Source: Phytoseiulus persimilis (taxonomy: Eukaryota > Arthropoda > Arachnida > Mesostigmata > Phytoseiidae). Taken from it: a stretch of 64,000 nt of DNA. The stretch covers positions 19,588,745 through 19,652,744 of the forward strand of contig CM075102.1 in assembly GCA_037576195.1 (NCBI GenBank), given 5' to 3'. Below the pieces are notes generated by a model. The model made no database searches, was not told the DNA's origin, and saw only the letters and a list, made by a program, of their open reading frames with translations. Shown here piece after piece: positions 1 to 64,000 of this stretch; the stretch's first letter is position 1; the number at the start of each line of letters is the position of its first letter. A program made the position numbers and the translations under genes.

Positions 1-2161
1 TGAACTCGCGACTGTCTCATTTCTGTCGTCCGCCTCCTGAATGGAGGAGTTCGAGCGTATCTGGTGTTTCCGTAAGCCTGCGCGGTAACCGCCTAAAGCT
101 GGACGAGGAAGCGTTCGGTGAGATCGGACCTCTGAATGGGGACATAACCGATAGGCATTCCGAAATGTTGACTCAATTCCTTTGCCCCCCCCCCTCCTGT
201 GTTCCCTCGGTTTTCTGTACCGTCTCTCGTTCATGTAAGTCAAGGTTCTGAGAAACCACGATTGCAGAACGGAGCGCCACGCCCAGCTCGATGAAACGTG
301 AATTGTGAGTTGGAGTTGAGGACAGTCTATCATGACAGGAAAAAAAACATGTAGACCGATGAGATGATATCTTTCCGGCGTTTCTTGGGAACTGTTTAGG
401 ATCTCCCATTGAGCGAGAAAAAGATCAGGATCAATAAAACTCATGAGAAATCGTGAATGCTGTCTATTTTCTGCCGAAACTCACAGGTTACAGAGAGTCG
501 CGATGACAACCGAGGAACATTCGATCGAAGGTTACTGCTGCTAACGCTCAGTGCACCTGTTGGAGGACTCCGGCTGACTTCTGATAGAAAAAAAAACAGT
601 GAAAGAATAGACTTGTCTAGGAAAGTGCCGAAGCCACTTGAATTTATTAGCCCCAACATGTTGCGGTCGCTCGCATGAGTTCCCATTGTTCTTACTGGGT
701 ATCCCTCTTTGTTCACTCTCCTCCGCCACCAGGAACGTTCATTAAGATGTAATCTCAATGGAACGAACATCATTACCATCGATTAGGCCGGAGGTATGCT
801 GTCAACATCTTCATCAATGTGGGTTACCGGTTCCGATTTGTTCGTCTTAGCCTTCTATATCCTCCTTCCCTTGTCCAAAGCCCCGGCACATTCCTGGCTG
901 CCGCCCATCGCTGTTCGGTTGCGTCACAGATGTCTACAGATTCAAGATCAAGGCACCGCTTCCTGCCGAAAGGCATTTCGCGTTCTCCTACTTTTTCGAT
1001 CACGTGGCGCTTCACGGATCGGTATCATGACGAGCCGTATTCGTCTCAACCTATAGGACGAGAACCCACTGTGACTGCGCGAGGTCCTCTGCTTCGCGCA
1101 CGGTTTGCTCTGCTTCATCGATGTTCAACCGAGAGGCGACCTCCAGACTTGCGCTGACCGATCAACCTAGTTGGGGCAGGAGGAGTTGGGAGCGGGAAAT
1201 GCTTGCGCATGAAATTTTATCCGGGTCGGCAGGAGGAGAGCACGAGAGCACGCTTAGAAGCCACCCTCAAAAATTCACTTGGGAGAACTTACTGTGTCAG
1301 GACAACGGCCGCTTTGGTTCCTCGAACTTCGAAGCTACCGTGAGCTCCCGCCACGCCTGCTCTCGTCGATCCTGAGGACGCCGCAGCTGTCGACGCAATT
1401 TCCGACTGACTCCCACAGAGCATGTGACTCCGTTCGATGATTTACCTTGTTCGATTGAGTGGTGAACCACAAGCGAGCACGCAGGGTTGCATGCGCGCAC
1501 GCACCTACCCCTTGCCATATAAACCAACTGACGAACATACATATGATACATACATACATACAAATATTTGGATGTGCGGAGCTGTTTTAACAACGACAGA
1601 GATAACAAACCACCTGGCTACCCTCACGTACTCTGCGTAACATTTTTGATTGATATACATTCTTGGCACGTTTCGATTACTTCGCACGTCAGCCGTGCAG
1701 TACGGAGTAAGAGAACAGATTTCCTCCGGGTGTCCGTCTCAGCAGAAAACACATCGCCCACGGTGGAACATCCTCTCGGCAAGCCCTTGAGGTTTCGCTC
1801 TGGAGGGGGAAGCACTATTTCGAAACCGGGGTATAACGGTTGCACGAGGGAATGCGAGATGCTTTTTCCTCGAGAGCACTTGGTTGCATCCACAGCACGA
1901 GAAGGTTCACGAAAACAGTTCATTCCGGCCCCGTTGAGTTATTCCGAGTTTGTGTGTCCCCGAAATTGCGCGATTACGCCTAACGAATCTTTGGTTGGCC
2001 ACAATCGAGGTGGTGAGCGAGACCACGAGGTGGGTAGAGGCAAAACATCCGGGAAAACAGCCAGGAGCGGGTTCAAAACTGATCCCGCTCCGGACAAAAG
2101 GGATGGAGTCGACGCGATCATCGGGTACGGAATGATCTACCTAGATCATCTTATGTGAAGG
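1..2161. other. No supportable gene; short microsatellite
   Basis: I see no recognisable gene here. Open frames on both strands are short and overlap one another without recognisable motifs; the longest (plus strand, ending at 2158) starts with a cysteine-poor, low-similarity stretch and has no domain I know. A run of pure C lies near 186-197, and a short CATA-type microsatellite lies near 1536-1563. Confidence 0.5.
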
Positions 2162-2968
2162 TCACCTAAGCACGCGGCGAGCCCACATCACTCGGAGAGC
2201 CAATGTGATGAACTCGAGACAGTTCCATGGAAAACATACGATCGCTTGAGCGATGCCTAGTTTGAACGAGTTTTTGTCCGTAGCACCGAAGATGCACAGG
2301 CTATCTACGACGAGCAAAGCAAAGTTCATTATCACAGTCAGGATGACAAACACCGTTACGTGAAGTCCGGGGCATATGTATTCGAGTCCGGCGAGCCCTC
2401 GTTTCCGACAATCGGACGTATGCAGCGACGCGGTGACGACGCACAGTGCGCCTGCCAACAACGCGAACGACAGCGATCCTCGAGTCGCTGTGTCGAGTAG
2501 CGCCACACATCCCAACAAGAACGTACACGATCCCGATGCGATCTGCGCCACTCGAAACCGAAGCAGGATCGCCAACGGTCGGCACTGACTTCTCCGATGA
2601 GCGAGGTGGGCACCGCCATACGACCCGTTCGTTGAGTACTCGGTGACGATGGTTTCCAGCTCCGGTCCTGAGGTACGGTCGCGTCGGATGGACGTCATCG
2701 CCGTCGCCTTCCGAACGACCGACGGATGTCTGCCGTTCGGAGCGAGAGCGATGGGCACTGCAGTACCCACCGGACTGATGAGGCGCTCCTCCTGGATGCT
2801 CACGCGGCATCCAGATTGACGCTTCGTCCTCGTGTTTGTACGCAGTATGGATGTCTCCGACGTCGCTTCCGACTTCGACGTACTCTCCGGGGAGCCTTCG
2901 GACGCCGGCGGCTCATTTCCGCTCGGAGCCGCCTCGAGTGGGGTTTGAACTTCGCTTTGCACGCTCAT
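2162..2968 (-). CDS. Four-helix (tetraspan) membrane protein, unrecognised family
   Basis: A single uninterrupted frame of 268 codons starts at a true ATG (2968) and ends at TGA. The first ~130 residues are hydrophilic, rich in Ser, Glu and Arg, and probably cytosolic. Four hydrophobic helices follow, at roughly residues 138-159, 165-184, 201-227 and 237-260, with a short basic tail ending ARRVLR. This N-terminal tail plus four-helix layout resembles MARVEL-like or other tetraspan membrane proteins, but I recognise no signature motif, so no function is assigned. The clustering of hydrophobic residues into four well-spaced segments is unlikely in a chance frame and is the main support. The last codons read CTTAG|GTGACC, which could instead be a splice donor, in which case the C-terminus would continue in a further exon. 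No signal peptide is seen. Confidence 0.6.
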   Translation of the reverse strand: MSVQSEVQTPLEAAPSGNEPPASEGSPESTSKSEATSETSILRTNTRTKRQSGCRVSIQEERLISPVGTAVPIALAPNGRHPSVVRKATAMTSIRRDRTSGPELETIVTEYSTNGSYGGAHLAHRRSQCRPLAILLRFRVAQIASGSCTFLLGCVALLDTATRGSLSFALLAGALCVVTASLHTSDCRKRGLAGLEYICPGLHVTVFVILTVIMNFALLVVDSLCIFGATDKNSFKLGIAQAIVCFPWNCLEFITLALRVMWARRVLR

Positions 2969-5117
2969 TGGTTAGTTGGTCACTCTGAAAGCCAGCGGCT
3001 CAAGGCCGGAACCACGACAGACATGTAGTCCACCAGCATCGCGCAAGCTGCTGTCACCATCCGTGTGGCGTGTTCAACACTTTCGCTCGTCACCGGTGAC
3101 CGACGTTCGCGAGCATCAGAAGAGAAATGAGCCCGCGTTTGGGCTTTGTCCAAACTTTTATCAGAGTGCAGCGCCCTCTGGGCGTGGAGGAGGGAACGAG
3201 GGAGAGGGCCCCTTTGAGAACCACGGCACGAGCGTACAAAACATCAGTCAGTCGTTCGGTCGAACATCCTGCACGCTGTTGATTATGAATTCCCAAAAAG
3301 AGATCGGAGGGCAATCAGTTCCTCGATTTCAATATTTGCCAATTCAGGTCATTCCGCCTGGCGATGGTCTCTCAACAGTGGAGCCTCCTGTTTCCAATCC
3401 GCTGTTTTCGTCTAGCATTTCCGCCTGATTAGTCCTGCATGGAGTGAAAGATCTATACCTCTCCGAGGATAAGCTTGTTTGTGGGCTGTTCGCGGCTTAG
3501 TCACCCTTGCTGTCTGCAAGAGTTTCAGACGTCTTCAGCCATCTGAACGTTTCCAATCCTGAGATTCCACGTCAGAGACTCCTCCGTTTGGTCGCCTCCA
3601 CCATGGTGTGCTTACCTGGATAGGAGGTGTTCAGCGAGCTCCCTGAAATCCTGTGTCATTGGGAGAGCGGGACACAGCTTGACCGAGGTTCAGCCGAACC
3701 GGTGAAGCTCAAGAGACTCTTCATCAGCTGTGAGCACTTGTTTGTTCCTGCGTTCCGATTGTGACGTACTGTTCTCCTTCGCAGATGGGGCCCAGTTCGA
3801 TCGCTCTTTACTTTCCCGAGGAATCGGGTTGCAAACTCAACTGTTTGGAACTACTATCTGTCCACCTATCTATCTATCTTTCATCTATATATATAAAAGA
3901 CGCCGGCCGGTCTAACCTGTGATCCGAATAAACGCCAGGGCAGCGGCTCGGAGCTTGACAAAACCTCGCATACTCACGCAGAATCGGCCCCGAATGGTTA
4001 CAGGCCGCCTGATACTTTTCTTGAAAACCTCCGGAAGCCGGAATACGAAGGAGACTTGACAACTCCCTTGTCGCCGGCCGCAGTATCTTCCAGTTCGAAC
4101 GGGCGCGCCTCGTCCAACCGCTTTTTCCACGGTCACAAACCGAAAAACCTCGGGAACTTTGTCGTCGCATGCTGAAGAATTCCTCTGTTCGGAAGAGCAC
4201 GCCAAAAGCCAATGGTCTGCGGCGCGATCCTTTAGCGATTTTGCTAATGTGAAAAACGCGGTGCACAGCGATTCGACTGCGTTTGTTCGTTCATCGTGCC
4301 GTTGCTCGACGCCGTAGAGCCCGTGACGACCTGATGCGAGGAAAGTCGGACGGCTGCCCACCCGATACAGGGAGTGAACATCCTCAGGTCGCCTTCCTTC
4401 CAAGCACCGGAAGGTTTACCTGCGACAGTCACTTCCGCGGCCCGACCGTCAACGCTCTTCCGCCGTTGCGCCCTCGGATCCACACCATTTCAAAACTACA
4501 AGGTAAATGTGAACCGTAATTGTTGTGAACCGCACCGTCGATATCATCGCGCCCAAGCCTGAACTAGCTGCAGTGCGATCGATCAACTGCCATGATGGGC
4601 GTCCCGAAAAAGAAAGCAACTTCTCTCGAGTACTCAGCTATTCTGAAAGACGGAGAATCCTGCTCCAGGTCCTTCAAGAGCGAGAGATCAATCGCAGAAT
4701 CACGTTGTGAACGACGACAGCAACAGTTGACGCGAGACCACTCCCGACAAAAGTTGGGGAAAGACGAAATTTCCATCAGGACGTTGCGGACAGAACTACA
4801 TCGATGTGGTGGGAGATCCTCTGGTTGACCTGGGTGGTGGTCGAACCTCCTTACGTCGGAAAAGTCGTCGATGGGCGAAACGCGAAATTCAGGAATGGTC
4901 AATTGAATCTAGAATGTCGCCAAGCCTCATCCTGGATCCGCCCAGAGAACAATGCGAGAGAAATCACCTCGAACAAGAAAAGGTCTCCCCGAACCGGATG
5001 ACTGCGATAGGATGTTGAAAGCATGTTGATCGGGATAAGCCTCCTCTATCGTGAAGACAGATACATGATCTATTGAATGAACTACCTATGTGCCGCACAT
5101 CAGGGGTCGACAAAGTC
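2969..5117. other. No supportable gene
   Basis: Overlapping open frames of 60-160 codons occur on both strands (for example minus 3912-4403 and plus 2976-3428), but none shows a known domain, a convincing signal peptide or consistent splice sites. I see nothing else here apart from the tetranucleotide tract near 3.87 kb. Confidence 0.5.
3853..3896. repeat. CTAT/TA microsatellite
   Basis: An imperfect CTAT tetranucleotide run passes into a TATATA tract. It is a simple-sequence repeat with no associated gene. Confidence 0.6.
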
Positions 5118-6200
5118 AGGGCCCCGAGACAAGATACCTGCCCAGCGCCCAAAATCTGGGGCCCCGGTGCCGACCAGGGATCTGGCTCCGTGCTCAGGTA
5201 GGGAATATCCGGGCCCGGCCTCGGGATGGTTTTGGGACAGATTCGGGCCCGACCTCGGAGTCGATCTGATTGAACATACTTTTTGGAGTCGATCTGACCG
5301 AATTTTGGGGGTTATGTCGACATGAGTCGATGTGACAATACTTTCCAGGATGCAGGGGGTGATTTCGGAGTGGACCTTGGCATACTTCCGAGTAGTCATA
5401 GAGGTGGTCCCGAAGGAGCCAGAACATGCCTCATATCATGGCGCCGGGGCCCAAAATACGCCGCAGATCATTTGGCCGGAGCCCAACTCTCGGAACGTGC
5501 GCGAAGAGTGCTTCTGTGGGTGATTTTCCTCCGAGTGCTTACGGGTCGACCTGGATTTCATCTCTGAAGTGTTCGGATACGGATGCCATCTGTGAAACTC
5601 GCTGATCGGGTAAGCGGAATGAATGAGAGAATGGATCACTGAGTCAATCGAAGTGGTCCGACTCAAGCGTGAAGTTCGGAATATTGCGCATTCTACGGAA
5701 GGAAAATGAGATGCGTCTGGTCACGGTAGGAATCCACACACACTTGTGTGGTTCGCTTTATTCGTATCACAGCGAATCGTGGTCATGAAGGGTATCACAA
5801 TATTCTCATTCTGACCCCAGAATCATTCATGTTAATTCTCTTGGACTAAGATTCCAAAATCGACCTCGGCATCATCCCCGTGGACCTCAAAAAGTATGGT
5901 AAGATTGACCTCGGAATCACCTCCGTGAAGCCAGAGAAGTATGGTCAGGTCGAGGGAAAAATGGGATTCGGACCGGAGCGAGATTATCTTCGAGAAATCT
6001 CCGTGGGACACGGTTCCAAATACCTAGAGGGATTTCCATGATGCCGGAGTGATCGAAATGAGGACTCAGATTCTATGGACCCGTAGGCACTCGGAGAAAA
6101 ATTACCCAGGGAAGCAATCTTTGCGCACGTTTCGAGATTTGGGCCCCGGATAAATGATCCGGGGCTTATTTCGGGCCCCGGCGCCATGATCTGGAGCATA
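5118..6200. mobile_element. Inverted-repeat (foldback-like) element with GGGGCCC-rich arms
   Basis: Two arms of about 113 bp face each other. The left (5435-5547) and right (6078-6190) arms align end to end when one is reverse-complemented, with shared words such as ATCATGGCGCCGGGGCCC, AACGTGCGC and CTCCGAGTGC. About 530 bp separate them. Copies of the ~45-bp GGTCGATCTGACCATAC-type unit lie outside the left arm (about 5240-5400, direct) and inside the right half (about 5863-5948, opposite). The region 5118-5220 holds further GGGGCCC-rich repeat material. No transposase frame is visible, and open frames across the arms simply translate the repeat. It is probably a non-autonomous foldback or MITE-like element; its exact ends and target duplications could not be fixed. 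Confidence 0.65.
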
Positions 6201-7684
6201 TTTTGGGGCCCGAGCGGAGAGAGTTTGCGACTTCCGCCACGGTGAATAGACGTCGACTTGGAATAGCTCATAAGGCGGAATCGACATTTGTGTATACAGA
6301 AGTCGGCGGAGATATATTCCGGTCAAATGAAATTCTGACGTAATCACTTGTTGGCTCAAGCGTGCCCATCTCCTCCGCGACACCTGACGTCGCGGATAGC
6401 TGAACGGAGAAGGGCGGCACCCGGATCCGAAGTATTCGACGCCGAAATGCACACCACCGGGCAGATAGTAATCTAGCCGATGTCTTTGACAGTGTTGATG
6501 TTGCACTATCCTAGGGCCTGGAGGGTACGGTCGGGGAGAACTTGGATAACGAGGTTGTATTGAAAGGACACAAAACGGAGGAAAGCCTTCCCAGGGAGAT
6601 ATTATGCGGCGATACAGCTGGCACACTAATGGACCTGGGTCCGCTGAAGGCTGTGAGGCGCTATGGTTCATGGGTTTCTCGTGTGCGAGTGTCAAATCCT
6701 GTCGGTTCCTTCGGATACTACAGGGTACTCCGTGGCCCAAACAATCACAGAGAGGCTAGCGAAATTCCTCGGGAACATGCGCCTGGACAAGAGAGCGCCC
6801 GCTATGACGGACACATATAGCTTCTTTATTCTCAGGAGATGAACCCTCATGAGGAAGTTCTCGTGATTCCCTGTGTGGGGAAGACGAGAGCACGCGAGAA
6901 GCGCGTCACACGTTCTCGTGTAAACGGTCTGCGGCCACTTCCCGAAAGCGCCCAACGAGATGAAACTTGTGCCTGGACGCGAAGCGACGCTAACGGCAGT
7001 CCGGGCGGCTGTTACCTTTGTAGTTTCATAAGCTCGAGTTCCTTCCTCTTCTCGTTTCTGCCCGGGAACAACATTCCGATTCGACAGGCGTGGGCGGAGC
7101 ATTGGTCAGGAACTGTTGCCCCGATCCCCTCACGGTCGTCCCTCGGTGAGATCCGTGGCAGAACTCCAATTCCGAAGGAAATCAAAGCGAAATCGCCTCC
7201 TTGAGATCCAGCTGATGTCCTGCACTGAACGAGGCAAGAATACACTTTGTAAGTTCAGCCCGAGCAGTGCTGCACGATCTTGACCGGATGAGGCTTTTAA
7301 CATGTTCATCAGAACAAGGAGTTTATGGAGCGTGCGTGAATCACAACAGAGAGTTAGTTGGCCCTCAGCAATAAATAAATCCTTGTGATTCACGCAGCTC
7401 CTGTAGGCTGCCGGTCCGCATGCTCGGCTAACTGAGTGCTGGGCAACCGCACTAGATATCGACCGAGTTGCAGTATCGCGTCGCGAATTCTTCTCTGTCG
7501 TTAGAGGTTGGAAACAAACTCGCATGTCGTACGATTGTAGCGCCACAGCCTCGAGCTAGACGTTAGAGGTTCCGCGAGGAGGTCCGCGTCTACTCATGCC
7601 GGATGCTCGTCTTGAGTTCAACGAAGACGAAGTGTGGGACCCAACGGATGACTTCTCAATGCGATGTCTCCTTCAGACGCTGAG
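6201..7684. other. No supportable gene
   Basis: Only short, mutually overlapping frames occur here, with no recognisable domain. The long minus frame that reaches 6740 owes part of its length to the repeat arm at 6078-6190. Confidence 0.45.
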
Positions 7685-8125
7685 CCACTGAGACGGTTAC
7701 AGGCCGGGAGCTCGGAAAACCCAGGCGCTCGGAAGAAAATCCTGGGAGCTCGGAACCCCTCTCCCTCAAATTAGGTTCCGTTCGATCCCAACGAACCTTC
7801 TATACAGAGCCTTCGAGTGCCCGAATAGGACAGCGAACATACTAGGGGGGACATCCAAGCGGATTTGGATACCGATTGTATCTTGATATCCCTGGGTCGC
7901 ACTGGGAGATATATGTGGTACCAATCGCGAAAACCTCGTGATACTCTCTTCTCGTAACAGCTTCTCCACTCTATACCCAGAAGGTTCGTTGTGTTCAAAT
8001 CGGACCCGATTTGGGGGGAAGACTCTTCGAGATGCCAGGTTTTCGAGCTTCCTGTTTTTTTTTTCGAGCTGCCGGGTTTTAGAGCTCCCGGTTTTTCGAG
8101 CTCCCGGTTGCACACCACTGAGACG
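7685..8125. mobile_element. Foldback-like element with short tandem repeats in both arms
   Basis: The sequence CCACTGAGACG occurs at 7685-7695 and again at 8115-8125, flanking the element as an 11-bp direct repeat. Inside, the left end carries several copies of CGGGAGCTCGGAAAA (about 7704-7757). The right end carries its reverse complement, a CGAGCTCCCGGTTTTT minisatellite of about five units (about 8024-8107). Further in, the arms still match, with CAACGAACCTTCT at about 7790 against its complement near 7980. Long inverted arms made of short tandem units plus flanking direct repeats are the hallmark of foldback elements. No transposase is encoded. Confidence 0.65.
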
Positions 8126-8405
8126 CCTCTCCGGAAAGTCCGGAAGGCAGCCGGAGTCTCATAAAAGCGTCAAGATCATTCTGCTCTCATTTACACGACT
8201 CGTAGCCACTCAGCTGATCGACTAAGGTTTTGCAACACATTCGTAACCCTCGAATCGCAAGCATCCGGATAAACGGATTCGGCGATTGCGTACAAAGTGT
8301 TCACGTAACCCTCTCGGCTGCGATAGACGCTCATGTTATCAACGTGAACATCGACAATTTATCGAGTTTCACATCCCAGCAAAACCCGCTCTTAGCTCAA
8401 GCGGG

Positions 8406-8443
8406 GAGATCGGAGCATGGCCGTGAGATCGGAGCATGGCCGT
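8406..8443. repeat. 19-bp unit in two perfect tandem copies
   Basis: GAGATCGGAGCATGGCCGT is present twice back to back (8406-8424 and 8425-8443). This is a simple local duplication with no gene attached. Confidence 0.8.
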
Positions 8444-8654
8444 GAGGTCGATCCCGATCCTCAGTAACCGAGATACCGCTTTCTGCGAAGCGTGAAAGCC
8501 CGGAGACACGCCGCACGGATACGGTCGAGGGCATACATCAATATTTGAATGACAGATAACAGAAAAACTCACAGAAACTGCGCTCGCCAATCGGGAACCA
8601 CGGGCGATTGTCCCGCATCTGACCATGAGCACGTGCCCTCTTAAACTGTCACTT

Positions 8655-9257
8655 CTATGAGCTCAAGAGCGCTAGCTCTGGTAACAATAAAGCTGGGAAG
8701 ACAAAAACGGGGAGATAGAACTTAGTGCTCGAAGCAGTCTCCGGATGAATACACCGGGAAATCATCAAATTATCTCCGTCGAGTGAAGCCTCTCTTTCCG
8801 TCTTCTGTCGAGACCAGTCCATCGAAAAATTATAACGCCACGAGTTCAACAACTCCCTGCCACAAGCTTGGCTAGAATGTGACTTGGCCAAAACCTGATC
8901 GCAAACTTTATCCGAGAGCGTGAATTTCTGGCGTGGCTTCACTATTTGTGGCTTTCCCGACGATCGGTTTCGATACTCTATCAGAGCCCCAGGACTCAGA
9001 CTGTGTAATTTTGGCCGTTCCTCGTTCACTCTAATGCTCATCACATCCGAGCAGTTGGTCTCGAAAGTAGACTCAGGCGAACCTCGCACTTCGCGAGCTC
9101 GCAACGTTTGGATCCTCTCAGCGAATGCTCCATCGAGTCCTTCGCAAACGTCAGTCGCAATCATCAGTCGCGTCGATATGGAACGCATCGAAGTGCCCAT
9201 GCCTTCTTCGGCTCTAGGAGGCGTTATGCAGCCTTGAACTGCATGAGTTGCCTTCAT
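8655..9257 (-). CDS. Unrecognised open frame, possibly chance
   Basis: An open frame of about 200 codons runs from the ATG at 9257; it stays open upstream to 9356 but only from a TTG. The predicted protein is hydrophilic with a hydrophobic C-terminal stretch rich in Phe, Pro and Leu (last ~20 residues). I recognise no domain, repeat or motif, and the opposite strand is also partly open over the same bases. Length is the only argument for it. It is listed because it is among the longer frames outside repeats. Confidence 0.18.
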   Translation of the reverse strand: MKATHAVQGCITPPRAEEGMGTSMRSISTRLMIATDVCEGLDGAFAERIQTLRAREVRGSPESTFETNCSDVMSIRVNEERPKLHSLSPGALIEYRNRSSGKPQIVKPRQKFTLSDKVCDQVLAKSHSSQACGRELLNSWRYNFSMDWSRQKTEREASLDGDNLMISRCIHPETASSTKFYLPVFVFPALLLPELALLSS

Positions 9258-9616
9258 CTCTCGCGGTTCGCTGGTCCGATGTCCCGGTCGGCCGTTGGTT
9301 CTGCTGGAACGCAACTCTTTCTTCCCAGTGAGATCGGTTCGGGAAAAAACGAACAACGTGAACCAAATGACTCCCGGGTAACGATCGTCTGGGGATGTTA
9401 CCCTTAAGAGTTGACAGAACCGATGACAGAACGTACTTCAGGAGCCACGTCTCCCGTGAATTTGTCCCTGGATGCTGTTTACGGTCATGAGTCATCGGAG
9501 AAGTGCCTCGTTAAGTGAGACGGGAGAGGAAGTCTTAGCGCAATATCACCTAAGGTCGCAAGGAAGGGGGGAAATCAGACAGAGGAGTCGGGAAACGGAT
9601 TGCGAGTCGTAATCCA

Positions 9617-9645
9617 TTTTGAGGTCGCAGTTTGCGACCTCAAAA
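9617..9645. repeat. Perfect 13-bp hairpin
   Basis: TTTTGAGGTCGCA is followed by a 3-base loop and its exact complement. There is no U-tract or gene that would make it a terminator in this eukaryotic setting. It may be a remnant of an inverted-repeat element. Confidence 0.8.
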
Positions 9646-10599
9646 GGAAGTGACCGCATCATGGCGTCACGGTTAGGGCTCCACGACTCGGGGTCCGAGC
9701 CCAAGTCCGAATCCACCAGTCCAGGCGAAGACGCGAAATCTCGTTTCGCATTCCATGTTTCGTGGTATTTGTGCGGAATACGTCGTCCTGATCATAGTTT
9801 TGAAGCATATCGGTCTTTTCTCGGGGCTGACGTGAGACGAATCAATCGTTGAGGATCTGGACGCTCGAAGTAATGAGTTTCCAGAAGGAACTACCACTCG
9901 TATTTCCGGCAACGAAGCTCGCGCATCGACGAACGGGAGTTCGTACGACCGCCAGGCCCAGTGCTCCCACTTATTGCTCAATAAACAGCTTTAATAGCTG
10001 TGCAACAACCACGATCGCTTCGCGAGATATTCCGGCTGCTGCAAGTTTTCGGCACCTGAACAACCGCAACACGAAAGATTCCATCGTTCGAAGGACCCCT
10101 CGTTAAGTTTTCTTGCGAGCAGACTCACATGTACTGCAGGTCAAGTGAGCCGAGCGGAGCAACCCTGGGCCAGGGCGTGTCACCTGCGGGCAGCGCGGCT
10201 GAGGCCCTCGTTGTTGGATCGTAAACGTAGTCAGTGTTCCATGGGCGGAACGTTACGCTGCTGCGGGCATTTACGGACTGCTACAGGCGCCCACCATTTT
10301 GCTCTTCGTGAACGTTGTCGAATAGGTTCCAGATATGGTCAAGCATTGAAGGAAATCGAGTCGACCAGGAGCACTGGTGGGTGGGTTTCTCTTCCATCCC
10401 TTGAGTTGGAGACGAAGAACAGTCTTACAAAGCGTGCTTCGGACGTGTGCGTCCGGCATCAAAGAGGTCCGAAAAAGCCACATTCGTCGTTTAGAAATTC
10501 AGATCCTGCTTCTTGCTGAGCATATTATGCGATTGAGGAGCTGCCTCGCAGCGAGCTGAATCACGGATTCGCGTCCATATTATCGAATGAGACTTCTGC

Positions 10600-11260
10600 G
10601 CAAATGCGATGAGTCCTGAGGAGGATTCGGGAAGAATGAGAGACCGCTGAGGTCTCAGAGGAAACTGTAGACGCCGCGGATGCGATTATCAGAGGCGGAA
10701 CGCGAGCTTATATTTCAGCCGTTCGAGAGATCTTGCAGTCCTTCAGATGCATTGATCCAAGAAGCTGGGTCCGTTTTGAACTATCAGTGTTCGTAAACAT
10801 TAAGCGGAAAGTTATAGATAGAGCGCTCCGCAGAGCCGGACGCGAACCACACCTCACCCCTGAGGACTTGCAACCGAGATGTGGCTCACACAAGTTGTAT
10901 CGAATTCTCTATAATTGGAACGGAACCTCACATTATTGACTATTCTTCAGCTTCTTCGGGTTAACCCCAATGGAATTCGTGCCCATCTCGCGATCTTGAC
11001 TGGCCAAGTTTTTCCGAAAACCATGATTTAGGTGTCGCGCCGACGTCTCATCCAAGACCTATAACGGAGCCGCGCCCACTCGTCAGTTTCTGATCGCGAA
11101 TACGATGGATTTCTGTGTATAGTTGGGGTCGACAAGCGCTTGCGAAACCTAACTGCGAGAGGGGCAGCTCGAATGATTCGAATATTAGTTCAGAAGCCGC
11201 TTCCTACTTGATATGAGCACCGGATCGCGCCTCTACCAACCGCGTCCGCGGCTTCCTCAA
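10600..11260. repeat. Dispersed repeat, copy 1 (split)
   Basis: Two blocks, about 10600-10672 and 11078-11260, match the continuous stretch 58430-58684 in order and orientation. Shared words include GAGCACCGGATCGCGCCTCT and AACCTAACTGCGA. The ~405 bp between the blocks is absent from the other copy, so either this copy holds an insertion or the other lost that part. In the 58-kb copy the frame reads as a hydrophilic, Lys/Glu-rich stretch that could derive from a mobile-element protein, but I cannot name it. Confidence 0.6.
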
Positions 11261-11637
11261 ATACCTAAGCGCACCTCTCAAGTACTGGTTCAGGCTCCTC
11301 GCTATGCGAGGAAGTTTCTTCCATTGTCACGAAGGCTCTATTCGGGGGAGACAAGCTGTCAGAATACAGGGCATATGGGATTCTTGGTACTTGAGTCGGG
11401 ATCGTATCCGGGATTCCGGACCCAAACAGTTCAGACACAAGAGGAGCGTCCAATCCAATAAATTGCTCCGGTGAGCGCTACTGGAATCCGTTCCCGACTC
11501 CGATAAACACTGTTCAAAGTCGAAAAATTTCCATTTGTTTCCTCTGGCTCGGCCTGTCTTCCATATCGATGACGACCAGATAGGTTCCGTTACCCCAATC
11601 TCATTCCCCACTCTTTCATTATTTTTGTGTGCCGCAG

Positions 11638-11798
11638 ATTCAATCGAACTTCGATCAATCTTCCAAAACGTATCGCCCACGCCGAAAACGGATGAGCAAG
11701 CCAGGCGGATGCCGCAGGAGAACATCACGCGTTCAACGGAGTGCCGGATTCGGAAGACCTCGTTCCCCTCTTGCTCGATCGGGAGAGACCGAATTCAG
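11638..11798 (+). CDS. Candidate internal exon, unrecognised
   Basis: The stretch is bounded on the left by a pyrimidine-rich acceptor (TTTTTGTGTGCCGCAG, ending 11637) and on the right by a near-consensus donor (CAG|GTAAGG, GT at 11799-11800). Two of the three frames are open throughout; one encodes an Arg/Ser-rich basic segment. No partner exon was identified and the protein is not recognised, so this rests on splice signals alone. Confidence 0.25.
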
Positions 11799-12050
11799 GT
11801 AAGGGATGAGGGAACGGCCGTTAGGTTCAATCCTCGGTCGACTGAACCCGACTCAATTTCAGCTCCGCCGTTGACGGGAGAGGCAAGTTCAGTTGACGTT
11901 GACGCGGGAAGCAACTACAGGGAGGCGTTAACCAAGAATATCCGGCCCATAGACCGAGCCGTTCAAGGACTTCGTTCATGGATCATAAGAGTATTCCATC
12001 GAGTTCGGATGTTGGACGTTGATACACGGCCGAGGCCAGGTCGTAGATAA

Positions 12051-14380
12051 TCCGCTCAAACTGGGAAGGATTCCAGAAGACCGAGATAGTCATGATCCTC
12101 ATTGTTCTTCCGACATCATGAGGCTGAGCTGAAACACACTGCCGAAGGAGCGTCTGAGCGAAGGCGTCTTTTTTCTATTCATTTCCCGCACCGTCATCCG
12201 TTTGCATGCGCGTGCATGTATGTGACATCAGAGGGGGTTTTTCTTCAAGCCGTGGGATGATTCCGTGGGAAAATTTACCGGGAAAAAGATTCCTCAGAAT
12301 TGAAATAAGAAGCTTGTTCATGATGGAAATTCCAGCTGCTGTCCGCTTCAGGGAAACTACGGGCGAGGAAAAACGTTCAGCCCACGAAATTTCGACGAGA
12401 GCTTGCGGAGCTCGTTGAACTAGATGGGACTCTGCAGGTGGGCTGATGCCTAAATTCACAGAACCGCCCCTCGTGAGTATGGAGTAGAAGCCTTTCCAGC
12501 CACCGACCGTAGTATCTACCCAGGGTCCCAGGAATCAAACGATTGCGAGGCTTGAGGAGCCAGACCTGTCGTTCGAATGTGGTGCGAAAGATAGAGCTGA
12601 TCCATTTTGTTCCGGTGAGACTTGCCTGGCTGTCACTGGTCCTGATACCGGAAGCGTGGCTGTACCGCTACGAGAGTGGGGGGGGGGGATAATTTGAATT
12701 CCTTCGTTCCAGGGTAACCTGATCAATGGACTGTGTTGGGGTAATGAACTAAAGTGCAACCCATGAACCGAGGCAGTATATTGCTGTTACGGGATGGGAC
12801 AGGCAAATGTGCTTCACAACTTCGGGCGGGGATACATCAATCGAAGTATTCAGCGTCTCGAGAATGAGCGATAGGGCGATTTTCAACTAGGACGATCATT
12901 CGTCCTAGTGCCCGATACTTCCACCAATTTAGTGACGACCAATACTTGTATCGATTAGATCCTATCCCGGTGCGATTCTCGTCAAGTGCAACTCCAACAC
13001 GCAGGATGGAGTCCAGCGGGATTAAGTGTGGATATCAACGACTGCAAGAGTTCCCGTGACTAGAAATGTCCGGCTGGATAGGCGATGCATCCATGCGAAA
13101 CGTTGGCCCCTCTTTGGGGCGTCTATTCTCCGTGGCAAGACCTACCATCTCCGGCCAGGAATCGGTCGTCGATTCGCGAAAAGGAAAGTCTACTTGAGGA
13201 AAGTCACAGGCGAGGAGAGTGCGTCGACGGAACCTCATGACATCGGCCCTCGAGCACGTGTTCGCAGCCACGTCTCGAGCGCCCCTTTGCTCTCAGATAA
13301 CAACAGCGGCGATGGGCTTGCAGAGCTCACAAGCGCAAAACATGAGCGCCTCAATGAGGTTAGCCAATGCAAGCTCAGCTCAAAAAGATTTCCCATCTGT
13401 AAACCAAGCAGGAGGAACGCTCGTTGCCTCCTCGAAAGATTCCTGCAGGACACTTCAGACGCTCAATTCCGAATACCGTCCTGACCTTGTCGACAACCGG
13501 AGGCTTGAGCGGTTTGGACGTTTTCTCCCCGAGGAGGGAAACCGATCGTGGTTCAGGTCCGAATGAGCGGGAGCAGAAATATCAGGTTATATGCACAGAT
13601 TCCCGACCGGCGAAAGCCCTAGTCTTCATCGGCGCCCCATCGCTGCTTCACTTCGTGTCTAGTCGGTACTTCGAGCACTTGGTGAGCAAGTGACGTTCTG
13701 TCAGAAACATCAAGGTTTGGCTAAGCTACAAAAATGCCGCTCCAAACGTTCGTCGCGGAAGCCCCTTCAATATAATAAAATGAACGACGTACTTGAAAAC
13801 GCAATTAAGGAGTTGTTTCCGCGGCAGTTTTTCATTAGTGACGTCACCTACGTGCTGAGGAAGTGAGAATGTAGGTGTTTGCAAGCCCTCTCAGGCGGCT
13901 GAGTTCCCCAAACAGAGGAGAGGCATCCGGTAGTTTCTTCCATAGAAGTGATAAATTTCACTAGAGCACCTCCCGGGTCGCCTACACGACCGGAGAAGGG
14001 CGAGTGTATTTATTTTATAACTGACAGATAGCCGAGGCAAGGCAGTAAAATGGTCCGTCCGTCTTCGGGTAGATGTCTCTGCCGGAACGAATCTCCCGTG
14101 TAGCCGCCATGTCATTTTCCCTCGCAGTATGTCACGAGACTGAACCCCGTCCCTGAATTGGAATTCGTTCTCGATACGGCGCGTCTCATCTCGACGTGGA
14201 TCTCAAATGGCCTCGTACAGAACCTGCAGAACCTCATGCGGCTCGAAAACTCTTCTATAATATTGGGAAGGGTGGATTATATTCTACTTTAATGGACGAA
14301 AAAGTTCCACAAAGATTCAGTATTATCAGGAAAATTCTCACAGGTTTGAAAACCATGTTGATTGCGTCATGAAAATCTCG
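12051..14380. other. No supportable gene
   Basis: Overlapping frames near 13026-13566 on the plus strand reach 115-152 codons, but neither shows a known domain and both lie over the same bases. A G-run lies near 12677-12687 and a perfect hairpin lies at 12886-12909. Nothing else is seen. Confidence 0.45.
12886..12909. repeat. Perfect 10-bp hairpin
   Basis: ACTAGGACGA is followed by TCAT and the exact complement TCGTCCTAGT. Function unknown. Confidence 0.8.
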
Positions 14381-14383
14381 AGA

Positions 14384-14455
14384 CGATGATGATGATCATC
14401 ATCACATCCTTGCCCCCCCCCCCCCCCCCAAGAAAAAAAGTTGGGTACGCCCCTG
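14384..14455. mobile_element. Solitary hAT-type terminus with C17 tract
   Basis: Read on the minus strand from 14455, the sequence begins CAGGGGCGTACCCAACTTTT and continues into a run of 17 G. That start is typical of a widespread class of hAT MITE ends (CAGGGGCGTA...). A GAT/ATC trinucleotide palindrome follows, as is common in such elements. The 8 bases just outside are CCCATAAG. I could not find the opposite terminus or a matching 8-bp duplication upstream, so only one end appears to remain. Confidence 0.45.
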
Positions 14456-16228
14456 CCCATAAGGGGTTCCCATGCAATGCCCAGACAGTGAACGTTAGAC
14501 GTCGTTTGCGGGCATCGATCTCAGCGTCTGTACCCTCTTTTCCTGGACCTCCTGCGTTTGTCTTATCGGGAGCCCGGTCTGTTTGCGAAGCTCAGTGTAT
14601 ATTGGGTTCCCCAAAGAGCGATAGCAACCAGGGAATGAATGCAACCAAGGCATCGAAAGCATTGATGGCGGCGATGCCAACGATTATGAATGTTGCTTGG
14701 ATCGAGGGCGAACACTAGCATTATTACAGCCGAATGTTCTTTGATTTCTGTTGAAAACGTTGGATTCCAGGTGCAGGATCTGAGTGGGGCTAGGGTCACA
14801 GCTAAACCCATCTCAGAGGCACCCCTCGCATCACAATCATTCGCAAGCAACGAGAATCTCGACGAACGACTGTCATCAAGAGTTTGTGTCGGGAACTCGC
14901 AGATGCTTATGGCATTGGCATCAGGTATGACAAGCAACGTCGCCGGGAATGCGCAAGAGGAGTGAGCCCGAGTGGAACTTTCCCCGAAATCGGCTGAAAC
15001 CCAGACCGGATGCAGGAGCCAGCCACATCGACTGCACTCACCGTTGGCATGGAAATATATCATGAGCAGTGGACCGGAGTTTCCTGTCCCTCGGCGGACC
15101 GAACCTCACTGACCTGTATTGTTTACATTGCCCGGGTTTCTCCTCAACCTCTCACCTGACGACGACCGCCAACTGGGTTTGCTCTTGGATGTGATCCAGT
15201 TGATTGACATAGTGAATCAGGTGGTATTCCTGTAATTTACGTCCCTCGGTTGCTGCACCACATTTTGTTCGCGTCAGAGCTCTCAGCAAATGGCCAACCC
15301 ATCCCCTGTGCCACAGGCGGGAGGAGCCTCGAGAGCAGAGACGGCGGGCGACAATTGGGAAAAACATGCTACCTGTCACATGACGCCGGACAACCTTCGC
15401 CAAGCGTGCTTTGGGCGATGAAGCCGGCCTAGGTCGCAGGCGCTCTTCTCACATTCGGTCAGGTTCCCAAGAAGAGGCAATTTAGTATGAGAACGAGTCT
15501 TCACTCATGAAGGCGCCGATTCTTGAGATCCAGAGTTCTGCCTCGGTTCCTGACTGGGACGGATCTCATCGCAAAACCAAGGGCGCCGGAATCGAGGTTG
15601 CGGGAAATTTCGGTGTGCGGAACATCCGGCATACTGGGAAACTTTCCGTTCGGCCACAGACAGACACACCAAGAGGTGTGAAGGTTTTGACTGCAGACAA
15701 CAGAGTTCGACCAATTCGTTGGCATTCACAGCAGCAAGTCTCATATTCGTAGCCTACGACGATCCATGACTTCCAATGAGAAACGGGATAGCATTCCACG
15801 AAAGGCACAAGACGATAAAGCGCGAGAGATGGAGCCGGAAACCATGCAACGGATACCACAGTTTCAGCTCCAAGATTAAAGGAATCCACAGCAGGAAGAC
15901 GAGAAGGCATCCAGAGAGTCTAAAAACTTGCTTCCGAAATTAGAGAGCGGAAATCATAGAGGCTACAAAGTGAATCGATGGGAACGATCTAGATCTAGAC
16001 AATCAGAACTGAATCATACTGCTTACCCTCATGATTACGACCCTCAATGCTCGTGGGTGCATACATTGCATGAAAGAGACATTCAATGGCCGCGGACACA
16101 TGGCAAGGGCATTCCACAGGTGTTCCATTTGAACATTTGCACCAATATCCTCAAATATCTCGAACTCCTGTCAAGAGTGTCCCCTACTAACAAGGGAACT
16201 ATACAAAGTGAAACACCCAGATTTGAAT
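14456..16228. other. No supportable gene
   Basis: There are frames of 80-166 codons on both strands (minus 14563-15063, plus 14690-14965, minus 15566-15910), all overlapping competing frames. A short hydrophobic minus-strand stretch near 14600-14700 could be part of a membrane protein exon, but no splice structure supports it. Confidence 0.4.
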
Positions 16229-17122
16229 GAGTGAGTGCCCGTTCGATCGTCTATGCTGATCCATGTTTGGGCCCGTAGTTGATCGTCCTGAATGGGTCCG
16301 TGTTTTTTTTTCTCGAGAACCTCGAAATTCGAAAAAAATACGTTTTCCGGCTTCCCAGGGTCGATTGACTCCCCTATTTCCGATTGGTGACTCGACTTTT
16401 CAACTCTGAATCAGTTACTGGACTAGGTAGTAGAGAGATCGAGTGAATCTTGTTTCACCTAAGTCAGGGCGGAGAGCAAGATTCTGGGTGACCTATGAGG
16501 CATAGTCTTCAACAGAAGTTCAGCCCATTTCATACCATGCCGCTCACATATGCAAAGGTTTCCTTGGTGTCATCAACGGAACTTGGGAGAGCAATGTTCC
16601 AGAATACGCTTGCTCGTGATTGATTGATTTTCTTACGCCGTTTCTCTTGATAGGAGTTTCTCCCGTCGTCATCAGGACGTCTAAGCCCATACTCATGAGA
16701 CGTTCTTCAAACGAGACTAGTATCATCTCTGGCCCTATAGTAGAGCACTCTATCGTAGCTCAATTCAAATCTCATAGAGTCTAATCCGGCAACGAAGTCA
16801 TGATCGTCTTTTATACCGAAGCATGCTAACGCACGCGCAGTGGATGGTGCACAATTCTATAACCAGGGTGTATTGAGGAGCTGATCAACGATCATGACTG
16901 CAAGGAGGTGTCTTATCGTGCTGCCGCTCGTTCGCAAACGATCCAGGGGGAAGAAGTGAGTGCCCGGTCGATCTCAATGCGTATTCCCCACATCAGTCAA
17001 GAGCTAGGGGTCAACTCGCGCTGGAAAGCAGTAAAAACCTTTTTTTTGTCGAATTTCGGATCCCCTAGGAAATAAAACCACGGGCCCATTCAAGGCGATC
17101 AACTGCGGGCCTGGATATGATC
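16229..17122. mobile_element. Long inverted-repeat element (~0.86 kb)
   Basis: The left arm, about 16258-16375, matches the reverse complement of about 17000-17122 over roughly 120 bp. The shared word order is GATC, GGCCCG.AGTTGATCG, CTTGAATGGG.CCGTG, a T-rich run, CCGAAATTCGA, another T-rich run, and GTTGACCCCT. In addition, GTGAGTGCCC.TTCGATC at 16231-16248 recurs as a direct copy at 16957-16974. The ~620-bp interior has no transposase frame. It is interpreted as a non-autonomous inverted-repeat transposon; its precise ends are uncertain. Confidence 0.6.
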
Positions 17123-20100
17123 CACCATGGACTACAAAATGGGCACCTTCTCATTCATATCCGGGTTTTACACTTCGTATAGTTCCCTTGTAAGTCGTAA
17201 GGTCTCTCGACTCTTATAACGAAAACTGGAGTCAAGACGAATGGTATTAGGCTTTTCCTCGAAAGAAAAACTTGAGTGGATTCTGTTCTCGTCGACCATT
17301 GTTTCCGCGAGACCCAAAACAACAAGCTTGATCTGTTACAGTTGTGAAAACGATGATAACCGATTCGCGATTTTTCAATCTCGCGAAATAGTCGATATTT
17401 GTTCCTTAGATCCTCCGGACCGTTGTGGTTTCGTGCAGCCATCCCTCGTGTTCGACTCCGCTCCCCGAGAATATTTGGCACTCTCCTTCGCGACTCTATG
17501 CCGTCGAGGGCTCTCTACTCGGAGGCAACGCCGCGCCGCCACCCGATAGCACACTGGAGCGGTTCTCCGAGTGCCTGACGATCTTCCTGTGGTAACTTGT
17601 TTTCCACAATATTTGCAGAACCCCGCTCCGCGGCCGCACACGGCCGGCTAAGAGTCCGTCGAGGACGTCGTTTTCGATGCGCCCCAGGGCCTCTGACTCC
17701 ACGGCGTCATACTTGGAAGGAGCATAGGCAGAGTTCGCAGAGTTTCAGCCTGGAATATTAAAAATCGTACCTGGTCGACATGATATTTTGCCGAATCGAG
17801 TATGGAGGGATCTCCGAGCTCCGTGTGTCTCCAGCTTCTCATGCATTGAGGGAGGTGGAGGGGCTATATTTTGAGACAAATTCGAAGGTGGTCGACCTTT
17901 CGGGAGGGTCACTTCGAAAAACGAGGTCTTGGAAGCGATCGGTCGATTCGCCATACGACGACGCCCTCAAAAGATGGCCTTCGTCGAGAGCTTTCCAAGA
18001 AAAGGTCGTCCTTCGCCAGGGAAACAATAGTTTCAAGATACGAAGGTTTGCACTTTTTTCCCGCTTCTGCTCTCGTTATCGCGAACGAACTAGTGGTCGC
18101 TGGGTCCGAAGTTTGCCGTAGAGACTGAACTCGGAGTCCGGATCATGCTCACGAAATTTCACCTCAATCCGGGACTTTGGACGGAAACCGGGAGAATCTT
18201 TGACGTAAAACCATTCGCCGTCGGACAAATATTTCGTCGACCACACGACGTAAGCGAGAAATTCTTGGAAACTTGCGGTCAATGGAACTCAGACCTCGAT
18301 TGGAGCACTACGTGCTCTCACGATGTGGACGCTCCGAAAAAAAGTAGCTCAAAAATCTCATCGCCCCGATAAGGAACTTCCTCTAAGCATTTTCGGCTTG
18401 CGAAGTGCTCGCCTCTGGTGCTGAGCTGGAATCAAGTTGATCGGCCAGTTTTTGGGGTTTCAGAGCAGCGAGAACGAAATTTTTCGCTCGAGCCAAGATC
18501 CGTTAGCTTCATGTAGGGAATGACAGCGTTTCCCACGAACGGAGCTCTTTCATATCCCAGCCGGGCTCGATAACGAGAAACTGGCGAAGTCGCGGTAATT
18601 GACAGAGCTCGATTCGTTCATAGAAGGATTCAACAGCAGAGAGTAACGTCACCGCATGCGAATGCCGCTAGCGTTGGGGTGGCGAAATCTTCCGCGAGCT
18701 GTTCAGCGTTGGAACCCGCCGCAACTGTCTTCCAAGATGGAACTCAAAATTTCCCGGAAGGGGAACGAAGGACGCGAGCGTTCAGTTAAGAGAAAGAATG
18801 AACTTTTCTCAACTTGGTTGGAAACGGAGCTGCGAGAGCGTTTGAGTTGGGGTCAGTTGTGGGCGGCCTTCTCTGGACTGGGGCACTTCAACCCCGTTGC
18901 AGAGGCCAGTATTTGCAGAGCTTATTATTTCGAGGAGCGCGGTGAACAAACAGATGACGTCGTTAACCGTCCGGTGGTTCTTACACAAATTATTTCCGTC
19001 TGCGAACACCCTTCACACGTTGAAGGACAACCTTCCCGTTTGAGTGTCACGTCTTCCGCCAAGCCCGTTCGCCTGCGTCGGAGAGCCGAGGAGCAGCTAT
19101 GAGCTTTTCAGACGTTTACTCTTGCGGCTTACGTGCCGACGATTGTAGCTCACGGCTATTCTCCGTACACCACCCAGTGCCTTCAGCTTGATTCGCTTCC
19201 GGCCAGAACGATTCCCGATTGTACCGGAACTCTGACTCCTTTGTCATCGAGGCTATCCTGAAGCCATGGGCCCACGTAGAACGACCGAGCCGAGGCTCCG
19301 CAGTCGGAAACGTTGAAGCCTCACTTCAGTCACGTAATCCTAACCTGGTCGGAATGACTGTCTTTTCTCCCATGCAGGTAGAAATTGACAGCTCCAATAA
19401 AAATCGATTTTCCCGCCTTGAACGATGGGGAATGGGGAATTCCATTGGAGATCACTTGAAATTCGTCGTTTCCTCGGCAGCTTGCCGGGGGAAGGGAGCG
19501 AAGCAGCTGAGAGAAGGCGGAACTGATTCGAGAGGGCTCTCCACCGAATATCGAGGGTTCCGCTCTAGCTGCATTCGCCAAAATCGACTGCTGGGAGCTG
19601 CTGGCCCGTTCTGACCATTACGTAGACAGCGACTCGTCGAAGTTATTTTTCTCCTCGTCGCCGAACCTAATGATAGAGACGGGAGCGAGTGCGTTGAATC
19701 GGGGGATTCATTTGGCTTGAATTGTTTTTTTCTCGTCGAGTTTCCCTCTTAACAATCTCTCCGATCAGCGGAGGAACAGCGAACTGCTTACTCGCTCCTT
19801 TCAGTCCTGTCAATAGAGCGGAAACTTCTCATGCATGACAAGGAGACTTCGTGTCTAAGGGAGCTCGATACGAAACAAGATTCGTCGTGTTCTGAATAGT
19901 ATATGGCAGCAAATATGGGATTCCGCTGCGAGGGTATGGCGCATCGTGTGAGTGACTCGATGCAGAGACGCAGACGTTTTCAGTTTGGCTCAAACTCACC
20001 AAAAATGATTTCGTCCATGAACGCTCCGCAGGCTAAGTCGAGTCTTGACTTGCCGGGAGCCACAGTGCCGATGTTCCGCGCCTGCGTCTGACCGAGCATG

Positions 20101-23100
20101 CATCGGCCGTGGTGTTGGAGCTCGTATGAAGAGTGCGCTCGACCGATGAACGTGTCGTGGCTGGTGACCGCAACGCTTTCGTACGACCGTCAACAAGAGT
20201 TTTTTCGAATATGTCAACGACGGCAATCGAGCCCGGGGAAGGCTCTGCCGGTGACGATCCAGGCACTAGCCTAGGATCCCAAATGACCATTCCGCTTCGA
20301 GTGCGAAGGACGCGACTTTGGACCAAGTTTTTGAGGCAAGACAAAGTTTCGAGCGTGTACCCATAAGGAGCTTCATCTTTGGTCAGTCGAGAGCGATGTT
20401 CGTGGAGCCGCGCTGATTATTCCTGACTCCCCAACTGAGAGCACGATGAATCGAGTTTCGATGAAGCTTGAGGGTTCGTGGCATGGCAATCAACAGGATC
20501 CGTCGGAAAATGTTCTCATCGAATGACGTACGTCGTCCTTCGTATAGCTTTGTGAATTTCTGTTGTATCAGACTTGACAACGCGTTTTTGATGGTGGTGA
20601 CGTCTGATGGCGGGGAACCTGATATCTTTAGCCTACTTTCCTAGTCAGTATGCTGAGCAGTGGCGACTGACTAGCCCACTCACCGCCTGAACTCACAGGA
20701 GAAATCGCCACAGCCCCTCACATCCAGGAGCCTGGGCTCTCAGACAAGAGATATGATCAACTTGACTTCACCAGACATTCCTCACAGCTCGCGATATGCA
20801 TCGCAAGCGTTAGTACGAACCGTAAGTTAACGATGATACGTAGCGTAGGTATATGTGCTTTCTTGGGGAATCGGCTCGCTCCGACGATTGGTTCATTCGA
20901 TCAGGCCATTCAGGGTTTTCCTGACATCTGTGAGCTTCCGTTCGCCCATCAAGTATTGATGCTCTGCGGCTCCCTCAGTAACGTACCGCGGAGGGGGCGG
21001 TCCGCACCGGGCCTCGAGGCTACAGGGGCGAGATGCCGCACTCGCTTCCACGTGCCTGAGGGAGCAACGCGCTCACACTCCGTGAGACAATGGGTCTGTT
21101 GGCGGACGAAATAGCTTTCGTTTTGACTCCTGTCAAATGACTCCAACCGTATACAACTTTCTTCCTCCCAAATCCGTGGTCCCAGATTGTCAGCGGGCGC
21201 GAAACCTTGTATCTGAAGGCAGAGTCATGTCTCGGTATTTGCCTGACCGATTCCGGTCGCTGGTTGTTCAGAAACCGAGATTTTGAATCATGCTGCGCCT
21301 CCCTGACTTCGTCCGTTGGAGCCATTAGCCTGTGTTAATAGCTTCTTAGAGTCAAAGTTCATGAAAAACATCACCGATCGACGATGTCACAGATGAGGCA
21401 GTCCAACCACGAGATCTCATCCATCGAACAGTCAGGTTCAGACGTTGATGGAGTTATCGAAGAATCGCTGCTCTTCAAAAGAGGAGAGTGATTCTCGGAA
21501 AGTTCGAAGTCGATTCCTGAATTAAGGAATAATCAGAGTCCGAACTCCCTTGGCGGGGCGTGTGCGCTTCCCATCCGTACACGTTTATATGTAACATGTT
21601 ATTGTTAAATCTACATCATTTGGGATGCGACGTGGCGTGCGAGCCCTGATGGGGGAATGATCCGCCCCATGCTCCAACATGAGCTCTTATGATCTCAACG
21701 AACCGTAAGTGGATCTCAGCCACAATGAAACGTATCTCAAGCCAGGAAAGTTCCTCGAGAGCCCGAAATTTTCCTTCAGGCGATTTCCACGAGTCCCGCC
21801 GATGGTTCTTGTTCGCGAGAAGCTCCTCATTTCGGGCGAACTTCTGCCATTGAGCACATGGAATGGAGTGCATTTCCAGCAGGGAGGAAGATGGATCTGT
21901 CAATGCAAGTGTTTCTCATCTACATGGAATCCGGTCGTGCTTGTCAGGAGGTTCTCCTATCTCGTCCTCATGGCCGTCGCTCTCGCCTGATTCAGCCGCA
22001 GCCTTTTTAGGATGCCGTGATTCCCGGAGAAAAATAGAGTTGGTAGAGGCTTCCCATTACTTTGAGCAATCGCCCGTCTGTCACGTCTCGTTTGAAAGCG
22101 TAGACCGCCTTTCTTCCGGGAGTGAGGTCAAACGCATCCCAGCAATCGATGGGGACGATGGCCGGGTGTCTTTCTGAACTGCCCACACTGCGCTAGACCT
22201 CTGACATGACAAATGTAAGGCGTCTTGGCGTCATTGGAGACCTCGCTGCCGTGGGCAGGCTTCGATATTGGAGCCGTCGCCTCGGACGTCGCCATTGTTT
22301 TATAGCTGTTGGTTTGAATCCCAGCATCGAGAGGCCGGGAAACGAACTTTTCAACGATCAATCGCACGGAAAGTAGAGCTTTTGTCATGGTTGAGCCGAG
22401 CTTGCTGCGCTCAATGGGTTCGGTGGATGTTTCCAGTCAGTTCAGTGATTCTCCTCGCATACGTCTGCCCCTTCTGCTCGTCAGGCCGCTGACGCTGAAT
22501 GAGAGAAGAATCACTGCTTGTTGCTGGGATATGGCTTCTCGCTGAGGACAGCGGAATCCCGATATGAAAATTCCTCGACTTCAAAAAAGCCAAACTCATG
22601 GTACCCGATCACCACGCTCCTAAGAGACTCCAACTCTCTCACGAAATTGTGTTGCGGCAGATTCCAAAAAAGACTGCGAACGATCAGAAATCGGGACTTA
22701 CCAATGTCCGACGGTTCGGACCTAGACGCGAGCAGCGAACGGCAAACGAGGGTACCCTGGAATACCTCAGGAAACGAACCAGTATTCTTCAATGTTCTCT
22801 AGAAAACTGCTTCAGATAACGAACTTATCAGATAACCAATTTGTTAATGAACGAGCTCATCGGATGGCGATATCGGCAGGTAGCGATCCCATCCGATGCG
22901 TTTTTTTTCTCCGCGTATTCCGGCCGCATGTTCTCAGTGCCGTTGATAATTCACCTTATGACCCGAGAAGGAGAAAAGTTTCAAACCTATTGGGAGCGTT
23001 TCGAGAACGCTCCACGTGGTTTTGGGTGATCCAGCGAGAATAATAAAGTCCTGTTCCAGAGACGGTTGAAATCGCCCAAAATGATTCAAGATTTTGTCTT

Positions 23101-26066
23101 CTTCTTCACTCATTACTCGGTGAAAAAAACAATCGTTTCGCGATGGATAGCTGGAAGGATTACGCATCTTCCATCGTTTCATCCGTGACAATCGATAAAG
23201 AATTAACTTCCATGGAAAGCCTCGAAAAATTCTTTTTTTTTTTGCGAATTCCGTTGGAAAACTGCTCCTGAAACGTGTCAAGTGAACCGATCCGGCTTCT
23301 TTTATTCCGTTGAATGCGGCGAAGGATTCCCCACATTCGCTGAAGAGATGGCGGGGATCACCATGAATACCACTGATCTGTTGACGAGACCCCGTCGTCG
23401 GCTCAAACGCCCCGTATCTCCTCAGGAAAGCCGAATCAGAAGAATTTCCGATGACGAAAAGTTCTTACATTGATCCGAACTACTTCACTATGGAGATACC
23501 GGATCGATCCGACCACTACTTATTTCGCACAAGAATTGAGCTCTCCCAGTTTTCCGTCCTGGAAGGAAAAACTCTGTGAGCTCGATGTTTCAAGAGACTT
23601 CAACTTTCGATTAAGATTAAAATTTCCATCTTCGGATCCTTTTTCACCGAGTTTTGAGCAAAATAAGGAAGGATTAGAGAAAAAGCCTATCGTCTCGATC
23701 AGGTTCCGAAAAATAAGTGTAGTGGCGGTATGGTGTCCATTGATTTGAGCGCAGTACTGATTGGAGTGTCATATCTATCTGCGCAAGGGGTGATTCAGTC
23801 CGGCTTTTGTGAATATGTACCTTATGGCTGCTCCTTCGTTCTGATCGGAGTTCCTGAACGATCGAATAATTTTTTCGGTTCCCTTTCTTCCTCCAATGTC
23901 CCTCTGAGCAGGGTATTATAGCAACTTCCTCGTTTCTCGAAGCTCAGTACGCAGTCATATCAGGTATGAGCTAACAATTCGGTCTTGCCTGAATCGATAA
24001 AAATAGATGCCATTTGACTCATCTTCGTCTTCGTTTTCCCCGGGTTCTCGGCATGACAAATACAAACCGAGCTGTATCAGAGCTATTACGGTTTGCGCAG
24101 TTACTCTCCGAGTGTTGGAGGAAGAAGAGTTCGCGCTTTCCGCACAGTAGCTTACCGGTTGAAACACACCATCACCATTCCGTCTCACTGTCCGTTGGAG
24201 AACTCGCCTTCCGTCGGCGACCAAATGTTGGTTCCTGCTACAGCAGCCACATATTCATGTTCCCATGCGAACGATGTCTCGCGTGGAGAGTCATTCTGAT
24301 TTGACTTGGGTACGCGCCTCTCCCACGGATAGAGATCGCGGAGCTTTGACTTCATGATATGAGGTATGATATGATCTGATTCATCAAGGCTGGTAGTCGA
24401 TGATCAATAAGATCGGTCGACGGAAGGAACCCGACTTCTCTCGGTTTCACCCATGAGCTTCGTCGATTCCCGGTTGAAAGCACAAGTTTTCCTCTCTCCC
24501 AGTTCTCAATATCACGTCGATTTGAAACGGTCGAGTCCCACTCATGAACTTCACTCATGAGAGGGGCGGATACGTAAGCGGCTGGGCGCATTTACAACCC
24601 AGGCCGAGTTTACGGTCGAAGATCGCAATTTCTCATCATGACTTTATGATCGGAATAAAAAGTTGATAATTTCATTGCTCTTTCCCTCCCCATCTGCGTG
24701 CAGAATGCTGGTTTTCGGTGGCCTACGAACAGAGCCAGCGAGACTCATGCCGCGGCACAATGACATTGTCGATCTGCGGTATTTCTTCAGCGATACTGCA
24801 AAGAGTTTTTCCCCGACTCGGCAATTTGACAATCGGCGCTTACTCGAGAGTATAAACACCGAGGAATCACACGAGATCTGTATCCCCTAGCAGCTGTTGA
24901 CCCAAGTGACGACATGTCCAATTAACGTCAAGCCGTTGCTCCAAAAACTCATACTTCCCCGCACGCTCCGAAAGTCTCAGCACAACCCAAGGACGCTCCT
25001 TGATGCTTCACAGCCGTTGCGTTCCAAGAACCCGAGTCGCATAAGCAGCGCATCGTATGGTGGGATAAAGCTCACCAATTGAAGTCTTCATGTCAGATCT
25101 TGTTCACGACGGCGCCTATGGCTACCTGGCTCCCGGAAATAACGCTCAGTTCATCTCCCGTACAGATGTTCTGCCGGGTCGACTATTGAATGGCAACATA
25201 CCATTTATTCAGCTTGCGTTCTCCGGGCGAAACTCCAGTCGTTCACCTCGATCCTAAGAGATTCGAGCTATACATCGGGGTGAAACAGCGATGCATGGCT
25301 CGATTGCGCCCTCGCCCCCTCGCTTTCTCGATCGTCCGTTTTTTTGCGGAACGGGAGACATAGAGGAAGGGGAATCTCAGTAACCCGAATCCAGATCACT
25401 CTCTCTCTCACCGCCGAATCCTCAAGCTCTAGAGTCCAGAGTCACGACGGATCCCTGGGAGAAGCATCGGAACTGACTGAAAGAGATATCCACTCCACTG
25501 ACCCAACAAGGGTTGAACCCATACGAATATACGAAGTCCTTTCCGTGCAGCGAAGTACAGCGCAGTGTACAGTGTATTTCCACGAATCTCCAGCCTCAGA
25601 TGTGACGTGCGAAATACAAATATGGCTTGAGAATCATGGAAACCCAAGAGCAAAAACTCGCGGGGATCTACGAGGTCCTCCGGTACGTGGCCGGATTCCC
25701 CGGAAAGTGCGCGCAGCAAAGCCGGCGATGGCACGGTTGACGATCCTTAACCAGTAAAATATCGGAACAACTTTAGGAGTCCTAGTGGAAATATCAAAAA
25801 CTTCAAGCGAGATAGGAGACTGGAACTCTTGGGTAACGTCATTCTCGAGGGAAACTAAGTATTGGTTGAGCTGAACTTCCGAAGTTCTATCGGCACGCGA
25901 ATCGCCATGCACAAGGAGCTTCAACGCATGAGGATTTAGCGGTGAGAGAGAGTGATTCGGATTCGGGTCACTGGGATTCGAGTGACTGTTACCCGACCGA
26001 GATAACTTCAGAGGGTTAGGTTCGGCTATGCATTCCCGAAGACGTCATGTTCAGGTCCGTTACATC
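17123..26066. other. Long region without a confirmed gene
   Basis: Many frames of 60-150 codons occur on both strands, often with protein-like composition on both strands at once (for example 18076-18372), so direction cannot be decided by eye. Possible exon pieces exist, one listed separately at 20000-20190. I found no recognisable domain, RNA gene or clear transposon in the remaining bases. Confidence 0.4.
20000..20190 (-). CDS. Candidate exon with consensus splice donor
   Basis: On the minus strand a frame stays open from about 20216 to a donor of the form TTTTG|GTGAGT (GT at 19999). The left boundary is uncertain; one possible acceptor is ACGAAAG near 20190. The encoded segment contains YELQHHGRCMLGQ and ARNIGTVAPGKSRLDLACG, with a natural-looking mix of Cys, Gly and hydrophobic residues. 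I do not recognise the family. The other two frames on this strand are also partly open, which weakens the case. Confidence 0.22.
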
Positions 26067-26429
26067 GGGGTACTGGAAGTACGCAAAGTAAGGAGAGTAC
26101 GCAAAGCACGGAAAATATGATTCGACATTGGTTCTCGCAGTAGCGGATGTACTGAAGGCTAGAATCTTTGGGAAGCACTGGAAGTTCAGGTATCACGGAA
26201 TGGAACTTCCGAGGGAGGAATATCATCGAGAAACGCGGAAGCCAGCCCTGGGTACCATTTCCTGCACTATCCATACTACTTTATATCTAAACTTCCTGTG
26301 CTTCCCGTAGATTCGGTACTTTCAGTGAATCTTCTTCTGCGAGAACCGATGTCTTATTATTTTTTCCGTACTTTGCTTACTTCGAGTGCTTTCCGGACGT
26401 CGCGCACTTCCGGTATTACCCGTACCCCC
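26067..26429. mobile_element. Foldback-like inverted repeat (~363 bp)
   Basis: The left arm (about 26067-26205) and the reverse complement of the right arm (about 26262-26429) share a long ordered series of words: GGGGTAC, GGAAGT.CGC, GCAAAG.ACGGAAAA, ACAT.GGTTCTCGCAG, ACTGAA, GAATCT and GGGAAGCAC.GGAAGTT. About 55 bp separate the arms. Short motifs (GGAAGTACGCAAAGTA) are themselves repeated within the left arm. The structure would form one long imperfect hairpin. No coding capacity is seen. Confidence 0.65.
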
Positions 26430-26733
26430 TGCTATGTAAACTCAATTCTGGTTACAACCCCCTCACAGGCACGCGTGAAGGGAGTGAGACTCGGCAAGAC
26501 ACCCTCGCCGAATACTGAAATGTCAGCGCCCTCCATCCGCAAGCCGACTCTCTAGCGAGCATTTAGAAGTGGAGACGCCGAAGCTGCGAGCAAAAAAATG
26601 TCTATAACATGCATAAAGTTCGTCGATCCCTGGGGAGATTGTCTTGCCGTTGGTTTGCATCACGCACGATTCGGCGACGTATCGGTATCGCCCACCGGAG
26701 AGCTGGCTCCCTGCCGATCCTCTCCGAACAAAC

Positions 26734-27201
26734 ATGAGGTCTTCTCGGAGACACATGAACGATTTCTGGAGAAGCCAACAGGCCGTGCTTTTCTGTGATG
26801 AGCCTGATGGAGTTTCGACGATCCGCATCCGGCCACCCTGCAATTTTCAAATCCAAATCACTACCTTGGCCGGATTCGCATTGAGTTCAGCATTTAGATC
26901 TGTTGCGATTCTGGTTTCGACGCCAGACTCGGATATATATGCGGATTCAAAGCTGCATCCGTATCCATCCGCGCAAGTTCCGGCGAGACGTGTTCTCTCC
27001 TTGAATGAGCCGACGAGCGTCTGGGAAAATGAGCAATCGCTGGGCGAAATTCACGAGTGTTCCGCGATTATCGAAAGAGATCAACTTCGCTGGCTTCGTG
27101 ATCGAGCAGTGATCTCGTTTCCGGTGCTGATCCACAGGCCTCAATCCCCAGAACAGTTCCCTCGAAGCGCCATGAGCGCCGCTGCGCCCAGGAGTCATTG
27201 A
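26734..27201 (+). CDS. Unrecognised open frame
   Basis: About 155 codons run from the ATG at 26734; the frame is open further upstream to 26644 only from a TTG. The second half is hydrophilic, has varied composition, and lacks a competing long frame on the same strand. No domain or motif is recognised, and two shorter minus-strand frames overlap it. It could be a real exon or chance. Confidence 0.22.
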   Translation: MRSSRRHMNDFWRSQQAVLFCDEPDGVSTIRIRPPCNFQIQITTLAGFALSSAFRSVAILVSTPDSDIYADSKLHPYPSAQVPARRVLSLNEPTSVWENEQSLGEIHECSAIIERDQLRWLRDRAVISFPVLIHRPQSPEQFPRSAMSAAAPRSH

Positions 27202-27750
27202 GGAACGTGTTCGCCCGATCTCTCTCTGAACCAGATGCTCCCCTCAACTCAAGACGGTGGGATTCGGGAGTCATTTTCGTACCACCTCTGCCGGAGAGCT
27301 TCAGTAGAAATCAGGAATGAATATTTCTCTGTTGCACTGACCGAAGAGGAGGACGCTCGCTGTCAAAATACATATCTCGTTTTCAACGTCAGACAGAGTC
27401 CGAGCTCACACCGGAAGTTTGGTAGAAAGTTCAGAGGTTGGCTGTAAAACTATCACCGTTGGATGGCGGCTGATTTTTCCACGGGCTTGCTACGAGAGCG
27501 GAAATTCCGCGGGGGGAGGGGGGGGGCGTGGTGATCAGGGATAAGGTTTCTCCTTCGACGGGGAGCATCGTGGAATCTCGTATCATCACTCCCTCAGCGG
27601 AAAGCTCTGTCAACACCATGAAACGAGAGCCGGGACTGTTCATTGACGATGATGTTCCTCGCGGAGTTCTCGCAACAATGAACTGACCGCGAGAAATGCC
27701 TCACGCATCAGAAATCAGCTTCGCTTCCGCGATAAGGTGTGTCTCCGCAG

Positions 27751-28177
27751 CGCGACGTCGATCTGTCGCCAGACTCGCAAAATCGCGAATTTCCGATTTC
27801 CGACCATTCCAGTTGGGCGATCCCTGCCGAAAAAATCACCATGCTCCAGCCCAAGCCCGCCGAGCGCTTGCTGGATATTGTTCTTTTTCTGTATCGCAGC
27901 TTGCTCTCCATTGACCCCAATATTTGTGTGAATCGGTTGATCATCGCAGCAGATCGTGTAGTGACATCTGCTGTTTCAAGAGCTCTTCTCGTGGATTTCT
28001 CTTCAGCTTCTCGAACGGGACGCTGAACTTGAAGCTTGCGGTTTTGAACGGTCTCTCAGACACCCACAAGCGATCCCGGAGAATCTCGTGAACCCTCTTG
28101 CATGGCCTCGTAGACTCTCGCAGAAACCTGCAGACAGTGCCATGGGCTCTTGCGGACGATCTCCAAGGCTCTCTTAG
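27751..28177 (+). CDS. Candidate two-exon coding segment, unrecognised
   Basis: Exon 1 (27751-27957) follows the acceptor GTCTCCGCAG. Exon 2 (28007-28177) follows TTTCTCTTCAG. The intervening 49 bases begin GTAGTG and end CAG, and splicing keeps the frame open. The joined frame reads, in part, AERLLDIVLFLYRSLLSID and then LLERDAELEACGFERSL across the junction, a plausible amphipathic helical protein. No family is recognised. The last third of exon 2 runs into the degenerate tandem repeat that begins near 28060, so the true stop may differ. No start exon was identified; an in-frame ATG lies at MLQPKPAER within exon 1. Confidence 0.3.
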
Positions 28178-28280
28178 ACGGTCGCGTTGACTCTCGTAGA
28201 CAGTCTCATGGACTCCTGCTGACTCTCGTAGACGGTGCTCAACTCTCGTTCACTCTCGTATATGGATCCGTGGACCCAAA
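28060..28280. repeat. Degenerate tandem repeat (CTCTCGTAGAC-type)
   Basis: Variants of CTCTCGTAGACGGT and CATGGACTC recur irregularly about every 25-35 bp. This is a decayed minisatellite. Confidence 0.55.
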
Positions 28281-28339
28281 AACAACCTCGTAGGAAATGG
28301 CATGGGTGGTCGGAGAAGTTTGGGAACTCATGGGCTTAT

Positions 28340-28830
28340 AATTTGACACTCTCCTCATACTATCTATCTCTCTCGTCTAACTATCCTTACTTTTCGTACT
28401 GACTGCTTATAGCCCGGATGCTCACTGTTCATATTCCTCATGGCAACTATAGATTGCTCTCATGATGAGTATTCGTATCTTGTATGGTAAAGATAACTAT
28501 TCACACCCCCTCCCTCCCATTTATCTCACGCCAACTGTTCATATATCTAAGACTGTCTTCCTGTGCCTCTCATGCTAGCCCTGTGTCGAGCTTAATATTC
28601 ATATCTCCAATGTTAACCATTTATTATGGAATCATCACATCATTGAATGAATTGCCAATGGGTGTAGGTACCATTTGCATCTCCCAACCATATCATTCAA
28701 GCTGACTTTTCCCATACTTTTTTTTTATTTCTCCCAGACTGCTCATACTTGTCATCTCAACTGTTTGTATCATTGTATCTCATGATATGATGACTCATGT
28801 ATCTCACCCTAACTATTAGAATCGACGGAT
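28340..28830. repeat. AT-rich degenerate minisatellite
   Basis: Variants of AACTGTTCATATCTCTCATG recur many times with heavy divergence and interruptions. The stretch is clearly more AT- and pyrimidine-rich than its neighbours. No gene is supported inside it. Confidence 0.5.
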
Positions 28831-31800
28831 AGACAGAGTGATAAGCTGACAGATTACGTGGATCATGGACAGTGATAGCATGCTGGGAAGCAATCAAAAT
28901 CACAGGAGCGTGGGAGGAAGAGAATTCAGAATGATCGCATCCGGAAGAAAAAGCTGACGAAGCAACAAAATCATACCGTATCTGGGGACGAAAAATGCAC
29001 CCGATACCACTCTAAACGCATCGATACCATCGTGGAAAAGTGAGGTCATAGTTTCCACTGGGCTGACAGTTTAGGGATATAGCGTATGATGTGAGGTATA
29101 TAGAGTACGGCTAAACCTGTGAGCAGCAGCCCGTGTCTCCAAATTCAAGCATGTGATCGATATGAAATCGGTATTACTTTGTCCCCACATGACACGACGG
29201 AACTTTTACAATGAGGATGTGTCAGCAGCACCAGTAGATTCCTGGTTTGATGGTGTTCAGAATCTCGGAAAGAAACGTTACGGGATGTCATCGTTTGTGA
29301 TTCCATCTCATTGCGGCACGCAACCGCAATCTCGGCTCTGGGTTCCGACTCGAGCGAGGACATTTCGCCTTTGATTCGGGGGCTCCGCGTTTCGAAATGA
29401 GGTATGCGGACGCACTCTCAGCTTGTCGCCTCAGGGGAGCGATGTGGCAGAAAGAAAAACGACTCCACTTGATCTCAATCTTCGTTGGAACCAACACATT
29501 GGGCTCCATCCTTTTCATTCCTGGAGCTCCAGCCGCTTGCGTCGCATGACTCGGCTGGGCAGCGAGTCGGCTTGGGAAGAGTTTTCAACATACTCTCCGG
29601 GGGCTGCCGGAAGTTTCTTCCCCCCATTCCGACTTGAATGCCCTTGCTCTCGCCTTGCGTAACTGAGCTTCTTCTCCCAACTGTGAGCGAGAACGATATT
29701 AGTTCCTGGAGAAGCTCCGGCCTTCTGAAAGTGAAAAGCAAGAAGCTCGATCAAAAATCGATCACCTGGAGAGAGAGACATGAAGTGATCAGATGGAGCA
29801 GGGAAAGCTGATCGCAAGACTTGAATGAGAGTCAATCGTCTTGAAGCAGCGGGACGACGAGAAATCGCGAGCTTGTTCCGCATCGAGATTCCGCGTGAGC
29901 TGCTCGGACGCCACCACCGTAAAGACTTAGTTCTGGGACCACGCTCCAAGGTATCCTCCAGGTCGATAGCCTCGACCTGTCTGGGGGTTTCGTTTTCAGA
30001 GTGAGGAACCCATAATTCTGCCCTCGCGGAACTCTACAATGCTTTCGCGTTCGTGCGCATTCGTCGAGAGCAGAAACTTCTACTCAACGGAGCGGATCGG
30101 TTCTTAAGTCGAATGTGGGAACCGCGACATCCGAGACCCGCAGATCGTGCCCCCCTACCGAGATTCCGTCTATAGGTAGATCGGTTCCTCGCTCGGCTCG
30201 ATCTTCTGCGTCGCGAAACGGCTTGAGAAAACATGTCCCATTTAGTCTTAGAAGTGATTCAGGAAGTGGCCTGATGAATCGCGTTAGACGCAGCTGGGTC
30301 TGATCCGGAAATGACGCTTCCTCGCTGCTACGAGAAAAGTGGAGTCTGGAAATCAAGGCTGAACAACGTCACAGGCAAAGTTTCGCGCTCAGTTAACGAT
30401 CATCCTCCTCGGTTCACGTCGGCTGGAATAACCGGGCTTGATTAGCTCCGGGGCTCCGAAGACGCTCCACTAGTGCAATGAGCCGGAAATTAAGATAGAT
30501 TTTTCCGAAGGCGCTCCAATCGTGCCCTGCTTGGTTGTCACTGTCAGCTCATGTGGAGGTCCTTCTCACGCCACGTGCCGCATATCGGCGGCGACGTTCG
30601 ACGACGACGGCGAACTGGTAAAAAACGACAGGGCTGTTTCCGCACCTCGCGCATTCGAATCGCGCTCCCCCGGAAGATCACGGGGTGTTTTCAGTTTCTG
30701 GTTGCGGAGTTTCATTGCGAAATGCGGAACATCAGCAAAACCAGTGTATGGAAGAGGGGAGCGCAGCTGCGGGTGGGCTGCTTGCAATTCGGATGAGAGA
30801 AGAGCTCTGCGATAGGTCTGAGACAAGCACAAGAGTTCGCTTGATCATCGATCTCATGCTCAGGCAGCTCAGGTTCGTGATCCGGATGGCCTCGAGATTT
30901 AATTTTACCGGACTCATCAATTTGCTCTAATTCTGCTTCGTGCTATGAATTCACGTTCTAAGACCTCGATACTTGGTAGAAACTCGCAGCCCAGCGTCTG
31001 ACACGCCGATAGTATCCAATTTATCCTATCGAATACCAAAATTCGGCCAATTTTCGGGGTAGAAATGATAGATTGAATGACCTGGAGGAGAAATGACGGG
31101 CGGTCCGAGGGAAGCTCATATGGCGTGCATTCCCCTGCACAATTGATTCCAGTGCGTCTCTCGGCAACCGCGGAAAACGGTTATTCTTGCTGATTTCCGA
31201 GCTCGCCGAGGGGGTGCACATATTGGTCCCGTACTCAATCTGAAATTGCGCGAGTGAATGCCGAAATCGTAGGAGGGCTTCTCCTGTGAATTTGTGACCC
31301 TCTCGGAAAATCGGAGCGTATTCGGTTCATCACGAGCGAGATTTGAGGACAAACCGGAGCCTCAGAACTCGTTTCATAAATGACGAAGTACTAACTAAGT
31401 GCACCAAAGCCTTATGGAACGACGTTTTCAGGTCAAAAATTATGACGAGATAGAACCAGTATGGGAACGGATGAAATTATCGAAACATCAGAGGATATGG
31501 AGAGTCCGAATCAACAAGTGCCTTCTCGCCCGAGCGCGCAGGCTGGAGGTGCGCTTACTGTATTATGGCTTTCTCTGGAAGGCTCAGTTCACTTTCCAGG
31601 AGAGCAAGCTAGTTGCCTCCCAACCCGCTCCCGGAGTGGAGCCTGGATCACGAGAGTGTTCCAAGAGACGAAAAGTACGAGAAAATGCGCGCAAAAAGGG
31701 TGACGCTCCAGCCTAACGGAGCGAAATGTGTGTCTCAATGGAATTCGAATTTCATCCTTCTTCTCTCTCGTGAACTGTTTCGAGTGTGCTGGGGCATCAC

Positions 31801-33995
31801 GTCGTGGACGTCAAACATCCGACTTAATGGCATTTCCTTGGGAGAATCTCTCGTCATATCAAGGAGCGACATGAGCACCGAGAGCTCATCAATGCTGTTG
31901 GTAGGTCGCGATCGTGCGTGTAACTCTCATTCACTCAAAAGGTTTTCAGTTCTCGACTCCACTTGTTCGATCGTCAGACTCAGTTCGAGAGAAGTTTACT
32001 CCGCTGTTCCACGGAGATGCGTCAAGGCCGGTTGGATCGATTGGGCCGGGCGACCGAGCAGAGCTGCCAGCGACGCAAAGAGTCAAGTCCGCACACGTTG
32101 GATAAACGGCTCCCTGTCTGCGGCGGGATTTGTGCGGGAGCCGGAAATTCCGCCGAACTTCCGAGAAAAACGAGCGATGCACCGTGACAGGCTCGAGCCG
32201 TGGTCGAAAAACCGCCCTGAATACAGGCATAGATCGGGTAACGATATTTATCACCCGCATCATAGCGCTCGGGGCTCGACAGAGCGGAACTTTACTGTGA
32301 GTTCTGGCTTCCTGGTTTGGAGAGTCAGTCGCTCATTGGAAATGTTTCCAGGATAGTCAGGTCCGTCTCTTTTCTGAGCCAATAGCTCAGCTGCAGGAAG
32401 AAACACTGACTGTACACTCGGGGGCCAGTTGAATGTGTTCCCATATCCCTGGTTTGAATAATAGTCCCTTCCTGCACGCAATAGCGACTTCCCGGATTCG
32501 CCCGCGGACCTATCCGGAGAACATTACGAGTCTCGCGACTCGCTTGTTCTCGAAGATAAACGAGGCTTCCACGCTGTTGCTGATCTATACGCAGTAGGTC
32601 CTCTCTGCCATTCACAGCGGATTTGCATGAGATAGAACATGAGCGAAGACGGGCAGTCTGCAAGTCCTTCAGTTTGTTGATTCGTCGGTCAGTCAGGCTG
32701 TCATCCGACCAGATAGCCAATGAGCTAGAACGGGACCAGCTAGCACCTCGACAGAGGCTTTCCTGCTAAGCCCGTCAGGATGAGACTGCGAGACTTGCCT
32801 GATGCCAACGTGATTGAGTCAACAATCCATGCTCTAGTGTGTTCCAATGGCCTGTAGCGGTTTTCTTTCATTCGTGAAAGGATTTGGTCATTCGAGACTC
32901 ACCTACGAGGAGTATGTGGCATCGTTAATGCGCCCTCGGGATCAGCTACGTCGGCCGACATGACTCCAGAGTCCGGAAAGGAAAATGTCAGCCTTTCCTC
33001 AGCCGAGATTTATTTCAACTGCATCGGAAGATTGTCTCTATGGGATGCTTTCGTCACAGATGGAATTTCAGACCCGCGCGGAGAGAAGCAGACAATAATC
33101 ATGGCAGTCCTGTTCTCTCTCATTATCCGCAACCGGTGTATCTCTGAGCAGAGCTCATGGACTCGATGGATATAGGATTCGTCCGTCGAGCATTCTCGCG
33201 TACCGCATCGTGAGCAAAAGCTTACGAGCAGGAGAACACGGCGACGAATGTGAGCTGAAAGAAACCATGGTCACGGTTCTCCAAACGGTTTCTGGAAAGT
33301 CTCCGATCTGTGCAATGGGCGAAGTTATTGCAGCCTCTAATCAAGCGTGAGAATGAGGGATCGTAAGACCCCGGAACGTTCTCAAGGACTTTATATCGGG
33401 AGCTGCGGTTAGTTTCCTTCTGCGATCACACGTTACAGCTCCAGTGCTCATTTTGAGGCGCAAAATGAGACTCATTGCAGTCACTCTATTTGGATCTCTC
33501 AGGCGGAGAACGAATGCTTTCTGGAATCCCACAAATAATGAGTTTCTCCCCGGATTATTTCCTAGAAAAAAGCATCAGAAACAGAACTCATCACAAAGCG
33601 GACTCGGCAGAGGAAGGACCGCTCAGTCAGCCAAACTCTGGTGCTTCGGGGTCCTCATTTCCGGAACTTTCCGGCTACACGGGATCCTCCGGTTCTGCAA
33701 ACCATCAGTGGGCTCCGAAGAACCATTCAGCTCGCAACTGCAGGCTCCAACACCGATCATGCTGTATTACGTGACCCGAAACATCGGCACCGAGCTATGG
33801 ATAGGTCGACGTCTAAAGCTCAAACGGCTGAGTCCTTTCATCAACTGAGAATAGCGCCTCAAGAATCGAACTCGGTCTGAATTCGTCCATCCTTGGGCCG
33901 TTGACGGACACGTTCCATTCAGTACAGTTCAACGCATCCATTCTCACTGATACGCTCTCTCAACCGTATCGAACGCAATAACATTTCGTGCGTAG
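28831..33995. other. No confirmed gene
   Basis: Frames of 60-140 codons occur on both strands (for example minus 29515-29949 and plus 33475-33774) without recognisable domains. A short direct repeat, CCGAAGACGCTCCA / CCGAAGGCGCTCCA, lies near 30456 and 30507. One longer frame is listed separately. No RNA gene or clear transposon was found. Confidence 0.4.
31685..32356 (+). CDS. Unrecognised open frame
   Basis: About 223 codons run from the ATG at 31685, with the frame open upstream to 31613 from a TTG. It is rich in Arg and Ser, and no domain is recognised. A competing interpretation uses a GTAGGT...TTTTCAG intron of about 50 bases (near 31898-31947) joining MSTESSSML to FSTPLVRSSDSV in another frame that ends at 32105. 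Both readings cannot be right; neither is confirmed. Confidence 0.2.
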   Translation: MRAKRVTLQPNGAKCVSQWNSNFILLLSRELFRVCWGITSWTSNIRLNGISLGESLVISRSDMSTESSSMLLVGRDRACNSHSLKRFSVLDSTCSIVRLSSREVYSAVPRRCVKAGWIDWAGRPSRAASDAKSQVRTRWINGSLSAAGFVREPEIPPNFREKRAMHRDRLEPWSKNRPEYRHRSGNDIYHPHHSARGSTERNFTVSSGFLVWRVSRSLEMFPG

Positions 33996-34164
33996 GGTTT
34001 ACGTGGGCACTGTGGATTACAGAGTGAAAATCGATGTAGATCTCGAAAAAATCCGGGAGAAGTTCCTTCAGGAAGCGATACAGTACCTCAAAGTGATGTT
34101 CAATGACATGCTCGATAATATTCCTCAATGCAGAATTTGCTTTCGAACTGCGGAATGGCTGTGA
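33996..34164 (+). CDS. Candidate terminal exon, unrecognised
   Basis: After a possible acceptor (TTTCGTGCGTAG, ending 33995) a frame of about 55 codons runs to TGA at 34162-34164. It contains YRVKIDVDLEKIREKF and CRICFRTAEWL, a helical and charged composition typical of real protein. The minus strand is also open over the same bases (33919-34128), so direction is not certain. No family is recognised. Confidence 0.22.
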
Positions 34165-34283
34165 GAACCGGGGTCCGAGATCTGTTAGACTCCTGTGTTC
34201 AATGAAGAGCGGGATTAATTGCCTGGCACCAACGAAGGGTCAGTGGGGCAGATGTACAAGTTTGCCAGTCGTCGGGTTCTGAT

Positions 34284-34632
34284 TCAGGAGCCTCGAGAAT
34301 TCGCCAAGAGCTGTCGGTTTTTCCTCCGAAACCAAGAGAGCTGGCGGATCAAAATCGGTGGCATCCGGTTCCTCTGTTCTTTCACGTCGGGATAGACGTC
34401 TTTGCGAGTCTCAGCAATTGATGGAGCCTCGAACTGACCTTTCCCATTTCTGACCTCGACATGAGAGTCGAGGGTCAACTCGCACATGGGGGACAAACCA
34501 CAGCGCCTGGCAGTGCTGCTGGAACTCTGGTTTCAGTTTCGGATGCGACAAAAAGTGCGCTCCCGCAGGGAATCGCCTCGAAGATACCTGAAACGCAGCC
34601 GCGATCAACAGGGCGCACAGTGCACTCTTCAT
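34284..34632 (-). CDS. Candidate small secreted protein, two exons
   Basis: The ATG at 34632 opens MKSALCALLIAAAFQ, a textbook signal peptide (short basic start, hydrophobic core, small residues). Immediately after comes CAG|GTATCT, a good splice donor (exon end 34588). On the same strand, a possible phase-0 acceptor ending CATGTCGAG (near 34449) leads into a frame running to the stop at 34284, with an Arg/Lys-rich tail containing PPILIRQLSWFRRKNRQ. The joined product would be about 70 residues, secreted and basic, with several dibasic sites of the sort cut in peptide precursors. Family unknown. The acceptor is weak, and unspliced read-through also gives an open frame to 34411, so the second exon is tentative. 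Confidence 0.32.
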
Positions 34633-36563
34633 GGCGTTCTCGAAACCAAGCTTGAAGACTTCGAAGATACAAGCGGATGATGGGCTCGAAACTTTTGCTA
34701 GACAGCGGGAGATCAATTTTTCGTTAATGCTCTAGGAAGCAGGATCCAAGTGATGATCAATGTCATGAAAGTCGGAACCTCATCGCAGTAATCGAATTGA
34801 TCCGATAGTTATGTCTACGTTCGCCATATTTTAGTTCTCCCTTCGACGCAAGAGCTCTGAAAAAGTGAAGAATGCCTGATCAAAAAACGGCTCTCGCCCA
34901 CAGTCCCGTGGAAGTTCATGAGTACGGCTGAGCGTTTGTGGCAGCAGCGTTTTCCGCGATGACATCCGCATTATTCTTTCAATTTTTGGGATCCCTCGAA
35001 TCTCGTAGTTCCTGCCAATGGAAATAATTTCCGCTCCTGAATCTGTTGCAGGCAGTGTGTTCGCATGTCCTCACAGTCAGCAGCTGGCTCACCCGGCGAA
35101 TACCTATCCCTGTCTATCGATAGTGTAAGTCACCGCGATCAGGCTGCTCTACAGGCCAGCCATTCAATCGAGAGCGAAATCTCGGTTGAATAAACTCATT
35201 ATCTGTAAGCAAGGGTTCGCACATTGCGCCGCACATTTGCGACGCAGACGATTGACTCGTCTCCGAAGTAAATGGAGCAAAGTAGCCATCGCGGTTCCAG
35301 AATCGACGAAATTCCGTTCGTCTACGCGGAATCGAACGAGAGTTGAAGGGAACATCGGTATAGGGGCTTTCTCCAGACCGCTCACAGACTTCTAATTAAT
35401 AATGCATTGTTCGATACCCCTCTCGAATTGATACATTCCGCAATTTTCGCATCCCTCAGGTTGCCTAGATCCGCGCGGAAGGAAGATACGAACCGCTGGA
35501 GACCTTTAAAATGTTTGACATTATTCGACCGCTCACTGGTCGACAGAGGGAAATATGCTAGAGACTCGCGTTTGGAAGCTGACTGAAAGCCCTTCAAATC
35601 GACAGTGATTCGAAGCGCGTAAGGCCTTTTGTCGATGAGTGCCAATCGATATTAGAGCCAAAGCGTGGCCTTCTCGCGCATCTCTGGTCCGAGAACCATA
35701 GCACGGAGCAACGGGATCAAAGAAAGTTTTCTTGGCATATCCTTTAAACTTGCGAGACTGATCTAACAGGAACCGATTTCTTCAGTCATTCTTCCGATCA
35801 AGACGAAAAATTTGAGGAGCGCAATTTCCAGGCGAAAAGAAGGGTGGTCGAATCGACCCTGAAACTTCATAGTCCCTTACCCTGGAGTCCAGGGCCTGGA
35901 CCCTTGCAAGAGCTTCTTGCAGTCGGAGAAAAATTCGAATTCGACCTCTCTGAGGAGACCCGAGGGAATTGCATCGAAGGCGAGATTTTGTCAACAGATC
36001 AGCGATTCGTCTGGCTGAGGAGATCAGCCGCCCTCCATCGAACTCTGTACTGATGCTCACCATTCCTTCAGCAAATTGATCGAATCTATTTCCGCAGCAT
36101 ATACGAGTGCACATTTCTCTTGCTCCAGTGAAGAAGTCAGAGCCTACGTATTTTCTTCAATATATCGGACCCGATTCCGGCGTTACCGAGACCGCTGCAT
36201 CAGCGTCCCTTACTCCGGCTTCGGAGCCAAGCGTTTTTTTCTCGTTCTCTTTTCTTTCCGTTTTCCCCGTATTTTCTCGACTTCTCAGGCTCGATCCTTT
36301 GTCAAGCAAACGCTTATGAGCAAATTTAGTCCCCTCCCAGTGTCCTGGACACGTGTTCACACGGGTTCAACCCGAGGTATCCACCGTACACATTGGGTCC
36401 GTGGTCCTCGCAAGAATAAGTGTTGATGTTGATTCACCATCCTTTTCCGATATCTTCTCCCTTAGAATCAGTATTTTGAGCGGGCACGATGTGAGGTGGT
36501 ACATTGGCCCGGTTCATGTACCGCAGACCTCATCAATTATGTGAGAAAACTGAGATTTCGACC
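34633..36563. other. No supportable gene
   Basis: Short overlapping frames only. Frames at 35164-35395 are open on both strands. No repeats or RNA genes are recognised. Confidence 0.4.
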
Positions 36564-36632
36564 TACGTCGGCTCTCGATTCTAATTGCTACCGCGGGCAA
36601 CAATTACTGAAGTGAGTCGAGGGACGACTGTA
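36564..36632. mobile_element. Possible miniature TA-flanked inverted repeat
   Basis: The left end TACGTCGGCTCTCGATT and the right end, read in reverse complement as TACAGTCGTCCCTCGACT, are similar and enclose about 40 bp centred on CCGCGG. TA dinucleotides sit at both edges, and CAGTCG.CCCTCGA resembles ends of the Tc1/mariner-pogo group. It is very short, so chance resemblance is possible. Confidence 0.3.
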
Positions 36633-37695
36633 CTTCACGCGGGATGGAATTCGTCCTCCTTGCGTCGTTATCAGCACCGGAACTTGTACATCTTCAAAAC
36701 TTCTTACGTGCGCTCTGCCCTCGATACCAGGTGACCTGCCAGTGTGGAACATGAAGCGCCGAATGACACTCTCAAGCACACTGTTCGTACTCGGCTCCTC
36801 TTCTCGAAATCGCAGCGACATATTCTTCGGTGACGGAGGAGCGAAACCCATGAAGCCCATGTCATTTCAGAAGCTCAGAGAAAGCGGCGAAGTTGTTTCG
36901 AGCAGGACGACTTCGACGAGACCTTCAACAAACCCAGAGATAAATCACGGGGAAGATCGATTGTTCCGCTCCGGTCTTCTCTCAACCCTAACATCAACGA
37001 TTTCTCACCCATCGACTGAGCTTGTCATGGCTTCTGAGGGAAGGATCCCTCCCTCGACAGACGTCGTGTGAGATTTTGTCGTCCTCGAGCATGGATTTTT
37101 TGTAGAATAATCGACAGAATGGCTCCCCTGAGAACATGATCATGACGCCAGAAAAAAACGGTCCTGAGAGGCAGGGAACACAACCCATTGAGATTGACGA
37201 AGAACTAGTCTCTGGAGTCGGCGGACTCTCATCCGAAGTGTCTTCCATAAAAATGGAGGGGCTTCTGAATCGAACTCGACGAATAGCTGGGAAATGTGAT
37301 GACTTAACCCGATAGGCGAAATCGACATGGAAGCGTCAACCAAGCCTGGGGTAGGTCGAGGTAGATTCCGAATCGGTCTACCGTTCCTCCGGATTCGCTC
37401 TGTCTTTTCTCATGAATCGATTTTCCCGATTCAAATTATTCTTCTGTCTGTTCGATTCCTCGTCTCCGCTCCCGATAAGCTAGATCCACGAAAACTTGGG
37501 AGCATGTACGCAGACCAATAGCAGGGCTATTGCTGGTACCAAATTCCGTTTCATTCGAAGCCACAGTCTCTGAGCCAGAGGAGATCAGAAGACACAGGTA
37601 CTAAGCGGGAGATTCACAGCCGCCGTTCGAGAAGTCTGGCTCAGGATTCCCTGGAACAGTCCTGTTAATGGTCTCATTTTCATGCACATACAGAA
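36633..37695. other. No supportable gene
   Basis: There is a plus-strand frame at 36742-37071 and a minus-strand frame at 36588-36860, overlapping, without known domains. Nothing else is recognised. Confidence 0.4.
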
Positions 37696-38239
37696 TGGCA
37701 TTTTTCAAGCGGGAATTTTCGAGCCTGATTTTGCTTGTCCGTAGCTTTGTCAATTCTGGTATTTTCGGGAAATCAAGGAGTGATCGATAGAGGGTGCCGA
37801 GGCGGTCATTTCGATAAAATTCTGAAAAGCACATGATGGAAAGCGCGGCCAGCAGATGTTTTCTTGATGGACCGATTCTTTCCGAATTTCGCTCGAAAGT
37901 TACCAGGAGAACGTCGAATGTTATCGGATCGCACTCGTGCGTATCGCATTCGACGCGCCGAAGGAAGTCTGTCATTCGCCAGAAAACCGATTGAAGTGGC
38001 GAAAATGGCAACCGATCGCCTACCATTTTTCGAGGGAACGGGATGACTTCAATCGGTTTCCTGGCGAGTTGCCGGCTTCCTTTTGCGCATCGAATGCGAT
38101 CCCCCCGAGTCCAATCGAACAATAGTTGCCGTTTCCTCGATGCCTTTCAAAACCACTTGATATTTGCGAAAATTCCCAGAATTGTCAAAGGTATGGCCAA
38201 AACAAAATCGTGCTCGTTAATTCCCGACTGAAAAATGGG
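37696..38239. mobile_element. Inverted-repeat element, family shared with 44 kb (copy A)
   Basis: The ends match in reverse complement: GGCATTTTTCAAGCGGGAAT on the left against CCCATTTTTCAGTCGGGAAT on the right. Both then share TTTCGAGC/AACGAGC, GATTTTG, TTTGTCAATTCTGG and ATTTTCG. A second inner pair of arms of about 75 bp (about 37923-37998 and 38044-38118) shares ATCGCATTCGA.GCGC and AAACCGATTGAAGT. The left half holds ~140 bp absent from the right. Interior words (GAGGCGG.CATTT) recur in the copy at 44.1 kb. No transposase is encoded; the 173-codon minus frame here merely reads the repeat. Confidence 0.65.
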
Positions 38240-39000
38240 CGCCGTAGCTCATTTTAGAGCGTGGAAGAGACAAAAAATCACCAAGATCCGAAAAATAGAT
38301 GTATCACAAAACCTGGAGCGAAGCCGGAGGAACGGTTGATAGATTCGGAATATACGACCCCGAGTTACCCCAAGCAACAGTTTCCTTGTGACATATCTAA
38401 AATCAATCCGGTCGGGCTGTCATAACCATAATCGTGAATACGACCATTGATCATAACCAGAACCGAACATTTTTTTATGAAGTTCAGATCCGTGTGGTCG
38501 GGTGTTTCAGGCGTACCTAATCACGATACAGGTCTGTCCGTCAGTGAATCTCGACAAGGCTGTCGCGCATACGGGGCTTATGCAGTCGATGAACAAGGTG
38601 CCCATGCTGGTTTCCGTCATTCATCGGGAATGTCCACACTCAGATGCGAGCGATCCTGATTGTGCGTTATTACAGAAGCGTAGAAGGACGCAATCCAATA
38701 CTCGACGTAGGAGGGGAACTCGAGTCATCGCAAGAAGACCGAGTCGTTTTTATCGTCTTCTGCTCGGCGACATTGACACATCACAACTTACCGCGGTTAT
38801 TCCGTTCGAAGATCGATCCTGCACGGAACAGGAAAAGAAAACAGGTATTGTTCCGATCCGCAAGGTCTGGGGGCATGTAAAGCAAGTCCCTGGTTGAAAG
38901 CCTATGTGAGATATGCAAAAAAAACTACCCATAAGATGACGCGGTCAATAACCGCTGCATAACCGGCCTTCTGAGTATGAAACTGGCCGATACGGCCGAC
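38240..39000. other. No supportable gene
   Basis: Plus-strand frames of 70-131 codons (38447-38897) overlap each other without recognisable domains. Confidence 0.4.
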
Positions 39001-39534
39001 GAGGCCGCCATCCAGGTCCAGATGGATACCGAGCATGCTACACATGATTTTCTCGGAGAAAATCGACGAGTAAGCGATCTGGGAGTACAGCTCGCCGACC
39101 TCTCGTCCGAAGTAGTCACCCCGCAGAACCAAGTAGACGAAGCGAGAGAGGCTTAAGAAACATCGATTCAATGGGAGCAGATGAAGCTGCAGAACCCGTG
39201 AGTCGAATGGATATCGGAATTGAAGTGTTTCCTCTGACGAAGACCGGCAACTCATGTGCATCATTCTACACAGACAAGGCTCTCTGTGAGCTGAAACGAT
39301 ATGGGAGGCAGATCCCACTCGAGGATGATGAGAATGGAAACAAACGCGTTTGCCATCGATGCAACATGAATGAAGGAACCGTGAAGCACGTGATACTTCG
39401 AAGACGCATGCTACACAGATGAGGATTTCCTACTCACACTGGGCCTCCAGAACGAAATGAGAGTGCCCTCGATCGTGAAACGAACGGAACAAATCCGAGA
39501 GAACTGAGAAAATGAGACCACGATCTACTGCAGA
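39001..39534 (+). pseudogene. Possible LINE-type reverse transcriptase C-terminal fragment
   Basis: The frame from 39171 ends in RVCHRCNMNEGTVKHVILRR. This resembles the Cys-x2-Cys...His...Cys knuckle near the C-terminus of many non-LTR reverse transcriptases, with the final Cys replaced by Arg. After a frame change, the following bases encode LLTLGLQNEMRVPSIVKRT, similar in position to the short tail that often follows that knuckle. Upstream (39001-39156) another open frame, rich in Glu, Gln and Val, could belong to the same relic. Frames are interrupted, so any such copy is dead. No polymerase catalytic motif is present, so the assignment is weak. Confidence 0.28.
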
Positions 39535-40164
39535 GCTCCTGACATGAAAAGAAAAATGGTGATAGATGTAGCATGACCGCCCTGAACCAGATCTGGATCA
39601 ATGAATACCATAAGATACCATCATTACGTCTCCAGACTCGAGACCGTCTTCCCCGGTAAACATTCCACTCCCCAGGAAACTGGTTTTGTCGTCCAGATCA
39701 TCTTCTGGATACAGAACGGATCGGGAGCGGAATTCAGTCATCACCTGGCCTTGTGCTTTATTATGCCTCCCTCAAAACCCTCTAGGTCAACGAAATCGCT
39801 TGAGGCTCTTGAGAGCCTCGACTCCCTTGGATTTCCCGAAATCCCGTTGAAAATGAAATCCCGTTGGGATGTCAGCAGATGAAGATTTGGATTTTCGAGA
39901 ACGAAACTCAGTAGAGCTCTCTCCCCCGGTTCAGCCGCAGCGGGAACCCACACTCCGAGGCCTCGCTGCGTTCCAACGGAACGAGCTGCGAACCGACTTA
40001 GGAATCTCATCTAAACTGGAGGCGATACTGCTCGAAGCGCTGGGGTTGGAATTCCTGCTTGAGAAGTGGAAATCGAGGAGTAGAAACCAGAGTTGGGCAG
40101 ATTCGAATCCTTACTACATATACTCGGCTTAGTCCGGGACCAGTCTGACCATACTTTTCAAAAG

Positions 40165-40312
40165 CTGGAGGGGTGATTCCGAGACCAATCTGAGCATTAC
40201 CTCCCAGTTGTTCCCAGAGTTGGGAAGTAATGCTCAGATTGGTCACGGAATCACCCCTCCAGAGTTGGGAAGTAATGGCCAGATTGGTCTCGGAATCACC
40301 CCCTCCAGAGTT
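40165..40312. repeat. Hairpin plus extra copy, inside the hAT MITE
   Basis: Arms of 42 bp (40165-40206 and 40221-40262) are nearly exact complements around a 14-base loop. The right arm is then repeated once more in direct orientation (about 40264-40312). Key words are GGAGGGGTGATTCCGAGACC and CAATCTGAGCATTAC. Confidence 0.8.
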
Positions 40313-40364
40313 GGAAAGTCATGTGCGGACAAACTGACAAACTAAGCCGATCATATATAGTAGG

Positions 40365-40643
40365 GATTCGAATCAGAAAATGATTCGAATCAGAACATGA
40401 TTCGAATCCTCTGGTTTGAATCAAAAATGATTCGAATCAGGATCATCGAATCACTTGATTCGAATCAGAAATGATTCGAATCAGAATGATTCGACTCAGA
40501 AGCTATCGAATCACGTGATTCGAATCAAAAATGATTCGAATCATTTTGATTCGAATCAGGACGATTCGAATCACATCTGATCCGATCTGATTCGAATCCA
40601 ATGATTCGAATCAGAAGAGATTCGAATCAAAATGATTCGAATC
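40365..40643. repeat. Array of the palindrome GATTCGAATC
   Basis: Fourteen exact copies of the self-complementary decamer GATTCGAATC, plus several one-base variants, are spaced irregularly by 2-20 bases, mostly as GATTCGAATCAGAAAT-type units. The same decamer forms the inner edge of both hAT termini, suggesting that the array grew from the element's own subterminal sequence. Confidence 0.85.
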
Positions 40644-40663
40644 TGCCCAACTCTGGTAGAAAC

Positions 40664-41635
40664 TTAGTGACATCGCGGAATTCGACCACATATTGAAAAT
40701 CGTGCCTGCTCGAAAAACGAGGAATTATGTTCCTCTACGGTGAGCAGCATACCATGTTTTTACGATAAATTGGGCATGGTCTAGGAGTTTTGAACACGAA
40801 TACGATTGCCGTTACCAGCATCGAGAGTGTGTTTCGTAACGTCCCGAGCGAAAGAGGCGAAGTTCTCTCAACAAGGCAGAGCCTTGTCACGTTCCAATTT
40901 CGCCCTCCTGCGTCGTTGAGCGAGCTTGGATATCCTTCAAGAACAGTTCAGCAGGAATGTTTTAGAACCTTGATCGGAACCTCGCCCGTCGCCGCCCCCA
41001 CGAGGAGGGAGAGTCGTGAATGGTTGAACTCGGAGAACCTTGTTTCGATGTCGTTATTCTACGAATGCCGCCCGATGAGCATCATGTCGGCTACCGATGA
41101 GCATTATCAGAAAGCCAAGCATGGCTAGGAGAGCCCATGGTCACTTTCTAGAAACGTTTTTTCTCTGGAATTACGACGGGTCTGTCGGGCACTCGGGGAA
41201 TACGGTACTCCGATTCTGCTAGGTCTCAGGAAAAAGGTCGTGGCGGCGTTCAGTGCGTATGATCTTCAGACGGTCCATGGTATCTGAAAGCTGCCTGAAT
41301 TCCGAGAACTCAAGCTGAGTAAAAAGAAAATCGGAGTCCGTTACGGTGTACGACCGTTGACTCTCAAACGTAGGATACGTCGCAAGTATCATTTCGGCCA
41401 TCGAAGTTATAGACTGTGGTCGCATTCACTGTCGAAGGTGAATGCGTTCCTTAGCGTGAGAACTGCTGAGATTCGATCAATCAGACCGAGTAGCAGAGCC
41501 TGCGCGTTGTAGAACGGCGCCTCGAGTGGACACTATCCATATCAAGGAGCACGAATAAGGTCGGAATGTGAGACAGAGTTTCGGCGATGATTTTTGTTGG
41601 TTCCCACTCTATGCGCATCTACGAGAGTACATATT
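40664..41635. other. No supportable gene
   Basis: The only notable frame (plus, 40790-41128, 112 codons) has no recognisable domain and starts at a non-ATG codon. Confidence 0.4.
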
Positions 41636-42132
41636 CTATTCCCGTATCACACTTCGTTTGGCTCGTTTGCTTCGAAACACCCGTTGATCATCATAGAGGT
41701 GAATGAGCGCGTCGTTCCCCAACCAGGTCTCTGTCAAACACATTACGTTCGCTCTCATTGGAACCGGGTCAGTCATCGAGTCCTGTTGATGAGCCCTTGA
41801 GCTCTGACATTGAAATTGAGCAGGATGGCGGTCTGTTCTTGCAAACAATGGCACCATTGACCACGCCAACCTTTGGGTTGCGTCGGAAGTCTTTGTACTG
41901 ACTTGAAGAGAACATGATTCCGCGTCATGAAAACTTCCGACAACTCTAGTTGTCGGCGTCTCACGTTCAGATTGTCCAAAGGTTTTCGAGCAATCAATGG
42001 ATGAAAGATGCATATCTTGTTGAGTTTTGTCTGTAACTGTGCAGACATGGCTGCGAATGATCGATTTTGTTCGGGAGTGTATGGTTGGAGCGGTTCGTGT
42101 TCGTGGAAAAAACTCTGGGCTGCTAGGATCAC
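41636..42132 (-). pseudogene. Endonuclease/exonuclease/phosphatase-type fragment of a retroelement or Helitron
   Basis: One frame (ending 41773) contains AILLNFNVRAQGLIN. About one codon later, after a single-base frame change, the next frame reads DPVPMRANVMCLTETWLGN. Together these match the N-terminal pattern of mobile-element endonuclease domains: an L-N-x-R strand, a spacer, and then the C-L-T-E-T-W-L strand carrying the catalytic Glu. Such domains occur in non-LTR retrotransposons and in some animal Helitrons. The downstream catalytic motifs are not recognisable, and the frame change shows the copy is inactive. The upstream part (to 42132) is open but unrecognised. Confidence 0.45.
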
Positions 42133-44000
42133 AAACTACCGCTTGTTTTTCATGAAAACGTGGGGTATTTGCTATGTTGATTTCATTGGACGAGTCATGA
42201 TATTCTTCGGATCCGCTTCGCCTAAGGTCAACTTAAGGTTCGGCCACGCCATTCCAGTGTGGGCAGAAAGTGCGAAATTCGTGAGCGAAACTCTCCGAAA
42301 CTCTTCGATGTGTATATGGTGGTGAGATATCCGATTTCCACCCGTTGATCAGATACACCGAGAAGAGGAGCAATGACCATAGTTTACCAATGACCGAGAT
42401 GTGGTGGTTCGAACATGAAGAGCCTTCCTATCGCGGGAAAATTACCAACGGGGTACATCATCCGAAAGGTGCGCCATTCCTTTTTGGGCAGGGAAACCCA
42501 AATTTTTGGACGAAACTCTCAGATCTCCAACATGAGACCAAACTCCTCAGTGTTTGAGCAGGAACCTCGTTGTCTGATCAGCGAGCTTTTGTTGATGCAG
42601 ATGACCTCCGTTCGCGTCAAAATATACCAGGCAGAACTCAAGTTTCCTAATGTACTAGGGCATGGGAAGGCATTCTGATGCGCCTAGCGATGTGATGCTC
42701 GAGGCGATCCGCCCCTTCGCTACGCCACTGGCCGTGAGCCACTTTCTAGGTTTTCACGTAGTTATGAGGCTGAAGGATTGACACCGATGGCTCGAAACTA
42801 CGATCCACGTGTCCAGCTGTCGGTCGAGCATAATGACCCACGACGCGATCGTTAGGTGGAGATTCGCCCGGCGTGATATTTCGGTCGGCCACGCATTGTT
42901 TCTTTGGTCATCGACCACATAAGGGACAAACGCCATCCAGATCCGAAGCCCTGAAAACGATTTGCGGATCACCTGTTAACGGTTCATAGCGCTCAGGGCA
43001 TAATTTTGAATGGATAGAAGGCATTTATTGACCAATGCTTAGTGTTTTATCGAAACATATGCTGTACAAGATTCGCAGTCCGGGTCTATAATTTTGAATG
43101 TTACGAGAGCGTATGCGTCGGATTCGCGGACCCTATCATGGAAAAGGGGTCTGATCGTTCATCAGGATCGTGTATCTCTGAGGTATAGGGGCAAGTAGGA
43201 TAAATTCGCTGCGCATTCAAGTGGGGCGAACCTCCTCTGAACTTTCTGCGCAAGCTGATTCTTTCTTGACTTCGTCTCAGCGAGACGCTACCAACTTCCG
43301 AGGACCGACTTTGATTCAGCTATGATTTTCGTCAGCTACTACCGTCATCCTGTCAAACCGTCAATGTGAATCGAGACTCCTCTACGATGATAATCAAGGG
43401 AACTCTTCCTTCACTCTGGAGTGACGACAGCTTGGCTCGGAGCCTTCCATGCGAAGCACCTGAGGCGAACCTAGACATCGTCCTGGATTGCAGGGAAGGA
43501 ACGTCCTCGCCCCAGGACTCCTCGAACCGTACTCTTCACCCACCAGTGCTGAAGAAGCTCCTCGAAGGACCAGGGCAATCCCAACGGCTTGGGCCCACGA
43601 TCACAATAAATACAACCAAACGAGAGTCAGTCGGATGGCAGAGCAGCTAGGTGGGTGAAGGAGGAATCGCGAGGATGATATAAATAGTCATCTCGGGAGG
43701 ATGAATACGAGAACTTACAGCAGGAACTGGTGCTAGATGCTGTCGAATCCTGCAGAAGTCGAGCATTCGAAAGACACCCATTGATGCTTCTGACCTCATG
43801 TCGACTCTCGTGTGGTAAACTCCGGGATGGTTGGAACGGGCAGCAATAAATCGTCAGCACACATAGAAGCGTCATGCGAGCCCGAGGCTGCGTCGAGTCT
43901 GAGAATCCTCGTCCTCTATACGGAAGAGACTTGGTGAAAGAGAGTTAACCTTCTATGTTTCCGCCGATGCCGGAGCTTCACTCCAGAGTGTGGCTTGCTT
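42133..44000. other. No supportable gene
   Basis: Several plus-strand frames of 70-105 codons occur (42008-42678, 43366-43650). The last begins MNRDSSTMIIKGTLPS with a true-looking composition but no known domain. No repeats are recognised. Confidence 0.4.
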
Positions 44001-44250
44001 GAGTCGGAAATTTTCGAGCGATTTTGTTCCATTTTGTTTCGGCCGTAACTTTGTCGATTCTTGGAATTCCCTCAAAAATCAAAAAGAGCCCAAAGGAATT
44101 CGAGGCGGCCATTTTTGTGCTTTGGAGTGTATATGATGTGCATTTCGGCCAGGACGTGGTCTGGTGGAAATTACTAAGAAATTGCCGGCTCATGCGAATA
44201 TTGATGAAGTTACGGCCAAAACAAAATGTGGCTCGAAAATTCCATCCAGC
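44001..44250. mobile_element. Inverted-repeat element, family shared with 37.7 kb (copy B)
   Basis: The left end (GAAATTTTCGAGCGATTTTG, then TTTCGGCCGTAACTTTGTCG) and the reverse complement of the right end (GGAATTTTCGAGCC, CATTTTGTTTTGGCCGTAAC) form terminal inverted repeats of about 40 bp. The same ends and the internal word GAGGCGGCCATTT are found in the 37.7-38.2 kb element, so both belong to one family. This copy is about half the length and lacks the inner hairpin. No coding capacity. Confidence 0.65.
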
Positions 44251-47200
44251 GAATGGGTCAGGGTCTGAGCGTTGGACTCATAAGCCTGAACTTCAGGCTA
44301 CGGGCTGAACATCGATTGTGCAGCCATGTATTAAAGCAGGAGGAACATAGATATTTCAGTTGCGTTCAGCCGATCTCAAGAGAGACGAAGGTTTCTTGGA
44401 TTCACTACCGTTTGGGTCCCGGTGTTTGGGGTTCGTGACACCAAACCGCGAGCGTAGCGGCAGATCGACTGACATATCAAACGACTGGGAACGTCTCATT
44501 GTCATCCGATCATCACGGAGCGGATGGTCAAAGCTGAGCGGTCCCCCTGAGTTGGGTTCGGCTACAGCCTCTTCTTCTCTATCTGGTCCAGACTCTGATG
44601 GTACTGGCTGGGCTTGATATCGACCCATGCGATAATTTCGCGACAACGCAGTCAAGATCTCATCTCCTCCTCCTCCTTGTGTTTCCTCCTGCAGCGTGGA
44701 ATCCCATATCAAAACCTATTAAAAAGATCAGACCCACGGACAAAGTGATTCGAGGGGTTCTCGAGAGCTTTATGACGCTCGATTAGCAGCACTCAACGTC
44801 GTCCAACAAGGCTGCGATCCGATTTCTCTTCTCAGAGCTTTTCCCGCCGAACGACAGATACATGTTTTCTTCAAGAGTTCTCGCTCCAATTATTTCGGAA
44901 ATCAGGGATCAGCGACACTGCTCTCGATGTTGATGCTGTCAGACCCTTCTTGAGATTTCGAACAAGCAAGAGGCTTGAAAGAAGGAAATATCTCGAGGAT
45001 TCCGATGATCTTGCTGAAATCGAGCGAAGGGCCTAATAGGAGAAGCCGTTTTTATCGCGAGAAATCCGCGAGCCGAGTGTCTGTCGGCTGTCGAGTCGGA
45101 ATGTTGGAATCAGCGATCGAGGTGCTTACTAACAGTGTCCGATCTGACCACAACCGTTCCTAGAACGGAGGAATCGGGAAAGCTAGGTTACCTCAAACCC
45201 TGGAGCGTATAATGCGAGGATTTTCCGGAAAGCCAGCTCGGATGTTCGCGAATTGTTCTCCATCTGACGAAAGCTCAAGCACGTTTTGTCACTCGACCAC
45301 AGAGGGGAAATTCTGTGGGCTCGACGTCCGGAGTCTGTCGATTCGTGCCTCGTCTCTGATACTGGGATAACGACCGCAGAAACAAGCGAACCACGTACTA
45401 GCCGAGCTATTCACTGTTCGGCCTGATAAATACCAAACATCGCTCCAGATCTCGGAAACTGTCTTTTTGAGCTAAGAGAAGACGCGATCAGGGTTCCTCT
45501 CTGGATGGAGATCCGGAAAAAAACGCATCTTCCGATACTTCCCAGTTTAATTATATTATCTCAACGATAATGGCCATATTGACGAACAATGCTACCGTGA
45601 TTTCGAGGTCGAAGCAAATACTCCCAAAGATATATTGGGACATTTATAACTAGAATCATATTTTAGAGATTCTAGAAATGAGCATCAGAAGCTCTTCCCC
45701 GGCTCGACAACTTGGAGAGTAACTGGAACTTTTCCCCTCGTATTGGTGGGGAGCAGTGGATCGATACCGTCATGAAGGGTGGATTTCGAAAGGTCAATTT
45801 ATCATACAGGGTTTCCGTGGGCGCTCGACAGTCCTGCGACGTTATTCCACTCTGTCTGGGACCATTCTGCTGATTTTCGCAGAGAAAGCGAGGGCCGGCC
45901 CAGTATCCTCATGTTTCCAGTGGACTCAATGAACGATTCGGGGCGATTTGAGGATTGTTAACTCTTCTCGAGAGTGGGCCCAGCGAGCGACCTGGTGAGA
46001 GCAGATGGTTATTTGGGGATCGCGAGCAAGGAAAATCTAGTTCGCTTATATCGCAAAGCTTCCTCCTCGTTCAGGCACGCGCAAAACTTGGCTCTGTTGT
46101 TCTCAACGGTTGCAGAAAGGCACATTCCTGCGGAGTCTGCTAAGACACGTGGGGTTGTCGATTCTCATCGCAGTTTCTTCCCCGTTGCCAGGAGTAATGC
46201 GTCCGAGACCGGTTCGGGCGCAGCGATGAGCTTGGGTGGAAATATCCACTCCAGCGCCCTCTTGACGATTCATGGAAACATGGAGACCATAGCGGAATAA
46301 GAGGCGAAGATGCGAAGTCCCATTGGGAGGAAAACGGGGACCTGGTTGATAAATGCGCGCATGGAGAAGCATTTCCCACGGAGATTATTTCTCATTAGTC
46401 CGAGCCCCTCACGGGAACTGGCAATCATCCCTTCCCGTTGAGCAGCCAACTGTTCACCGGGTAACCGCGCTGGTCCCGGCTGTCAGCTCCGGGATTCTGG
46501 TCCCTTGACGTTCCGGGCACTTATTCGCAGGTTGGAATCGAACAGAAACTATCTAAAATCAGTCATGTCAGGAATCAGGAGCTCCAGGTCTCGAGCCATC
46601 GCCTTCCCTCCCATCTAGAGCTGTATTCAGGTTATGGTCGAAAACAACAGCGTTGGGGGGCGACTCTGACTTGATTCTAAACCCTACGGTTCAGCCAGAT
46701 ACACAGTCTCATTGATGTTTCCTGATCGAGCCTAGGCTTATCAGGAGAATCAACAGGAAAGTGTACCCGATACAACTCTACCTGTAATCAACTCTCGGTC
46801 AGGTCTGACTCCAAAACACCCGCACAAGGTTGCTTGAAACCTGCCCCGTCGATACTTGCTCTCTCAGGGATGCTGTTGACCGAGCTAACTTCATTTGCGA
46901 CGCTCCTGTCGGTGAGGGAAAAAACAGCTCAAAGCGCTCTTTCAAGTTCCCCCCCCCCTCCTCTCTGTCGCGTCGAGGTGACAGAGCTCTTCGCATGAGT
47001 TTCTCCTCAGATTGGAAGCGAATGAGAATTTTCCGTCATTGTTGTTCGCGCAAGACGGGCCCGTCGAAGAGAAATGCTTTCTATAGTCTCCGCATGGAGC
47101 TCTGCGCGGCGTTCGACTGCGCGGAAAATTGCTTTCGGCCCAGGCTGCAGTCACCAAGCAATGCATCGGAATGACACACGATTATTTAGGCAGGAGAATC

Positions 47201-48658
47201 GTCGCCGGAACGCGCCACTGCGGGAAAATGTCAACTCATCCAACAGGCTTGAGTCTCGGATGGAAGCTGGCGGCTGGAAGCCATACAAAGTACTGTCTTA
47301 GTGGGATCTCAACGTTCTTTCGCGATGGATTTAGTATCAACGCTAGTGTCGATAAAATGGGAGGGTCGACGTCAATCCGTTGCGAGAGATTCCTCCTCAC
47401 ACACCCATCATGAATACCACGCACTTTAATGGAATGCTCGAACTGGGCCTCTACGGTTCGGGAGGGAGTCTCCGACGTGCGGAGTTGCTCTTGAACTTAT
47501 TACAGCGATTCCTCCCACGAAATCCTCGAGGAATCGCATCCTGTTATTCAAGGTGAACTCAGACAGTAGGAGGTCACTATGAGTGCGTCACCGAGTACGC
47601 AACGGGTTAACTCGCGTGAGCGAGCTTCTCGAGAAGCATCATTACATTACCGATGCATGACTTCGGCAGCGAATTAGCATACGAGGTAGAATGGCATATG
47701 CTGCGAGCCGAGATCAGACCTCGCCTCTCGACCGGGTATCACCGTTATTGCGGGACTCCTGAACTAGTATTAGCAATCCTCGAATCAGTGATACGCCGGA
47801 TCGAATCGAACATCTGAGGCCAAACTTGAGCGGCAACAGGCTGCGCATTCTCGCCGTGGTCATTTCTCCGGAACCGTGCAGCCACGGCTGTATGGGAGAA
47901 CAATTGTTTTCGCGTATATATCTCAGAGGATTTTCCAGAGGTCAACGAGCTCTTACATCTACTGAAATGTATTGGTGGTAATTGTTTTGATTTGGTATTG
48001 GTATCTATTTATCCTCATATATATATGACACTTTCGTTTCAGTGGCGAGTTGCCTCAGTGGATATTCGTAGTTTCTTTCTCCCACTGATGTAGGAGTCCG
48101 CCTTTTTCCGCCTTCCGAAAACTGGAGAACTGAATCAGCAAGGGCATCGGGCGAGCGGCGCCGCTGTCTGTTCATGGTTGCGGGAAAGTGACGTGCCTGA
48201 AAACTGTTCTCTTTCATCACGTGGACCAATGACCATTGCCAAGCGAAGAGTCGAGGGATCCGAATAGTGACAGGCGATTCTCACTACCAAGGATCCCATG
48301 ACTGTAGGAAGGTTCGTCTCGGCAGTCATCGGATGATGAAGAGAAGGAGCGACAGACAGTTCCCTGTACATCTATCCAGTTTCAAGGGAATAAATACTTC
48401 ATGGATGATTTCAACAGAGACGTCAATTTCTCCCTCCTGAGAATACCCACTTGGCCTAACCGCGATCCGACTTTCCATGCTCTTGGGAATATTTCTCACA
48501 ACAGAGGCTTCAAGTCCACCCCAAGTCTCAGGAGTGGCACCAGAGAGCTCTGCGGAACTTCTCGATATTCCTCGCCCTCCTTCCCTTCAAGAGCGTAACC
48601 TGCGCTTCTATTCCAGAAGACACGCCAGTATACATGTGAGTTTCAGGAATGTATAAAC
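44251..48658. other. No confirmed gene
   Basis: Frames on both strands reach 90-118 codons without recognisable domains. An AT-rich patch lies near 45541-45690, and a C-run lies near 46950-46959. One plus-strand frame is listed separately. No RNA gene is seen. Confidence 0.4.
45971..46300 (+). CDS. Candidate terminal exon, unrecognised
   Basis: After a pyrimidine-rich possible acceptor (TTAACTCTTCTCGAG, ending near 45972) a frame of about 108 codons runs to TAA at 46300. It contains DLVRADGYLGIASKENLV and a Ser/Ala-rich second half. It has no ATG at its beginning, so it would need an upstream exon. No family is recognised, and minus-strand frames overlap it. Confidence 0.2.
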   Translation, partial: RVGPASDLVRADGYLGIASKENLVRLYRKASSSFRHAQNLALLFSTVAERHIPAESAKTRGVVDSHRSFFPVARSNASETGSGAAMSLGGNIHSSALLTIHGNMETIAE

Positions 48659-49403
48659 CAGGGGTTCCCAGAGTGGTCTATGAAGACCCCCGAGGGTCGA
48701 CATCATTTCCCAAGAGGTCCACGGGATCGGCGGGGAAAATTGGGGGTCGATGGGCCGACGGAAGGGGTTCATGGCCTTACGCACAAGAGGAAACGTTCGC
48801 GTCTCGCGCTGTGTTCCGCAGTTTGTTGTACCCATGCTTCTGGCTGTAATTTTTTGAGGACAAGCAAATTCTGCTTTGAACACTCGGGGCGTGTGTCGGT
48901 CAGGAAGAGCAACTCGCACAAAACTGGTTTGAGCACCAACTACCGCTGAGAAAAAGAAGAAGCTCAATCTCTCAATTCCTTGACAGTCCATCACATACTT
49001 GAACGACGTACCTATCCATCACTGTGGGCGATCGCTAGAAGATGTCTCATCGCTCCCCCATCCTCGCTACCCCATATCTGGTAGCGAGAGGCCTCATTAC
49101 AGGTATCAATATTGATACCAGGACTGGAAACAGGATGGCGATCACTGGACGCGGCGATCTGCGGCTTCTGGTTACCAGTTTAAAACCCAACACAAAGGAC
49201 TCGGTTATGTCGCATCAAGTATGTGCATCCATCTCGTTGGGAAAACGCATCACCAGATCGAAATTACGCTCAATGAAGCGACTTTCATTCGAATCCTCGT
49301 ACATCCTGAATTTTATTGATCTGCCGCATACTGTTTGGGGGTTTACGGCGAGCTGAGGAAATTGCTCGGGGTTCGATGAGGTGAAAAAGTTTGGGAACCC
49401 CTG
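48659..49403. mobile_element. Deleted hAT transposon (Charlie/Buster-like ends)
   Basis: The left end begins CAGGGGTTCCCAGAGTGG, and the right end, read in reverse complement, begins CAGGGGTTCCCAAACTTTTT. The first 12 bases are identical, and this start is characteristic of many animal hAT elements. The flanking octamers are GTATAAAC (48651-48658) and GTCTGAAC (49404-49411), matching at 6 of 8 positions, as expected for an aged target duplication of the nTnnnnAn type. A relic of the transposase C-terminus lies inside. At 745 bp the element is far shorter than an autonomous hAT, so it is a dead internal-deletion copy. Confidence 0.7.
49042..49230 (+). pseudogene. hAT transposase C-terminal (dimerisation) domain relic
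   Basis: The frame reads PILATPYLVARG, then NIDTRTGNRMAI, then GDLRLLVTSLKPN, then DSVMSHQVCAS. This follows the order of the conserved hAT C-terminal block found in ZBED5/FAM200-like proteins, where a TTYLCE.GFS-type segment is followed by a K.R.RL-type segment, then DLRL.LS...P, and finally a HQ..PSH-type end. Key residues have drifted (VARG for CEAG), and the frame begins without upstream transposase, so it is non-functional. It lies inside the element with hAT ends, in the expected place near the right terminus. Confidence 0.5.
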
Positions 49404-49732
49404 GTCTGAACTGAAGGACTCATCGCTCGACCCACGCTTGTGTCGTCAGACCAACGGGAACAATGACAGCAAGTCGGGGGTGCAATCAAGAGGCTGTTGT
49501 CGAGTGGCAGCCACCGGGTACCTGCGGGGAGCTCTCGATGGTTTCGGGGAGCACGCTCAACGGCTGCCAACTCGGTACCCACCTCCACATTAGCACCACG
49601 GTCTCATAGCTGCACTTCGGAAGCGCAACTACCGCTTCTGCGAGAGACGCCTCGAGGGAGCGACGGAACATGACCATACTCCCGGCTTCAACCGAAAATC
49701 CGAGTAAATATACTGTCATACAGAATTATGTA

Positions 49733-50364
49733 CAGTGAACCGCGATTATATCAATTATGGATGTCAGAAATCGTTGATTTAATTGAGGTTTATATATTCG
49801 AGGTTGACAAAATCTACGTTTCGAGACCCAGCATGTTCCAGACAAAATAGGATTCTGGAGGCCATTTCCCGGATCGTTCCAAAAAAATATTCTGGGGAAC
49901 AGATCTGACAGGTGTTCAAGTTATTCGAAAATGATTTTCTCTTGGTCACAACTCTTTCGGGAGGGCTTCGAGTGAGAGCTCTTAGATGGCTTCGAAAAAC
50001 TCTTAGGAATGTGGGGGCATGTCGATATAGAGTGGACAAGATCCCGAGAAGTCCCCCAAATGCTGTATCGAGTCATTCCGCGAGACGATCGTTCCTTGAA
50101 TGAAATTTCGCAAACAGTGCCGTTCTGTGCATCCGCAGTGTAGCCGGCTTGAACTTTCGTCAAGACCTTCCCAAAGCATTATGGGATCTGACTTCTTCAA
50201 AAAAGGCGACTTTCAGCGGGCTAGATCTTTTTAAGGTTGAGCTTCAGGCTGATGCGATCGAGGTTGTTACAGTCCAAAATTGATCAAATCGACGTTTTTT
50301 ATAATGGAGGTTGACTGAATCGGAAATTGATTTAATGGAGGTTGATATGGTCGAGGTTCTACTG
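49733..50364. mobile_element. pogo/Tigger-like element, internally deleted
   Basis: The left end begins CAGTGAACCGCGATTATAT. The right end, in reverse complement, begins CAGTAGAACCTCGACCATAT. Both match the pogo/Tigger consensus style (CAGT..AACCTCGATTAT). TA dinucleotides flank both sides (49731-49732 and 50365-50366), the target preferred by this superfamily. Subterminal copies of AATGGAGGTTGA lie at the right end, as often seen in Tigger ends. The ~630-bp interior has only broken frames; a minus-strand stretch contains HSISTCPHIPKS, which might be the decayed DNCPAHP-type catalytic block, but that is speculative. Confidence 0.65.
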
Positions 50365-51100
50365 TATAATGATTTATGCAGCGTGCTTTCGATTTCGATG
50401 GAGCTTCCGGGAACGGTCAATCTTATTTGGGGCTTCATTCTGACGGGAGTGAAGCCCCGGGACTGGGAAACCCCTTCTGGAGTTCCCGGGCTGATTCTTT
50501 CCTGATCGAGTCCATGATATTCGCCTTGAACCAGTCTTCCGTGAGTCGGGCAGTTTCTCATCAGAGCTTAAACGTACGCTCAACTTGGCTAAGCAAGCGC
50601 GATACGGTGGATGGACTTGCATGGAGCCTTAAAAGATTCTTGATCTCGGGGCAACCCGTCGTCGACCTCCGGAACCGTCCTGAGACTCAGAGGGCGTTAG
50701 CCTTCTCGACATAGCTCGAACGCACATTTGACATTTCAGGATTCTTCTATCCTGTTCTTGGCTTTTCCTCATCTCTACGCATCGCACTGGACTTTGAAGA
50801 TTTGTGTTCCATACCGCTACTCTCACGCTAAATCAAGGGTTCCGACAGACTGAATCATTTATTCGCAAAAGTAACCTCTCGACGATGTACCTCATGCGTT
50901 CACAGAGCTGGAGTGCTGTTCCAATCTCTGAAAAATGCAACCTGCCACTCTGCGCTCGATGAAATCCGGGTCGACCCGACGTTTCACATGACGACTCTTG
51001 GAGATCGTGACGGGAAACCCACCCGAGTGACGCGAATTGGAGAGATATCCGGGATGAGGGTGTCGGGTACTCGAATACACTATCCACTTCGACATCGCAT

Positions 51101-51403
51101 AGATGATTTCATCGTCAACGGCTCGTTGGCCGTGTGGCATAAACCAACGCCTTGGGTGCCACGCTAAGCTAGCAATCGCGGGTTCGATCCCCGGCCGACA
51201 ACAAAAATTGGTGGTAAAAAGAGGATTTAATTTGTATCAGAATTAAATCTGAACCATCTTAAGACCCAAGCCCACCGCCCGCAATCGGATTTGCGAGGCG
51301 ATAGGGAGTGTTACAGAAGCAATACCGAGGGGTGATCCCGGGACACTTCTGAGGGCTGGCTGAGAGGTTCAGCCGGAAAACAAAGAGAAGATGATTTCAT
51401 CGT
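51101..51403 (+). mobile_element. tRNA-derived SINE with perfect 15-bp target duplication
   Basis: AGATGATTTCATCGT occurs at 51101-51115 and again, perfectly, at 51389-51403. The 273 bp between (51116-51388) begins with a tRNA-like head. That head has an A-box-like TGGCCGTGTGG at 51127-51137 and a strong B box, GGTTCGATCCC, at 51181-51191, with spacing normal for RNA polymerase III. A tRNA-unrelated body follows, ending in an A-rich tail (AAAACAAAGAGA). The acceptor stem does not pair well, so this is not a working tRNA gene. The perfect duplication implies recent insertion by LINE machinery. Transcription would be rightward from the internal promoter. Confidence 0.8.
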
Positions 51404-52523
51404 ATTGACCCGGAAACTCACTTACGCACCTTTTAGATCGTGTTTGCGAAGAATCGGACCCATCCTTTCGAATTGTCAGCAAGCTGGATTGTGTATAGAA
51501 CCTTAAAAGCTCGACCCGCGCAGAAACCATGATTCAAGCAATGGAATCCCAGGAGCAACGAGGAACCCGCAACTCCGAGCTCCCCCCGTGCCAATCCTTA
51601 CTAGATGGAGAAGCTGGATAGATGCGGGTATGGACGACGCTGATCATTTGGAGGATCACTCAGACATGCAAGGCACACAGAGAGAAATCGAAGGGAACCC
51701 ATGCGGGCAGGTAGAGAAATTCGGGCCTCCCATACAGTTCCCAACGTCCCGGACCGGGGGCCCACCCGTGGTGAAACAATATTCTCACTCCCAGTCGACA
51801 CCATTCTCTGAGTTTCAGTGAAAGTGGTGCTAGGCAGTTCATTGCAGATCATCTGTATTCATTGTCTGCCACGAATCGTGCCAGTGGGTCGTCAAGAAGG
51901 AACAAAAACCGGATAATGTCGTCCTGAGCTATTCGACGATGGAATAAAAATATATTCTTCATTTATCAGCATCGCAATCGGAGGTTCATTTTACCGTGAA
52001 TCCCCGGACAAGCGATCTCAAGGCGGTATCCCATTGTGTGCGGACGATCGTTCGAAACAAGCTTCCGCTCGAAGGTTTCGATGCGATTTTCAAAGATACC
52101 AGCTCATAATTCGCGCTCTCGGATCAGAATGGCTCGCGGAAGTTGTGTACTCGAATCCTCCACACAGATCATCACACCCTCTTCATTTCAGGGTTGCATT
52201 GTTTTTAGTTCACAGATCATTACAGTTTCCGTCCCCCGCCGTCTTGGGAGAGCAATCACCCTTCTTAGATCAGTGTCGCATTGGGACAAAGTCCATGTCG
52301 GAAGGCGAATTCCCGCTGGGAGCATTTTCAGTCCTCGCACTGCAGAACCACGTTGGTTCTGAGGACCTCTAACGTGTTTTCTGTTCCTGGTCCGGAGGAT
52401 TCCCGCGCTCGCGAGGGCTACGAGACTACTGCTCAGCGCTTTGGATGGTCGGTAAACGTCGAAAAAGAAGTCCAACAACCCGCGTATAACGAAACCCTCA
52501 GATAACGGACTCCTCAAACAACT

Positions 52524-52890
52524 TTCTTCCGGGGGTCTCCAGGGGTAATTCCGGGATCGATCTGACCATGCTTCCGGGGTCCATGGAGGCGATTCCGGGG
52601 TCGATCTGATCATACTATTAGCGGGTCCATGATCAATATTCCACAGCTCCCTGGTTCCTCCAGCGGAATGCCCTTGAATTTCATATCATAGGATACAAGC
52701 CTGTAGCTGCGATTCAGTCATCCGAGGGGTCCAATTTTTAAGGATTCCAGGGTGTTTGGAACGAAAGTACTCTGTAGCAGCCCCTGGACTCCAAGATTCA
52801 CCTCCACGGACCCCCACAAATATGGTCAGATCGAACCCAAAATCACCTTCACTGAACCCAAAAGTTTGGTCAGATCGACCTCGCGGATAT
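52524..52890. mobile_element. Foldback-like element built from the 45-bp unit
   Basis: About two and a half units of the GATTCCGGGGTCGATCTGAC type lie in direct orientation at 52524-52628. An equal number lie in opposite orientation at 52783-52890, separated by about 155 bp. The same unit forms inverted pairs at 5.2-5.9 and 40.1-40.3 kb. It is absent from segmental-duplication unit B, so it inserted into unit A after the old duplication or was lost from B. No coding capacity; the target duplication was not identified. Confidence 0.6.
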
Positions 52891-52969
52891 TCGGGGCTCC
52901 CTGTTTCCTACAACAACAACGATACTCGTTTTGAATTTTCGGTTACATCATACAGGCCAACGACTTGAA

Positions 52970-53041
52970 GTCCGTTAGCTGAGAGGTCCGTTACCTGAGG
53001 GATAAGTTGGCGAAATGAAGAGTTCGTTACTTGGGGGATTT
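52970..53041. repeat. Short degenerate tandem repeat (GTCCGTTACCTGAGGG)
   Basis: Three variants of GTCCGTTACCTGAGGG occur, irregularly spaced at roughly 17-36 bp. No function is apparent. Confidence 0.5.
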
Positions 53042-54061
53042 TAGGGTATTCGGACTCCATCAGCTGTTTCAGCAGGAAACCAGTTCGTGTTGCAGTCGTG
53101 TTCGAAGTCTTCGTTCCACATGGGCGCACCTGATGAACATATCTGGCCAACACGAGATTTTCCAAGTCGAGCGGAATTCTCGAAGTTCCGAGTCCCTCTA
53201 TTGCTACAGTTTTGGTTTTCGAGATCCCTACAGCAACGAGGACAAGTTAAGGCCTTCTATTTGTCTTCATTTGCTCCATTCACTCGGAATACATGATTCT
53301 CCTGGTGCCCATCTCGGATTCGGAGGAGCTCTAGCCGAATCCTCCTCTCTTACTGAGATGTTTGGAATTCCTAGAACCTCTCCTTGCTTGACCGAACATC
53401 GAAGCACTCTCCTTGTCGAAACCCGAACCGGCTCGACGAAGAAACGGCAAAACTAAAGCTACAGGAAACTCTTCTTGATTGGAGGCCACAGCACATGCTT
53501 CGAACGTCGCTTACCTGATTCGGCCTCGTTCGCACTATGTCGCCGAAGTGTGGACAAATAGTGCATTCCTCACTTCGGACGTGTATCAACACGTGCTTTC
53601 GAATGAGCTGACGGGTGGGATCCAGCCATACTTCAACTTCCCCATTCCCAGACCTCGGCGAGATGCCTCTTATAGCAAAAGCGTCGGCGGAATGATTCAG
53701 AATTCCCCATCTTACTCAGCGTTGGAGTTTTCCGTAAACGAGGTGGAGTTCGAAACTCTCCTCCAAGTTTCGGTAATTCGATGTTTTGGTCCATCACACG
53801 TGAAAGGTCAATATGCAATCGAGATCCGCATACCGGACGGATGCTTGAACGATGCCTTCAACTGATCGGCTCTTTAGGTTGAGCGCTGAGCTCCATCGTT
53901 CCTTATCACCAGTCCGCTAGAGGTATGGCTAAGTGGAGCAGCGGAAGACGACTTTCTCAAATATCAATTCGCGGGGCCAACGTTCATTTCCTCTCCTTCA
54001 ATGGCCGTACACCTCTTTCTCACACCGATGTCAAGGAACCAAGAACCGGGAACGATACTGC

Positions 54062-54878
54062 TCAAACCTCTCTACCCGTGAAAACTTCATTTAGTTGACG
54101 GCTCACGCGAATGGAAATTGTGCGTCTGGGAAGCTCTTTAATGGTAGCGGCTCTTACATACGTGCATGCGCTGCGCAAGCCGCCGAGAACGTCGCGGATC
54201 GTGTGCTCGACTCTACCTTTGTACGGCATCTCGACGGTTTTGCCTTCAGAGGCGCGATACTCTGCAACGCCCCCATGGTACTTTGCCATGGCGGTCGCCG
54301 ACGACATGCCGTAGAAGAATTTGAACTTCTTCCCGTTCTTCTCGACGACCTCTCCGGCGCTTTCTTCATGGCCAGCGAGCATTCCTCCAAGCATAACAAA
54401 GTCGGCCCCGGCTCCGAAAGCCTTGGCAACATCACCAGGACACGTGCATCCGCCGTCGGAAACGATGTGGCCACCGAGGCCGTGAGCTGCGTCGGCGCAC
54501 TCGAGCACCGCGCTCAGTTGAGGATAGCCAACTCCGGTCTTCTTACGAGTTGTGCAAACAGAGCCCGGTCCGATGCCAACCTTGACGATGTCGGCTCAAC
54601 AGCGAATCAGCTCGTCGACCATCTCTCCCGTCACCACGTTGCCGGCTAGAATCACGTGAGCCGGGAACTCTTCTCGAACTCGGCGAACGAAACGAGCGAA
54701 GGGTCCGCAATATCCGTTGGCAACATCGATACAGATCATTCCGATTTCAGGAACCGTGTGGAGAATGTCCTCGAGCTTCTCGAAATCCGCTTCGCTCGAC
54801 CCCGTCGATACTGCAACATGTTTCACAGTCTCCGGATAGCTCTTAGCGAACTGCATCCACTCTTCGAGACTGTAGTGC
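54062..54878 (-). pseudogene. GMPR: GMP reductase pseudogene, copy 1 (5'-truncated)
   Basis: GMP reductase converts GMP to IMP using NADPH. Reading leftward, this copy encodes the middle and end of the enzyme: ICIDVANGYCGPF, then [18 protein letters not shown] follows (54596-54598) where relatives have the Gly of the S-G-A-D motif. The frame continues as [17 protein letters not shown] (active-site Cys loop), [28 protein letters not shown] and the [14 protein letters not shown] flap, and ends near [10 protein letters not shown]. All of this is uninterrupted by introns. The N-terminal quarter and upstream region are missing through a deletion of about 411 bp relative to copy 2. It cannot make a full enzyme. 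It ends with a TGA at 54062. Confidence 0.85.
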
Positions 54879-55178
54879 TCGTGGTCGGTCGTTCCTGAGA
54901 CTTATACTCACCACGAACGACGAGGGCTCAGCTCGAGCGAGAGCAGTGTGACGTCGGGAGATCCTCACACGGAGAAGCTGGAATGGCAGAGGGACCGAGG
55001 GTGGCGGCAGCTAGAGCGAGGAATACGGATAGCACTCGGAGAGCAGACCCGATTCCTTGGGGTTTCCTGGACAGATTCGGAATTCGATCAGCGATCAGTT
55101 AATCCGTCCTCGATAGCACACTGATCCCGGTGGCTTGCCATGAACATACCCTGAACACAAGATATGGAAGCTACTTAT

Positions 55179-55878
55179 GCGATACGGAATCGATTCGCGA
55201 GACAGTCGACATCTCACGTGGCCCATGTCGTCCATGCAACAATTCAACTGGACGGGTTCGAGCGATCTGACTTGGGCCATTGAAGTTGCGCACCAAACGG
55301 ACACGCACGGGTTGTGAGGATCTGTCTTTCAGGAATAACCGCTACAGCTTCTCGCACGTTTCCGTTGGGCAGCACGTTGTGCCGTGTGACGTTCACATTC
55401 CTACGCCCGACTCGCACACGGCAATTTGTTTTCCATTTTGTTCCAAGAAATCTGGAGAATGGCCAAAGTTGCTACCGGAATCGAATCAGTTAAATTGCGG
55501 CTCGGAGACGAGATTCGCGGTAATCGACCGCAGTCCAAAGGTCGACTCCGATCGCGTTGAGTTCTTGCTCCTTCATTTTGTCAGTTTTCGGGAACGTTGA
55601 GTCTTTCTCTCTTTGTTGAGTAGTTCCAAGGTATGCGGGATCACAGTTTTTCAAACGCCATGAAGAACGGAACGTGTGTGCGAGCCAGTTTCACGGCCAA
55701 TCTGCTATGGAGTTTGCTCCAGTCAAGACACGCCTCTTGTCAGTTCTGAGTTGAGGAGATCACAAACTCAATACCTTGCCCCTTTAATGTATGGCACTGC
55801 AAGGTACCATTTATGGGGCGGTGAGCAGTGCAGTCCTGAAGGTGCTACACGAACACGAAGTTTCTTCTCTTGTTCTCT
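55179..55878. other. Spacer between the duplication units
   Basis: I see no gene. Plus-strand frames of 68-106 codons (55280-55882) lack recognisable domains. Confidence 0.4.
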
Positions 55879-58429
55879 ATGAGTCGTGCCAGTGGATCGT
55901 CAACGAAAAAAAACATCCGACAATCTCATCGAGAACCAGTCGAAGATTGAAAAGATATATTCTCCATTATCAGTATCGCGATCGGCAGTGTATGTCACCG
56001 TGGATCCCCGGATAAGAGATCTAGAGCCGTTTCCGCCATTAAGTGTGAACAATCGTTCAAAACAATCTTTCGCACGTTTTTGGTGTCGATGCGATTTCCA
56101 ACGATGCTAGCTCTCGATTCGCGTTCTCGAATCGAAATGGCTCGCGGACGTTGTGTGGGTATTTGCATACTGCACACAGATTGACGGAAAGGAATATTGA
56201 GGAGAGGAAGACTCTCGCTAAGATGAGGATTGATCGGAAATTCTCACCCATGGCTGGCTTCCGCTTCGCCGGAATCTGCTCAGCAATCCTAAGGGGGCTC
56301 TCCATCCCCGGAGCAGCTTCCTTGATTTGAGGAAGATAGCTCATCGGGAACTGATCGACCCCCCACTCTGCTGATCCACAGGAGCTAGTGATGCATGGGG
56401 TGCATGCGAAATTCTTTAGTCCTTAATTTGAGTCGCTGATTATCTTGTTCCCAAGAAGCGCTGGAGATTTATAATATGGACGGAGCTCGCGGATTCTAGC
56501 CAACATTCAGAGCCAATCAGGCACCGACAGGATGCATTCATAACATGCAATGTGAATAAACTTCTGCCTTTTAATTATACTTTCAAGTTGCGATTCAGAA
56601 CTGAAGAGATCAGTTCCGCCCATTGAACCTCGCAATGGGTAGCGAAGTCAGCACTTCCTATGAAAGCTGCGAGTGACGTTGCTCAAGGCTTGGAACCCAG
56701 TCCTCGAGGAACCATTGAATGGATGAGACCCCTATGAATGTTCGACATGCGATTCCTGTCACTGATCTAATGGTGTGCCAGAGAACCGAGGAAACATACA
56801 AGTTCAGGTGTGAGCCTCCCCGAACCCTTGTATGATAATCGGATGCTGAGAATATCCCCGACCCGGCACCTACCCCATTGAGAATATCATTCAGGCTCAT
56901 GCCGGAAGCGACCCTGGTAGCGCCCCGATCGAGCCTCCGTTTTCGAGTCGTGTACGCTTCGATTCGCGTGCGGAAATGCTTCTGGTAGTCACCTCTTCCG
57001 GGGTTCGTCGAAACAGCAGATCCCGATGTCGTTTATCGTCTCCCCTCTTCCTGTCCCGAAGAAGAGCAGTCGAGCGTTTGAAACTGGAGCTACGGCACTC
57101 ACAATTCTCCCTGCCAATGAACGAGGTCGACGATGACACCTCTCTCGTGTCTTGAGCCTCGACTAGACAGTTTGCGCCCCGCTTGTGAATGCCGCTTTAC
57201 AGTCCCCGACCGGGACCAGTGTATTCGTCCTTCCGAAACATCAAATTGCCCATGGCTGACATTCGGGATTAGAGGAGGATTTATTTCGATCTCACATACA
57301 CACGCCCTTTCCAATTCAGGAGTGGATTCCTCATTTATTCTCAGATCAGTGTCTCATTGGCGCCAAGTTCATGTCGGGAGACGAATCCCTGCTGGAAGCA
57401 TTTTTTTTCCTCGCATTCCAGAACCACGTTGGTTCCAATGGACCGCTACCGTCTGGTCGGGTCCTGATCTGGAGCATTCCCGCACTCGCGAGGCTCACGA
57501 GACTACTACTTAGCTCTTCGGATTGTCGATAAACGTCGTATAAGTAATTGAAGTCCATGTGCTGTTTCTATACGGAGTCCAGTTTGTGTTGCACTCGTGG
57601 CGACTCTTTTTTTAACTCAAATTAAGAGAGCTTTCAGCTGGGGAGGGCAAACGAGCCAAAACAATGGAAAGTCGCTATGAAAAATCGCTATTTCTGGTGT
57701 TTCCGCCGGAAATCGTCCACCGGGGCGGGAGTAGAGTTCTGATTGGGAGAAAAATCGACCGGAAAATGTCTAGTCGGTTGAATGGGAGAATAAAACGTAA
57801 CTTTAGGATGAGATTCCTGACCAGAAACCAGTTTTCCATTTTCCAAATGTCACAGAGCGCGCTTGGGTCAAGTTTGAGGGCTTCCGCGGAACCTACCCTT
57901 GAGCCGACATTTTTACGGTTAGCACGTTTGTTATTTCCAGTTGGGAGCGGAACGCTGTTTTTCTCAGATGAACATCCTTCCACATCACACCGAGCAAGCT
58001 CAGCTGAGGCCCCTGAGGAAAATACTTGGTCGAACAGAGCATTTCTCACTCTGGACGTGAATCAGCACGTAGTTTCGAATGAGATAACGGATGAGATCCA
58101 GCTTTACTTCCATTTCTCCGTCTTCAGACCCTGCCGAAATGCCTAATATAGATGAAGCGTCTGTGGGAGGATTCAGAATTGCCCATCTTACTTGGCGTTG
58201 AGGTTTCCGGAGGTTTCTACTTCCGGATTTCGAGCTCCGCATGCTGTACGGATGCTTGATCGTTGCCTTCAACTAATCCGCTCTTTAGGATGCGCACTGA
58301 CGCCCGATTCGACGAGTGCATACCCGGAATCCCGAAGACCCACAATCTCGTCTAAAATACACAGAATCTCGAATACACTGAATCTCAATAGCTTCTCTCC
58401 TCTCAAATAGAGGCTTGGTGGAAGTCAAC

Positions 58430-58684
58430 GAGACTTCTAAGCTCAGCGATGAGTCCGAAAGAGGACTTTCGAAGTATGAGAGTAAGCTGAGGCTCCCGAG
58501 GAAACAGCTCGAGATCGCGAAGACGGTGAATTCTTGTGTGCAGTTGAGGTCCACAAGCGCTGCGGGAACCTAACTGCGATGGGACGCCCACGAATGATCT
58601 AAATATGAGTTTGGGAGTCGCTTTTCCCCTGGAAGATACTTAGAATGAGCACCGGATCGCGCCTCTGCTAATCCCATCCGTGGC
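58430..58684. repeat. Dispersed repeat, copy 2 (continuous)
   Basis: It matches 10600-10672 plus 11078-11260 in order (GCGATGAGTCC, GAGGAAAC.G, GATCGCGAA, AACCTAACTGCGA, GAGCACCGGATCGCGCCTCT). It ends exactly where the young GMP reductase block begins, so its edge may mark an insertion or conversion boundary. One plus frame reads as a Lys/Glu/Ser-rich helical segment of unknown origin. Confidence 0.6.
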
Positions 58685-59725
58685 TCTCTACCCGTGAAAA
58701 CTTCAATTAGTTGACGGCTCACGCGAATGAAAGTTGTGCGTCGGAAAGCTCTTTTATGGTAGCGGCTCCTACATACGTGCATGCACTGCGTATGCCGCCG
58801 AGAACGTCGCGGATCGTGTGCTCGACTCTACCTTTGTACGGCATCTCGACGGTTTTGCCTTCAGAGGCGCGGTACTCTGCAACGCCCCCATGGTACTTCG
58901 CCATGGCGGTCGCCGACGACATGCCGTAGAAGAATTTGAACTTCTTCCCGTTCTTCTCGACGACCTCTCCGGCGCTTTCTTCATGGCCAGCGAGCATTCC
59001 TCCAAGCATAACAAAGTCGGCCCCGGCTCCGAAAGCCTTGGCAACATCACCAGGACACGTGCATCCGCCGTCGGAAACGATGTGGCCACCGAGGCCGTGA
59101 GCTGCGTCGGCGCACTCGAGCACCGCGCTCAGTTGAGGATAGCCAACTCCGGTCTTCTTACGAGTTGTGCAAACAGAGCCCGGTCCGATGCCAACCTTGA
59201 CGATGTCGGCTCAACAGCGAATCAGCTCGTCGACCATCTCTCCCGTCACCACGTTGCCGGCTAGAATCACGTGAGCCGGGAACTCTTCTCGAACTCGGCG
59301 AACGAAACGAGCGAAGGGTCCGCAATATCCGTTGGCAACATCGATACAGATCATTCCGATTTCAGGAACCGTGTGGAGAATGTCCTCGAGCTTCTCGAAA
59401 TCCGCTTCGCTCGACCCCGTCGATACTGCAACATGTTTCACAGTCTCCGGATAGCTCTCAGCGAACTGCACCCACTCTTCGAGACTGTAGTGCTTGTGTA
59501 CGGCTGTGAACAGCGTGTGCTTGGACAGCTCGACGGCCATTTCGAATGTCCCGACTGTGCCCATGTTGGCAGCGATGATGGGGATTCCGGTCAGCTCATT
59601 TTCGACTTTCGGAACCTGAATGTACGCATGACGTCGACCTGAGATCGCGAACTGAGTTCGCTTCGTTTCGGTCGAATGAGTACGTCTTGAAAGTCCAACT
59701 TGACATCGTTGTCAATATGGGGCAT
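58684..59725 (-). pseudogene. GMPR: GMP reductase pseudogene, copy 2 (near full length)
   Basis: It begins at ATG 59725 (MPHIDNDVKLDFQDVLIRPK) and follows GMP reductase to near [10 protein letters not shown] without introns in the coding part. Defects: a one-base loss after RFRKSKMS (about 59612) shifts frame before GIPIIAANM. The conserved Asp of N-M-D-T-V is Gly (ANMGTVG). A TGA stands at 59211-59213 in place of the conserved Gly before ADIVKVG. A one-base loss after TIKELS (about 58748) shifts the C-terminal [11 protein letters not shown] out of frame. The active-site loop GPGSVCTTR and the [14 protein letters not shown] motif remain. The TGA is shared with copy 1, so it predates their separation. 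A working gene, if any, lies elsewhere in the genome. Confidence 0.88.
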
Positions 59726-59764
59726 AATGCTCTGGGGTTGTGATGCGAGCGATCTCGAAGAAAT

Positions 59765-59831
59765 CTGGAATGATGGTTCGTTTACGAGTTTGCCGGACGA
59801 CTTGTCGCTCGCTTCGAAAACCGAAACTCAC
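59765..59831 (-). other. Possible 5'-UTR intron of GMP reductase copy 2
   Basis: Upstream of the start codon the minus strand has TTGTTG|GTGAGT (GT at 59831-59830) and, 67 bases on, CATCATTCCAG (ending 59765), followed by 39 bases to the ATG. A further GTGAGT lies at 59937-59932 and is kept in copy 1 (54911-54906). If real, this intron indicates that the copies arose by DNA duplication rather than reverse transcription. It is judged only from splice consensus. Confidence 0.35.
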
Positions 59832-60192
59832 CAACAATTTGACGGTGGAGGGTAAACACCGATCACTCTCGCTGACTCTGACCAGAACGACTGGCTTGTT
59901 GTGCTCGTGGTCGGTCGTTCCTGAGACTTATACTCACCACGAGGGCTCAGCTTGAGCGAGAGTAGTGTGACGTCAGGAGATCCTCACACGGAGAAGCTGG
60001 AATGGCAGAGGGACCGAGGGTGGCGGCAGCTAGAGCGAGGAATACGGATAGCACTCGGAGAGCACACCCGATTCCTTGTGGTTTTCTGGACAGATTCGGA
60101 ATTCGATCAGCGATCAGTTAATCCGTTCTCGATAGCACACTGATCCCGGTGGCTTGCTATGAACATACCCTGAACACAAGATATGGAAGCTC

Positions 60193-62206
60193 GGAAGAAA
60201 CCGGTAGACGAGCGGCCTAGACTTTGCCTCCCGAAACTATCATGATACCTCGATCGGGGTCGTCCGCGTAACGTACTATATTGCGGAGATCAATCAAGTT
60301 AGATCCCTTTCTGGAGCGGTTCAAATAGTTCGCCAATCGAATGGTCTGTAAATCTGAGGCAGATGCCGACCAGCCTTCCGTACTTGTGACTCCAACACGG
60401 AATTGATGGCACACGATTGTCCGACTACCGCAACAGCAGCCGAAGAAGCTTTTGGCGTTGGGCCACACCGAGGTAGAGGAGATATCAAAAGGGGAAATCG
60501 TTGGACTAACTGATATAGAGGACTCCGGGGAACTCCGCGGCCATAAGAAGCTCTTAAAGGACTTCCTGGAAATGCTCATGTCTCAAGTTCCGACTCATGC
60601 AGAATTGATCTGCGCAAGACATGCTCGCTTTAGCAGAGCTTCCATGATACATCATCACAGAAACAAACGATACTCATCGCGTGGAAAATCGACCTCACCA
60701 GGATCGTGGCGAGACTCTCATTGCGAGAAAAATAAAAAGCAATTCGCGCTCAAACAGGATACATCTGCGATGCCTCGCAGTTGCTGTCTGAGAGCACGGA
60801 GGAGGACCGATGAGAGCGGAAAATAAGGTAGATTGCGGAGTTCATATCCCAAATGATCAGGTGTCGTTTCTTCCCAGGTCGAATGCTCTCCGCAGAAATC
60901 TTCCTCCTTCTCCTGCAGGCTGTCCTTCTACGAATGAGATTCGGGTCAATTCTCGGGCAGAGTTGTGGGCGGTTGGAGGGAGAATTAGGATTCTGGGGGG
61001 CGGCTCAATTTCATCAACCCTCAATGGCGCAGATATTCCGCAGAACAGAGGTCGAGTGTAATGAGACCGCATCTAAGATTCGCAAATATGTGGGAATTGG
61101 TCATAGCGGGATGATTCGCCTACATAAGGATAAACTGAGGGTTCGCGCGAGCTGCGAAAGCGCGTGTCGCCGAAAGTCGGGAATACATCTGAAAGACTTC
61201 GACCTTGAGTAATACATCGGTCGGCTAAGACAGAATACGTCCGCAAGTCGCGGAAGGTTCATCGGAAGCAATCTGTGCTTGCTGTCGGAGTTTCGGGCAA
61301 ACACAGCCGCGATTTCGATAGATCCGCCTCCTCGCCGAGTGATCAATTAATACATCGACGAGTCGGTGGATACAACTGACAAGAAGATGGCAAGGGTCGT
61401 CCCGACTCAGACGGTCGAGTCTCCTGAGTCCCCCGATGCTTGTTGACCCACATGTGTCCTGCACAACCTACGCAAAGTTAGTGAGCGAACACATCACCTG
61501 CCCGGGTGGAGGATTACTGAAGAGGCAACCTTATTATTCAAGAGCAGCAGTTTTGGTTTCGAAGAAAGAAAAAAACAGCACATGTCTCCGACAGGTCTCC
61601 GGCTGATCAAGGGAAGAATCCCTGGCAGCCAAGCTGTGCAGACACGGGAGCGGCTCGCAAGGTCTGTGTTCCACGCCGCCTTACCTCTGTTGACAGAGAA
61701 CAGAGTGCGGAAGTCGCGAGGCTGCAGGCGCCGTTTCCACCGATCAATCTTGGCTCATCACCGCAAACGCTGGTACCAACGTTTTTTCGAGCACATGCAA
61801 TCACACATGTGCAGATGATGCTAGGATAGAGCACGCACGGGAGACATACGCGCCAAATGCAGGAAGATCTGAACGACATCAGCGGAATCGGCGAAACAAA
61901 TCTGGCAATGCTCAACTGTCGCTATATATGTAGATGCAATATATATGGATACAAAGTGGTGAAGGAAGAACATCCACATCCCAACATCACGGAAGTTGGA
62001 CAAGAGATTAAAACTGACAAGGGAAAAATTGAAGGGTCATAGGGCGGAAGATGCATTTACGCAGGACTCACAAGGATAGAAATCTTCGCTGAAGTGCGGG
62101 GCTGATGTAAAAAATACACACCCGCAAAAACCAAGGGCTCATTCTTTTTAGGATGCGAGACGATAATGGCTCGAGAGAGATTTTGATTGTACGTTGGAGG
62201 TAAGGC
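60193..62206. other. No confirmed gene
   Basis: Frames near 60217-60826 are open on both strands (120-124 codons) without known domains. Around 60875-60921 there are two strong pyrimidine-rich acceptors (TTTCTTCCCAG and CTTCTCCTGCAG), followed by an open frame containing NSRAELWAVGGRIRILGGG to 61061. This may be an exon but has no confirmed partner. Nothing else is recognised. Confidence 0.4.
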
Positions 62207-62539
62207 ATGGAAGGGGAGGGCATTCCGGACGCGCGAAAAAGTGCGAGAGAAAAAGGTGGAAACGAACTGAGCAGAACGATCGGTGAATGGTTGAGCAGAA
62301 TAGGGGTGTTGATTGGCACTACGTGTGATTGCACGGATGGATTTGAAGAGAGAGAAACGAGGGAAGATATTTCAGCCGGATATTTCCCATGGAGGTATCT
62401 ATGTAGAAAGTCAATCAAGAAACTTCCCAGTGTCTCTAGAAACTTGAAGGTCAAGATCGACGACACAGCTTTGGATGAGGTTTTTCTCGACTTTATTAGT
62501 TCGGTTGCTCATGTTCAAATGAATCAGCAACATTCATGA
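62207..62539 (+). CDS. Unrecognised open frame, convergent with the heat-shock gene
   Basis: 110 codons run from ATG to TGA, mostly hydrophilic, containing SRTIGEWLSRIGVLIGTTCD and a charged C-terminal half. A hydrophobic minus-strand frame (62068-62466) overlaps it fully. The 3' end overlaps the probable polyadenylation site of the heat-shock gene, which argues against it being a long transcript. No family is recognised. Confidence 0.22.
   Translation: MEGEGIPDARKSAREKGGNELSRTIGEWLSRIGVLIGTTCDCTDGFEERETREDISAGYFPWRYLCRKSIKKLPSVSRNLKVKIDDTALDEVFLDFISSVAHVQMNQQHS
62492..62497 (-). promoter_or_regulatory. Polyadenylation signal AATAAA for the heat-shock gene
   Basis: On the minus strand AATAAA lies 75 bases beyond the stop codon of the small heat-shock protein, a normal position for a 3'-end signal. 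Confidence 0.55.
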
Positions 62540-62571
62540 AAAGTCACATGCCAGAATAATGATATATTTCA

Positions 62572-63153
62572 TCACCAGACTTTGTTCACCCTGAGCGGAA
62601 CAATGGCGCGGTAGTTTCGACTGTCATCGGTCAGAGCACGCTGATAGACCGGAGCTTTCACGATTATCTTTCCGTTGTGGCACATTTCGGCGGCCACTTT
62701 ATTGACGTCGATGCCGTCCGGGACTCGGACAACACGGCGAACTTCTCGCAAAGCGTAAGAGCTCCCATCGTCAGATTTCTGCTCTCGGCGTGCCCTCACT
62801 TCGATGTCCCGTCCGCGCACGTTCACCTCAAGATCTTCTGGCTTGAATGATTCACCGGTGCCGGTCGGGATGTGGTATTCCAGCGTGTTGTTCGCGCGAT
62901 TCTCCACGAGTCGAGGCGCGAAATCTTCAGTGCCGTGGAACATCCTGTCGAAGAGACGGCGACTTCGGAGCGGGCTGAAAACCGACAGCGGCGAGACTTC
63001 GAAAGGCATCAACGAGTTGCGGTTCTTGGAGAAGTCATCCTCAATTTGCTTCATGTGTTCCTCGAACCTGTCGAAAATTCTGTCACGATGAGGAAGATAT
63101 GAACTGGGAGCGAGCCTCCGATCCCTGAAGTCATCGTACTTCGAGATGTGCAT
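62572..63153 (-). CDS. Small heat-shock protein (alpha-crystallin/HSP20 family)
   Basis: An ATP-independent chaperone that binds unfolding proteins and forms oligomers, usually cytosolic. It has 193 codons from ATG 63153; the frame continues three codons upstream but only to a GTG, so the ATG is taken as start. The N-terminal region (about 1-85) is charged and Phe-containing, with a run SPLSVFSPLRSRRLFDRMF. The alpha-crystallin domain (about 88-168) shows beta-strand segments including LEVNVRGRDIEVRARRE and REVRRVVRVPDGID, and the family's A-x-x-x-N-G-x-[IL] signature as AAEMCHNGKIIVKAP. The C-terminal tail carries VPL, a possible [IV]-x-[LV] assembly motif, and ends in NKVW. Length and architecture are normal for animal members. 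It has a single exon, as many of these genes do. Heat-shock-element-like sites lie upstream and a polyadenylation signal downstream, so it is probably functional. Confidence 0.93.
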   Translation of the reverse strand: MHISKYDDFRDRRLAPSSYLPHRDRIFDRFEEHMKQIEDDFSKNRNSLMPFEVSPLSVFSPLRSRRLFDRMFHGTEDFAPRLVENRANNTLEYHIPTGTGESFKPEDLEVNVRGRDIEVRARREQKSDDGSSYALREVRRVVRVPDGIDVNKVAAEMCHNGKIIVKAPVYQRALTDDSRNYRAIVPLRVNKVW

Positions 63154-63192
63154 GTCTGACACTCAGTTTCGTTTCACGACCGAGGAGGATAT

Positions 63193-63205
63193 GAAGAGTC
63201 CAGAA
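63193..63205 (-). promoter_or_regulatory. Heat-shock-element-like site, proximal
   Basis: GAAgaGTCcaGAA has three 5-bp units in the alternating pattern bound by HSF (GAAnnTTCnnGAA), with one mismatch in the middle unit. It lies about 40-50 bases upstream of the start codon, close to or just inside the transcript start. Confidence 0.45.
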
Positions 63206-63217
63206 CAGTTGAGGCAG

Positions 63218-63224
63218 ATTTAAA
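63218..63224 (-). promoter_or_regulatory. Possible TATA-like box of the heat-shock gene
   Basis: TTTAAAT on the minus strand, about 65 bases upstream of the ATG and between the two HSE-like sites. A second candidate, CCATAAAAGG, lies at 63272-63281. Which one is used, if either, cannot be told from sequence. Confidence 0.35.
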
Positions 63225-63254
63225 GGGAGGGAGGGCGAATTATTTTGCACTGTG

Positions 63255-63267
63255 GAGAGTTCCAGAA
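63255..63267 (-). promoter_or_regulatory. Heat-shock-element-like site, distal
   Basis: GAGagTTCcaGAA has a perfect TTCnnGAA core with a third unit off by one base. It lies about 35 bases upstream of the TTTAAAT box, a typical position for a functional HSE. Confidence 0.5.
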
Positions 63268-63281
63268 AAGACCTTTTATGG

Positions 63282-64000
63282 ATCAAGCTTGCTTCCATTG
63301 CATTCTCGATCGCTCGATGATGCGGCAGATGGATACCCTGATGGTACGAGTCGATCCGGACGCAATACGCGTTGAGGGAAGAGCGCGTAGGCGGGACCCA
63401 GAAAATCCGGCGCCGATTCCCTCTGGAAACTAGTGCCATTCTGCCAATGCGTATTCAGTACGAAAGTTCGCAAGTTTTAAATGTGCATCGACCATAGCTG
63501 TCCATCTCAGCTCTATGGATCTCGAATACCCTTTCAAAAATAAGGATTGGGAGTGCGAAATAGGATATTTTGAAGATGGATTTTTCTTCGCCATTTTTAT
63601 TCTGACTCCTATCCAGAGCTCAGTGAGCCGGTTCCGGCCATTCTGTTTGCAAAATGTTACTCATTTATATGACCACATTCAAGAGCAAACTAATTGCCTC
63701 CAAAAGAGATTGGCGAAAATCATCAGCGGACCCTGTTCCCCATCCGTCATTCCCATCGACTGCATGCCGCGGTCCCAGACGAAAAATGACGTGCGACCCC
63801 CGGGCTGGTCCGAGCAAGGAGAGACGAGGTTGTCCCAGGAAATCGCATTCCAGACTCAGATTCTGGGAGAACGACGATTCCATGGAAGAGTCATCGCAGA
63901 TCAGATCAGAGTTTCTTGTCCCATAGCAAGTAATCAGTAGCTCGCAGGGTCTCGACTTCGCCTGTCAGGTGTTTTCCCGGATTCCAAAACCGATATTCTG
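63282..64000. other. No supportable gene
   Basis: The upstream side of the heat-shock gene. GAAagTTC at 63462-63469 is a further two-unit HSE-like core. Overlapping frames of 60-141 codons (63515-63940 plus, 63665-63883 minus) have no known domain. Confidence 0.4.

Follow-up and report, generated by a model that had tools for sequence, protein, structure and literature searches.

One short element in the 64-kb window, the window being the whole stretch of DNA that was analysed, is a copy of a non-autonomous hAT-type family, and its core consists of two Helitron 5′ ends that differ in subtype and face each other, with 45-bp minisatellite units between them. The explanation which we consider very probable as a whole is that of a hAT MITE with two-sided arrays of putative binding sites, in which the left array of the present copy has collapsed and into which two Helitrons have inserted.

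Results

Anatomy of the element in the window

The 8-bp target-site duplications (TSD, GTAGAAAC) and the 22-bp terminal inverted repeats (TIR, CAGAGTTGGGCAGATTCGAATC) were both exact pairs, as stated in the original prediction, and the features of the element are collected in Table 1. The decamer GATTCGAATC was found in 15 exact copies in the window, every one of them within the element, as compared with a mean of 0.2 and a maximum of 2 in 50 first-order shuffles of the window. A single copy was located in the left TIR (at 40100); the first of the other 14 was at 40365, and the last, at 40634, fell within the right TIR. The claim that the additional decamers were confined to the right end was therefore borne out, but 13 and not 14 were present between the two terminal ones. 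The steps between decamers in the right array were chiefly 14-17 bp, or roughly double or triple this length, and the spacing across the family was likewise mostly 14-17 bp or about a multiple. Also present, in agreement with the prediction, were a second inverted pair (40100-40133 and 40341-40374, 88% match) and a hairpin involving the 45-bp units (40126-40206 and 40221-40301, 81%). No matches were obtained for the one open reading frame of the window that was compared with Pfam, nor for the whole window in Rfam.

Table 1. Features of the hAT MITE, given in positions of the window.
Feature	Position	Strand	Basis
hAT MITE, 568 bp	40088..40655	.	TIR family matches and 8-bp TSDs
Left target-site duplication, GTAGAAAC	40080..40087	.	
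Right target-site duplication, GTAGAAAC	40656..40663	.	
Left terminal inverted repeat, CAGAGTTGGGCAGATTCGAATC, 22 bp; ends in the sole decamer remaining on the left	40088..40109	+	
Right terminal inverted repeat, 22 bp, CAGAGTTGGGCAGATTCGAATC inverted	40634..40655	-	
Right array: 14 exact GATTCGAATC, variants and half-sites (TCGAATC / GATTCGA)	40365..40643	.	
Helitron 5′ end, subtype LA; begins with TC following A	40108..40133	+	
Helitron 5′ end, subtype STD, opposite orientation	40341..40366	-	
Left-arm remnant of the Helitron-derived 45-bp repeat, approximate limits	40134..40206	-	
45-bp minisatellite units at 40214 and 40259; a third begins at 40305	40214..40318	+	

A family of non-autonomous hAT-type elements

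A search of the 181-Mb genome with the 22-base TIR, allowing up to 3 mismatches, gave 193 matches (97 forward and 96 reverse) and none for the reversed-pattern control; all of the matches listed (the first 100) were exact. The family loci analysed (n = 55) comprised 54 loci with TIR-type ends and the window. A TIR pair flanked by 8-mers matching at no more than 2 mismatches was identified in 48 of the 55 loci, and in 41 of these 48 the duplication was perfect. The weak members of the 48 were L051 (34 bp) and the two loci L050 and L066, with 2 mismatches each in the TSD. The seven loci without a clean TIR pair and TSD were excluded from the counts of the 48; three of them had a TSD at 0-1 mismatch beside a damaged second end (L047, 124 bp; L052, 493 bp; L088, 731 bp) and four had one good end apiece (L048, L053, L054 and L057).

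The 41 perfect duplications, pooled over both strands, gave the consensus nTnnnnAn, 78% of them having T as the second and A as the seventh base, which we take to be the Ac-type hAT duplication pattern. The TIRs of hAT elements start with CAG.G, and so does CAGAGTTGGGCAGATTCGAATC, which is common to the dispersed copies. Dispersed copies with 8-bp duplications of this type uphold the earlier classification as a hAT MITE, and the check that had been proposed, a search for such ends flanked by duplications, gave those 193 TIR matches and 48 loci. Most copies followed one plan, with TIR, decamer array, core, decamer array and TIR in succession. Median identity of the core sequences was 95.1% over 33 copies, and the nearest copies to that of the window reached 99.2%. 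Some elements held little beyond ends and decamers; those of 95, 154, 198 and 374 bp had perfect duplications, and those of 60 and 104 bp had one TSD mismatch.

When 546 open reading frames from hAT loci were compared with the 48 elements, matches arose through the 45-bp unit alone or, in L071, through a short inserted repeat. The elements of the family have no transposase coding of their own. We noticed at bases 613-871 of the L071 element an insert with GGTTCGATCCCCGGCCGGGACAACAA which by eye had the look of a tRNA-derived SINE, and similar stretches were seen in the hAT loci L018, L025 and L028.

Decamer arrays are two-sided in the family

Exact decamers were counted, after orientation, in the 37 copies in which both edges of the core are present. 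The median was 10 for the left array and 11 for the right, and 36 of these copies had no fewer than 5 on either side; the exception was the window, with 1 on the left and 14 on the right. The comparison of decamer number between copies, which had been suggested beforehand, gave a range of 1 to 36 exact decamers per element. Of the 11 remaining elements among the 48, L055 (347 bp) alone was also one-sided.

The sister copy L065 contained 15 exact decamers on the left and 14 on the right, and the right array measured 290 bp to the core edge in L065 and in the window alike. When the 258 bp that run from the first left decamer of L065 to the last were removed, the result was identical to the left end of the window element over the 52 bases compared. 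Because the arrays are two-sided in the family and an exact decamer-to-decamer deletion in the sister copy gives this left end, the lopsided array in the window fits a loss of the left array and not an amplification, as judged from these sequence comparisons. The view that the element had amplified its own subterminal palindrome on one side is not supported. Identical decamers would recombine or slip with each other, by which arrays and whole interiors might shorten, leaving elements as small as about 95-374 bp; the same kind of collapse could explain the elements made up of mere ends and decamers.

Genome-wide, GATTCGAATC was present in 1966 copies. The 48 elements contained 827 of these, and none occurred in 264,614 other bases counted, 16 loci that hold incomplete or repeated copies having been set aside. 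The decamer does not form a genome satellite. A separate run of at least 11 decamers, with a wider spacing of 26-69 bp, was seen at C1:2706087-2706476 with no exact TIR nearby among the matches listed, and this run may represent either a copy that has diverged or an array separate from the family. Clustered direct and inverted AGTCCG / CGGACT repeats, by eye resembling another palindrome-rich array, were observed in L009 (1-450) and L041 (4623-5087).

Conservation of decamers and half-sites

Substitutions were counted as differences from the consensus after alignment of the left arrays of 31 and the right arrays of 33 of the 37 copies, with columns classed on the consensus. L071, L076, L096 and L089 were left out on account of inserts or long cores, and the left alignment omits 2 further copies in which the left array did not exceed 120 bp. 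Non-CpG substitution in the left arrays amounted to 26/1969 (1.3%) in decamers versus 98/2823 (3.5%) in spacers (column permutation p 0.003), and in the right arrays to 29/2644 (1.1%) versus 94/2929 (3.2%; p 0.004). Decamers thus changed about 2.5-3 times less than spacers, in alignments of a kind, that of repeat arrays, which is error-prone. The core, with 266/7743 (3.4%), was spacer-like, and its repeat units may misalign. The base adjoining the decamer was changed in 24/531 (4.5%) on the left and 28/687 (4.1%) on the right. Four lone half-sites, defined as TCGAATC outside any decamer (decamers taken at up to 2 mismatches), had 0/415 letters changed in the left and 1/378 in the right arrays, or 1/793 together, and the remaining spacer in this comparison had 109/2373 (4.6%) and 102/2620 (3.9%), respectively. 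The TIR columns appeared to change slowest of all, which is no evidence, because the copies were picked by their TIR. The longer motif CGAATCAT extended 317 of the 1727 CGAATC half-sites.

This conservation of decamers and half-sites is as expected of transposase-binding subterminal repeats and lends indirect support to the original description of the decamers as transposase-binding-like motifs. The predicted enzyme would be a hAT transposase of the type producing nTnnnnAn duplications, which would cut at CAGAG...CTCTG and bind the palindromic decamers and the half-sites through BED-type DNA-binding domains.

Helitron origin of the core

Each inner core edge reads, from the outside inward, TCCYTACTAYATAT..TCGGCTTAGT. 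This Helitron 5′ edge had 635 genome matches at up to 3 mismatches, MITE copies included, and the control had none; among the 100 matches listed, 70 were judged from their place or spelling to be outside MITEs. The Helitron ends in L099, L048 and L100 were TCCTTACTA... at the 5′ side and ...GGCTGG at the 3′ side. The 3′ end ...CCAGTCGGCCAAAGGCCGGCTGG gave 425 genome matches (control 0), and its CTGG agrees with CTRR. In pairs of exact listed ends on C1 and C2 within 12 kb of each other, 5′ and 3′ ends stood in the right order 24 times (23 different 5′ ends of the 70) and in the wrong order twice. The 3′ end forms a strong hairpin with a stem that reaches the last base, and a second hairpin is located just upstream. 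For the Rep/helicase protein that an autonomous partner would supply, Helitron_like_N had 101 matches in the genome and none in any of the 14 control genomes.

The MITE itself has kept Helitron 5′ ends and no 3′ ends. Two 5′ subtypes were distinguished, STD with a TTTGTC-rich stretch and LA without it. Among the 48 elements, 37 had one LA and one STD end facing each other, 3 had LA only and 8 had none. L050 combined one LA end with a long array of diverged 45-bp units (24 within 14 mismatches), and L096 had LA and STD ends separated by foreign sequence and a subterminal stretch from a Helitron 3′ end. A Helitron 3′ end was present inside a Helitron 5′ edge in L048, where the left junction alone was seen, and the 3′ end of a different Helitron family in the left array of L076, where the right side is unclean. 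The insert in this left decamer array of L076 covers element bases 31-520, and one side of it ends Helitron-like as ...GGCCGGCTGG|T.

The locus L099 contains an array of some 70 or more units inside a hAT gene fragment, of which L009 is the uninterrupted relative. The left junction was ...ATGTTA|CCAGCCGGCC, and if the insert is a reversed Helitron, the predicted right junction is ...AGTAAGGA|TCAAACAGTCCGTG, without duplication. The predicted 40-base junction had a single match in the genome, in the expected place (C4:6966473-6966512), with one mismatch inside the Helitron end. In this one case, a full Helitron copy is present with a clean A^T insertion by comparison with the empty relative L009. 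The Helitron (G000:C4:6961103-6966498, L099 from 6604) is non-autonomous and about 5.4 kb long, and the part read was nearly all 45-bp units; since 45 is a multiple of 3, the array forms a 1039-codon open reading frame. Beside the hAT fragment, at 1643-5411 of L099, open reading frames were observed which by eye resembled a gypsy-type retrotransposon, with reverse transcriptase and integrase-like stretches.

The history of the core may be depicted as follows: The first Helitron would have entered a decamer array at GATTCGAA^TC, the second would have entered later in the opposite direction, also at A^T within the decamer arrays, and both would subsequently have lost their 3′ parts. Two insertions are the best reading of the core, one that draws on the subtypes and not on an empty site within the MITE.

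The 45-bp unit is a genome-wide satellite

A 30-base probe from the 45-bp unit gave 31,692 genome matches (16,128 + 15,564) at up to 3 mismatches and none for the control. Counted at 45 bp each, the units total about 1.4 Mb, or 0.8% of the assembly. The unit is a genome-wide satellite carried by the Helitron family, and two arrays of it located between a 3′ and a 5′ end were, among those listed, C1:165048-175620 and C1:6524458-6526166. Birth of the satellite from the MITE was rejected as the main story because there are complete Helitrons with the 45-bp array that lack MITE ends. The suggestion that the array might seed a satellite had been made for the decamer, to which it does not apply; it is the 45-bp unit, carried by a Helitron family, that is one.

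Many 45-bp units (in L048, L056, L058 and L099) carry CAGAGTTGGGAAG, which is one base off the first 13 bases of the hAT end. In L099, 40 of 71 units had 1 mismatch to this TIR 13-mer, and in the diverged array of L050, 24 units matched it at 2-8 mismatches. Shared ancestry of the unit and the TIR is not favoured, because the diverged units resemble the TIR less.

Search for a transposase partner

The genome contained 145 hAT domain matches. The autonomous hAT with the same termini that had been anticipated did not appear: no hAT gene with the family ends (CAGAGTTGGGCAGATTCG) was present among the 37 hAT loci scanned, of which 30 were covered for just 1.5 kb on each side. A 13-mer with the first 12 TIR bases was located 2.2 kb upstream of the hAT match C2:11127731, where about 0.3 would be expected by chance according to a hand estimate. 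Sites with the same first 12 TIR bases and a different 13th numbered 69, and none of them, compared by eye, was paired around a hAT domain.

The hAT family of L040-L045 was considered as a partner and rejected; it is about 2.45-2.49 kb long, with a 647-codon open reading frame in 5 of 6 copies and perfect 8-bp duplications in 5 of 6, and its own ends, CAGAGGTGGGCAAAG/CAGGGGTGGGCAACT, do not match the MITE TIR. The elements of L009 and L011-L013 begin with CAGAGCTGTGC/CAGAGTTGTGC, again without a match to the MITE TIR, and L010, in which a hAT domain adjoins a 45-bp array, proved to be a hAT fragment with an inserted Helitron.

Discussion

Alternative explanations

Amplification of the decamer on the right side of the window copy, either after insertion or on the way to a satellite, would agree with the right-sided array of this copy. 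The right array is, however, equal to that of L065 in both length and number of exact decamers, L065 has a left array in addition, and the left end in the window is the exact collapse of such an array; we find such an amplification hardly credible. The loss of the left array, in turn, is the kind of decamer-to-decamer event that homogenisation would produce, and the conservation of the decamers might then reflect slippage or gene conversion and not reading by a protein. The variable copy number of the arrays and, at least, the left end in the window are in keeping with this, but the base beside the decamer changes at the rate of the spacer, and the four lone half-sites are conserved at least as well as full decamers. 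Since the edge of conservation is sharp and the half-sites are conserved, a protein-read site is favoured, and homogenisation is judged unlikely, while still deserving consideration.

The palindrome of the core could also have arisen by inverted duplication of one Helitron end, and in several copies both junctions do share the decamer flank in inverse orientation. Against this, the two ends differed in subtype in all 37 double-ended copies, LA stood alone in 3 copies, and L096 retains a Helitron 3′ subterminal stretch between its two ends. An inverted duplication is less likely than two insertions because the end subtypes differ, and we regard it as rather improbable.

Relation to known systems

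The constituents of the family are already in print, as hAT MITEs, hAT subterminal repeats, tandem-repeat Helitrons and satellite-carrying MITEs, in the available text of the papers cited (PMC3517528, PMC3143072, PMC10368747, PMC4067079, PMC9659126). Mar of Drosophila is a hAT MITE of Buster type, which the present family resembles in being short, non-coding and present in many copies with TIR and 8-bp TSD, and presumably in being mobilised in trans. The Mar duplication is nnnTAnnn, whereas that of the present family is nTnnnnAn, and long palindromic arrays and a Helitron core are absent from the Mar description as far as its available text goes (PMC3517528).

Short motifs repeated near both ends are shared with Herves and Hermes: Herves transposase binds subterminal CGATTCAT motifs (PMC3143072), and in Hermes two BED domains bind a quasi-palindromic pair, with 17 and 14 putative sites (PMC10368747). 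Tol2 and Ac are likewise cited in PMC3143072 / PMC10368747 as belonging to the group with hAT subterminal repeats. The Herves motif CGATTCAT (PMC3143072) differs in one base from CGAATCAT of the present family, and no kinship of the transposases is claimed. In contrast to Herves and Hermes, most of the putative binding sites here are perfect 10-bp palindromes in near-periodic arrays. Auxiliary transposase binding inside the ends was deemed unlikely for Hermes, according to a section heading of PMC10368747, and the long arrays therefore need not matter.

Canonical Helitrons are described as having 5′ TC, 3′ CTRR, an A^T target without duplication and a hairpin of 16-20 nt about 11 bp before the 3′ end (PMC4067079). 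Non-autonomous Helitrons with internal tandem repeats are represented by DINE-1/HINE (PMC4067079) and by DINE-TR1, as cited in the review PMC9659126. The Helitron reported here has the same termini and target, a 3′ hairpin, and internal repeats that spread in a satellite-like manner (PMC4067079, PMC9659126). It differs from the canonical form, so far as described in that text, in its 45-bp unit and in a hairpin that includes the last bases and is not about 11 bp inside, and the MITE, unlike canonical Helitrons, keeps Helitron 5′ ends only (PMC4067079). MITEs holding units of a genome-wide tandem repeat are exemplified by Xenopus miDNA4 and Xstir and the lepidopteran (GTCY)n, as cited in PMC9659126; as far as that review describes them, the present family differs in that the repeat is part of another transposon, unrelated to the MITE and nested within it. 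The literature search returned no published hAT MITE with a core of Helitron ends and Helitron satellite, which is weak evidence of absence.

Significance of the family

One speculation, which we hold to be very doubtful, is that the hAT MITE and the Helitron interlock, the decamer arrays offering dense A^T targets to the Helitron and the satellite carrying, in many of its units, a near-copy of the hAT terminus (CAGAGTTGGG-AG, 12 of 13 bases), so that arrays of the satellite may be bound or cut by the hAT transposase. If this were true, the transposase may help to spread, trim or re-seed them.

The family constitutes a natural series in which the ends are the same, the number of exact decamers varies from 1 to 36 per element, and the Helitron core is present or absent, with duplications that record movement. 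With it, the number of subterminal sites required by a hAT element can be addressed, as can the way in which identical sites destabilise the ends, and it is a clear example of one transposon ferrying pieces of the satellite of another through the genome.
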